Assembly: GCA_035477215.1 (NCBI GenBank)
Contig: DATIKU010000057.1
Span: 1-39,288, forward strand
Direction: 5' to 3'
From: Spirochaetota bacterium
GTDB lineage: Bacteria > Spirochaetota > UBA4802 > UBA5368
Length of the DNA stretch: 39,288 nt
The position numbers and the translations under genes were made by a program. Shown one piece after another: positions 1 through 39,288 of this stretch. How positions within the stretch are numbered: the first letter of the stretch is position 1; the number at the start of each line of letters is the position of its first letter. The notes under the pieces are model-generated. The model made no database searches and was not told the DNA's origin. It was given only the letters and a program-made list of their open reading frames with translations.

Positions 1-1
1 C

Positions 2-391
2 AGGGGAGGCGCAAGACCCGCTCCCCAGGGAGACCTGGCCGCCGCGTTAGTAGCCCGCTTCGGCTCGCTGGACGCCTTTCGGACCGAGTTCGCCGCTGCG
101 GCCACAAAGCGTTTCGGCTCGGGCTGGGCATGGCTCTCGCTGAACGCCCTTGGCGAGCTCGTCATCCATTCCACCCCCAACCAGGACAGCCCGATAATGG
201 AAGGGCTCGTGCCGATACTGGGCCTGGATGTGTGGGAGCATGCCTATTACCTGAAATACCAGAACCGTCGTCCCGACTACATCGAGGCATTCTGGAAGGT
301 GCTGGACTGGGCGCAGGCCGGGGAAAACTACCGGCTGGCCCTGGAAGGGATGGACCGTTGCATTCCCGTGGCGGTAAGAAAGGTCTCCTGA
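2..391 (+). CDS. sodA: Fe/Mn superoxide dismutase, C-terminal part (5' end outside window)
   Basis: This open frame enters from the left edge and encodes about 129 residues of the C-terminal half of an iron/manganese superoxide dismutase, which converts superoxide to hydrogen peroxide and oxygen. The family signature DVWEHAYY is visible and supplies the Asp and His metal ligands. The preceding NQDSP stretch, with Gln next to Asp, is the arrangement usual in the manganese type; iron enzymes normally take the second-sphere Gln from elsewhere. A glycine-rich stretch at the edge followed by GDLAAAL and FGSLDAF matches the start of the C-terminal alpha/beta domain. The N-terminal helical hairpin with the other two His ligands lies outside the window. 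The metal preference is inferred from motif only. Confidence 0.93.
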
Positions 392-513
392 GTCAGTTGC
401 AGGGATAAGGAGTATCATACGCATGTATTGCCCTATCCGCTCCGCGCCTCAAATGCGCGGGGTGGCGGCGTGCTGACAGGTTTCCGTTGTTTTCCGCCGC
501 ACGAACATGTTTT

Positions 514-542
514 TTGACTTGTTAAATTACCACTTTTATTCC
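514..542 (+). promoter_or_regulatory. Sigma70-type promoter candidate upstream of the HTH-cupin gene
   Basis: TTGACT at 514-519 and TATTCC at 537-542 are separated by 17 bp, in an AT-rich patch of an otherwise GC-rich intergenic region. It lies about 65 bp before the ATG at 608. It would drive the regulator and the acyl-CoA dehydrogenase together. Confidence 0.5.
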
Positions 543-607
543 GGAATTGTCCACAGAAGGCGCTCCGGTAACGGTCGCGCCGGTCCTTTTAGCGTTCGGA
601 GGTCTGC

Positions 608-1171
608 ATGCGAAAAACACCCACTGCAAAGGGCGGCTCGCTGGGGCGCGCGGTGCGTTCGAGGCGGGAGAAACTAAAATTAGGCGTCGAGGAGCTCGCC
701 GCCAGGACCGGGCTCACAGAAGCGCATATATCGGACATCGAGGAAGGCCGGGGCTTCGCACCGGTCGGCGACATCCTTAAAATCGCGCGGGTGCTCACCA
801 TCGATCCGGGCGAACTGTTAAAAAAGAAACCGGCCGACGCCAGGGAGCAAGTGAAGACGAGGATTCGCGACTTCAAGAGCCGCGAGCAGGCCTACGAATA
901 CGAGGTGCTCACCCCCGACGCCCTGAAAGGACACCTGCGCTCCTTCAGGGTGACGATCCCGCCGCGCTCGGACCTTCCGGGCCAGCGCTACCAGCACGAG
1001 GGCGAAGAGTTCGTGTATGTGCTCAAGGGCGAGGTGGTCATACGGGTGGGCCAGAAAGACCATCATCTTAAAAAGGACGACACGCTCCACTTCGACTCGA
1101 ATATCCGGCATTCGCTGCGCAACCCGGGCGGAGCGAAGACCGTACTCATCGTCACCCTCTTCACCCCATAG
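608..1171 (+). CDS. XRE-family HTH / cupin-domain transcriptional regulator
   Basis: A 187-residue protein with an N-terminal helix-turn-helix of the XRE (Cro/CI) type at about residues 10-65 and a C-terminal cupin barrel at about 105-185. The cupin motif contains a His-Glu-Glu stretch (QHEGEEFVYVL) and a later His (IRHSLRN), typical of small-molecule-sensing cupins. Such two-domain proteins are usually soluble regulators that bind a metabolite in the cupin pocket. A strong ribosome site (GGAGG at 599-603) fixes the start. Only 8 bp separate its stop from the acyl-CoA dehydrogenase start, so the two are very likely co-transcribed. A role in controlling fatty-acid catabolism is inferred from that neighbourhood; the ligand is unknown. 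Confidence 0.9.
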   Translation: MRKTPTAKGGSLGRAVRSRREKLKLGVEELAARTGLTEAHISDIEEGRGFAPVGDILKIARVLTIDPGELLKKKPADAREQVKTRIRDFKSREQAYEYEVLTPDALKGHLRSFRVTIPPRSDLPGQRYQHEGEEFVYVLKGEVVIRVGQKDHHLKKDDTLHFDSNIRHSLRNPGGAKTVLIVTLFTP

Positions 1172-1179
1172 GAAACCCA

Positions 1180-2316
1180 ATGAACCTTCCACTCACCGAC
1201 GAACAGATGATGATACGCGACATGGTACGGGAATTCGCCAACGGCGAGATCGAGCCATATGCGCAGGAGTACAATACGCGCGGCGAATACCCGGTCGAAA
1301 TTCTAAAGAAACTCGGCTCGCTGGGACTTTTCGGCATGATGGTGCCCGAGACCTACGGCGGCGCGGCGGCCGGGGCCGTGAGCTACAGCCTGGCCCTGCA
1401 GGAGATTGCGTGGGCCTGCGCCTCCGTGGCGGTGACGCTCTCGGTTACAAACCTCTGCACCGAACCGATACTCCACTACGGCTCGGAGGAGCAGAAGCGC
1501 GAGTTCCTGGTGCCGCTGGCCTCGGGCGAACACGTGGGCGCCTTCGCCCTCACCGAGCCCGAAGCCGGGTCGGACCCCTCATCGCTCAAGACCTCCGCCG
1601 TAAAAAAGGGGAACGGTTACATTCTCAACGGCACCAAGCAGTTTATAACGAACGGATCGTATGCGGGCGTATTCATTCTCATCGCGCGCACCTCCGCGGA
1701 CAAGAACGGCTGTACGGCTTTTCTGATTCCGGCGGGGACAAAGGGTTTTCGACCCGGGAAAGAAGAGAAAAAGATGGGCCTGCTCGCCTCGAACACCGTG
1801 GAGATGGTACTGGAGGACTGCGAGGTCCCCGCGCGCAATGTACTGGGCAAGCCCGGCCTCGGGCTCAAGGTCGCGCTGGGCGCGCTCGACAGCGGAAGGA
1901 TCGGCATCGCCTCGCAGGCGACGGGCATGATAGGGGCGAGCCTCAAAGAGGCGGTCACCTACGCGTCCGAGCGCAGGCAGTTCGGGAAGGCCATCATACG
2001 GCACCAGTCCATAGGGAACATGATCGCGGATATCGCGGTCGATCACGAGGCCGCGCAGCTCCTCACCTGGTCGGCGGCGAGCCTGAAAGACCGCAAGGTC
2101 CCCTTCTCGCGCGAGGCCTCCATCGCCAAGCTCTTCGCGACCGAAGCGGCCAACCGCTCGGCATACAAGGCGCTGCAGGTGTTCGGCGGGTACGGCTACA
2201 TCCGCGACAACAAGATAGAGCGTATCTACCGCGACGCGCGCGTGACCACCATCTACGAGGGCACCTCCGAGGTGCAGCGGATGGTGATCGCGCGCGAAAC
2301 CGAAAAGGGCGCGTGA
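1180..2316 (+). CDS. Acyl-CoA dehydrogenase (FAD-dependent)
   Basis: A full-length 378-residue acyl-CoA dehydrogenase, the usual length of the short/medium-chain family. It catalyses the first step of beta-oxidation, forming trans-2-enoyl-CoA and passing electrons to ETF. Visible signatures are the ALTEPEAGSD flavin-binding stretch in the middle domain, the ERRQFGK helix, the FGGYGY motif and the C-terminal IYEGTSEVQ motif, in which Glu360 is the catalytic base. It follows the HTH-cupin gene by 8 bp and shares its transcript. Its stop at 2316 almost touches the stop of the convergent thiolase (2318). Exact acyl-chain specificity cannot be read from the sequence. Confidence 0.96.
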   Translation: MNLPLTDEQMMIRDMVREFANGEIEPYAQEYNTRGEYPVEILKKLGSLGLFGMMVPETYGGAAAGAVSYSLALQEIAWACASVAVTLSVTNLCTEPILHYGSEEQKREFLVPLASGEHVGAFALTEPEAGSDPSSLKTSAVKKGNGYILNGTKQFITNGSYAGVFILIARTSADKNGCTAFLIPAGTKGFRPGKEEKKMGLLASNTVEMVLEDCEVPARNVLGKPGLGLKVALGALDSGRIGIASQATGMIGASLKEAVTYASERRQFGKAIIRHQSIGNMIADIAVDHEAAQLLTWSAASLKDRKVPFSREASIAKLFATEAANRSAYKALQVFGGYGYIRDNKIERIYRDARVTTIYEGTSEVQRMVIARETEKGA

Positions 2317-2317
2317 A

Positions 2318-3490
<1,173 letters not shown>

Positions 3491-3612
3491 GGAATGCTCT
3501 CCTTTTTGTTTCGGTGTGCAATGTCGGAAAACCCGCCGCCGCCTGCGCGATGCCCGACGAAGCGCGGAATTCCCGGTTACACACCGTTTACTGACCGCTC
3601 CCGCTAATACCT

Positions 3613-4380
3613 TTACTTCGGCGCCATTCGAATTGCGCCGTCGAGCCTGATCGTTTCTCCATTGAGCATGCTGTTTTCGATTACATGGATGACCATCGCG
3701 GCGAACTCGTCGGGGCGTCCCATGCGGCGCGGAAACGGGACGCTCGCGCCGAGCGACGCGCGCACCTCTTCGGGAAACGAGGCCATCATGGGCGTGTCGA
3801 AGATGCCCGGGGCGATGGTGACGGCACGTATGCCCGAGTCGGCGAGGTCCCGCGCCACCGGAAGCGTGAGGCCCACGACGCCCGCCTTCGAGGCCGCGTA
3901 GGCCGCCTGGCCGATCTGCCCGTCGAAGGCGGCGACCGACGCGGTGTTGATGATAACGCCGCGCTCGCCGCCGGCGTCGGCTTCGTTCGCGAGCATCTTC
4001 GCCGCGGCGAGCCGTATAACGTTGAAGGTGCCGACAAGGTTCACCCGGATGATCCGCTCGAAAATGGCCAGATCCATGGGGCCTTTTTTGCCCGCGGTGC
4101 GGGCGGGCGATGATATCCCCGCCGAGTTCACCGCTACATTTACCTTCCCGAATTTCGCGATCGCCTGGTCGATGGCCTTCATTACGTCCGCTTCGCTCGC
4201 CACGTCGGCGCGGCAATACACGGCACTTGCTCCAAGTTCGGCCTCCAGGCTGGCGCCCGTCTCGTCGGCGATGTCCAGAATCGCCGCCCTGCCTCCCCTG
4301 CCGGTTATTTCCCGTACAACGGCCTCGCCAAGCCCCGATGCGCCTCCGGTCACGACCGCGACGACTTCATTTATCTTCAT
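3613..4380 (-). CDS. SDR-family 3-hydroxyacyl-CoA dehydrogenase, HSD10-like
   Basis: A 255-residue classical short-chain dehydrogenase/reductase. It shows TGGASGLG (residues 11-18) for dinucleotide binding, Asp36 at the end of strand 2 (NAD preference), NSAG, Ser148 and the catalytic Tyr161-x3-Lys165. The overall pattern, including the ASVAAFDGQIGQAAYAASK stretch and APGIFDTPMM, resembles type II 3-hydroxyacyl-CoA dehydrogenase (17beta-HSD10). This would be the third step of beta-oxidation, matching the neighbouring thiolase and acyl-CoA dehydrogenase. The chosen start at 4380 has an AAGGAG ribosome site. A longer reading of the frame to 4521 adds residues with no SDR similarity. Confidence 0.92.
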   Translation of the reverse strand: MKINEVVAVVTGGASGLGEAVVREITGRGGRAAILDIADETGASLEAELGASAVYCRADVASEADVMKAIDQAIAKFGKVNVAVNSAGISSPARTAGKKGPMDLAIFERIIRVNLVGTFNVIRLAAAKMLANEADAGGERGVIINTASVAAFDGQIGQAAYAASKAGVVGLTLPVARDLADSGIRAVTIAPGIFDTPMMASFPEEVRASLGASVPFPRRMGRPDEFAAMVIHVIENSMLNGETIRLDGAIRMAPK

Positions 4381-4849
4381 TCCACTCTCCTTGTTATATA
4401 CCGTGAATACGATTCCGCCGTCATGATGCGACAGAGAACCGTACTTCTGTCGGCGAAACCCGAAACGACTTTCATTATGCGACAGGGGCGAAGTATTCCG
4501 CTGGAATTCAAAAACATGCACTATTTTTTGTCAACATACTTGTTTGCGGGTTCGTGGAATTAATGCGGCAGGGACAACGGACTGTTTGTTTTTTCATCGC
4601 ATGGATGGCGTTTAAATACGGTATACCCGTATTCGCGCGCGGCGCAATGAAGCGTTTCGACCCATGCCGACTTGACCGCGCGGACTGTAGGAATAAACGA
4701 TGATTGGCATCATCCGGACGGGGCTGTACACTTCCGGGGTCAATAAGGGTATGTCGCGCGTTTTTGCCTCGCCGGTTTCCCCCTCGTCGACGATGACGCC
4801 CCGAAACTCCGGCAACGCGCGGCGGCTTAACGAATACACGAAGGATTGC
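4381..4849. other. Intergenic region with regulatory sites, no convincing gene
   Basis: This gap separates the divergent SDR gene and the small secreted protein. It holds the minus-strand promoter at 4506-4534 and two copies of ATGCGACAG about 50 bp apart (near 4426 and 4475) between that promoter and the SDR start, which could be binding sites. Open frames on both strands in 4612-4849 show no recognisable domain and are treated as chance. Confidence 0.5.
4506..4534 (-). promoter_or_regulatory. Sigma70-type promoter for the SDR (and thiolase) genes
   Basis: Reading the minus strand, a perfect TTGACA -35 box (4529-4534) is followed after 17 bp by TTGAAT (4506-4511). It lies about 125 bp upstream of the SDR start and points toward it. 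Confidence 0.55.
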
Positions 4850-5131
4850 ATGAAAAAGGCATTGGCAATCGCATCGGCGCTGATTTTCGTTTCGAGCTTC
4901 ATGTCGACCGGCGCTATGGCGGCATGCTACAGCTTCGGCAGCGAGAGCGAGATAAAGGTGTGCGTGCCCGGCGACCCGTTCTCGGACAGAAAAAAGGCCC
5001 GGGATATCTGCAGGAAGGCCAAAGGTTCGGATTGCGGGAATGTCTCCAGCTACTCGAGCTCCTGCCACAGCAATTCGGGCAAGTGCTACGACCAGAACGG
5101 GAAAGCGAGCCGCAGCCTGAGCGGATACTGA
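4850..5131 (+). CDS. Small secreted six-cysteine protein of unknown function
   Basis: A 93-residue protein with a clear Sec signal peptide (Lys-Lys start, hydrophobic core about 5-18, cleavage expected after AMA at residue 24). The mature part of about 69 residues has six cysteines (26, 38, 54, 62, 72, 79), enough for three disulfides, and is rich in Ser, Gly and Lys. The frame is open further upstream to 4700, but the signal peptide only makes sense from 4850. No family was recognised. It probably acts in the periplasm or outside the cell. It is an isolated gene; the phosphoesterase lipoprotein follows 281 bp later on the same strand. Confidence 0.75.
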   Translation: MKKALAIASALIFVSSFMSTGAMAACYSFGSESEIKVCVPGDPFSDRKKARDICRKAKGSDCGNVSSYSSSCHSNSGKCYDQNGKASRSLSGY

Positions 5132-5245
5132 TTCTTTCGCGGGGTGAAATTATAAATGCCGCCCGCTGCCGCTTTGCAAGCGCGGCGCGGCCTCTTTCAT
5201 TTCCTCGACCGGGCTCGCAGTATCCTGAAAATTCGGCGGAACGGC

Positions 5246-5277
5246 TTGACAGGATACCCGGTTAGTTTTCATATAAC
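5246..5277 (+). promoter_or_regulatory. Weak promoter candidate upstream of the phosphoesterase gene
   Basis: A perfect TTGACA (5246-5251) and a TATAAC (5272-5277) occur in the right order, but the 20-bp spacer is longer than ideal. It sits about 135 bp upstream of the start codon at 5413. Confidence 0.3.
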
Positions 5278-5412
5278 AATGAACGGAGCGGATACGGCCC
5301 TGCCGGGCAGGCGCGTCGCCGGAAGGAAGACATCGAAGGCTCACGCGTATAACGCATCACCGAAATCGGCGAATAATCGACCATCGGATACCACCTGGAA
5401 CAGGTAGAAGCG

Positions 5413-6768
5413 ATGAAACAACTTACCATTTTATTCGTACTGATCGCCCTGACCACCGCGACTGTCTCGTGCGGCAAAACATCATACTTCCAATACCAGA
5501 AATATCCGGAGGTCCGCTCGCTCCTCGACATCACACCCGACTATCCGGCCGTTCGCTTTGTCGTTTTTTCGGACACCCACTTTCACGACGCCTCACTGGG
5601 AAGCTCGGGAGCGGCCTACACGAAATATCTCAAGGACGATTCCAAGCTTCTGCACCTGAGCGGCAATATCCTGGACGCGGGCATTGCCAGGATCGCGGCC
5701 GAAAGGCCGGATTTCGTCCTCGTGCCCGGAGACCTCACCAAGGACGGGGAGAGGATAAACCACGAACGGTTCAGGGACAGGATCAAATCCCTGGCGAAGC
5801 GTTTCCCGAAGATTTACGTTGTCCCGGGGAATCACGACATCAACAACGGCATGGCGTGCCGGTACAACGGCGACGCGATCGAGCCGGTGGAGACTGTTAC
5901 GTCGGCCGAGTTCTCGAAGATTTACGCGGACTATGGGTACGACGGTGCGTCGGCAAAGGATGAATCGTCGCTGAGCTATGTCGTCGAACCGGCCGCCGGA
6001 CTCTGGGTCCTTGCACTGGACTCGTGCATATACCGCGACAACAAACCGGGAAAACACCCGGAAACCGATGGCGAATTCTCCGAGGCAACTCTTAAATGGA
6101 TCGAGGCGACGCTCATCCGGTCCAAGAAGGAAAAAAAGGCCGTTATCGCATTTTCGCACCATGGAATAATGGAACACTACCCCTATAACGAAAGGTACTA
6201 CGGCAGGTTCGTCATCAACCAGTACGAGCGGGTGTCGGAGCTCTTCGCCGCATACGGAGTCAAACTGGTATTTACCGGCCACTACCACGCCCAGGACATC
6301 ACCGTGAAGAAACTCGATACGCCGGGCCGGTTTGTCTTCGATATTGAAACCGGCTCGTTTGTGACTCACCCCACCCCCTACCGGGTGATCACGATCGACC
6401 ATGGCCAGAAAGTCCGCATCGAGAGCCGCTTCATCACCTCCATCGCCTCGAAGAGGGAAGGCTTCGAAAGGTACGCGTACGATTATATATACAACGGCAC
6501 ACTGGGAATGGTCGAAAAAGCCCTCCGTAAATACAGGGTATCCGCAAAGGATATCGAGGCGGTCGCCCCCGATATAACGCGGGCATATGTGGCGCACCTT
6601 CGCGGAGACGAGAAGAAGCCGGAAAAACCGATCAGCGCCAGCAGTCCGGGACTCATGGGCAGGGTGGCGATGAAGTTCCAGGGAAAGCTGATCGAAGGCT
6701 GGAACACGGACCTGCCCCCGGCCGATAATGAATTGGAGATCGATCTGAAGACCGGGGAGTGGCGGTAG
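5413..6768 (+). CDS. Calcineurin-like metallophosphoesterase, predicted lipoprotein
   Basis: A 451-residue protein with every metallophosphoesterase block in order: Asp54-x-His56 (SDTH), Gly-Asp107 (PGDLTKDGE), Gly-Asn140-His141-Asp142 (GNHD), His249-His250 and GHYH (His290, His292). These coordinate a two-metal centre that hydrolyses phosphomonoesters or diesters. The N-terminus is a lipoprotein-type signal with Cys20. The residue at -3 is Thr (TVSC), a looser lipobox than the enterobacterial consensus, so a lipid anchor is likely but not certain. The C-terminal 100 residues after the catalytic domain match nothing recognised. The substrate is unknown. The gene stands alone and converges on the VWA operon. 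Confidence 0.9.
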   Translation: MKQLTILFVLIALTTATVSCGKTSYFQYQKYPEVRSLLDITPDYPAVRFVVFSDTHFHDASLGSSGAAYTKYLKDDSKLLHLSGNILDAGIARIAAERPDFVLVPGDLTKDGERINHERFRDRIKSLAKRFPKIYVVPGNHDINNGMACRYNGDAIEPVETVTSAEFSKIYADYGYDGASAKDESSLSYVVEPAAGLWVLALDSCIYRDNKPGKHPETDGEFSEATLKWIEATLIRSKKEKKAVIAFSHHGIMEHYPYNERYYGRFVINQYERVSELFAAYGVKLVFTGHYHAQDITVKKLDTPGRFVFDIETGSFVTHPTPYRVITIDHGQKVRIESRFITSIASKREGFERYAYDYIYNGTLGMVEKALRKYRVSAKDIEAVAPDITRAYVAHLRGDEKKPEKPISASSPGLMGRVAMKFQGKLIEGWNTDLPPADNELEIDLKTGEWR

Positions 6769-6868
6769 TATCGGTGCGAGGTAAAAATCAACCCACTTTC
6801 TGCCTCAGATACAGCCGCTGCCCGGAACGGCATGATGAATCCGCAACGTGGAGTGCCAACCCCGCCGG

Positions 6869-7918
6869 CTAAAATCCGATATAGAACCCGTTGTTCTGCG
6901 CGGCCAGCTCCCTGAGGAACGCAACGGCCTCGGAGTCTTCCTGGTTACGAAATTCGGTGCCGACGCCCACGGTGAAAATCTTTTTACCCTTCCTGTTCAT
7001 CTTCTTTATCGAGGCCAGGAGTTTCGCCCTGGTCGTGATCTTTTTCCGTATGGAATCGGGCTGGCCGTCGCTGAAGAGGATTATTCCCTCGGCGTCGGCA
7101 TAGGCTCCGGCGGACAGGACGAATTCCAGTACCGCCTCGGTCGGGGTGTCGTGATAGGGATCCAGGCAGGCGATCTTCTTGTAAAAGCCGATTTTCTCTT
7201 TTTCAGAGACTACATTGACGAGCTTTCCCTCGAAGTACCCGTACTTATAACACGTCAGGCGCGGATTGTCGTACGCCTCGTCCCTGGATTCGTAGGAAAC
7301 GCATTCCGGTCCGGGTTTCGGCTGTATCCGGAAGTTCGGATATACGATCCTGTTGATGTTTTCGTAAAATGCCGGGAAATAGACTATGTCCATCCAGTAG
7401 CTTTCGTTCATGGCGGCGATGAGCATCTTCACCGCTGCCTTCACCTGCGAGAGCCGGTCCTCTTTGTATTTGTTGTTCTGAGGCGCCATGCTTCCCGAAA
7501 GGTCCAGACACATCACTATTTTATACGGTATCTTGTAGGTGATGAGCGCTTCGGCCTCGCGGGGGGAGCCGAACATCTCCTTTTTTATCTCGGCGATCTT
7601 CTGCAGGGTGACGGTAAACTTGTCGGCCGTCGAATTGATGATCCGGGTGATGGCGGAGACCCTGTCGATGGCCTCCGGGTGTTTCCCCTGATATTTCTGA
7701 AGCTCTTTCCTCGCCGCTTCAAGTTCGGCGGTGGTCTTCGAGAGCTCGGTGGAGGCGGTGACAAGCTCGGACTTTAGGTCCTGGCACGTCATGGATTCGA
7801 TCCCGATCTTCTGGGTCAGAAGGATGATCATGAGCACCATGATGGCGCCAAACGCCCCGGTTATTACATCCAGCATCGACAGATTGAAGATATTTATTTC
7901 CCGGCCGGGCCGTTTCAT
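6869..7918 (-). CDS. MotB/ExbD-like membrane-anchored protein fused to a VWA domain
   Basis: A 349-residue protein with one N-terminal transmembrane segment (about 12-34) that carries a buried Asp17 in the pattern LSMLDVITGAFGA. This is the position and context of the proton-accepting Asp in MotB, ExbD, TolR and ZorB. A coiled-coil linker (about 45-115) follows, then a von Willebrand A domain (about 130-349). The domain has a complete MIDAS: Asp139-x-Ser141-x-Ser143 (DLSGSM), a Thr at 258-260 and Asp284 (FSDGQPD). Its start is 3 bp beyond the stop of the MotA/TolQ-like gene, so the two are translationally coupled. The pair would form an ion-driven inner-membrane motor whose output is the periplasmic VWA domain. 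The peptidoglycan-binding OmpA domain of true MotB is absent. Confidence 0.87.
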   Translation of the reverse strand: MKRPGREINIFNLSMLDVITGAFGAIMVLMIILLTQKIGIESMTCQDLKSELVTASTELSKTTAELEAARKELQKYQGKHPEAIDRVSAITRIINSTADKFTVTLQKIAEIKKEMFGSPREAEALITYKIPYKIVMCLDLSGSMAPQNNKYKEDRLSQVKAAVKMLIAAMNESYWMDIVYFPAFYENINRIVYPNFRIQPKPGPECVSYESRDEAYDNPRLTCYKYGYFEGKLVNVVSEKEKIGFYKKIACLDPYHDTPTEAVLEFVLSAGAYADAEGIILFSDGQPDSIRKKITTRAKLLASIKKMNRKGKKIFTVGVGTEFRNQEDSEAVAFLRELAAQNNGFYIGF

Positions 7919-7921
7919 GGG

Positions 7922-8713
7922 CTATTTCTTCCCATCGCTCACATGGAGCCTGTTGATGAGGTTTGTGAGCACGTATTTCCCCGCGCGGTTTAACACCTCC
8001 TCCTCGCCCTTCTGGACGATGTTCATGAGGAACACCAGGATGGCTGAGAGGACCAGCGCGACGATGGTGGTGCCGAAGGCGAAGCTGAGATCGGCGGTCA
8101 CGGCCTGGAACTGCAGCACCTTGTCGCCCTGGGCGCCCATCAATTTATTTATATCCATCTTGTTGAGCGCATCGGCGATCCCGACCACGGTCCCTATGAA
8201 CCCAAAGGTGGGTATCGCCCATACCAGGTAGCGGCTCAGCGAGTACCTGAGATCAAGCCGGTGAATGCTCAGGTCGAAGGTGCTGTTGAGCACCGAGATG
8301 GTGTCGCTTACCGAGTGCGACTTGGAATACTGCAGTATGCAGGTGTTGATGAGGTCGGGCAGAAACGCCTCGGCCCGGACGGCGGCGTTGGCCACGTTTA
8401 TCCGTATGGTTTCAATTGCCTCATCCCTCGTAAGCAGTTCCCCTTCCTCCTCGGGAAGGAATCCCGACTTCTGCAGAAAGACGCTCTCCTCGACGCTGCA
8501 GAGCCATCGCACCCAGAGCTGCCCGAGGCCTATGAAAAAGAGCAAATGCATCAGGTTTTGCAGGCTGAAGGGATACACCCGCGAGGAGGTCTGTCCGAGG
8601 ATCAGATCGCCCGCATGGCTGCCTCCGATAAAGATGGTCATGAGCGCTACGAATACGCTTGCGGCGGCCACTGAAAATCCCAGAGCCGCCCAGTTTCTTC
8701 TGGAATAGTCCAT
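7922..8713 (-). CDS. MotA/TolQ/ExbB-family proton channel subunit
   Basis: A 263-residue inner-membrane protein with four predicted transmembrane segments (about 10-30, 49-70, 162-182 and 208-232) and a cytoplasmic loop of about 90 residues between the second and third. The third segment has Pro168 and the G-T-V-x-G-I pattern of TolQ/ExbB, and the fourth has the conserved FGTT threonines that line the ion path. Such proteins form a pentamer around a dimer of the Asp-bearing partner, here the VWA protein 3 bp downstream. A GGGAG ribosome site precedes the start. The gene lies 139 bp after the barrel/coiled-coil gene in the same direction, so a three-gene operon is likely. Confidence 0.9.
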   Translation of the reverse strand: MDYSRRNWAALGFSVAAASVFVALMTIFIGGSHAGDLILGQTSSRVYPFSLQNLMHLLFFIGLGQLWVRWLCSVEESVFLQKSGFLPEEEGELLTRDEAIETIRINVANAAVRAEAFLPDLINTCILQYSKSHSVSDTISVLNSTFDLSIHRLDLRYSLSRYLVWAIPTFGFIGTVVGIADALNKMDINKLMGAQGDKVLQFQAVTADLSFAFGTTIVALVLSAILVFLMNIVQKGEEEVLNRAGKYVLTNLINRLHVSDGKK

Positions 8714-8852
8714 ACATACACTCCCTTAAAGAATTAGCCTTGCCGCAAATCCTGCGCATACCGGGTTTACTCCCGCCGGCGGTGGGGTAAACCCGATACA
8801 TTTCTCTGTTATGCAACAACTCTATTGAACGAGGACGGCCAAGACGGGTCCT

Positions 8853-10355
8853 TTATCTCCTGGGGAGGCATTCCCCGGCGTCGTCCCGGTAATAGCCTTC
8901 TTTACACACACAGGCGCCCTTCCGCTCGGCCCATGCTTCATTCGCCTTTACGCATTTTTTGACACACACGTATGTGGCGCTTCCCTTGCCCCGGGGGACC
9001 ATTCGCTCGTCGTCCGCGCACCTGTCGACACAGGCTCCGCGGTATGAGATTATTTTACAGGGCTCGCAGCGATCAGTGCGGGGGTTCAACCGGTGGCCCT
9101 TCACGCATTCACAGGCGCTTCGGTCCGAGTTCCACTGCTCATGCTCCCTGCAGTCGCAGTATCCGTCTTCGTTTATTATGCCCCTGCGGGCCTCGCACTT
9201 TGTCCTCAGGCTTTCCCGCTTTTCCGCCTGCCTCTGGGACTGCGTTTTCCAGGCGGCGCGTTCCTTTTTCATCTTTTCCATCTCGCGGTCGAGCTCTCTC
9301 TGCTTCTCGGCCAGCCTCTTCTCTTCCTCGGTCTTTTCCTTTCCTTCAATCTCAGTCGTTAATATCACTTTTGCGCTGTCAAGCTCGGCCTGCCTGATCC
9401 TGATATCCGTTTCACGGTCGTCATGTTCCTTTTTGGCACGGTTCAGCTCCATGCGGGTTTCGTCGAGCTGCGTTTTAGCGGTATCAAGCTCCTTCTTCAT
9501 GCTCTGCATCTGCTCGGTGGCCTGGCCCAGCCTGCCCCGCGTGCTTTCCAGTTCACCGATGGTGGTATCCAGTTTCTTTCTGGCCGCCGCCAGTTCCCTG
9601 CCCGTGTTCGAGAGATCCTCTTTGGCCCCCATGAGGCTTCCGATCGTTTTGTCCAGCTGGCCCCTGGTGGCACCAAGCTCACCCCTGGTTTTGTTGAGTT
9701 CTTCGATTGCCTTGTCGAGCTCGTTACCCGTAGTATCGAGCTTTTCCTTTACCCGGTCGTAATTGTCCTTAAGGGAGATCATCCGCCATTTCATTTCGGC
9801 TTCACGCTCGCGTATGCGCGAGGAAAGGCCGAAGTTGAACCGGGCGGCTATTCCATAGTTCAGCGCAATCTTATGGCCTGGGGAAATCTCCAATGCAGGC
9901 GCCACGAATGCCGACAGGGTTATGGGGTAGCGCAGAAACGGCATGGATAATCCAACGGGAATCCGCAGGTTTCTGTAGGTCTCGTTATTCCGGTATCCAC
10001 CCAGCGAACCGAAGCCCGTGAATACCCGGATGCGCGTGCCCGCCAGACGATAGAGATCGTGGAACTCGTAGAGAAGGTCGAATGAATAATACAGGTCCCC
10101 ATTGAGGGCGGCCCCCACCGAGATGTCCAGGCCGAAAGCGTCGGTTATCCAGTAGCGCATATCCAGCCCCGAGGGCGTGCCGACAACTCCGCCGATTTCG
10201 AAGTTCCTCTTCTGCGTAAATGGATACGACTCCGGGTAGGGGTCGCGGGCGTTTTCCGTCATTTCCACGGCATTCAGATGTGCGTTTCCCGGCCCCAGTA
10301 TTATTAAGGCACATAGCACCAGGCTGACTGTGATTGGATTTACCGGTGGTTTCAT
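8853..10355 (-). CDS. Exported outer-membrane-barrel / coiled-coil / Cys-rich protein
   Basis: A 500-residue protein in three parts. After a signal peptide (about 1-30), residues 45-180 alternate short amphipathic strands and look like a small outer-membrane barrel (IGGVVGTPSGLDMRYW and similar). Residues 185-385 form a long coiled coil containing eight consecutive 14-residue units (about 205-316), nearly all with Leu at unit positions 2 and 9. Residues 387-496 carry 14 cysteines in CxC, CxxC and longer spacings, resembling EGF/TNFR-like disulfide-rich modules. No whole-length family was recognised. It is the first gene of the operon with the MotA-like and VWA genes, so a physical link between outer membrane and motor is the natural inference. 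Confidence 0.82.
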   Translation of the reverse strand: MKPPVNPITVSLVLCALIILGPGNAHLNAVEMTENARDPYPESYPFTQKRNFEIGGVVGTPSGLDMRYWITDAFGLDISVGAALNGDLYYSFDLLYEFHDLYRLAGTRIRVFTGFGSLGGYRNNETYRNLRIPVGLSMPFLRYPITLSAFVAPALEISPGHKIALNYGIAARFNFGLSSRIREREAEMKWRMISLKDNYDRVKEKLDTTGNELDKAIEELNKTRGELGATRGQLDKTIGSLMGAKEDLSNTGRELAAARKKLDTTIGELESTRGRLGQATEQMQSMKKELDTAKTQLDETRMELNRAKKEHDDRETDIRIRQAELDSAKVILTTEIEGKEKTEEEKRLAEKQRELDREMEKMKKERAAWKTQSQRQAEKRESLRTKCEARRGIINEDGYCDCREHEQWNSDRSACECVKGHRLNPRTDRCEPCKIISYRGACVDRCADDERMVPRGKGSATYVCVKKCVKANEAWAERKGACVCKEGYYRDDAGECLPRR

Positions 10356-10607
10356 GGGCGATCTATCCTGCTAGTATACTGAGGATGATCATAAAAGCCT
10401 AATACTTTATTTACCAGAGGCTGATTCCGCCCGTTTGCGCTTGATACATCTTTCCGACATGCCATGATCTCAACCTGCGCCGCGAGAAGACTGCCAACTG
10501 CCCAAAAGGGTGCCCGTTCAATGCGACACATCTTCACTCATCACAATACACACAGTTTCCACAATTTACTCCACCCCACGGGACCGGGGAATGCCGGAGT
10601 AATATAT

Positions 10608-10646
10608 TTGACTATTAAAGCGAATAATGTTATTATACAATTGTAT
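10608..10646 (+). promoter_or_regulatory. Strong sigma70 promoter with a 12-bp palindrome overlapping the -10 box
   Basis: TTGACT (10608-10613), a 17-bp spacer and TATTAT (10631-10636) form a near-consensus promoter in a very AT-rich patch. A perfect palindrome, ATACAATTGTAT (10635-10646), begins within the -10 box and is ideally placed for a repressor. It points toward the PqiA-like gene. Confidence 0.6.
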
Positions 10647-10680
10647 TTAACATATTGTACACACCGGATCCGTAATGACG

Positions 10681-10731
10681 GTGATTGGATGTACCGGCGG
10701 ACTCACGGGCAATCAATCCTGACAGTATACT
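10681..10731 (-). repeat. Decayed second copy of the start of the barrel/coiled-coil gene
   Basis: These 51 bp match 10330-10380 at 42 of 51 positions in direct orientation. The original copy covers the first nine codons of the barrel/coiled-coil gene plus about 25 bp upstream. Read on the minus strand, the copy starts at a GTG and gives SPPVHPITV, against KPPVNPITV in the intact gene, then runs into unrelated sequence and a stop. It looks like the remnant of a lost tandem paralogue. Confidence 0.6.
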
Positions 10732-10906
10732 CGCAAGACTCGGGGATACCCCGCAACGGGAGGATAGACGCTCTTCCCGGTTACGCAACGGCTCTAATCC
10801 TGAATACGTCAGACATCAATGTCACAGCAGAGGCTCCTTTCCATCGCCGTGGCGCACAGCGAGACCAGTAATCCTTAACATATCATGACGGGGAAAGGCG
10901 ATCTCG

Positions 10907-12226
10907 ATGAAACATTTCAATCTAATCATATCGGCGACAATCGTCGGCATATCGGCAATTCTATGCTTTCAATTTATTTTACATTCGATTTCCAACCAGA
11001 ACTACAAAAACGATCATGCCGAGCTCAACCATGTCAAATTCGGGCTTTTCAACGCCGGCGAATGGAAGAAACAGATCAATGAAATCATCGCCGAGGAGAT
11101 AAACAGGTTTTATCTGTCGAGGACAAACGAACGGGAGCTCAAAAAGAAAATCGAAATTCTGCTGAATACACTGATTGACGAAGTCGACAGTAAAATCAGG
11201 AAAGCAAACGCCGGCTCCGCGGAGGGCTGGATCAGACAATCATTCATAAACACTTTCATCAGCCTGGATGACATTAAAAAAGGCATTCCCCAGTATGCTG
11301 ATGCGATCATCCACGAGATGACGAGAACGAAAACTCGAGCCCATTTAAAAGCTCTGTTGAACAAGCAGCTCGAGAAATATTTCAGGCAGACCTTTGATGT
11401 ACAGGACAACTCGCAACTGGACCGCATCCTGCTCGAGACCAACTCCACCGATATCCAGAGTGCAAGGGTCAGGCTCAAGGAGGTGATTTCAGACACGCAA
11501 AGCCGGATCGTCATAGAGTCAACGCTGTTGATTATTCTGCCCGTTATACTTTTTGCTCTATCCGGTTTAAGCAAACGTCCCCTGCTCCCGTCCCGGTATA
11601 TTTTCCTCGTTCTATCACTCATACTGTTGCTGACTGCCGGCGTAACCACTCCCATGATCGATATGGAAGCGAAAATCTCGCAAATCAGTTTTGTATTGAT
11701 GGGGCACCCCATCCAGTTCACTGATCAGGTATTGTATTTCCAGAGCAAGAGTATTCTGGATGTATTCTGGATTATGATTACACACGCTGATTTTCAGATG
11801 AAATTTGTCGGGATTCTGATGGTTATATTCAGTGTCGTATTTCCACTGTTGAAAATCATCTCCACGTTTGTGTATTATTTCAATTATCACCAGGGGAGAG
11901 AAAATCCTATAGTCAGGTTTTTTATTTTAAAATCCGGGAAATGGTCCATGGCCGACGTTATGGTGATTGCAATTTTCATGGCGTATATCGGTTTCAACGG
12001 AATTATCACCAGCCAGTTCGGCCAATTAAGCTCGAAAAGCCAGGACCTGGTGATTCTGACCACAAATGGGACCTCCCTCCAGCCGGGTTATTACCTTTTC
12101 CTGACATATACCATCCTGGCCTTGTTCTTGTCAGGATTTCTGACCAGAGAAGCACTGGCGGATATTGAGTGGCCGAGGCGCCCATCCGCATATTCCATAT
12201 CCCTTTTCGACAAAGCGTCGAATTAG
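10907..12226 (+). CDS. PqiA-domain inner membrane protein
   Basis: A 439-residue membrane protein. It has an N-terminal anchor (about 5-26), then a helical soluble region (about 30-200), then five hydrophobic segments (about 201-221, 231-250, 301-326, 349-368 and 395-413). The region from SILDVFWIM through FPLLKIISTF to GKWSMADVMVIAIFMAYIG is the conserved core of the paraquat-inducible protein A family, which works with MCE proteins such as PqiB in lipid transport between membranes. Escherichia coli PqiA has two such domains; this protein has one plus a helical domain of its own, and no MCE partner is seen nearby. A strong promoter lies 270 bp upstream. The family call is firm, the function inferred. 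Confidence 0.82.
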   Translation: MKHFNLIISATIVGISAILCFQFILHSISNQNYKNDHAELNHVKFGLFNAGEWKKQINEIIAEEINRFYLSRTNERELKKKIEILLNTLIDEVDSKIRKANAGSAEGWIRQSFINTFISLDDIKKGIPQYADAIIHEMTRTKTRAHLKALLNKQLEKYFRQTFDVQDNSQLDRILLETNSTDIQSARVRLKEVISDTQSRIVIESTLLIILPVILFALSGLSKRPLLPSRYIFLVLSLILLLTAGVTTPMIDMEAKISQISFVLMGHPIQFTDQVLYFQSKSILDVFWIMITHADFQMKFVGILMVIFSVVFPLLKIISTFVYYFNYHQGRENPIVRFFILKSGKWSMADVMVIAIFMAYIGFNGIITSQFGQLSSKSQDLVILTTNGTSLQPGYYLFLTYTILALFLSGFLTREALADIEWPRRPSAYSISLFDKASN

Positions 12227-12239
12227 AGAGGAGTGTGCC

Positions 12240-12383
12240 ATGAAATACAATGTCATCACCCCAACCATCCCGTATCATTCCAGTGGTTCCATCTCGCGCA
12301 AGATCACTGGCGGAGCAATCGTCGCAGCACGAACGCCATATCTCAACTCAATACAGAGGCAAATATCATGGGCAGGCTGCTAG
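12240..12383 (+). CDS. Possible 47-residue ORF between the PqiA-like and heptad-repeat genes
   Basis: An ATG at 12240 with a good GAGAGGAG ribosome site opens a 47-codon frame that overlaps the start of the next gene by 16 bp. The peptide has no recognisable domain, signal or membrane segment. It may be a leader that couples translation of the downstream gene, or a chance frame after a real ribosome site. Confidence 0.3.
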   Translation: MKYNVITPTIPYHSSGSISRKITGGAIVAARTPYLNSIQRQISWAGC

Positions 12384-12895
12384 TCCTGTCATTTCTAATT
12401 ATTCTGGCTTCTGCATCCATGGCCGGTTATTATTTTGTCACAGAGATGATTATCTCGGGAGGAAAACAAATAGCCGATGGTCAAAAACGCCTGGAAGAAG
12501 GACAGCCGGCACTCGAGGAAGGGAAAGCCAGGATAGCAGCCGGCAGGCGGGAACTATCAAAGGGCCAAGAAGAGTACGACCGGGCCAGAGAGAATCCCTT
12601 TCTGGTGCTGGTGGACAGACTGCTTAAGGGCGGGAAGGGCTTCGAGGATGCCCGCAGGCGGATAGCCGAAGGATTGGAGCGGATAGCCAGAGGAGAGGAC
12701 GAGATCGATTCCGGGACAAGGCTGCTTGGCGCAGGAGAGATTGAACTTCAACTGGGGATGGCGCAGTTAAAGCGGGCCAAGGATGTACGTGTCGCCTTCG
12801 TACTCGCGGCATCATTATTCACGTTTCTATCGATCTTTTTGGGCTTCCGCTGGAGACGATCATTCCCCCGGATCTTTAAACGCAGGCGATCATGA
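12368..12895 (+). CDS. Two-TM protein with glycine-heptad coiled-coil domain
   Basis: A 175-residue protein with transmembrane helices at each end (about 3-24 and 141-160) and a soluble helical region between. Glycine recurs exactly every seven residues at 31, 38, 45, 52, 59 and 66, and again at 102, 109, 116, 123 and 130, in a pattern like GKxxIAxGxxxLxEG. This periodicity recalls the helical repeats of YhgE/Pip-type envelope proteins and suggests a helical hairpin projecting from the membrane. The C-terminus is strongly basic. It lies 141 bp after the PqiA-like gene in the same direction and may be its partner; that is inference. No exact family was recognised. Confidence 0.72.
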   Translation: MGRLLVLSFLIILASASMAGYYFVTEMIISGGKQIADGQKRLEEGQPALEEGKARIAAGRRELSKGQEEYDRARENPFLVLVDRLLKGGKGFEDARRRIAEGLERIARGEDEIDSGTRLLGAGEIELQLGMAQLKRAKDVRVAFVLAASLFTFLSIFLGFRWRRSFPRIFKRRRS

Positions 12896-13244
12896 CAATC
12901 CATCCAGCCCATGTGCCCCGACGAACCGGTCCCGTCTTTTTACGGCCTTATACTGTATTTCGCATGCAGCTTTTCAGATACATGGAAACGCCCTGTCTTC
13001 TCTGTAAGTTTGTTTCTGCTCATGTCGCTTTTTTCCATGCGTGTTTAAAAATATGTGCAAGCAACTATCCTTGAAAAAGAGACTGCCTATTTTAGTAGTT
13101 GAAATCATCTCAAATACATGTATATTTAATCTGTGCCTCAGACAGGGGATCACGTTTTCATCCAGGCAGGGATTGGACAAGCCCGATAATCGTCCGTTCG
13201 AATGGGAGATGTCACACCCTAAAAACAATTGCAAGGAGGTTAAT
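12896..13244. other. Intergenic region with promoter candidate for micropeptide A
   Basis: No gene is seen here. TTGAAA (13099-13104) and TATTTA (13123-13128), 18 bp apart, form a plausible plus-strand promoter that would give a leader of about 110 nt before the micropeptide start at 13245. Confidence 0.45.
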
Positions 13245-13310
13245 ATGTGGTTTGTTATCACAGCGCTGGTAATTGTACTTCTGGTGATAGTAATAGTCAG
13301 ACTGATTTGA
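13245..13310 (+). CDS. 21-residue single-TM micropeptide A
   Basis: The frame has an excellent ribosome site (GCAAGGAGG, 6 nt before ATG) and encodes a 21-residue peptide that is almost entirely Val, Ile and Leu, followed by Arg-Leu-Ile at the end: one membrane-spanning helix. A second gene at 19944-20009 encodes a peptide of the same length with 15 of 21 identical residues and the same ribosome site, which argues strongly that both are expressed. The C-terminal LVIVIVRLI resembles the second helix of lmo0937-type small membrane proteins, and a damaged gene of that type lies 250 bp downstream. Possible roles are a membrane-protein regulator or a type I toxin-like peptide; neither is shown by the sequence. 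Confidence 0.68.
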   Translation: MWFVITALVIVLLVIVIVRLI

Positions 13311-13326
13311 AATCTGGTCGCGTGTA

Positions 13327-13361
13327 ATGGATTATGCGCAATCACTGCAAGCATAACCCAT
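13327..13361 (+). terminator. Stem-loop after micropeptide A
   Basis: ATGGATTATGC (13327-13337) pairs with GCATAACCCAT (13351-13361) at 10 of 11 positions around a 13-nt loop, 17 bp after the micropeptide stop. There is no T tract, so it is at best a weak or processing-type terminator. Confidence 0.35.
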
Positions 13362-13561
13362 CAAAGCTGATTCCAAATTTCATTTGTTCTCAATCGGAAT
13401 CGGCTTTCCGGGGTGCCGCGTATCGACCCAGCCTCCCATCAGCATTGAGTGGTATTGATCCCCGTATTTGCTCAGACAAAGCATCCGCAAACCTGATTGT
13501 TCGAAAATTTTGTTTATCATGGAAGCACATGTCCGCTTTCATACAAAACCTGAGGACGCAT

Positions 13562-13716
13562 ATGGGTAGTTTACTGCGGACCACGGGCCTGGTCCTTTTT
13601 ATGCTGTGGATGCCGGGTATTATCACGTCGTATTCTCTCGGCGGTACATCCACATGTTACTGCTTATCGCAATTATCGTGATCGTTGCCTGGTTCCTTTT
13701 CGGTCACCGAAGGTAA
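13562..13716 (+). pseudogene. lmo0937-family small membrane protein, broken by a 1-nt deletion
   Basis: The frame from ATG 13562 reads like the first helix and turn of the lmo0937 family (GLVLFMLWMPGIITSYSLGG). It then leaves frame near 13644-13646 and stops early at 13680. Adding one base after GGCGGT restores a tyrosine and a second helix (IHMLLLIAIIVIVAWFLFG) ending at the TAA at 13714-13716, for a total of 51 residues, the normal family size. A GAGGA ribosome-like site precedes the start. Members are two-TM stress-associated membrane proteins of unknown function. The lesion may be a true mutation or a base missing from the assembly. Confidence 0.7.
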
Positions 13717-14052
13717 AGCAGGAGGGATCGTGTATAACCGGAATGTTTTATGGTCAAATCCGGTGGTCGTGTATCCGGTTGATGGGAGCGGGTCCATTTA
13801 CCGGAACAGCAAAAATCGTTCCCTCGGATACGCTAGAGGGCTGCTGTTACTTCAAGAAACGCCCAGCCGCGGGGTGGGAACCGTTGACCGATACGGCCGG
13901 CGGAGACCGCTGAAGAATAATTGCATACATTGTCCGACTTCGGAATCGCTGCGATCGTCCGTGTCACGCGAAGCTGAGACCCCCTGGAAAGATAATTCGC
14001 CTGCATCGATGATCCATTACCTTTCCGAAGACCTCTTGCCACAGGAGTAAAC
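13717..14052. other. Region before the histidine kinase, no supported gene
   Basis: A frame with GTG at 13730 after an AGGAGGG site runs to 14050, just before the kinase ATG. Its product has no hydrophobic, domain or compositional sign of a real protein, so it is not called. Nothing else is recognised. Confidence 0.4.
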
Positions 14053-15489
14053 ATGGAAGAAGAACGCGGAAACTACATCCGGTACAAACTATTACTGGAA
14101 AAAGCAAACGATCTTATAATAGTCATTCAGGACAATAAAATAGAATTCGTAAACCACGGACCTCTCGCCGATCTGGGATATTCGGCAGATGACGTGAGCT
14201 ATAAAAGCATCTTTAATTATATCCATGTTGATGACAGGGGAAAAGTCTTGGAATTTCAGCGGAACAAAGCCAGAAACGAGGGATTGCCGGACGATCTGGT
14301 TTTCCGGATAGTAGGAAAAAACGGACGTCTAGTTTTCGTAAAAATATTATCGATCACGAGCGAGTGGAAAGGCAGGCCGGCGAGACTGGTCTGCGCCAAG
14401 AATATAACTGACCGGAAGTTGAATGAGTTAACGGTACAGCAATCCGAACATTTGTTGTTCACTATTATAGACAACCTTACAGATCCCACATTTGTTATCG
14501 ATGTCAATGGCAAGGTTTTTCTGTGGAACAAGTCATTAGAAGCGGTTTCCAATGTTAAATCGCAGGATATTGTCGGGAAGGCAGATTTTAAGAGCGCGGT
14601 GCCGTTCTGCGGCTACGAAGGGCCACTTCTGATCGACCTCATGCTCAAACCCGATACGGAAATCCAGAAAGAATATGATTATTTCCAGAGATCCGAGAAT
14701 ACTCTCGTTGCGGGGCGGTTTCTTGAATCAACCGGGGGAAGATGCGTCCGAATCTGGGCGACGTCCTCAATATTATATGACATACAGGGGGATGTCATCG
14801 GCGCCATCGAATCATTCAGAGATATGACGGATTTAATAAAGACCGAGGAAACCATCAAGGCTTCAATTAAAGAAAAAGAGATTCTCCTGAAGGAAATCCA
14901 TCACCGTGTGAAAAACAACATGCAGCTTATCAACAGCATGTTAAGAATTCAATTGCAGTATGTCAGGGACCCCGAATCGGCCGATCTGTTTAAAGACAGC
15001 ATCAACCGTATTGCGACCATGGCTCTTATCCACAACGACCTGTACACGTACAAGGAGCATTCTGATATCAACTTCTCTGAATTTATCCCAAAACTGATCG
15101 ACAATCTGCGAGCCACATACGGGCGGCAGGAGATAACAGTATTACTCGAGTCGGAGGAGATTCATCTCGGCATCGATGACGCGATCCCCTGTGGTCTTAT
15201 TCTCAATGAACTGATTTCAAACTGCCTCAAACATGCGTTCCCGAAAGGGACCAGTGGCACCGTTCTGGTAAAAATATTTTTAGATGCAGGCACCCGGCTC
15301 TGTAATTTAGTCGTTCGTGATGACGGGAAAGGCCTTCCTTCCGATTTCGACCTTGCAAAAAACACGACATCGTTCGGTCTGTTAATGGTAAACCTGCTGA
15401 CTTCTCAACTACGGGGAGCTGTGCGAATAAATTATTCGAATGGAACTGAATTTACAATATCATTCCCTATCAAGATTTGCGAGGAATAG
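14053..15489 (+). CDS. Cytoplasmic PAS-PAS histidine kinase of the HisKA_2 class
   Basis: A 478-residue sensor kinase without membrane segments. Two PAS domains occupy about residues 10-120 and 130-265. The dimerisation and phospho-acceptor domain is of the HisKA_2 type, with EIHHRVKNNMQL at 281-292 (acceptor His283 or His284). The ATPase domain has the N box (LNELISNCLKHAF, about 384-396), a DDGKGLP G1 box (about 423-429) and a later short glycine-containing stretch. HisKA_2 kinases often act in general stress or light/redox signalling. No response regulator is nearby, so its partner is elsewhere. A CAGGAG ribosome site supports the start. The signal is unknown. Confidence 0.92.
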   Translation: MEEERGNYIRYKLLLEKANDLIIVIQDNKIEFVNHGPLADLGYSADDVSYKSIFNYIHVDDRGKVLEFQRNKARNEGLPDDLVFRIVGKNGRLVFVKILSITSEWKGRPARLVCAKNITDRKLNELTVQQSEHLLFTIIDNLTDPTFVIDVNGKVFLWNKSLEAVSNVKSQDIVGKADFKSAVPFCGYEGPLLIDLMLKPDTEIQKEYDYFQRSENTLVAGRFLESTGGRCVRIWATSSILYDIQGDVIGAIESFRDMTDLIKTEETIKASIKEKEILLKEIHHRVKNNMQLINSMLRIQLQYVRDPESADLFKDSINRIATMALIHNDLYTYKEHSDINFSEFIPKLIDNLRATYGRQEITVLLESEEIHLGIDDAIPCGLILNELISNCLKHAFPKGTSGTVLVKIFLDAGTRLCNLVVRDDGKGLPSDFDLAKNTTSFGLLMVNLLTSQLRGAVRINYSNGTEFTISFPIKICEE

Positions 15490-15584
15490 CATTTTAAAAG
15501 CAACAGGCCTTAATGAATGCCGGGAACACGGGATTATTCACCCGTTATCATCGGCAGCTGAAAAGCGGGAAATGGCGGCCGGTG

Positions 15585-15788
15585 TCAATTGCCGCGGAAT
15601 CTTGCCCATACCCGCGGAAAATAAGCCCCGATTATTATAAGGCCGAGCCCCATCAGAGTCCATTTCGTAAAGAGCACGTTTGGCTCGAAGCGGGTTAAAC
15701 CGACATTCAGGATGCTTATATACCAGCCGATCACCATCAGAGCGACACCTGTCAGGTTTGGAAGAATGAAACTCCCTGTCTTTTCCAT
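15585..15788 (-). CDS. Small two-TM membrane protein
   Basis: A 67-residue protein with two hydrophobic helices (about 11-31 and 42-59) and a basic C-terminus (RVWARFRGN). The start has a GGGAG ribosome site. The fold resembles the many short DUF-type inner-membrane proteins found beside stress genes, but no particular family was recognised. It faces the histidine kinase gene on the opposite strand and is not part of an obvious operon. Confidence 0.65.
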   Translation of the reverse strand: MEKTGSFILPNLTGVALMVIGWYISILNVGLTRFEPNVLFTKWTLMGLGLIIIGAYFPRVWARFRGN

Positions 15789-16388
15789 TTTCTGGCTCCC
15801 TTTATTTTCTCCGACTCAAGGATAGAGCGGATACCGCCCGCTTCCACTCCTCGATTGTACGACGATCAAATGCAAACGGCAAGAAGAATATATGCAGACC
15901 ACGTACCGTGCATTCAAGGAGGCCGTCATCCCGGAAAAAATATTCAGCATGCCTGAAACGAGTCGATACAAAATTGTCCTGACCTGGCGGCAGGAATTTG
16001 GCCTTGACATAATTGAAATCTCATGCAATTCTCAACTGAGGATTTCAGGCAACGACGATGCCGCGGGCAGCTGAATATTCGGTACAGTTGTATTATAGAA
16101 ACGCCGTACAAAGCCAGGGGCACGGGACCGGCGCCTTCTCAAAGTCCGAACCTTCTCTCTTAAGTTTTACAAATGCGTATCATATTCACGACTCTCCCGT
16201 CGGGACCTCCAACAGGAAACATCACCGATGATAGAGGAGCCGGGACCGCGGCGACAACACCAACGGTATTATAGTCCAGACCCCGGCTTATTGTTGAATA
16301 CAAGAATATGTGAAACAGGCTTGCCGTCAGCCCGCGGAGAGACCCGCCGGATACGCGGCAACTCTGACAGTCCGCCAGGGAGAGCACC
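15789..16388. other. 600-bp region without a supported gene
   Basis: The gap lies between the divergent small membrane protein and pldA. Several short frames occur on both strands but none has a good ribosome site together with protein-like content. TTGACA at about 16004 has no convincing -10 partner. No RNA structure was recognised. Confidence 0.4.
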
Positions 16389-17195
16389 ATGTATAAAATT
16401 ATTTTATTGTCTGTGCTGATCATGTTCGCCACGACAAAAATATATTCACAGGAGGAAACAGGGGATACCCCCCCGGCCGACAGCGAACAGAAGGAAGACG
16501 TGAAAGTTCCCTACTCTCCCCTGTCGGTATACAAGTGGAATTATCTGATTTTCGGAAACAGTGACGATCAGGTCAAGGCCCAGTTGAGCCTCAAGTACGA
16601 ATTCATCAGGGAGTCGGGGATATTTCTCGGGTACAGCCAGAGCATGTTCTGGATGCTTTACGAAAAATCCAGCCCTTTCTCTGAAATTAATTTTAATCCT
16701 GAAGTATTCTGGAACTACGGCGACAAGATCGATTTTCTGCAGCTCGGATTTTACGAACATAAATCCAACGGCAAGGACGGGCTGTCATCGCGCGCCTGGG
16801 ACAGAAGCTACGCCCAGTTCCAGACCAGCACCGGCAGGTCTTTCAACGCGGGCATCGATATAAAAGTATTTTATTACCTGAGAAAAGCCGAGGAAAACAG
16901 GGACATTGACGACTACACGGGTTATTATGAGGCCAAGATATTTTTCAGATTCATGAAACCCGGTCCGGACAGCATAACGTTTAACGAGGAACTATACTTT
17001 CGAGGGGGCACGGGGAAAGGCAACTACGGGTTTGACTGTAAGAAAGGATGGATAGAAGCGGGAGTAAAGCTCAGGGTTCCAATACAGTCGATCCAGCCCC
17101 ATTTCTTTATACAGGGTTTTTATGGCTACGGGGAGTCAATGGTTGTATACAATAAGAAAGATTTTGCCGTAAGAGCCGGATTTGTGATCAAATAA
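16389..17195 (+). CDS. pldA: Outer membrane phospholipase A (OMPLA/PldA family)
   Basis: A 268-residue exported protein with a signal peptide (about 1-20) and a 12-strand-barrel-like body. It has the family marks NYLIFGNSDDQVKAQLSLKY, the tryptophan/aromatic YSQSMFWMLYEKSSPF stretch and the active-site segment His124-x-Ser126-Asn-Gly followed by RAWDRSY. In Escherichia coli OMPLA the catalytic residues are His142, Ser144 and Asn156. Here the third position is Asp138 with exactly the same spacing, giving an Asp-His-Ser arrangement. The enzyme hydrolyses phospholipids that reach the outer leaflet and helps keep the membrane asymmetric, which fits the PqiA-like protein nearby. A GGGAGAG ribosome site supports the start. 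Confidence 0.92.
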   Translation: MYKIILLSVLIMFATTKIYSQEETGDTPPADSEQKEDVKVPYSPLSVYKWNYLIFGNSDDQVKAQLSLKYEFIRESGIFLGYSQSMFWMLYEKSSPFSEINFNPEVFWNYGDKIDFLQLGFYEHKSNGKDGLSSRAWDRSYAQFQTSTGRSFNAGIDIKVFYYLRKAEENRDIDDYTGYYEAKIFFRFMKPGPDSITFNEELYFRGGTGKGNYGFDCKKGWIEAGVKLRVPIQSIQPHFFIQGFYGYGESMVVYNKKDFAVRAGFVIK

Positions 17196-17290
17196 AGGTT
17201 TCTTATTCTGACATCAGACACCGGGGAGAAATCGCCTGTGCCATTTTCCATTCCCGTTGGATTCTTGGAATCACGCCCGTACGACAGCCA

Positions 17291-17325
17291 CCGGTGCCGA
17301 ATCAATCTGAAAGATTCGGTACCGG
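17291..17325. terminator. Hairpin between convergent pldA and lipoprotein genes
   Basis: A 13-bp stem (17291-17303 with 17313-17325, one G-T pair) encloses a 9-nt loop. It lies between the two converging stops and could end transcription from both sides, although a long T tract is missing. Confidence 0.5.
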
Positions 17326-17343
17326 CGACTTTGCCCGGTACAA

Positions 17344-17574
17344 TCATTTCTCCGGTGCTTTAACCGAATCCTTTAATTTCTGACCCGCTTTTTCAATCTT
17401 ATCCCCGGCTTCCCCGACTTTCGTATTGATCTTCTGTCCGGCCTTTTCGACGATCTGATCGATTTTATCGCCGGTGTCTCCGGCCGGCGTTCCCTGGTCC
17501 TTGCAGCCGGGAATTCCGACCATTAAAAAACTCACCACCAGCGCCGCAACAAGACATTTGCCGATTTTTACCAT
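17344..17574 (-). CDS. Small lipoprotein with amphipathic helical repeats
   Basis: A 76-residue precursor with a lipoprotein signal ending in IPGC (Cys24). The mature part is almost wholly charged and helical, built from loosely repeated units such as DKIDQIVEKAGQK, VGEAGDKIEKAGQK and LKDSVKAPEK. Such short Lys/Glu-rich lipoproteins resemble entericidin-like or YtxH/apolipophorin-like stress proteins and probably sit on the inner leaflet of the outer membrane. An AAAGGAG ribosome site supports the start. It converges on pldA. The function is not known. Confidence 0.72.
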   Translation of the reverse strand: MVKIGKCLVAALVVSFLMVGIPGCKDQGTPAGDTGDKIDQIVEKAGQKINTKVGEAGDKIEKAGQKLKDSVKAPEK

Positions 17575-17995
17575 TTTGCATCTCCTTTTAGATTATTTAA
17601 TAGACCAGCCGCGATTCCCGCCCCACCGGCTTCGATCCCCGGTAGGGCAGCCGTTTAAATACCGGCCCCGTCTCCGCCATAAAGCGAATCCATACCCGCG
17701 ACACCGACGACAAACCCGGACGGTGGAAGGCCGCCCGGAATCGCCATCACCATCCTGCCTTGTCTTTAACTTGAACATTTGCGGCGTCGCAGGGCCTCTC
17801 ATTGAGGCGACAGGGGCCGCAGCGTACACGACGGCCTGCCGGATTAATATACGCTGTTTGTCGGCTCGAGTCAAGAGGATTGTTCGAAATGATGCCGCCA
17901 TGTATAGTGCTTTCGAGTGATGCTCCATGGTTTTCGCAAGGTCGATCAATCAAATATGTATTGATTATTTACATACTTTTAGGGCGTATATCCCC
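17575..17995. other. Intergenic region upstream of the ABC exporter with an inverted repeat
   Basis: AATCAA (17948-17953) and TTGATT (17961-17966) form an inverted repeat around 7 bp, about 30 bp before the ABC gene start, a plausible operator position. No gene is supported in the rest of the gap. Confidence 0.4.
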
Positions 17996-18730
17996 ATGCT
18001 TATGGTATCCGGAATCTGCAAAAGTTTCCCTAAAAAAAAAGGCACGGTCCTGTCTGATATATCTTTTTCCATCAACAGAGGGGAAGCCGTCGCTCTGGTC
18101 GGCGAAAACGGCGCCGGCAAGACCACCCTGATCAGGATTTTTTCGCTGATTTTACGGCCCGACAAAGGATTCTTTTCGCTCAACAATAGGAATTTCAACG
18201 AATCCCCCGGATATATCAGGAGTAAAACGGGCACGCTGTTTTCCGGAGACGGGTCACTGTATGACCGCCTGAGCGCAAGGGAAAACATTTTGTATTACGC
18301 CCGTTTAAACGGCATATCGAAACGCGATTTCGACGCAAGGCTCGCAACGCTCACCGACGAGCTCTCCATCGCGTCATTCCTGGACGACAGGGTGTCGACG
18401 TTTTCCAGGGGGATGAAACAGCGCACCGCGATCGCGCGCGTTCTTGTTACCAACCCCGATTTCGTTATACTCGACGAACCGTCGACGGGCCTGGACGTTA
18501 TCGCCGGCGATTCCGTCAAAACCATCATCAGACGCCTCAGGAACAACGGCAAAACTGTGCTGTTCTCGAGCCACAGTGTCGATGAAATTTTCAGCTGCGC
18601 CGACAGGATTTTGATCATACACAAAGGCGGAATCAACTGCGACAGGACCGTCGGGTCGTTTCAATCCGAACACGGGAAAGACCTCGGCTTCTACATCAGG
18701 GACAAAAATGAAGCTCATAATAGTCTTTAA
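17996..18730 (+). CDS. ABC transporter ATP-binding subunit, NatA-like
   Basis: An ATPase of about 244 residues with all ABC motifs: Walker A GENGAGKTT, signature FSRGMKQR, Walker B FVILDEPSTGLD and the switch His in SSHSVDE. The frame is open up to 17927, but the ABC fold begins at MLMVSGICKSF, so ATG 17996 (or 18002) is preferred. It overlaps the permease gene by 23 bp. The pair resembles NatAB sodium exporters and related ABC-2 efflux systems. The Na+ specificity is inferred from overall likeness only; other substrates are possible. Confidence 0.88.
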   Translation: MLMVSGICKSFPKKKGTVLSDISFSINRGEAVALVGENGAGKTTLIRIFSLILRPDKGFFSLNNRNFNESPGYIRSKTGTLFSGDGSLYDRLSARENILYYARLNGISKRDFDARLATLTDELSIASFLDDRVSTFSRGMKQRTAIARVLVTNPDFVILDEPSTGLDVIAGDSVKTIIRRLRNNGKTVLFSSHSVDEIFSCADRILIIHKGGINCDRTVGSFQSEHGKDLGFYIRDKNEAHNSL

Positions 18731-19829
18731 AAAGGAACTGCTCGACCAGATACGCGACAAGCGCACGATTATCGCGGCGATACTCATGCCCGCCCTCATC
18801 GTCCCGCTGCTACTTTTCCTCATCCCCCGGGAGGCTTTGACCGCGGATCCGGACGCGCCGGCGAGGATAATCATCGGAGTAAACGAAACCAATATACGGA
18901 ACATCATCCTTAGCTCGTTCAAAAACACCCAATTCGTGGATTCTGAATCGCCGTCGCAGGCCATTCTGAACGGCGAAGCCGATTGTATGATTGAGGTCGT
19001 CCGTAGCGGCGGCGGATACAGCGAACTGACGATTCAGTACGATTCCGCCCGGAGCGGCTCGGCGCTTTCATTTGCCAGGATACACGACCTGCTCGACTCG
19101 TATCTCAACCGATCCGCGATCACCCGCACGGCTTTCACAATACGGTCCGCCACGGTCCGCAGCGATAATGAAACCAGGACGCTCCTCACCCTGTCCCTCA
19201 TGCTGCCGGTTTTCCTCATGGTATTCGCCGCGTCCTCGACCATCTCGGGCGTTATCGACATGACTTCGGGCGAAAAGGAACGCTCTACCCTGGAGACCCT
19301 GTTAAGCTGTAACGTCTCCCATACGGCGATCATCCTGGGCAAAGCGCTCGCGGCGTCGGCGGTCGGATGCACCTCGGTTATGTCTCTGCTCACCGGCCTG
19401 ATGATATGCTCGCAGGCGCATCCCGCGATAACCGGCGGCCTGTCCCTGGCCGGGTTTGCCGGCGCGACGAATATCCTTTTACTGTCGGTGCTGGGCGCCC
19501 TGGCGGTATTTCTTTTCGCGAGCGCGGGGATGGCCATAGGGCTGTATTCGAAATCCGTCAAGGAAGGGACCATACTGGCCCTGCCTGTGGTCGTCCTCGG
19601 CTCGGCCCTGTCGAGCGGCCTTGTCGCAGGCGACCCCTTTACGGTCAAAGCCTATTACTTTTTGATTCCCGTCGTGAATATATCATACGCAATCCGTTCC
19701 GTAATTTACGACCGGCTCGACGCACTTTTATTGCTGATTCCGCTTTTTGTCACCCTGACGTACGCGTCTATATTTTTAATTATCAGCAGGCGCCTCATAA
19801 AAAATGAATCCGTCATTTTTAGAAGTTGA
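18708..19829 (+). CDS. ABC-2 type permease, NatB-like
   Basis: A 373-residue permease with one N-terminal transmembrane helix (about 20-38), a large extracytoplasmic domain (about 45-160) and five or six C-terminal helices (from about 163 to the end). The KKELLDQIRDKRT start and the GEKERSTLETLL motif after the second helix are typical of ABC-2 exporters of the NatB type. It overlaps the ATPase gene by 23 bp and is clearly its partner. A strong promoter for the next gene overlaps its stop codon. Confidence 0.88.
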   Translation: MKLIIVFKKELLDQIRDKRTIIAAILMPALIVPLLLFLIPREALTADPDAPARIIIGVNETNIRNIILSSFKNTQFVDSESPSQAILNGEADCMIEVVRSGGGYSELTIQYDSARSGSALSFARIHDLLDSYLNRSAITRTAFTIRSATVRSDNETRTLLTLSLMLPVFLMVFAASSTISGVIDMTSGEKERSTLETLLSCNVSHTAIILGKALAASAVGCTSVMSLLTGLMICSQAHPAITGGLSLAGFAGATNILLLSVLGALAVFLFASAGMAIGLYSKSVKEGTILALPVVVLGSALSSGLVAGDPFTVKAYYFLIPVVNISYAIRSVIYDRLDALLLLIPLFVTLTYASIFLIISRRLIKNESVIFRS

Positions 19830-19853
19830 AATATTTTGCGCCGCTTGTATAAT
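19826..19853 (+). promoter_or_regulatory. Near-consensus promoter of micropeptide B
   Basis: TTGAAA (19826-19831) and a perfect TATAAT (19848-19853) are 16 bp apart. The -35 box overlaps the permease stop codon. Transcription would start near 19860, about 85 nt before the micropeptide ATG, so the micropeptide has its own transcript. Confidence 0.65.
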
Positions 19854-19943
19854 ATGCGTGTCTCGTACCTGGGAATACCGTGCGATTTTCCAGGCGCGGC
19901 TCGGCTTGCCGGCAATTAACTATCTGACCGCAAGGAGGTTTGT

Positions 19944-20009
19944 ATGGGATTTGTAATAGGCGTCCTGGTAATTGTAATCCTGGTTATAGTGATATTACGA
20001 TTGACTTAA
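19944..20009 (+). CDS. 21-residue single-TM micropeptide B
   Basis: A paralogue of the peptide at 13245-13310: equal length, 15 of 21 residues identical (shared blocks FVI, LVIV and LVIVI, and the Arg-Leu pair near the end), and the same GCAAGGAGG ribosome site before ATG. The peptide is one hydrophobic helix with a single Arg close to the C-terminus. It has its own near-consensus promoter overlapping the end of the NatB-like gene. It was kept because two independent loci preserve ribosome site, length and sequence pattern. The function is unknown; a membrane regulator or toxin-like micropeptide are both possible. Confidence 0.7.
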   Translation: MGFVIGVLVIVILVIVILRLT

Positions 20010-20427
20010 ATTTCTAAGGATTCGATGGATGGGACGCGGCGAAAGCCCGGCCCTTCCGTCGGGACCATGCCTCCTCTCTCGGCAGGCGCCATCGGCGCGC
20101 CTGCGCTCGATCCCGTACGACAAACGGTCACCGGAAGACGGTCAAGCGATCAAGGGCACGGATTTCGGCAAACTGGTGGAATTCAAGGATGAAGTGCAAC
20201 AATAGAAAATAGCAGCCTCATGGGCGCCTTACCCATGGGATTGAGTCGACCAAAACACCAATCCAGGAGAAGGAAACCCATGAGACCATATTCACAAATA
20301 ACAAGAGAAGAGCGGCATGTCATCCAAAAAATGAGTGCGCTATTTGCTTTCCCGTGCCATGCTCGGGAAAGTGGCGCATATCGGCGGGTTTGGCCCGTGC
20401 CCGAAACCATTACGGAAGGTTTTCATC
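20010..20427. other. Intergenic region with a transposase remnant
   Basis: The gap before the esterase gene holds the IS30-like fragment at 20280-20339. A 58-codon frame from ATG 20029 to 20205 ends in a protein-like stretch (TDFGKLVEFKDEVQQ) that might be the end of a lost gene, but its upstream part looks random. Nothing else is recognised. Confidence 0.35.
20280..20339 (+). mobile_element. Remnant of an IS30-family transposase start
   Basis: After an AGGAGAAGGAAACCC ribosome-like site, the ATG at 20280 opens YSQITREERHVIQKM, which matches the conserved N-terminus of IS30-type transposases (pattern Y-x-x-L/I-T-x-E-E-R-x-x-I). The similarity is lost after about 20 codons and no catalytic domain follows, so only a fossil of the 5' end remains. 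The call is from memory of the motif. Confidence 0.4.
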
Positions 20428-21471
20428 ATGAAATTCAAAAAAGTACTTCTCGGTCTTCTCGTCGGTCTTGCTCTCATTGCCATCACTGGTTTTCTCGTTG
20501 TGCGAAGCTGGACCATCACCCCCCATGGCAGGCTCGATCCCAGGGTGGCGGCCTATCTGAAACTCACCGGCGCCGCGGAGAAGAGCGCCCTCGAGCTCAA
20601 CGTGCCGGTGGAGGAGTCGCGCCGGCGGCTGGCCGAAAAGGCCGCCTCGGTGAGCGGCCCGCCGATTACGATGGCCTCGGTAAAGGACATGAAGGCAACG
20701 GCGAATGGGCTCTCCGTGCCCGTACGGGTGTATACGCCCGAGGGCGCAGGCCCGTTTCCGGCGGTGCTCTTCTATCACGGGGGCGGCTGGGTGCAGGGGA
20801 GCGTTGACACCCACGACTGGCCGTGCCGCGCGATCGCCAAAAAGAGCGGCGCCGTGGTGGTGTCGGCTGAGTACCGTCTTGCGCCCGAACACCCCTATCC
20901 AGCGGCGATCGATGACGCCTACGCGGCCCTCCTGTGGGTGAGGGCGAACGGAAAAATTCTCAATGCGGACACGACGAAGATCGCGGTTGCGGGCGACAGC
21001 GCCGGCGGCAACCTCGCGGCGGCGGTATGCCTCATGAGCAGGGACCGCAAGGGCCCGGCCATCGCCTTCCAGGCCCTCATCTACCCGAGCCTGGACGCCG
21101 CGTACCTGAATACGGAATCGTACCGGATATTCGCGAAGGGATATATGCTGGACAGGGCGAACATCGACCGGTTTATCGGAATGTACCTCCCGAACAGGAA
21201 AGACCGCACGGCCCCTTACGCCTCCCCGTTGTTGGCGAAAGACCACCGTAACCTGCCGCCGGCGCTCGTCATCACCGCGGCGTTCGACGTGCTGCGGGAC
21301 GAGGGCGAGGCCTACGCGAAAAAGCTGGGCAACGCCGGGGTGCCGGCGCGCGCGGTCCGCTATCCCGGCCTGATCCACGGCTTTGTGTCGGCGCCGCGCC
21401 TGCTGCCCCAGTCGGTTCAGGCGATCGAGGAGATCGCAGCCGAACTCAGGAAGGCGTTCGGCGTGATGTGA
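20428..21471 (+). CDS. Membrane-anchored alpha/beta-hydrolase esterase, HSL family
   Basis: A 347-residue esterase/lipase with an N-terminal hydrophobic anchor or signal (about 5-25). It shows the hormone-sensitive-lipase family marks: HGGG oxyanion motif at 117-120, nucleophile Ser191 in GDSAGG, Asp287 in DVLRDEG and His317 in HGF. The catalytic triad is complete. The frame extends further upstream, but the Lys-Phe-Lys-Lys hydrophobic start and the GGAAGG ribosome site support ATG 20428. It probably hydrolyses short acyl esters at the membrane or in the periplasm; the substrate is unknown. It is a single gene followed by a strong hairpin. Confidence 0.92.
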   Translation: MKFKKVLLGLLVGLALIAITGFLVVRSWTITPHGRLDPRVAAYLKLTGAAEKSALELNVPVEESRRRLAEKAASVSGPPITMASVKDMKATANGLSVPVRVYTPEGAGPFPAVLFYHGGGWVQGSVDTHDWPCRAIAKKSGAVVVSAEYRLAPEHPYPAAIDDAYAALLWVRANGKILNADTTKIAVAGDSAGGNLAAAVCLMSRDRKGPAIAFQALIYPSLDAAYLNTESYRIFAKGYMLDRANIDRFIGMYLPNRKDRTAPYASPLLAKDHRNLPPALVITAAFDVLRDEGEAYAKKLGNAGVPARAVRYPGLIHGFVSAPRLLPQSVQAIEEIAAELRKAFGVM

Positions 21472-21812
21472 TGGCGTACCGTTTGCCGGTCCCGTGACCG
21501 CGCCCTCCGCGGCCACGGGGCGTTACGCGTCTTTGATGTCGCACATCCGTTTCACCTTTTTTCGGAAATAAACTTGCGCCCGTGCCGCGCTCCATGCATT
21601 TTTCACCGCGAACCCGTTTACCATTATTAAAGGGGAATGTTCATGAACGCGATACCGGCGACCCCGATCTCCGCCGCCATGCTCCAGCCGGCCGCGCCAG
21701 GCGAATTCAACGCGGCCGTACCGCGCGGGAGAAGTGAAAGGCGAAATGCCGCCCACTGCGAAAACCGACGCTTCCCGAGCAAAACCGGCAGGCATCCCCG
21801 ATAAAGATTGTC
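21472..21812. other. Intergenic region after the esterase gene
   Basis: It contains the hairpin at 21491-21519. A 53-codon frame from ATG 21643 to 21804 has an AGGGGAA ribosome-like site but an Arg/Ala/Pro-rich, low-information product, so it is not called as a gene. Confidence 0.4.
21491..21519 (+). terminator. GC-rich hairpin after the esterase gene
   Basis: CCCGTGACCGCG (21491-21502) and CGCGGCCACGGG (21508-21519) pair at 11 of 12 positions around a 5-nt loop, 20 bp after the esterase stop. There is no long T tract. Confidence 0.5.
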
Positions 21813-22016
21813 TTACTTCCTGCATATATCAGTCCCTTCATTGTATAATCCTGCATCGATAAGATCATCACACCCGGCGAGGACCCAATTGTTGCCAATG
21901 CAGATGATGCATGCGTTATTCCGCACTCTTAGTACTTCCCCCTCTCTGCAATTTCGCTTCGCGCCTGCGCTCGCGAAGAAAACTAAGAAGAGTAGGAGGG
22001 CCAGCACCCTTCTCAT
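21813..22016 (-). CDS. Small exported Cys-containing peptide
   Basis: A 67-residue precursor with a signal peptide (Arg-Arg start, hydrophobic core about 4-18) and a short mature part with cysteines at 23, 36, 39, 49 and 65. A perfect GGGAGGT ribosome site 5 nt before ATG 22016 decides the start, although the frame is open to 22139. The local DNA is clearly AT-richer than its neighbours, which hints at acquisition. No family was recognised. The Cys pattern is loosely like the disulfide-rich tail of the protein encoded at 8853-10355. Confidence 0.65.
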   Translation of the reverse strand: MRRVLALLLFLVFFASAGAKRNCREGEVLRVRNNACIICIGNNWVLAGCDDLIDAGLYNEGTDICRK

Positions 22017-22386
22017 AATTACCTCCCGCGAAGATTTTAAGGCAGATTTCTTTCTCTCTGGCAGCCTCCCGTCCGACCATATCGTCCCTCGTCCATCCAC
22101 AAAAAGAAAACCACGAGAGAAGATAGCTCTCATCGTCATTGCCTGGTTTACTGTTATTCACACTCATTCTCCTTTCTTTTAAAGAATCCCCCTCATCTAT
22201 TTTCTGGCGTTAAAGATTGTTACGGATTCCTCTTGGGGAATTATTCCCCTGTATTGACAGGGAGTCCTCCCCAAAAAAGGCATTCTCGCATGCCGCAATT
22301 CCCTGACAGCGGGTGGCCGGCGCGGGGGGGCCGTCCTATTGGACGCACCGGAGGAGGGAGAGCCCCCGCCGGCACCGAAAGCGCGC
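22017..22386. other. Intergenic region with a palindromic operator-like site
   Basis: GGGGAATTATTCCCC at 22235-22249 is a perfect 15-bp palindrome and could be a regulator site. A minus-strand frame from about 22167 to 21916, starting after an AAAGGAG site, overlaps the Cys-containing gene by 100 bp. Its first 45 codons look protein-like, so a short upstream gene or a decayed longer one is possible. It is not called as a CDS. Confidence 0.4.
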
Positions 22387-23076
22387 TTACAGCAGGTACG
22401 AAAGCCCCGCACCGAAGAAGAGCGCCCGCGTCTTTATGTCGGTGACGACGTCGTCCTCGTCGTAGATCGTCGTCAGGCCGCGCTCGTAGCGAGCGCCCAG
22501 GTCGAGCGACAGGCGCTCGCCGAGCGGAACGTCGACGCCCAGCTCCACATAGAAACCGAAGTCGTCGTCGATGGACAGCGTGTCCTCCACCGTGAACCCC
22601 CCGACGGTTGTCTCCGTATCCATGTCGCCCGCCATGCCGTAATAGAGGCCTCCCCCGGCGTAGAAGATATCGGCCACGTAGCGAAGGCCCAGCGGCACCG
22701 TCGCAAAATAGGCGGTGCACTCCAGCTCGAGGTCGGACACCGCCGTCCGCGCCGGGTAGACCACCGTGAAGCTCTTGGCGACAAAGTGCAGGCCCGTACT
22801 CAGCGCGAGCGCGTCGGTGAGAAAATAGCGGAACGAAAAGCCCAGTCCTCCCGCCGCTCCCGGGTCGATCGACGCGTCCCCCCACAGCGTGGGGTCGCCG
22901 TCCAGGTACCAGCCCACGGAGGGACCGCTCCATACCGTGGCGTCGGCGCTCGAAACGCCCAGCGAGAGGCTTCCTCCCAGCTGCATCATGCCCGCTTCGC
23001 GCTCGACAGCGAAAACGGGAACTGCCGCGACCATTGCGACCGCGAGAAAAACGATACTCAGTGTTTGTTTGTTCAT
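22387..23076 (-). CDS. Outer membrane beta-barrel protein
   Basis: A 229-residue precursor with a signal peptide cleaved after VFA (about residue 23). The rest is alternating amphipathic strands such as GGLGFSFRYFL, LALSTGLHFVA and LSLDLGARYERGL, finishing with a strand ending in Leu-Leu. This is the pattern of the OmpX/OMP_b-brl type eight-stranded barrel. A GGAAGGAG ribosome site supports the start. It is probably structural or adhesive in the outer membrane; no enzymatic residues are visible. Confidence 0.85.
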   Translation of the reverse strand: MNKQTLSIVFLAVAMVAAVPVFAVEREAGMMQLGGSLSLGVSSADATVWSGPSVGWYLDGDPTLWGDASIDPGAAGGLGFSFRYFLTDALALSTGLHFVAKSFTVVYPARTAVSDLELECTAYFATVPLGLRYVADIFYAGGGLYYGMAGDMDTETTVGGFTVEDTLSIDDDFGFYVELGVDVPLGERLSLDLGARYERGLTTIYDEDDVVTDIKTRALFFGAGLSYLL

Positions 23077-23174
23077 ACGTCTCCTTCCCTATGGTAGTTT
23101 AAGCGCGAATCGTTACGCGCGCTTCATAGGTGGAGACGGGCGGGACGGCGGAAATATCGGAAAAATCCCCCGTC

Positions 23175-23423
23175 TCATGTATTTTTCGGAAAGGCCGTTA
23201 TAAGCACCCCGTCGCGCTCTACCACAACGATGCCGCCCTTGTCGAGCGTGCGAAGCAGCAGGCGCCTGAGATCGTCCACCTCGCCGATGAGCCGGTGGAG
23301 GCCCCTGCGGTCCAGAATCACCCGGTCCCTCTCGTCGCGGCCGCAGATGAAGGCGAGATCGATCATGCGTTCCGATATCCCCCGCTGGCGTACGCGTTTC
23401 GACGCGTGCCTGGTCTTATTCAC
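23175..23423 (-). CDS. DUF4258-like small protein (RelE-type toxin-like fold possible)
   Basis: An 82-residue basic protein starting at GTG with a GGGAGGG ribosome site. The opening segment HASKRVRQRGISERMIDLA matches the DUF4258 pattern (His-x-x-x-R-x-x-x-R-G-I-S), a small alpha/beta domain related to RelE/ParE-type mRNA-interfering or Mrr-like toxins. No antitoxin-like gene is adjacent, so it is either an orphan or a non-toxic member. It lies 98 bp upstream of the barrel gene on the same strand. Confidence 0.6.
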   Translation of the reverse strand: MNKTRHASKRVRQRGISERMIDLAFICGRDERDRVILDRRGLHRLIGEVDDLRRLLLRTLDKGGIVVVERDGVLITAFPKNT

Positions 23424-23759
23424 GTTTCCCTCCCCGGGCGCGAGCGCCCTTTAACCGGTATGACGGCGCGGGGTCCGCCGATATCGGGAAAAAACTCCCG
23501 CCCTCACGGATGTATTCCATTTGTTCGAATATCGGGCTGGTATGATGTTGAACGGAAGCGCCCTCACCCCGCCACCGGGCCGGCTTCCGACATCCGTGTC
23601 TCCGCCGGCACTTCCCACATCGTGTGGGTCGCGCGCCCTGAGGGAGTGGGCTCCCAAACCTTATGCTCTGTATGTCAACTCCCCCTCTCCTTTCTTCCGG
23701 GCTTAATGGGAGAGGGGGAGAGGGGGTGAGGGCGCTTCGTCCGTCGTCGCGCCGGGGAC
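23424..23759. other. Repeat-bearing intergenic region
   Basis: The stretch contains the inverted-repeat element at 23555-23738 and no gene. Frames here are short and repeat-derived. Confidence 0.5.
23555..23738. repeat. MITE-like element with 16-bp perfect terminal inverted repeats
   Basis: GAAGCGCCCTCACCCC (23555-23570) and its exact reverse complement (23723-23738) bracket 152 bp. Inside the right end a second inverted pair, CCCCCTCTCC (23681-23690) with GGAGAGGGGG (23709-23718), forms a 10-bp hairpin. It carries no gene. The nested palindromes match the layout of a short non-autonomous mobile repeat or dispersed palindromic unit. Confidence 0.55.
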
Positions 23760-24251
23760 TTATGCCCGGTACACATGCTCATTGTGCCAGCGCAGGTATC
23801 CGCCGCCGGGCTGTTCCTGAATACGCGCCGACAGCACCTCGAGCTTTTGGCCGTGATAGCGGTAATAATCCCTTCCGTTTTCGTACTCTTTCCTTATCCG
23901 CTTGCTCACCTCGACGGAATAGTCTTCCGCCACGGTGATGTATCCCCTGTCGAACAGCCGGTGGATGTCCGAGCGCAGCAGCAGGCCGTTGGCGATGGCG
24001 TGCGGTCCGGATTCGGCGTAGGGCTTTATGTGCGCGGCCTCGAGGGCCGGCACCGTACGTTCGCCGCTTACTGCGCAGCGCCGCCCGTAGGCGTTTTCGG
24101 GATACTTGAGCTTGAAGAGAAAGGGCGCGCCGCGCTCGAGGGCTTTGAAGGATATCTGCCCGCCGGGCTGCCAGAAGTTTACGTCCTCCGGGTTGTTTGC
24201 CGAGAGGAAGGTGTACCAGTTGGTGTCGGTTACGCCGAGGTAGAGGTTCAT
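23760..24251 (-). CDS. HNH endonuclease with an apparent internal deletion
   Basis: A 163-residue protein. The N-terminus (DTNWYTFL to FWQPGGQISFKAL, to about residue 48) matches the start of a family of HNH nucleases of roughly 290-300 residues. The C-terminal part (AYGRRCAVSGERTVP, then EAAHIKPYAESG, NGLLLRSDIHRLFDRGYI) is the complete HNH domain with His74, Asn88 and His97. The two parts join directly at about residues 48-54, so the roughly 120-130 residues that normally lie between them are missing in frame. It may be a shortened active nuclease or a decaying gene. It lies 27 bp after the Panacea-like gene, on the same strand. Confidence 0.8.
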   Translation of the reverse strand: MNLYLGVTDTNWYTFLSANNPEDVNFWQPGGQISFKALERGAPFLFKLKYPENAYGRRCAVSGERTVPALEAAHIKPYAESGPHAIANGLLLRSDIHRLFDRGYITVAEDYSVEVSKRIRKEYENGRDYYRYHGQKLEVLSARIQEQPGGGYLRWHNEHVYRA

Positions 24252-24278
24252 GGGAGAAATTATCCACGGCCAACAACA

Positions 24279-24854
24279 TCAATTACAGCAGTGCAAATAC
24301 TCACACGATGCCATTTCTTCCAGCGCGATTTCGATATCATACCTTTCGAACCGCGGCTTTAATTTTTCAACAATATCGATAATATTATCTTTCGTGGCAG
24401 TTTTTCTTCTCGCGGCCAAATCCCTGTCTACGAACAGTATGGTCGCACGCAGCTCAAGATCACTGGCATTATAGTCGCCAAATTCATCAACGACGCGGGA
24501 AATAGCTTTATCAACTTCTGACGAATGAATAAATTCGGCGCCTTTTTCTATTAGCGCATCCGCTCGTTCACCGGGCGAAATAACATAACCCGCGAACTCG
24601 GCAGAATAGTCTTCAACTACAACTCCGCCGATATGGGCTACAAGGTCCAGATCGTGATGCAACTGGGAAGAGAAAGGACCATAGTTATAAAATTCAAATT
24701 CGTACCCGGTAGGAATCTCGAAAAGATCGGTAAGGAAATATACTATCTTCTGTAAAGCGGTTTTTCCGAATTGCGGGCTCTTGGGTGCGAGCCGTCGGGC
24801 CAACTCCGTTATCAGCGCGTATCTGTTCCAGGGAACAAGCGCGTTCGAATCCAT
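24279..24854 (-). CDS. Panacea/DUF4065-like protein
   Basis: A 191-residue protein with the motif GKTALQKIVYFLTDLFEIPTG followed by EFEFYNYGPFSSQL, the signature of SocA/DUF4065-like (Panacea) proteins. That superfamily includes many antitoxins that neutralise diverse toxins. Versions with this exact pattern are, from memory, often found beside HD-domain phosphohydrolases, and the upstream frame here indeed ends in what looks like an HD-phosphohydrolase tail only 22 bp away. A GGAGGG ribosome site supports the start. A regulatory or antitoxin-like partner role is inferred. Confidence 0.68.
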   Translation of the reverse strand: MDSNALVPWNRYALITELARRLAPKSPQFGKTALQKIVYFLTDLFEIPTGYEFEFYNYGPFSSQLHHDLDLVAHIGGVVVEDYSAEFAGYVISPGERADALIEKGAEFIHSSEVDKAISRVVDEFGDYNASDLELRATILFVDRDLAARRKTATKDNIIDIVEKLKPRFERYDIEIALEEMASCEYLHCCN

Positions 24855-24876
24855 GCCACCCTCCGAATGCAGCTAC

Positions 24877-25112
24877 TTATTTGTTAATCGACATGAGCAA
24901 GCGATTCGCGTCGTCCTTTTTTTCCGGCGGTACATACAGCCTGGTCTGGTTGACCGCCGAAAGCCCCTTGACCACCGGCGAGAGGAACGACAGGGGCGTT
25001 AGTTTATCGGTTTTTGCATCAGATTCAGCAATAATCCTGATGTCCGACGAATCATACTTATACCAGGAGTTTTCGGCCTTGTCAACAATTATTGCAAAAT
25101 TACTTAATTTTT
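24877..25112 (-). pseudogene. Out-of-frame tail of the nuclease/HD fusion gene
   Basis: Directly after the early stop of the nuclease gene, another frame continues for about 75 codons with clearly protein-like content (AENSWYKYDSSDIRIIAES, then PLSFLSPVVKGLSAVNQTRL). It ends at 24877, 22 bp before the Panacea-like start. It has no start codon of its own. Adding one base to the five-T run at 25108-25112 (five A on the coding strand) joins it in frame to the upstream gene, giving about 582 residues. The stretch resembles the C-terminal end of COG1078-type HD phosphohydrolases. Confidence 0.62.
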
Positions 25113-26624
25113 GTTTAGCGTCTCGAGCTTTTCAAGATCAGATTGTTCGGGCCTTTCGGGAGTCTCGAAAATACGACGATAATGCTGCCGGGCGAGTAAA
25201 ATCCGTCCATGCTCACCGGCATGCCCCCCTTTAACCAGTCCCATCACCTTGCAGTCGTCCCAATCCAGGTACTCCTGGATACATTCCTCGGTCGGGGGCG
25301 AAAATTTATCGTTGTTAATCGTATCAGCCGATCCGGTTTTTTGTTCCAATGGATATATCAATTCTTCCTTCGCCAGCGCATGGTCATAAAACGGCCTCAG
25401 CCCGGCCATGGAGTCCTTTATTAGCTGGATTCCTTCTCTTTGCATTATGCAGGTGGACCTGGGATAGGGAAACTCAACACCGGCATGAAATTCTATATTG
25501 GAACGCTTATTTCGCATTATATCATACGAGAATCGCATCCACTCGGGCTGGTACTTAACGACCTTGTTCTTCCCATTGTCCAGCATGGTCCTCATATCAA
25601 ACTGGAGAAGAGAAATCATTATTGGAGTACTTTTCTGGCTTGGATAAAACCGCTGATGGATTCGTATAAATGGAATGGCGCCTTTGTCCTTTTTTAGTAC
25701 CGGGTGGTGATTATTCAAGACCCGCAACAGCAATTTCTGATAATTGGAAAATTCCTGATCGAAAACCGCATTGAACAGGTACTTTTTTACGGCATTAGGT
25801 ATTGTCACAGACAACTCGAAGCTGGAATCTCCGATTATAAATGAAACATGGGGATACGAGGTAAATCCAGACTCATCGCCGGAGCCGAGGATACTCAAAT
25901 AATCCCATACGCTCCTCGAGTTTTTTCCCGTGATCGCGCCCCTGCCTTTGGAGTTCGGATCGATACCAATCTCTTTAAGGAATTTTCTATCACTTTTAAT
26001 TTCGCCAATAAGTAGTCCCAACAACCGTTTTGCTTCCCCGTAGGAATAGGGATTGTCGTCATCAAAGTGGATTCCTGAATATTTCGTTATCTTCCCCTGT
26101 TTTAAATACGAATCCTGTCTCATCCTAGCCTCCGCGACCTCGAAATAGCGGACGAATTCCGCCGCCCAGGGATGGTTGTACATCTGCGCACAGCCCCATT
26201 CGTAAATTTTACTCCATGTAATCGAAAACGTATTGGCCACACTCGCTGCATCAAAATGCTCCGTATCGATAACCAGTAAGTAGATCGTGGAATAGCCATG
26301 ACGGGCGATTGTCCTCACATGGCGGTTCAGCTGGTCTTTCGACACCTGGCTGGCTACCTTGCTTTCAACGGCGAGTATCCAATCGTCGTCCGTGTAAATA
26401 CAGGCATCGGGCAATCCTTTGCGTGTGGATTCGTCTTCGGGTAGTTCATCGATTCCGGGAATACTCTGTTCAATTGTTTTCAACGTCCCTTTGGGGTTCA
26501 ACCGACCGGAGGTAACAAACCTTAAAAATGATCGTAAAAGCTTTTGATCGTGATGCAGGCTCGAAAAAAGGGCATGGGTCAGCTTGTTTTCGGGCTGGGT
26601 GTATTGATCGAAAGTATTCCTCAT
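25104..26624 (-). CDS. PD-(D/E)XK nuclease with HD-phosphohydrolase-like tail, frameshifted at its end
   Basis: A 506-residue protein. The N-terminal domain has a PD-(D/E)XK nuclease core: Pro72-Asp73, Glu87-Ser-Lys89 and Gln98 in a KDQLNRH helix, the layout of defence-island nucleases. Residues to about 425 are consistent with one restriction-type protein. From about 445 the sequence changes to ECIQEYLDWDDCKVMGLVK, GEHGRILLARQHYRRIFETPE, which resembles the C-terminus of HD-domain phosphohydrolases (from memory of the family). The frame stops at TAA 25104, but one base added in the adjacent homopolymer extends it to 24877. Either a nuclease gene landed in an HD gene or the two were fused by deletion. 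The local DNA is AT-rich relative to the R-M genes. Confidence 0.68.
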   Translation of the reverse strand: MRNTFDQYTQPENKLTHALFSSLHHDQKLLRSFLRFVTSGRLNPKGTLKTIEQSIPGIDELPEDESTRKGLPDACIYTDDDWILAVESKVASQVSKDQLNRHVRTIARHGYSTIYLLVIDTEHFDAASVANTFSITWSKIYEWGCAQMYNHPWAAEFVRYFEVAEARMRQDSYLKQGKITKYSGIHFDDDNPYSYGEAKRLLGLLIGEIKSDRKFLKEIGIDPNSKGRGAITGKNSRSVWDYLSILGSGDESGFTSYPHVSFIIGDSSFELSVTIPNAVKKYLFNAVFDQEFSNYQKLLLRVLNNHHPVLKKDKGAIPFIRIHQRFYPSQKSTPIMISLLQFDMRTMLDNGKNKVVKYQPEWMRFSYDIMRNKRSNIEFHAGVEFPYPRSTCIMQREGIQLIKDSMAGLRPFYDHALAKEELIYPLEQKTGSADTINNDKFSPPTEECIQEYLDWDDCKVMGLVKGGHAGEHGRILLARQHYRRIFETPERPEQSDLEKLETLNKN

Positions 26625-26679
26625 TGTTTGATAAATTGTAATGCTATTAATGAATATTCTTATAGATCAATCGCATAAA

Positions 26680-26718
26680 AATCAGGAGACGGCTGTATGG
26701 AACATGAATCTCCTGATT
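26680..26718. other. Stem-loop with 10-bp arms
   Basis: AATCAGGAGA (26680-26689) pairs perfectly with TCTCCTGATT (26709-26718) around 19 nt, about 55 bp upstream of the nuclease start and beyond the 3' end of the small membrane-protein gene. It may end transcription of the R-M operon or act in the nuclease leader. Confidence 0.45.
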
Positions 26719-26815
26719 CCATCTGCAATAATTCACTCCGAGAAGAAAACAAGGATTGTCCCGAGAGTCCATAAACACACAAGGATTTTATCCCTGACTT
26801 TTTCGGCTTGAGAAG

Positions 26816-26837
26816 TTCCTCCAAAAGTTTGGAGGGA
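26816..26837 (-). terminator. Tight hairpin after the R-M operon
   Basis: A 10-bp stem (26816-26825 with 26828-26837, including one G-T pair) with almost no loop lies 24 bp after the stop of the last small membrane-protein gene. It is a likely transcript end, though followed by only a few T residues. Confidence 0.45.
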
Positions 26838-26861
26838 CCAGTTGTTCAAAGCGATAAACAT

Positions 26862-27227
26862 CTACCCTATGGTAGCCAAGCCATCACCGATTTTACTAAA
26901 TAATTTCGGCAGTTTATATAAATATGAATCAGCAATACATGACAATGAAGCGATAGCCCCAACAGGAGATAAACCCATTATTAACAATCGTATAACCCTA
27001 TAGACTGACGATCTCTCTGCCATAAGTATCTTTCCGATCTTCTCCCGGGTTTCTTTATCAGGAATTAATTTTTCGAAATATTTACCATAGTCCTTCGTTT
27101 GTTGTTTCCTTAACTGAAATTCCCTGCTTACTAAATTCAGCTTATTGGCAACAGCTTCGTATACACATAACCCAGCAAAGACGGAAGAACATACCACAAG
27201 GGTCAATGTGGCCAATACTTTCTCCAT
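26862..27227 (-). CDS. Small two-TM protein at the end of the R-M operon
   Basis: A 121-residue protein with an N-terminal transmembrane helix (about 4-24), a charged helical middle (KLNLVSREFQLRKQQTKDYG to about 72) and a second hydrophobic helix (about 80-103). A GAGGAG ribosome site supports the start. It begins 23 bp after the M48 gene, so it could be co-transcribed with the R-M operon. The DNA is AT-richer than hsdR. No family was recognised; a membrane role in defence is only a guess from position. Confidence 0.6.
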   Translation of the reverse strand: MEKVLATLTLVVCSSVFAGLCVYEAVANKLNLVSREFQLRKQQTKDYGKYFEKLIPDKETREKIGKILMAERSSVYRVIRLLIMGLSPVGAIASLSCIADSYLYKLPKLFSKIGDGLATIG

Positions 27228-27250
27228 GGCTCCTCACATACTCCCGGATA

Positions 27251-27967
27251 TCAATACCCCCACTCCTCATGCCGCACCGGCAGTCTGTTCAGCTGGTCCC
27301 GGTGGAACTTCCATTTCGGCATGAACTTTTCCATAATGGCCACGAAGCGCTCATTGTGGGTGGGTTCGATGAGGTGCGCCATCTCGTGCACCAGGATGTA
27401 CTCGAGGCACTCCGGCGGTTTCTTTGCGAGGTCGGTGTTGAGGCGGACGTGGCCGGCTTTCGGATTGCAGCTGCCCCAGCGTGTTTTCATGTGCTGGATG
27501 AAGACCTTTTTCACCTTCACGCCAAGGCGGGGCTCCCATCGGGCGAGAAGCTCGGGGAGGGCCGCCCTGATCTGGTCCCTGAGCCACTGGGACACTATGG
27601 CGTCCCTCGCGTCATCCCCGGTTCCCGGACGCACGTAGAGCTTCATGGAACGGTGCCCGAGCTCCACGCGGGGAGGGGCATCCTCCTCGACCACGGTGAG
27701 GAGATACCGCTTCCCCCAGACATAGTGGCTTTCCCTGTCGATGAACTCCCGGGGTGTTTCCCGCTCCTGTTCCCGCAGCTTTTTCCGCTGCCGCTTGATC
27801 CATGCGAGCTTCGAGATTGCATAGACGCGGATGGTGTCGAGATTCATGTGTGACGGCGCTGAAATCCGCACCTTCCCGTCCGGCGGGTAGACGCTCAGGT
27901 GGACGTTCTTTATCTTCTTGAAGACGACGTCCGCGTCGAATTCCCCCAGGTCGATTCTCCGCCCCAT
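27251..27967 (-). CDS. YgjP/SprT-like (M48-type) zinc metallopeptidase
   Basis: A 238-residue protein of the YgjP/DUF45 family. The zinc site HEMAH at 194-198 and the third ligand His204 (EPTHNERF) are present, preceded by the family motif TRWGSC at 162-167. These proteins are often encoded next to type I hsdR genes. The start shares one base with the hsdR stop (TGATG), so translation is coupled. Its role in R-M is not established; turnover of the restriction subunit is a reasonable hypothesis. Confidence 0.9.
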   Translation of the reverse strand: MGRRIDLGEFDADVVFKKIKNVHLSVYPPDGKVRISAPSHMNLDTIRVYAISKLAWIKRQRKKLREQERETPREFIDRESHYVWGKRYLLTVVEEDAPPRVELGHRSMKLYVRPGTGDDARDAIVSQWLRDQIRAALPELLARWEPRLGVKVKKVFIQHMKTRWGSCNPKAGHVRLNTDLAKKPPECLEYILVHEMAHLIEPTHNERFVAIMEKFMPKWKFHRDQLNRLPVRHEEWGY

Positions 27968-30900
27968 CAGTACTCCGCCTGTGCCTTGACGACAAGGAAG
28001 ATCCGCTCCACCTGCTGTTCGTCCTGGAGGACTTCATAGAGGGCGCGCTTTATCGCCTGCTCGCGCGTCTGGACGCCGCGCCATCCATCGGGCCTGTTGT
28101 CCTTTACCGCCTTATCAAGCTTGATTGCCAGATCCAGCCTTGGATCAACGAGGCCGCCCTTACCCTCGGCGACTTTGGAGCTCTCCGGTTTCAGGTTGTT
28201 GTAGATCGCCCGCAGGGCCTGGCTTTTCTTTAAGGGTTCCGGTGTATCGTCGCTGTGGCCGGCATCGACCTTTTTCGCGAGCTCCGCGATCTGTTTGAGG
28301 TATTCCTCGTACTCCACTGCCTTCGCCTTGCGGGCCGCGATGATCTCGTTCAGGAGCGCCGACATCTTCTCGTAGTAGGCCGGGTCGTTCAGGTGCTCCC
28401 TGACGATCTTCTTCCGGACGTTGTTCTCGATGGTCTCGGCGATGGCGTTCTTGTCGCCCTTCAGGCCCCCGAGGCTGGAGGTGATGGCGTTGGCGATGCC
28501 GGTCTTCACGATGAGATCCCAAAGACCCATGTTGTCGAAGGGCGATATCTTCCTCGGCTCCTCCGCCTCGATATAGGTATCGATGAGGTGGCGCATATCG
28601 GCCTCGTAGGCCTTCAGGTCGATACTCTCGCCGCTTGCCTTCCGGATGATCTCCCGGAGGTTCAGGTACTCTTCCAGCTCCTTCTTGATGCGGGCGATAT
28701 CGTCCCGGTCATACCCGGCGGGCTCCAGTTCGTCGGCGATGGCGGCGTAGGCGCGCACAAGGGCCACGGTCGACCTGTACAGGGTCTCCCGCCGGGGCTC
28801 GTGCTCTTTCAAATCATCCGGGATCTCGGTGTTGCCGCAGAAGTAGTGGATGTGCTCCAGCTCGCCCCCGGGCGGCTCCACGGGCTCACAGAGGAGCGCG
28901 AGCGACTCCAGTGCGCCGTCGAGGCGCTCCCTGCCTTTCCGGAGGCGGTCCTGAATCATCACCTCGGGATCGGCCCCGCCCGCGCTATGGTCCAGCTCCG
29001 AGGTGTAGACGGCGATGGCGTTCTCGACTTTGTTGAAGAGGTCCTTGTAGTCGACGATATGGCCGAACTCCTTGTCCTCGCCGTCCAAACGGTTGACCCG
29101 GCAGATGGCCTGAAAGAGTCCGTGGTCCTGCATCGACTTGTCGATGTAAAGATAGGTGCAGGGCGGCGCGTCGAAGCCGGTGAGGAGCTTGTCGACCACC
29201 ACCAGAAGCTTCATGTTCGCCGGCTCTTTCGTGAAAAGCTCCTTCGCCCGGTCTTCGTAGACCTCGGTCTTCGTCTTGCCGCCTTTGGCGACGACACCTT
29301 CCAGAAGCTCGGTGTAGGTAGTGTAGATGAATTCCCTGTCCGTCTCGGTGTTCGCCCCGGTGTCTTCCTTCGTAATGTCCTGGGCATTGGGATTGTAGGA
29401 GGTCACAATGGCGCACTTTCCCGCGAAGGGCGTCTTCTGGAACATGGCGAAGTACTTGCACGCCTCGTAGATGCTCGACGCCACCAGGATGGCATTCCCC
29501 CGGTCATTGGAAAGCCGCGGCTTCATGCTGAAGTCGAAGACGATGTCGGCCACCACGCGCTCCATGCGGGACTTCGAACTGAGGACTGTCTGCAGGGTAC
29601 CCCACTTCTTTTTCAGCTCTTCCCTCTGCCAGTCGTTGAGGCCCCGGGTCTTCGCCTCGAACCATGCGTCGATCTTCTCCTTCGAGCCGAGTTTCTGGTC
29701 GATGTCCCGCGCCTCGTACACCAGGTCGAGGACCACGCCGTCTTCCACGCCCTCGCTGAACTTGTAGGTGTGGATGTAGCCGCCGAACACCTCCAGGCTG
29801 GTGGCCCTGTCCCTCGTTAGGAGCGGCGTGCCGGTAAAACCGATGAAGACCGCGTTGGGCATGATCGCCTTCATGGCCCGGTGAAGCTTGCCGCTCTGGG
29901 TGCGGTGGCACTCGTCCACGAAGACGAAGACCTCGCCCACGGTCGCGCTCGGCCGCGCTTCCAGGTCCTTTATGAAGGTGTCGAAATCGTCCACGTCCTT
30001 CCTTCCGAACTTGTGAATGAGCGAACAGAGGAGCCGCGGCTTCGCCTTCCCAAGCCGGGTGACGAGATCGCGGCCGCTCGAGGTGCGCACAATCTCCTCG
30101 CCCGCGTCGCCGAAGACGCGCTCTATCTGCTTGTCCAGCTCGTCGCGGTCGGTGATGACGGCCACCCGGGCATGGGGGTTGTTCTCTAGTATCCACTTCG
30201 CCAGGAGCACCATGACGATGCTCTTGCCGCTCCCCTGGGTGTGCCAGATGATGCCGCTCTTGTGCTCCCGCACGTGCTTCTGCGCCGCCTTGATGCCGAA
30301 GTACTGGTGCACCCGCGGCAGTTTCTTGATGCCCCCGTCGTAGAGCACGAAGTCGCGCATGAGCTCGATGAGGCGCTCCTTTGAGCACATCTTGAGGAGG
30401 TACTTGTCGAGCTTGTAGCGGCTGTCATCCGCCTCGTCCTCCTTCCAGGCGAGGAAGTACTTCTCCGGCGTGCCGATTGAACCATACCGCAGTCCCTCGG
30501 AGTCGTTCCCGGCGAAGACGAACTGCACGGTGCTGTAGAACCACTCGTTGAACTCGGGCTTCTGGTTGGAGATGCTCTGCCGGATCCCCTCCCCTATGGA
30601 AACACCGCTTCGCTTGAGCTCCAGGACCGCGACGGCGATGCCGTTGACGTAGAGGACGATGTCGGGCCGCCGCTCGTGGTTTCCCCGGAGAGTCACCTCC
30701 TCGGCGATGGAGAAATCGTTCTTCCGCGGGTTCTCCCAGTCGATCAGGCGTACGGTTTCCGTAACCGTGCCCGCCTCGATCTTAACCGGTACGCCGTAAC
30801 GCAGGAGGGAATAAACGGCCCTGTTGTTTCCATAGAGGCCCCGGCCGTGGTTGTCCGCCTCCCCGTGCAGAACGTACAGGGCCCTGCTGATATGGTCTCT

Positions 30901-31065
30901 CGTATAGCCGCTTTTCGCGAGCCAAGACGACAGCAGGTCTTCCTCTATGTTGCTGTTCAAATCCCGGCACCCCCAGTTCCCCAGGTAGTCGTAACCCAGT
31001 TCGTCCCGAAAGAGGGCGCTGACGCGGTTCTGTGTAGCGCGTTCCGGCTTGCCTATGTCGCTCAC
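27967..31065 (-). CDS. hsdR: Type I restriction endonuclease subunit R
   Basis: A 1032-residue motor/nuclease subunit that translocates DNA with ATP and cuts far from the recognition site. The N-terminal nuclease has a PD-(D/E)XK core (Pro134-Asp135 and Glu149-Leu-Lys151). The helicase motor has Walker A HTQGSGKS (275-282), DECHR (384-388) and GFTGTPL, followed by the C-terminal part that binds the methylase. The chosen start is GTG 31065, with a GGAGGTG ribosome site 5 nt away; the open frame extends farther upstream but only through the preceding gene. The GTG overlaps the stop of the winged-helix fragment (GTGA). Its stop overlaps the metallopeptidase start. Confidence 0.95.
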   Translation of the reverse strand: MSDIGKPERATQNRVSALFRDELGYDYLGNWGCRDLNSNIEEDLLSSWLAKSGYTRDHISRALYVLHGEADNHGRGLYGNNRAVYSLLRYGVPVKIEAGTVTETVRLIDWENPRKNDFSIAEEVTLRGNHERRPDIVLYVNGIAVAVLELKRSGVSIGEGIRQSISNQKPEFNEWFYSTVQFVFAGNDSEGLRYGSIGTPEKYFLAWKEDEADDSRYKLDKYLLKMCSKERLIELMRDFVLYDGGIKKLPRVHQYFGIKAAQKHVREHKSGIIWHTQGSGKSIVMVLLAKWILENNPHARVAVITDRDELDKQIERVFGDAGEEIVRTSSGRDLVTRLGKAKPRLLCSLIHKFGRKDVDDFDTFIKDLEARPSATVGEVFVFVDECHRTQSGKLHRAMKAIMPNAVFIGFTGTPLLTRDRATSLEVFGGYIHTYKFSEGVEDGVVLDLVYEARDIDQKLGSKEKIDAWFEAKTRGLNDWQREELKKKWGTLQTVLSSKSRMERVVADIVFDFSMKPRLSNDRGNAILVASSIYEACKYFAMFQKTPFAGKCAIVTSYNPNAQDITKEDTGANTETDREFIYTTYTELLEGVVAKGGKTKTEVYEDRAKELFTKEPANMKLLVVVDKLLTGFDAPPCTYLYIDKSMQDHGLFQAICRVNRLDGEDKEFGHIVDYKDLFNKVENAIAVYTSELDHSAGGADPEVMIQDRLRKGRERLDGALESLALLCEPVEPPGGELEHIHYFCGNTEIPDDLKEHEPRRETLYRSTVALVRAYAAIADELEPAGYDRDDIARIKKELEEYLNLREIIRKASGESIDLKAYEADMRHLIDTYIEAEEPRKISPFDNMGLWDLIVKTGIANAITSSLGGLKGDKNAIAETIENNVRKKIVREHLNDPAYYEKMSALLNEIIAARKAKAVEYEEYLKQIAELAKKVDAGHSDDTPEPLKKSQALRAIYNNLKPESSKVAEGKGGLVDPRLDLAIKLDKAVKDNRPDGWRGVQTREQAIKRALYEVLQDEQQVERIFLVVKAQAEY

Positions 31066-31388
31066 TGTATCACCTCCCAGCGACTTCCCTTCTGCGGTCC
31101 GACAAAACGAAGTCTGCCATCCTTGACAAGTTTTGAACTGGCACGTTCCACCGCTCTCAGTGACTTGCCGATCGCCTCCGCGGTTTCTGCCAGGGTCGCA
31201 TGTGGATGTCCTGACAGGCATTCAAGGATTTTAACGGGTGTTTTTACCGTCGTTTTCACCGGCGCTTCTACCGTCGTTTCCACCGGCGTTTCCACCGCCG
31301 TCTTGTAGCTGAACTCCACCCAGAGGCCCGCGTGATCGTATCTGATATCCGGTTCTTTCGTGCCCGATTCCCTGCAGGCCGTGATCAT
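31062..31388 (-). CDS. Winged-helix fragment of a second ATP-binding regulator
   Basis: A 108-residue protein that begins where full-length members of the AlbA_2/HATPase_c_4 regulator family reach their last third. Its opening CRESGTKEPDIRYDHAGLWV aligns with CVAAGLNEPEFRLTDGF of the neighbouring 499-residue protein. A Pro-Val-Lys/Thr repeat linker and a winged-helix domain (ILECLSGHPHATLAETAEAIG) follow. It looks like the retained C-terminus of a lost paralogue. However, it has clean ATGA overlap with the upstream gene and GTGA overlap with hsdR, so it is still translated and may act as a stand-alone DNA-binding regulator or a translational coupler for hsdR. Confidence 0.75.
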   Translation of the reverse strand: MITACRESGTKEPDIRYDHAGLWVEFSYKTAVETPVETTVEAPVKTTVKTPVKILECLSGHPHATLAETAEAIGKSLRAVERASSKLVKDGRLRFVGPQKGSRWEVIQ

Positions 31389-32884
31389 TTTTTGCCTTTT
31401 CCAGTGCTCATCGATTTCAGCAGACCCTTACCTTTTTTTGTAAGGCGGTATTTCTGCAACCTGCTATTCGGCTTGTCCGGAATGGTCATTTCAATGAGAT
31501 TCGCCTCAAGCGCCGGGACAAGGTATGCTTCTCGAAAGTGGTCTTCATGGCGCAGTCCGAGGACTTTCTGCATCTCGGTTCGCTTCATCTCTCCTTCAAT
31601 AATCACGAGCAGTTTCTTGACTTCCCCGGTGACTTCCCCGGTGACTTCCCCGGTGACTTCGGATGTTATTAATTCATGCTTTCGCCAGATGACCGCGACA
31701 AATCCATCGGTCAGTCTGAATTCCGGTTCATTCAAACCTGCTGCAACGCATCGGGAAATCATATCGCGGATGCCAGTCCCCATGCGCTCAATATATTTGG
31801 CAAGGTAGAGCGGCTCGGCAAGCAGGGGATTACCGGGCACCGAACCGTGCGGCTGCCTCAGTTTCTCCAGCGTCAGCGAAGGAGGCAGCGTACCCGGGTT
31901 CCACACCTCCAGCCGGTCGGCAAACAGCATCACCTGGACGCTGCCGGTGCTTGTATAATCGCGGTGCGCGATGGCGTTCACGACCGCCTCACGTACTACT
32001 TCCGGAGGTATTTCATAGGCCACAGGGGCCTGTATGCTTTTCGCGCGTGTGCCGACGGCAAGGTTGATCTTTGAAAGGACAAAATCAACAGCCTGGTCCG
32101 CCAGTTCGAAAACCGTTCCCTTATAGACCTGATATGAAGGAATCGGTTTAGTTTCTTGCGTGCCGTGGAAATGAGCGCACTTTACTTCGGATGAAATCAG
32201 GAATCGCTGGGGACGCTTTCCGAAGAGCAGAACAGACGCGTTAGTGAGACGCCCCTCGTCAAGTAGATTGAGGTGCGTTAACAGCTCATCCGGCGGGGCT
32301 TCTTCCTGTAACGGGAATCCCCGCGATCGGCGGGCAATGCCGATGAAGCGTGACATGGCCGCGCCGTCCAGATCGGCCAGAGTCGCTTTCAGACAAGGGG
32401 CCGCGTCGAACGGCCCCGAACGTATCAGCTCATTCTTCGTGAGATATTCAACAAGAGCGGCATAGAGATGGGAAACCAGCTCCGGGGTGCTGGCAAAGCG
32501 CCGGCGAATAAGTTCATTCCCCGCTTTTCCTATGAGCGCCCGCATTTTAGCGTGCTTGATCGAATCATCCGTTCCCTTGACGAATATCAGGCGGTGCTTG
32601 CCCAGCTTTCCGGCAAGCGCGAACTCGCGTTCGGTGGGTGAAACGCCTTCGGCGTCCTCGAAACCATACTGCTCGCCGAACAGTCCCACGTAAATGTCGC
32701 ACTTTTCCACTTCATGCAGATACACCTCGTCGGCCCTGCGGTCCGCGGCGGGGACGTCCTCGAACAGGAAGGGGTCGAAGAAACGACGCATCAGGGCGTC
32801 GCCTCGCAGGTAATCGCGAAGCGCCGCCCGTTCATCGGCAAACTCCTTCTGCACGCTGCTGATGAATATACGTATCGTTTTCAT
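31385..32884 (-). CDS. DUF4062 (TIR-like) / HATPase_c_4 / winged-helix regulator
   Basis: A 499-residue protein. Residues 1-110 are a DUF4062 domain (RIFISSVQKEFADERAALRD, then CDIYVGLFGEQYG), a TIR-related alpha/beta fold common at the front of defence NTPases. The middle (about 165-400) contains the HATPase_c_4 ATP-binding domain with VREAVVNAIAHRDY and LEVWNPGTLP. A linker with EVTG repeated three times is followed by a C-terminal winged helix. The linker repeats are also exact in DNA: three copies of a 12-bp unit at 31619-31654. The gene lies 39 bp after the NucS-like gene. A sensor or regulator role in the defence operon is inferred. Confidence 0.85.
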   Translation of the reverse strand: MKTIRIFISSVQKEFADERAALRDYLRGDALMRRFFDPFLFEDVPAADRRADEVYLHEVEKCDIYVGLFGEQYGFEDAEGVSPTEREFALAGKLGKHRLIFVKGTDDSIKHAKMRALIGKAGNELIRRRFASTPELVSHLYAALVEYLTKNELIRSGPFDAAPCLKATLADLDGAAMSRFIGIARRSRGFPLQEEAPPDELLTHLNLLDEGRLTNASVLLFGKRPQRFLISSEVKCAHFHGTQETKPIPSYQVYKGTVFELADQAVDFVLSKINLAVGTRAKSIQAPVAYEIPPEVVREAVVNAIAHRDYTSTGSVQVMLFADRLEVWNPGTLPPSLTLEKLRQPHGSVPGNPLLAEPLYLAKYIERMGTGIRDMISRCVAAGLNEPEFRLTDGFVAVIWRKHELITSEVTGEVTGEVTGEVKKLLVIIEGEMKRTEMQKVLGLRHEDHFREAYLVPALEANLIEMTIPDKPNSRLQKYRLTKKGKGLLKSMSTGKGKK

Positions 32885-32923
32885 GAGAACTGAATGCTCC
32901 CGCCTGAAATGTTTGCCTTCATA

Positions 32924-33853
32924 TCACCCCTTCACCAGCTTGAAGTTTACCTGGTAACGATAGAATGAAACCACCGGCGCCGCGGCAAGCGCCCAGCGCA
33001 GCTTTTTATCGTCCTCGAGCGCGATGATGACGCCTTCGACCGTCTGATCGGGCTCGGCGATCTGTTCCTTTACGTAGCCCATATAGCGCAGGATCTGGCC
33101 GACTACGACATCCGATGCCCGGCCGCGCTTGAGCTCGACGACCAGAAGCCGCCCGCCGTCCTTGCTTACGGCGAGGATGTCGATCGGACCGGCATCCGTT
33201 TCGTATTGCTGCCCGACCGGTTCGCCCTCCTCCTCATAGATCGAGAACTCCTTTCCCAGTTCGGTCTGGTTCCAGTTGGCGACGAGAAAGGCCTCCAGGT
33301 GTTTTTCCATTGCGAAGGCGACCGGGTCCTCGACCGCGGGGTCCGAGGCGACGATGTCCACGGAGGCGTTTCCCTGCTCCAGGAATCGTTCGATTTCCCT
33401 CGCGTGTCCGGTGATGGTGCTGACCGTGCCGATGGAACCGGTGGAGTTCTGCAGGGCCTCGCTCATCGCGGTGCGGGCGATGGACACGGGTAGCCAGTTG
33501 ATCTTTCGCCGGTGCGGGAGCACCAGGCCAGGAGCGTAATAATAATCGCCTGCCACCTCGCCCACCCTGTACACGCCGGTGCCGTCCGGCGAGAGCACGA
33601 TGTCGCCCTTCTGTATTCCTTTTGAAACCGTCCACAGCGCGCCGCAGGCCAGCCCGGCGCCGATTTTGCTTTTACCGGGCTCCTTCGCCAGCATGACGGG
33701 GATGAATCGCTTATTGAATTCCTTCCATTCGTCGGGCAGTTTGCCGGTGAGGTCCTGGTCCAATCCGAAATCCGCGCCGATATATCCGCCCGCAAAGCAT
33801 TCCGCCGCCAGGGCGCTTTTTTTACCGAGCATGATACGGTAATAGTTTCTCAT
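32924..33853 (-). CDS. NucS-like PD-(D/E)XK nuclease with an N-terminal reader-like domain
   Basis: A 309-residue protein. The C-terminal DUF91/NucS-like nuclease core has Asp225 (GPIDILAV), Glu240-Leu-Lys242 and Gln253 (GQILRYMGYV). The N-terminal 120 residues, from YYRIMLGKKSALAAECF through KGDIVLSPDGTGVYRVGEV to LPHRRKINWL, resemble the PUA/EVE-like domain found at the front of restriction proteins that read modified bases; this is judged by eye. The start overlaps the glycosylase-like stop by 4 bp (ATGA). A modification-dependent cutting or nicking activity would fit its place beside a DNA-glycosylase-like protein. Confidence 0.82.
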   Translation of the reverse strand: MRNYYRIMLGKKSALAAECFAGGYIGADFGLDQDLTGKLPDEWKEFNKRFIPVMLAKEPGKSKIGAGLACGALWTVSKGIQKGDIVLSPDGTGVYRVGEVAGDYYYAPGLVLPHRRKINWLPVSIARTAMSEALQNSTGSIGTVSTITGHAREIERFLEQGNASVDIVASDPAVEDPVAFAMEKHLEAFLVANWNQTELGKEFSIYEEEGEPVGQQYETDAGPIDILAVSKDGGRLLVVELKRGRASDVVVGQILRYMGYVKEQIAEPDQTVEGVIIALEDDKKLRWALAAAPVVSFYRYQVNFKLVKG

Positions 33854-34584
33854 TCTGATATAGCCTTTAGCGTTGATTTCAATTCACGCACTCGATCTGG
33901 AAGTTCAAACTGATCTTTGTAAATAGAAATATTCCATTCACTCTTTTCATATTTGCCTTTCAGGCCTACAAAATTATTATTCCTACACCGCCATTTTCGA
34001 CATGATTGGATATCGTTGACGTTGAAGAACGCATCATGCGTATCATGGAGACTATGTTTCCCCGGGATAATATCTGGTGGATTGAAATCAATTTCGGGGT
34101 GCTTTAACAGGGCATCGTGTAAGAGCTCTTTCGCGGTTATTCCGGGTCCTCCTGTAGCTCGGGGAACGAGTAGTTTGCCATCTTCCTTGATAAGGTTCCG
34201 CAGTAAGAAGCTTACTGGAACACCCTCAGGACCCACAACGATGTCGATCCGATTCCAATTGGATTTCCTGTCCATTTTAGAATAGAAACGAAGTCCTGCT
34301 TCCATCTGTCTCGGGGTGTTTTTCCATGATTTACTATTCTTCCTCGCTTTGAATTGCTTCCTCCACCAGTCATGACACTCATCTCCAATGCCGCCATAGT
34401 ACAGTTCAACCATGGCAATGATATACAGTGTGTTATTTGTAATAAGTGTTGAGCCGATCAGCCTTTCCCCAACATCCAGTGCCGCATTTTCGGAATCACG
34501 AAGACCATTTTCATCCAGATCACCCGTCTCCGTGATTATATGGTTCCTGATTCTTGGATCAAGATAGAATGGAGTATCGCTCAT
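33850..34584 (-). CDS. Alkylpurine DNA glycosylase (AAG/MPG)-like protein within the R-M operon
   Basis: A 244-residue protein that fits the MPG fold in several blocks: an opening ALDVGERLIGSTL, then VELYYGGIGDECHD, NTPRQM, the highly characteristic DIVVGPEGVPVSFLLRNL and finally GGPG. In human AAG the catalytic Glu125, intercalated-base contacts Tyr127 and His136 occur as E-x-Y-x8-H. Here Glu60, Tyr62 and His71 have exactly that spacing. The family flips out a base and cuts its glycosidic bond. Here the gene overlaps hsdS and the NucS-like gene by 4 bp each, which makes it an integral operon member. A defence role is inferred; a housekeeping repair role is less likely in this setting. Confidence 0.68.
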   Translation of the reverse strand: MSDTPFYLDPRIRNHIITETGDLDENGLRDSENAALDVGERLIGSTLITNNTLYIIAMVELYYGGIGDECHDWWRKQFKARKNSKSWKNTPRQMEAGLRFYSKMDRKSNWNRIDIVVGPEGVPVSFLLRNLIKEDGKLLVPRATGGPGITAKELLHDALLKHPEIDFNPPDIIPGKHSLHDTHDAFFNVNDIQSCRKWRCRNNNFVGLKGKYEKSEWNISIYKDQFELPDRVRELKSTLKAISE

Positions 34585-35855
34585 ACCAGCCGTATCCTCC
34601 CCGTTAGCAACTCCTGCATCATTCCCTGCTTGACCTGCCGCGCCTTTGCGAGCTTCTCCTCCAGCGCGGCGATCTCCGCGTCCATGTCGCTCAGGATGGC
34701 GGCAATGGCGGTTTGTTCGGATAGAGAAGGAAATAATCCTTGGATTTCAGACAAGGATGTTCCGCTTATATGGACGATAGCATCACCTTGACCTCTGCTT
34801 GCCTTCTGTCTGATAATGGGCGCAGTATTCAGATAATAGCCAAGATAAAGCGGGTCAACATTCTCTGTTCTGAGAATGACGATATCTCCCCCTGCATAGG
34901 CTTCGATATCATCCACAAACGCGACGCATTTACCGATTTCTTCCTTCGTTTCTCCAGAACCAGCAAATAAGATATCTCCATGCTGCAAACGAGTTGCTGT
35001 TGCTGCAACATCATGCGAAATCCATGAGTTGAAAGACTTGATGAAGTATTCATGATGCGTGTATATTTCCCCATATCTGACACAGGGGATTTTGCCGCTT
35101 TGTGATTGTTCTCTGGAAACACCGCTTCCTTTTAAGAATGTTCCAATCTGTCCCAGCCGCTTCTCCTCCCACTCCCCACTGAATCCCGGCAACCGCAGGT
35201 TTAATTGAGAATGGACAATGGATAATTGAGAATTATCACCATTCTCCATTTTCAATTCTCCATTATCAATTGGCGTTGGCTCCGGAGGAGACAAAAGCCT
35301 CTGCATGGCGCCCTGCTTGACGAGACGCTTCTTGGCGATGATCTGCTCCAGTGATTCGATGAGGGCGTCCGCATCACTCAAGGCCCCGGCGATGGCTTCC
35401 TGCTCTGCGAGGGTGGGAGGGAGAGGGATTTGCATTCTTGCTATCATATCTCGTCGCACAGAATCAACTGATGATTTAGCAGTCATCTGCATGATTCGAT
35501 TATAGAAGTGTGAACTGAAATACAAATAGAAGAAGAATCCGTTTATGCCCTCCTTGAAGTCAGATATTCTGTATACCCGCTGGTGAACATCAAACTTGCC
35601 ATTAATATAGTGAAACACCTTGCCAGTTCCCACGCCGTCGCCTGCAGTTAAGACTGCTTCTCCATCAAATGAATAACTATTTATCCGCTCAATGTTTTGA
35701 GAACGGACAAAGAATGGATATAGTCCATCTTCAACACGATCTTGTGTGTTCTTTCCGCCGGTTGTTATATAGGCCAAGTTTTCGACATATTCAAGATTCC
35801 AATCCTCGGGTATTACATCCACTTCTGTCTGTTTATATCCAGGTTTCACTTCCAT
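34581..35855 (-). CDS. hsdS: Type I restriction-modification specificity subunit S
   Basis: A 424-residue specificity subunit with two target-recognition domains (about 12-150 and 235-375). Each is followed by a coiled spacer: AEQEAIAGALSDADALIESLE with KQGAMQRLL, and SEQTAIAAILSDMDAEIAALE with KQGMMQELLTG. These set the two half-sites of the DNA target and their spacing. The region between the halves (about residues 196-218) is encoded by an inserted palindromic repeat (35203-35271). The start overlaps the hsdM stop by 10 bp and its stop overlaps the glycosylase-like start. The gene is visibly AT-richer than hsdM, which suggests exchange of the specificity cassette. Confidence 0.95.
   Translation of the reverse strand: MEVKPGYKQTEVDVIPEDWNLEYVENLAYITTGGKNTQDRVEDGLYPFFVRSQNIERINSYSFDGEAVLTAGDGVGTGKVFHYINGKFDVHQRVYRISDFKEGINGFFFYLYFSSHFYNRIMQMTAKSSVDSVRRDMIARMQIPLPPTLAEQEAIAGALSDADALIESLEQIIAKKRLVKQGAMQRLLSPPEPTPIDNGELKMENGDNSQLSIVHSQLNLRLPGFSGEWEEKRLGQIGTFLKGSGVSREQSQSGKIPCVRYGEIYTHHEYFIKSFNSWISHDVAATATRLQHGDILFAGSGETKEEIGKCVAFVDDIEAYAGGDIVILRTENVDPLYLGYYLNTAPIIRQKASRGQGDAIVHISGTSLSEIQGLFPSLSEQTAIAAILSDMDAEIAALEEKLAKARQVKQGMMQELLTGRIRLV
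35203..35271. repeat. Palindromic repeat inserted in the hsdS linker
   Basis: A 69-bp (23-codon) stretch of AATTGAGAATGGA-like units and their imperfect complement (TCCATTTTCAATT, TCCATTATCAATT) forms two arms of about 31 bp around a 6-nt centre. It translates as a low-complexity ELKMENG and NSQLSIVHSQLN linker, wording seen widely where such repeats enter genes. Its length is a multiple of three, so hsdS stays open. Confidence 0.7.
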
Positions 35856-38269
35856 GCAAACCCCATCCTCTCAAGATGCGCCTTCACCTTCGCCTCAAGC
35901 TCTGCCACGCGGTTCGCCATCGCCGGCATCGGCGCCTCGTAGCGCTCGGCAAGCTCCTTCACACGTCGGGTGAGGGCCTGGCTCACGCGGTCCATCTCGC
36001 CGTGGATGGCCGTCTCGAGGGCGGCAAGCCACTTGTCGTCCACCACCAGGGCCTTCACATCGGCCTCGGAAAGCTTCGGGTACCGGGCGTAGGCCTTCGC
36101 GTCAAGATCGGCTTCGGCTTCCTTGAGGCGCTTCTTGAGGGAGGCTTCCTCGTCGCAAAGCGTCATCCACTCAGTGAGAACGGCGGCTTCGTCCTTCGAC
36201 TCCGCGTCGCCCTTGATCTCCTTCAGCCTTGAAGCGACATTCGCCTTGTTCACCTTGTCAAGCTCCGAGAACGCGCCCTCATCGCCCCCGTGCTCCTCCT
36301 CGAGCTCTGCCATCCGTGCGGAGACGCCCTCCAGCTCCGCCGCGAGCGCCTCGACGGCCGCCCGATCCTTCGCGAAGTACCGGGCGATCACGAGGTCCCG
36401 CAGCACCAGGTCGCAGGTCCAGCCCTTGTCCACCTGCTTCCCCGGTTTGCCGTCCTTTCCTTTCTTTGTTTCAATTATCCGGTACGTTTCGGCCTTCCAG
36501 CCGTCGTCGGAAATGAGATAACAGTCGTCCTGCATGGTCTCCGCCCAGTAGTCCATGATGTGCTGGTAGATGTCGTAGTTGTCGACGAGCGGCTTCCCCT
36601 TGTAATGGCACAGCAGGTCCTCGGAAAGCGTGGCAATGAGCTCTCTCGGGTGGAAGCCCTTCGCGAGCGCCCTGAGCGTCTTCGCGCTCTTCTTCCGCCA
36701 GGCGGCGAAATGTGCGTTCATGCCGGTAATGAAGTCGGTGAACTCCGGGTGCTCGTAGATGGCGGTCTTGATGGCCGACTTCTCCACGGCGAGGTCGAGG
36801 TAGCCCGGGCGGTTCTCCCTGAAGAGGGCCGCCCTGAGCTTCGGGCAGATGTCCCAGTAGCGCTGGAGCGCGTCCACGTCGGCGGCGGGAATGCCGCCCT
36901 TCAGGTGCCCGGAGATATCCTGATAATCCTCCGGCTCGGTGCTGTCGATGTAGCGCGGCAGGTTCAGGTTGAACTCGTTCTTCTCGATCTCCGCGAAGCT
37001 CACCATGCGCGAATATTTAGAGAGGTCGATACACCGGTTGAAGGTGTCGACTATCCGGTGGATGTCCTGGGCGCGCAGGCGGTTCTTGGGGCCGTCCTTC
37101 ATGAAGCCGGCGCTCGCGTCGATCATGAAGACGCCCTTGCGCGCGTTCGCTCCCGCCTTGTCGACAACCACGATGCAGGCCGGGATGCCCGTGCCGTAGA
37201 AGAGGTTCGCCGGCAGGCCGATGATGCCCTTGAGGTAGCCCTTGCGCACCAGGTTCCGGCGGATCTCCGCCTCGGCGCCGCCCCGGAAGAGCACCCCGTG
37301 GGGAAGGATGCACGCGCCTTTTCCCGTGCTCTTGAGCGACCGGACGATGTGCAGCAGATACGCGTAGTCGCCCTGTTTCGCCGGCGGCGCGCCGAAGTGC
37401 GTGAAGCGCCCGTGGGGATCGTTCATCGGATCGAGTCCCGTGCTCCAGCGCTTGTCGGAAAAGGGCGGATTCGCGACCACGTAGTCGAAGGTCTTGAGCG
37501 TGTCGCCGTCCTTAAACTTCGGGTCGGAGAGCGTGTTCCCCTGCACGATAAGCGCCTCCGGGTTGTTGTGGAGGATCATGTTCATCCGCGCCAGGCCCGA
37601 TGTGGCGGCGTCCTTCTCCTGCCCGTAGATGGTGATCTTCGACTTGGCCTCGTCAGCCAGCTTCAGCAGGAGCGATCCGGAACCGCAGGTGGGGTCGTAG
37701 GCCGTGGTGGCGGCGCTGGTCTTCGCCTCGCGGATGCCCGATATCTGCGCCATAATGCGGCTCACCTCGGCGGGCGTGTAGAACTGGCCCTTACTCTTGC
37801 CGCTTTCCGTGGCGAAGTGCCGCATCAGGTACTCGTAGGCGTCGCCAAGGATATCGTCACCCTCGGCCCGGTTCTTCGAGAAGTCCAGGTCCGGGTCCTC
37901 GAAGATGGTGATGAGGTTCGTGAGCCGGTCCACCATCTCCTTCCCGCTCCCAAGCTTCGAAGCATCGTTGAAGTCCGGGAAGTCCGACGCCGACAGTTGC
38001 TGGTTCGCCTTCACCAGCGGCGCGATGACCTTCTTGTTGATCTGGTCGCCGATATCGCTCTTCCCCTTGAGCTTCACCATGTCCTCGAAGCCCGCGCCCT
38101 TCGGAATGGTGATGGGCGTGTACTTCTGCCCCGCGTACTTGTCGCTGATGTACTTTATGAAGAGGAGGACCAGCACGTAGTCCTTGTACTGGCTGGCGTC
38201 CATCCCGCCGCGGAGCTCGTCGCAGCTCGCCCAGAGGTGTGAGTAGAGTTCGGATTTCTTGAGGGCCAT
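35846..38269 (-). CDS. hsdM: Type I restriction-modification methyltransferase subunit M
   Basis: An 807-residue adenine-N6 methyltransferase. It has the HsdM N-terminal helical domain (to about 150), GQFYTP at 161-166, the SAM-binding motif DPTCGSGSL at 192-200 and catalytic NPPF at 267-270. The typical HsdM is about 500-550 residues; here a long C-terminal extension (from about 480) contains predicted helical and coiled-coil segments (near AALAAELEGVSARMAELEEE). The start at 38269 has a GGAG ribosome site; an upstream in-frame ATG at 38293 lacks one. It methylates the host target with HsdS and supplies the core of the restriction complex. Confidence 0.95.
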   Translation of the reverse strand: MALKKSELYSHLWASCDELRGGMDASQYKDYVLVLLFIKYISDKYAGQKYTPITIPKGAGFEDMVKLKGKSDIGDQINKKVIAPLVKANQQLSASDFPDFNDASKLGSGKEMVDRLTNLITIFEDPDLDFSKNRAEGDDILGDAYEYLMRHFATESGKSKGQFYTPAEVSRIMAQISGIREAKTSAATTAYDPTCGSGSLLLKLADEAKSKITIYGQEKDAATSGLARMNMILHNNPEALIVQGNTLSDPKFKDGDTLKTFDYVVANPPFSDKRWSTGLDPMNDPHGRFTHFGAPPAKQGDYAYLLHIVRSLKSTGKGACILPHGVLFRGGAEAEIRRNLVRKGYLKGIIGLPANLFYGTGIPACIVVVDKAGANARKGVFMIDASAGFMKDGPKNRLRAQDIHRIVDTFNRCIDLSKYSRMVSFAEIEKNEFNLNLPRYIDSTEPEDYQDISGHLKGGIPAADVDALQRYWDICPKLRAALFRENRPGYLDLAVEKSAIKTAIYEHPEFTDFITGMNAHFAAWRKKSAKTLRALAKGFHPRELIATLSEDLLCHYKGKPLVDNYDIYQHIMDYWAETMQDDCYLISDDGWKAETYRIIETKKGKDGKPGKQVDKGWTCDLVLRDLVIARYFAKDRAAVEALAAELEGVSARMAELEEEHGGDEGAFSELDKVNKANVASRLKEIKGDAESKDEAAVLTEWMTLCDEEASLKKRLKEAEADLDAKAYARYPKLSEADVKALVVDDKWLAALETAIHGEMDRVSQALTRRVKELAERYEAPMPAMANRVAELEAKVKAHLERMGFAWK

Positions 38270-38393
38270 TGTTCGCTCCGTTACATCATTCATCCGGCCG
38301 CGTGACGGCGCGTGCTCTTTATACCGCCCCGGCCCGGGCCGTGCAACTCAATCGCCAGCGGCAAATTCAGTCCGACGGCCGCGGACCGGTAGA

Positions 38394-39143
38394 TCAACCT
38401 AAATCCCGATTGACCTTTCTCAAATTGACGGACAGCTCGTATTCGAACAGATCGACGCTCTCAATCTGGGAACAGGCGATAAGCAGGTCCTCGGAAATGC
38501 TTCGGGCGATGATTATCCCGCGCACCTTCTGGCCCTTCTCCGCCAGGTTTTTGCGTATCCAGCCCGTGTAGCGCAGCAGCTGGCCGATCACCCGGTCGTA
38601 GCCCCTCGACACCTTGAGCTCGATGACGACGAAATCGTTGTTTTTGTCGAGGGCGAGAATATCGATATAGCGCCCGCCGACATCGTACTCGATACCGTTT
38701 ATGCCTTCATCCTGATAGAGCGTAAGCCCCTCCTCGACAAGGGAAAGGTTTTTCGCCAGGAAATTTTTCAAATCGCTTTCGTAGGCGAACTCGTACGCGT
38801 CGGCGATCTGTTCTTGCGGATCCCCCACGGGCTGCGGCTCCTTTCCGAGCTCATAAATCGGTGCCAGGTCCTTTTCCGGATCGTAAAGGCGCAACGACCT
38901 GTCCGGCAATTGGAAGAAGAGGTCATCGATGCCGTCGGGTGATGCATGATAATGGGGCCTGCTGGGGGCGTTCGTGGTCATTTTGGTTATATGGGCATCG
39001 ATGGTGCCCGGTTTTATTTTTGGATAGTTCTTCGAAAACCAGGACCGTATGTCATCCCGCTGAATCCGGCTTCCGGGAGTCATATTCGAAGCGGCAAAAT
39101 CTTTCATCAGCTCGCGGGTCGGTTTTTCATAAATCGTTTTCAT
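38394..39143 (-). CDS. Second NucS-like PD-(D/E)XK nuclease
   Basis: A 249-residue protein whose C-terminal half is a DUF91/NucS-like nuclease with Asp161 (RYIDILAL), Glu175-Leu-Lys177 (VVIELKVSRG) and Gln188 (GQLLRYTGWI). The N-terminal part (RELMKDFAASNMTPGSRIQRDDIRSWF to about 60) looks like a small helical DNA-binding module of the kind seen on restriction proteins. An AAAGGAGCAC ribosome site lies just before the ATG and is inside the terminal palindrome. It sits 124 bp upstream of hsdM in the same direction and may be the first gene of the defence island. Confidence 0.8.
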   Translation of the reverse strand: MKTIYEKPTRELMKDFAASNMTPGSRIQRDDIRSWFSKNYPKIKPGTIDAHITKMTTNAPSRPHYHASPDGIDDLFFQLPDRSLRLYDPEKDLAPIYELGKEPQPVGDPQEQIADAYEFAYESDLKNFLAKNLSLVEEGLTLYQDEGINGIEYDVGGRYIDILALDKNNDFVVIELKVSRGYDRVIGQLLRYTGWIRKNLAEKGQKVRGIIIARSISEDLLIACSQIESVDLFEYELSVNLRKVNRDLG

Positions 39144-39146
39144 ACT

Positions 39147-39288
39147 GTGCTCCTTTTGGTCTCACAATAAACATTTCCATCGATTGATTCATTGGTCCGT
39201 GTGGTAGGGGCCAGGCATGCCTGGCCCCTACCACACGGACCAATGAATCAATCGATGGAAATGTTTATTGTGAGACCAAAAGGAGCAC
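39147..39288. repeat. Perfect 142-bp palindrome at the right window edge
   Basis: The 71-bp arms (39147-39217 and 39218-39288) are exact reverse complements with no spacer. The inner 40 bp or so (GTAGGGGCCAGGCATGCC and its complement) look like a genuine dispersed palindromic repeat. The outer arm on the right is a mirror copy of the ribosome-site region of the neighbouring gene and ends exactly at the last base. This is best explained by assembly fold-back; sequence beyond about 39218 may not be real. Confidence 0.85.

Follow-up and report, generated by a model that had tools for sequence, protein, structure and literature searches.

An AAG/MPG-superfamily protein lodged as cargo between hsdS and hsdR of a type I restriction-modification operon: a candidate base-excising defence enzyme in a Spirochaetota bacterium

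The window considered here, i.e. the whole 39,288-nucleotide stretch that was analysed (contig DATIKU010000057.1 of the Spirochaetota assembly GCA_035477215.1), carries a type I restriction-modification (R-M) operon whose genes follow one another in the order hsdM, hsdS, predicted glycosylase, NucS-like gene, DUF4062/HATPase gene, small winged-helix ORF, hsdR and YgjP peptidase gene. They are given below in that order, with the supporting evidence in brackets.

35846..38293, (-), hsdM, methyltransferase subunit (Pfam N6_Mtase, E 2.4e-97; NCBIfam hsdM, above cut-off)
34581..35855, (-), hsdS, specificity subunit (Pfam Methylase_S, E 2.6e-26; junction sequence)
33850..34584, (-), AAG/MPG-superfamily protein, a predicted DNA glycosylase of 244 aa (ORF, six-member alignment, hhalign, Foldseek)
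32924..33853, (-), NucS-like protein of 309 aa, with an unnamed N-terminal domain and a NucS_C PD-(D/E)xK domain (Pfam NucS_C, E 7.9e-9)
31385..32884, (-), cargo gene with DUF4062, HATPase_c_4 and Fic-like_C (Pfam)
31062..31388, (-), winged-helix ORF of 108 aa, coupled to the preceding gene and to hsdR (Pfam HTH_24, E 4.9e-7; junction sequences)
27967..31065, (-), hsdR, restriction subunit (NCBIfam hsdR, E 1.7e-153)
27251..27967, (-), YgjP/SprT-like metallopeptidase, last in this operon type (Pfam YgjP-like, E 3.4e-61; same place in sister operons)

The glycosylase ORF is intact, running from an ATG start to a TGA stop. Its start lies inside the end of hsdS and its end inside the start of the NucS-like gene; each overlap measures 4 bp and both junctions read ATGA, so that the overlaps reported in the initial annotation are confirmed by coordinates and sequence alike. 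The 3' end of hsdS holds a GGGGAGG ribosome-binding site serving the next gene. Farther down the operon, the junction indicates that hsdR likely starts with the GTG at 31065, in a GTGA overlap with the preceding ORF, and this 108-aa ORF looks like the remnant of a second DUF4062-type gene. The DUF4062 protein carries a VTGEVTGEVTGEV repeat, and the 108-aa ORF combines a similar TTVKTPVK repeat with its winged helix.

The NucS-like protein corresponds over its full length to the PADLOC phage-defence candidate PDC-S02 (E 5e-152), of which it, and not the glycosylase, is the member at this locus. Its catalytic motif appears intact; its N-terminal domain has no match in Pfam and nothing significant in the PDB. 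A further NucS_C protein, this one with DUF7669 at its N-terminus, is encoded at 38394-39143 (-), directly upstream of hsdM, the locus thus holding two NucS-type nucleases.

Comparison of profiles and of a predicted structure makes the window protein a divergent member of the AAG/MPG superfamily, and this fold assignment is well supported. The protein has no PF02245 match in Pfam, and the best of its relatives (L006, from another Spirochaetes genome) scores 25 bits (E 1.4e-5), short of the 27 bits that Pfam requires; in NCBIfam too, L006 comes closer (E 8e-4) than the window protein itself (E 0.09). When a profile of six members, the window protein and its five relatives, is compared by hhalign with 33 canonical AAGs (32 from the genomes examined, plus the human one), the score is 33.8 (E 2.2e-4, 133 columns), against a maximum of 22.4 over 200 column shuffles and 10.7 for the reversed profile. 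An AlphaFold model built on the six sequences (pLDDT 69.5, pTM 0.76) retrieves from the PDB, by Foldseek, human AAG chains at all of ranks 1-9 with probabilities of 0.93-0.99, the next match standing at 0.14; its overall superposition on human AAG is modest (TM about 0.4). A first model from three sequences was poor (pLDDT 48), and Foldseek nonetheless ranked AAG first. Neither a UDG nor a HALFPIPE structure appears among the top 50 PDB matches of the model. The initial annotation, which had described the protein as alkylpurine-glycosylase-like and suggested a structural comparison with AAG/MPG, is thereby upheld at the level of the superfamily by profiles, fold and catalytic residues.

The CD45 and immunoglobulin matches that also emerged from the searches are attributed to chance. 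In BFVD, the best matches to the model are two uncharacterised giant-virus proteins, A0A1V0SB56 of Catovirus (probability 1.00) and A0A3G5A9Y1 of Hyperionvirus (0.99).

The sequence marks noted at the outset are all in place, namely E-x-Y-x8-H at residues 60-71 (E60, Y62 and H71) with the spacing of human AAG Glu125, Tyr127 and His136, GPEGVP at residue 118 and GGPG at 145. By itself, the three-residue motif is weak evidence, being present in 1.3% of composition shuffles (0.09% when a Gly at +4, as in AAG, is added); the argument against chance therefore depends on the relatives. What takes the motif well beyond chance is its invariance in 6/6 family members, along with that of G64, D68, D114, R129, G145 and P147. 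The complete set of positions invariant in the alignment comprises E60, L61, Y62, Y63, G64, G67, D68, H71, D72 and R75, followed by R112, D114, G118, G121, V122, R129, N130, G145 and P147.

An HMM of the 33 canonical AAGs aligns with residues 36-71 of the window protein, with a gap before the motif only, and lays human Glu125, Tyr127 and His136 onto E60, Y62 and H71; in the relatives, it lays R182 onto R129 and N169 onto D114. The residue opposite Y159 is not aromatic (about K103). The hhalign path runs one residue off the HMM path within the motif; the gap-free HMM pairing is preferred because it retains the His as well. The counterparts of catalytic Glu125, Tyr127, His136 and Arg182 are thus E60, Y62, H71 and R129, invariant in all six members, and the AAG specificity residues Asn169 and Tyr159 are not retained. 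This pattern suggests that the fold and the catalytic set have been kept and that the base-recognition positions differ. Glycosylase activity is likely, to judge from the conserved residues.

The glycosylase gene is cargo, inserted in a variable slot of the operon and of an origin separate from that of the operon core. The argument is twofold: its GC3 is 42% against 77-88% for the NucS-like gene (77%), hsdR (84%) and hsdM (88%), and a sister operon has a NucS-domain gene at the very start that the glycosylase uses here. YgjP has a GC3 of 82%; the 48% of hsdS is not unusual for a gene with exchanged target domains. The sister operon in question, G158, is the nearest one and comes from the same family, its HsdM and HsdR being 84% identical to the window copies; it has no glycosylase copy. 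There, hsdS ends in CTGACGGGGAGGAAAAGGCTGGTATGA, whose ATG starts the NucS-domain gene; the same stretch in the window reads CTAACGGGGAGGATACGGCTGGTATGA, and the ATG starts the glycosylase, which thus takes over the exact start and ribosome-binding site of its neighbour. The G158 slot is filled by a NucS-domain/GmrSD_N fusion and a GmrSD protein. In detail (L062, 3150-5240 and 5237-7213), the NucS-like N-terminal domain is joined to GmrSD_N and DUF7834, and a full GmrSD gene follows. Standing ahead of two unrelated nuclease types, this unnamed domain of about 160 aa may be a targeting module.

Among 14 such operons, counting that of the window (hand-picked from match lists and not a random sample), the contents between hsdS and hsdR differ. 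The slot is empty in Sinorhizobium and Mycolicibacterium and reduced to short gaps in Rhizobium and Acetobacter, and in Acaryochloris a PDDEXK gene sits between hsdM and hsdS. Occupants elsewhere are GIY-YIG in two Rhodococcus (one with IS genes), a hypothetical gene in Pseudomonas, a TrlF-type ATPase with an RNA-binding-domain protein in Citrobacter, two DUF262 proteins in E. coli, NucS-like and Abi genes in the more distant operon of Acinetobacter, GxxExxY/PDDEXK_3 with NucS-like in G170, and NucS-like alone in G211; AAA genes are also among the occupants in sister operons. A SprT/YgjP peptidase closes every operon whose end was read. In G211 (L068, 5227-6668), hsdS seems to be broken or cut short: beyond a stretch with repeats comes a second MMQELLTGRIRL-type end. 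A comparable layout is known from the RRDM island of E. coli EPEC, where DarTG2 occupies the hsdS-hsdR slot and an M48 peptidase lies at the operon end (PMC12255303).

Searches with the protein and with small profiles yielded five relatives at 32-36% identity, namely L006 and four from a second phylum (L005, L014, which is partial, L015 and L016). The family is rare and very sporadic, being convincingly present in 2 of 393 Spirochaetes genomes and in 4 of 369 from the second phylum; the four genomes of the same genus that were searched, variable in their completeness, lack the gene, and no relative turned up in phages, plasmids or viral contigs at the sensitivities used. Weak matches in L003, L004 and L021 are judged to be chance: that in L003 lies in a kinase and that in L021 in a ligase-like protein, and the profile search leaves the L003 and L004 genomes unmatched.

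No R-M or NucS-like genes occur in the flanks read around the other five relatives, which lie mostly outside evident defence islands; one adjoins AddAB-like genes. The linkage to hsdS and the NucS-like gene, for which the initial annotation proposed a neighbourhood survey, is thus seen in the window only. Its own counter-scenario, homologues that mostly sit apart from R-M genes and serve in ordinary repair, describes their location correctly, while nothing marks them as ordinary repair enzymes.

Positions 1609-4004 of L006 bring together two families of glycosylases, three consecutive genes of one strand encoding a deoxyinosine-glycosylase-like protein (TIGR04274, E 5e-11, below cut-off), a DUF7663 protein and the AAG-like protein; purine-type lesions would fit such neighbours, and repair fits them equally. 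In L016, the AAG-like gene is about 6 kb from a gene for a phosphorothioate-dependent restriction endonuclease (NF045808, just over cut-off; 8892-9464 and 15720-16643).

The main rival to a defence role is ordinary base-excision repair: a divergent AAG would remove alkylated or deaminated purines from host DNA and merely rest in an R-M operon. AAGs being classically repair enzymes, this is in keeping with the location of the five relatives outside R-M operons, one of them beside AddAB-like genes and another next to the deoxyinosine-glycosylase-like and DUF7663 genes, as well as with the lack of a canonical AAG in any carrier genome. The latter says little, because most sampled Spirochaetes also lack it; a swap of canonical AAG for the window-type protein is weak support, since common ancestry may be all that links the carriers with the genomes devoid of AAG. 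The sporadic spread, unlike that of a housekeeping gene, the absence from same-genus genomes, the foreign composition, the coupling to hsdS and a slot that in sister operons holds restriction or Abi genes all speak against repair, which is considered unlikely. Reuse of the fold for another purpose, be it binding, the hydrolysis of RNA or nucleotides, or suicide by a toxin that attacks the host's DNA, would account for the changes at the AAG specificity positions, and the slot does hold an abortive-infection gene elsewhere and also the DarTG2 toxin pair (PMC12255303); yet none of the four catalytic positions varies across the six divergent members and no antitoxin gene is recognised beside the glycosylase, which leaves this explanation improbable.

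Two further explanations would tie the protein to the R-M enzymes themselves. The initial annotation had seen in it a dedicated partner of HsdMS, and in the NucS-like enzyme the nuclease that cuts its abasic sites; in such a two-step restriction, HsdMS would provide the choice of target. The ATGA-coupled order of the three genes and the intact look of the NucS-like catalytic motif are what this model would expect, but the NucS-like gene occurs without a glycosylase in three other operons (G170, G211 and Acinetobacter), its N-terminal domain in a fourth (G158, fused), and the glycosylase occurs without a NucS-like gene in five other genomes (flanks read). Each being kept without the other, dedicated cooperation is unlikely, even though translation looks coupled here; the strong difference in GC3 between the two genes and the variable nature of the slot point the same way, and the two-step model is decidedly improbable. 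Most improbable of all is a restriction glycosylase in the style of R.PabI, which would strip normal bases from HsdS sites that HsdMS has left unmethylated. Enzymes of this type exist (PMC10273834) and the gene is coupled to a methyltransferase operon, but the fold is that of AAG and not HALFPIPE, the operon already has a complete HsdR, and the relatives have no adjacent methyltransferase.

The reading preferred here, whose probability is evenly balanced, is that of an embedded defence gene carried in the hsdS-hsdR slot, a base-excising AAG/MPG relative likely directed against a non-canonical base in foreign DNA. Such a base, probably a modified or damaged purine not handled by HsdMSR, would be flipped from the foreign DNA into the protein pocket, where E60, held by R129, would activate a water and the glycosidic bond would be cut; the abasic sites left behind would stop the invader from being copied or become substrates of the cell's general AP endonucleases. 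The GmrSD family is known for its attack on modified phage DNA, and GmrSD-type restriction proteins occupy the slot in G158, a point in favour of this reading. With unmodified DNA dealt with by HsdMSR and proteins of that type in the sister slot, the likeliest target would be a base that HsdMSR misses, and a modified purine is the guess because AAG enzymes favour purines. Points to the contrary are the location of the other five members outside R-M operons, the changes from N169 to D114 and of Y159 to about K103, and the TM of about 0.4 to human AAG; the lack of a canonical AAG in carrier genomes would also suit a repair substitute. A bolder extension, less likely than not, is an anti-phage branch of AAG/MPG that excises a modified purine (e.g. 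of the 7-deazaguanine or 2-aminoadenine type) from phage genomes and is carried in type I R-M operons against phages whose modification defeats restriction, a purine counterpart of Brig1 and Brig3.

With the AAG/MPG family (PF02245; human AAG, Bacillus Aag) the window protein shares the fold, the order of elements, and the order and local spacing of the catalytic Glu, Tyr, His and Arg. It differs from it in its identity of about 15%, in being unmatched by Pfam, in the N169 and Y159 positions, and in its embedding in a type I R-M operon, whereas AAG/MPG is a stand-alone repair gene. It appears to represent a new AAG subfamily, found once as R-M-embedded cargo.

Brig1 and Brig3 are anti-phage DNA glycosylases that excise phage-modified cytosines, and Brig1 homologues are found in defence islands; their authors assign both to uracil-DNA-glycosylase ancestry, the Brig3 preprint also likening the core to human AAG (PMC11078745, PMC13160076). 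By analogy, the window protein would work in the same manner, a phage-modified base being excised to leave abasic sites; the Brig enzymes are UDG-superfamily members acting on modified cytosine, in contrast to a model with no UDG in its top 50. The R.PabI family of restriction glycosylases likewise ties base excision to an R-M locus, with the difference of a HALFPIPE fold and of the sequence-specific excision of a normal adenine unless methylated (PMC10273834). Of the defence genes known from within type I R-M operons, DarTG2 in the RRDM island agrees with the window in its position between hsdS and hsdR, the metallopeptidase in the operon and the variable occupant; DarTG2 is, however, an ADP-ribosyltransferase toxin pair (PMC12255303), and PrrC and RloC, also embedded in such operons, are anticodon nucleases (PMC2610378). 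In the papers searched, no glycosylase was found described as a type I R-M embedded occupant and no defence glycosylase against modified purines; likewise, no AAG-type enzyme with an anti-phage role was found in the open-access literature searched.

The use of base excision as a weapon against phages is a recent finding, and both Brig enzymes described are UDG-type and act on modified cytosine. There is good reason to regard the window protein as a candidate defence enzyme excising a base from foreign DNA, and as a concrete, testable one: a single small gene with clear catalytic residues and a sister operon with GmrSD-type occupants. If an AAG-fold enzyme does serve in this defence slot, a second repair superfamily would have been recruited, plausibly against modified purines.
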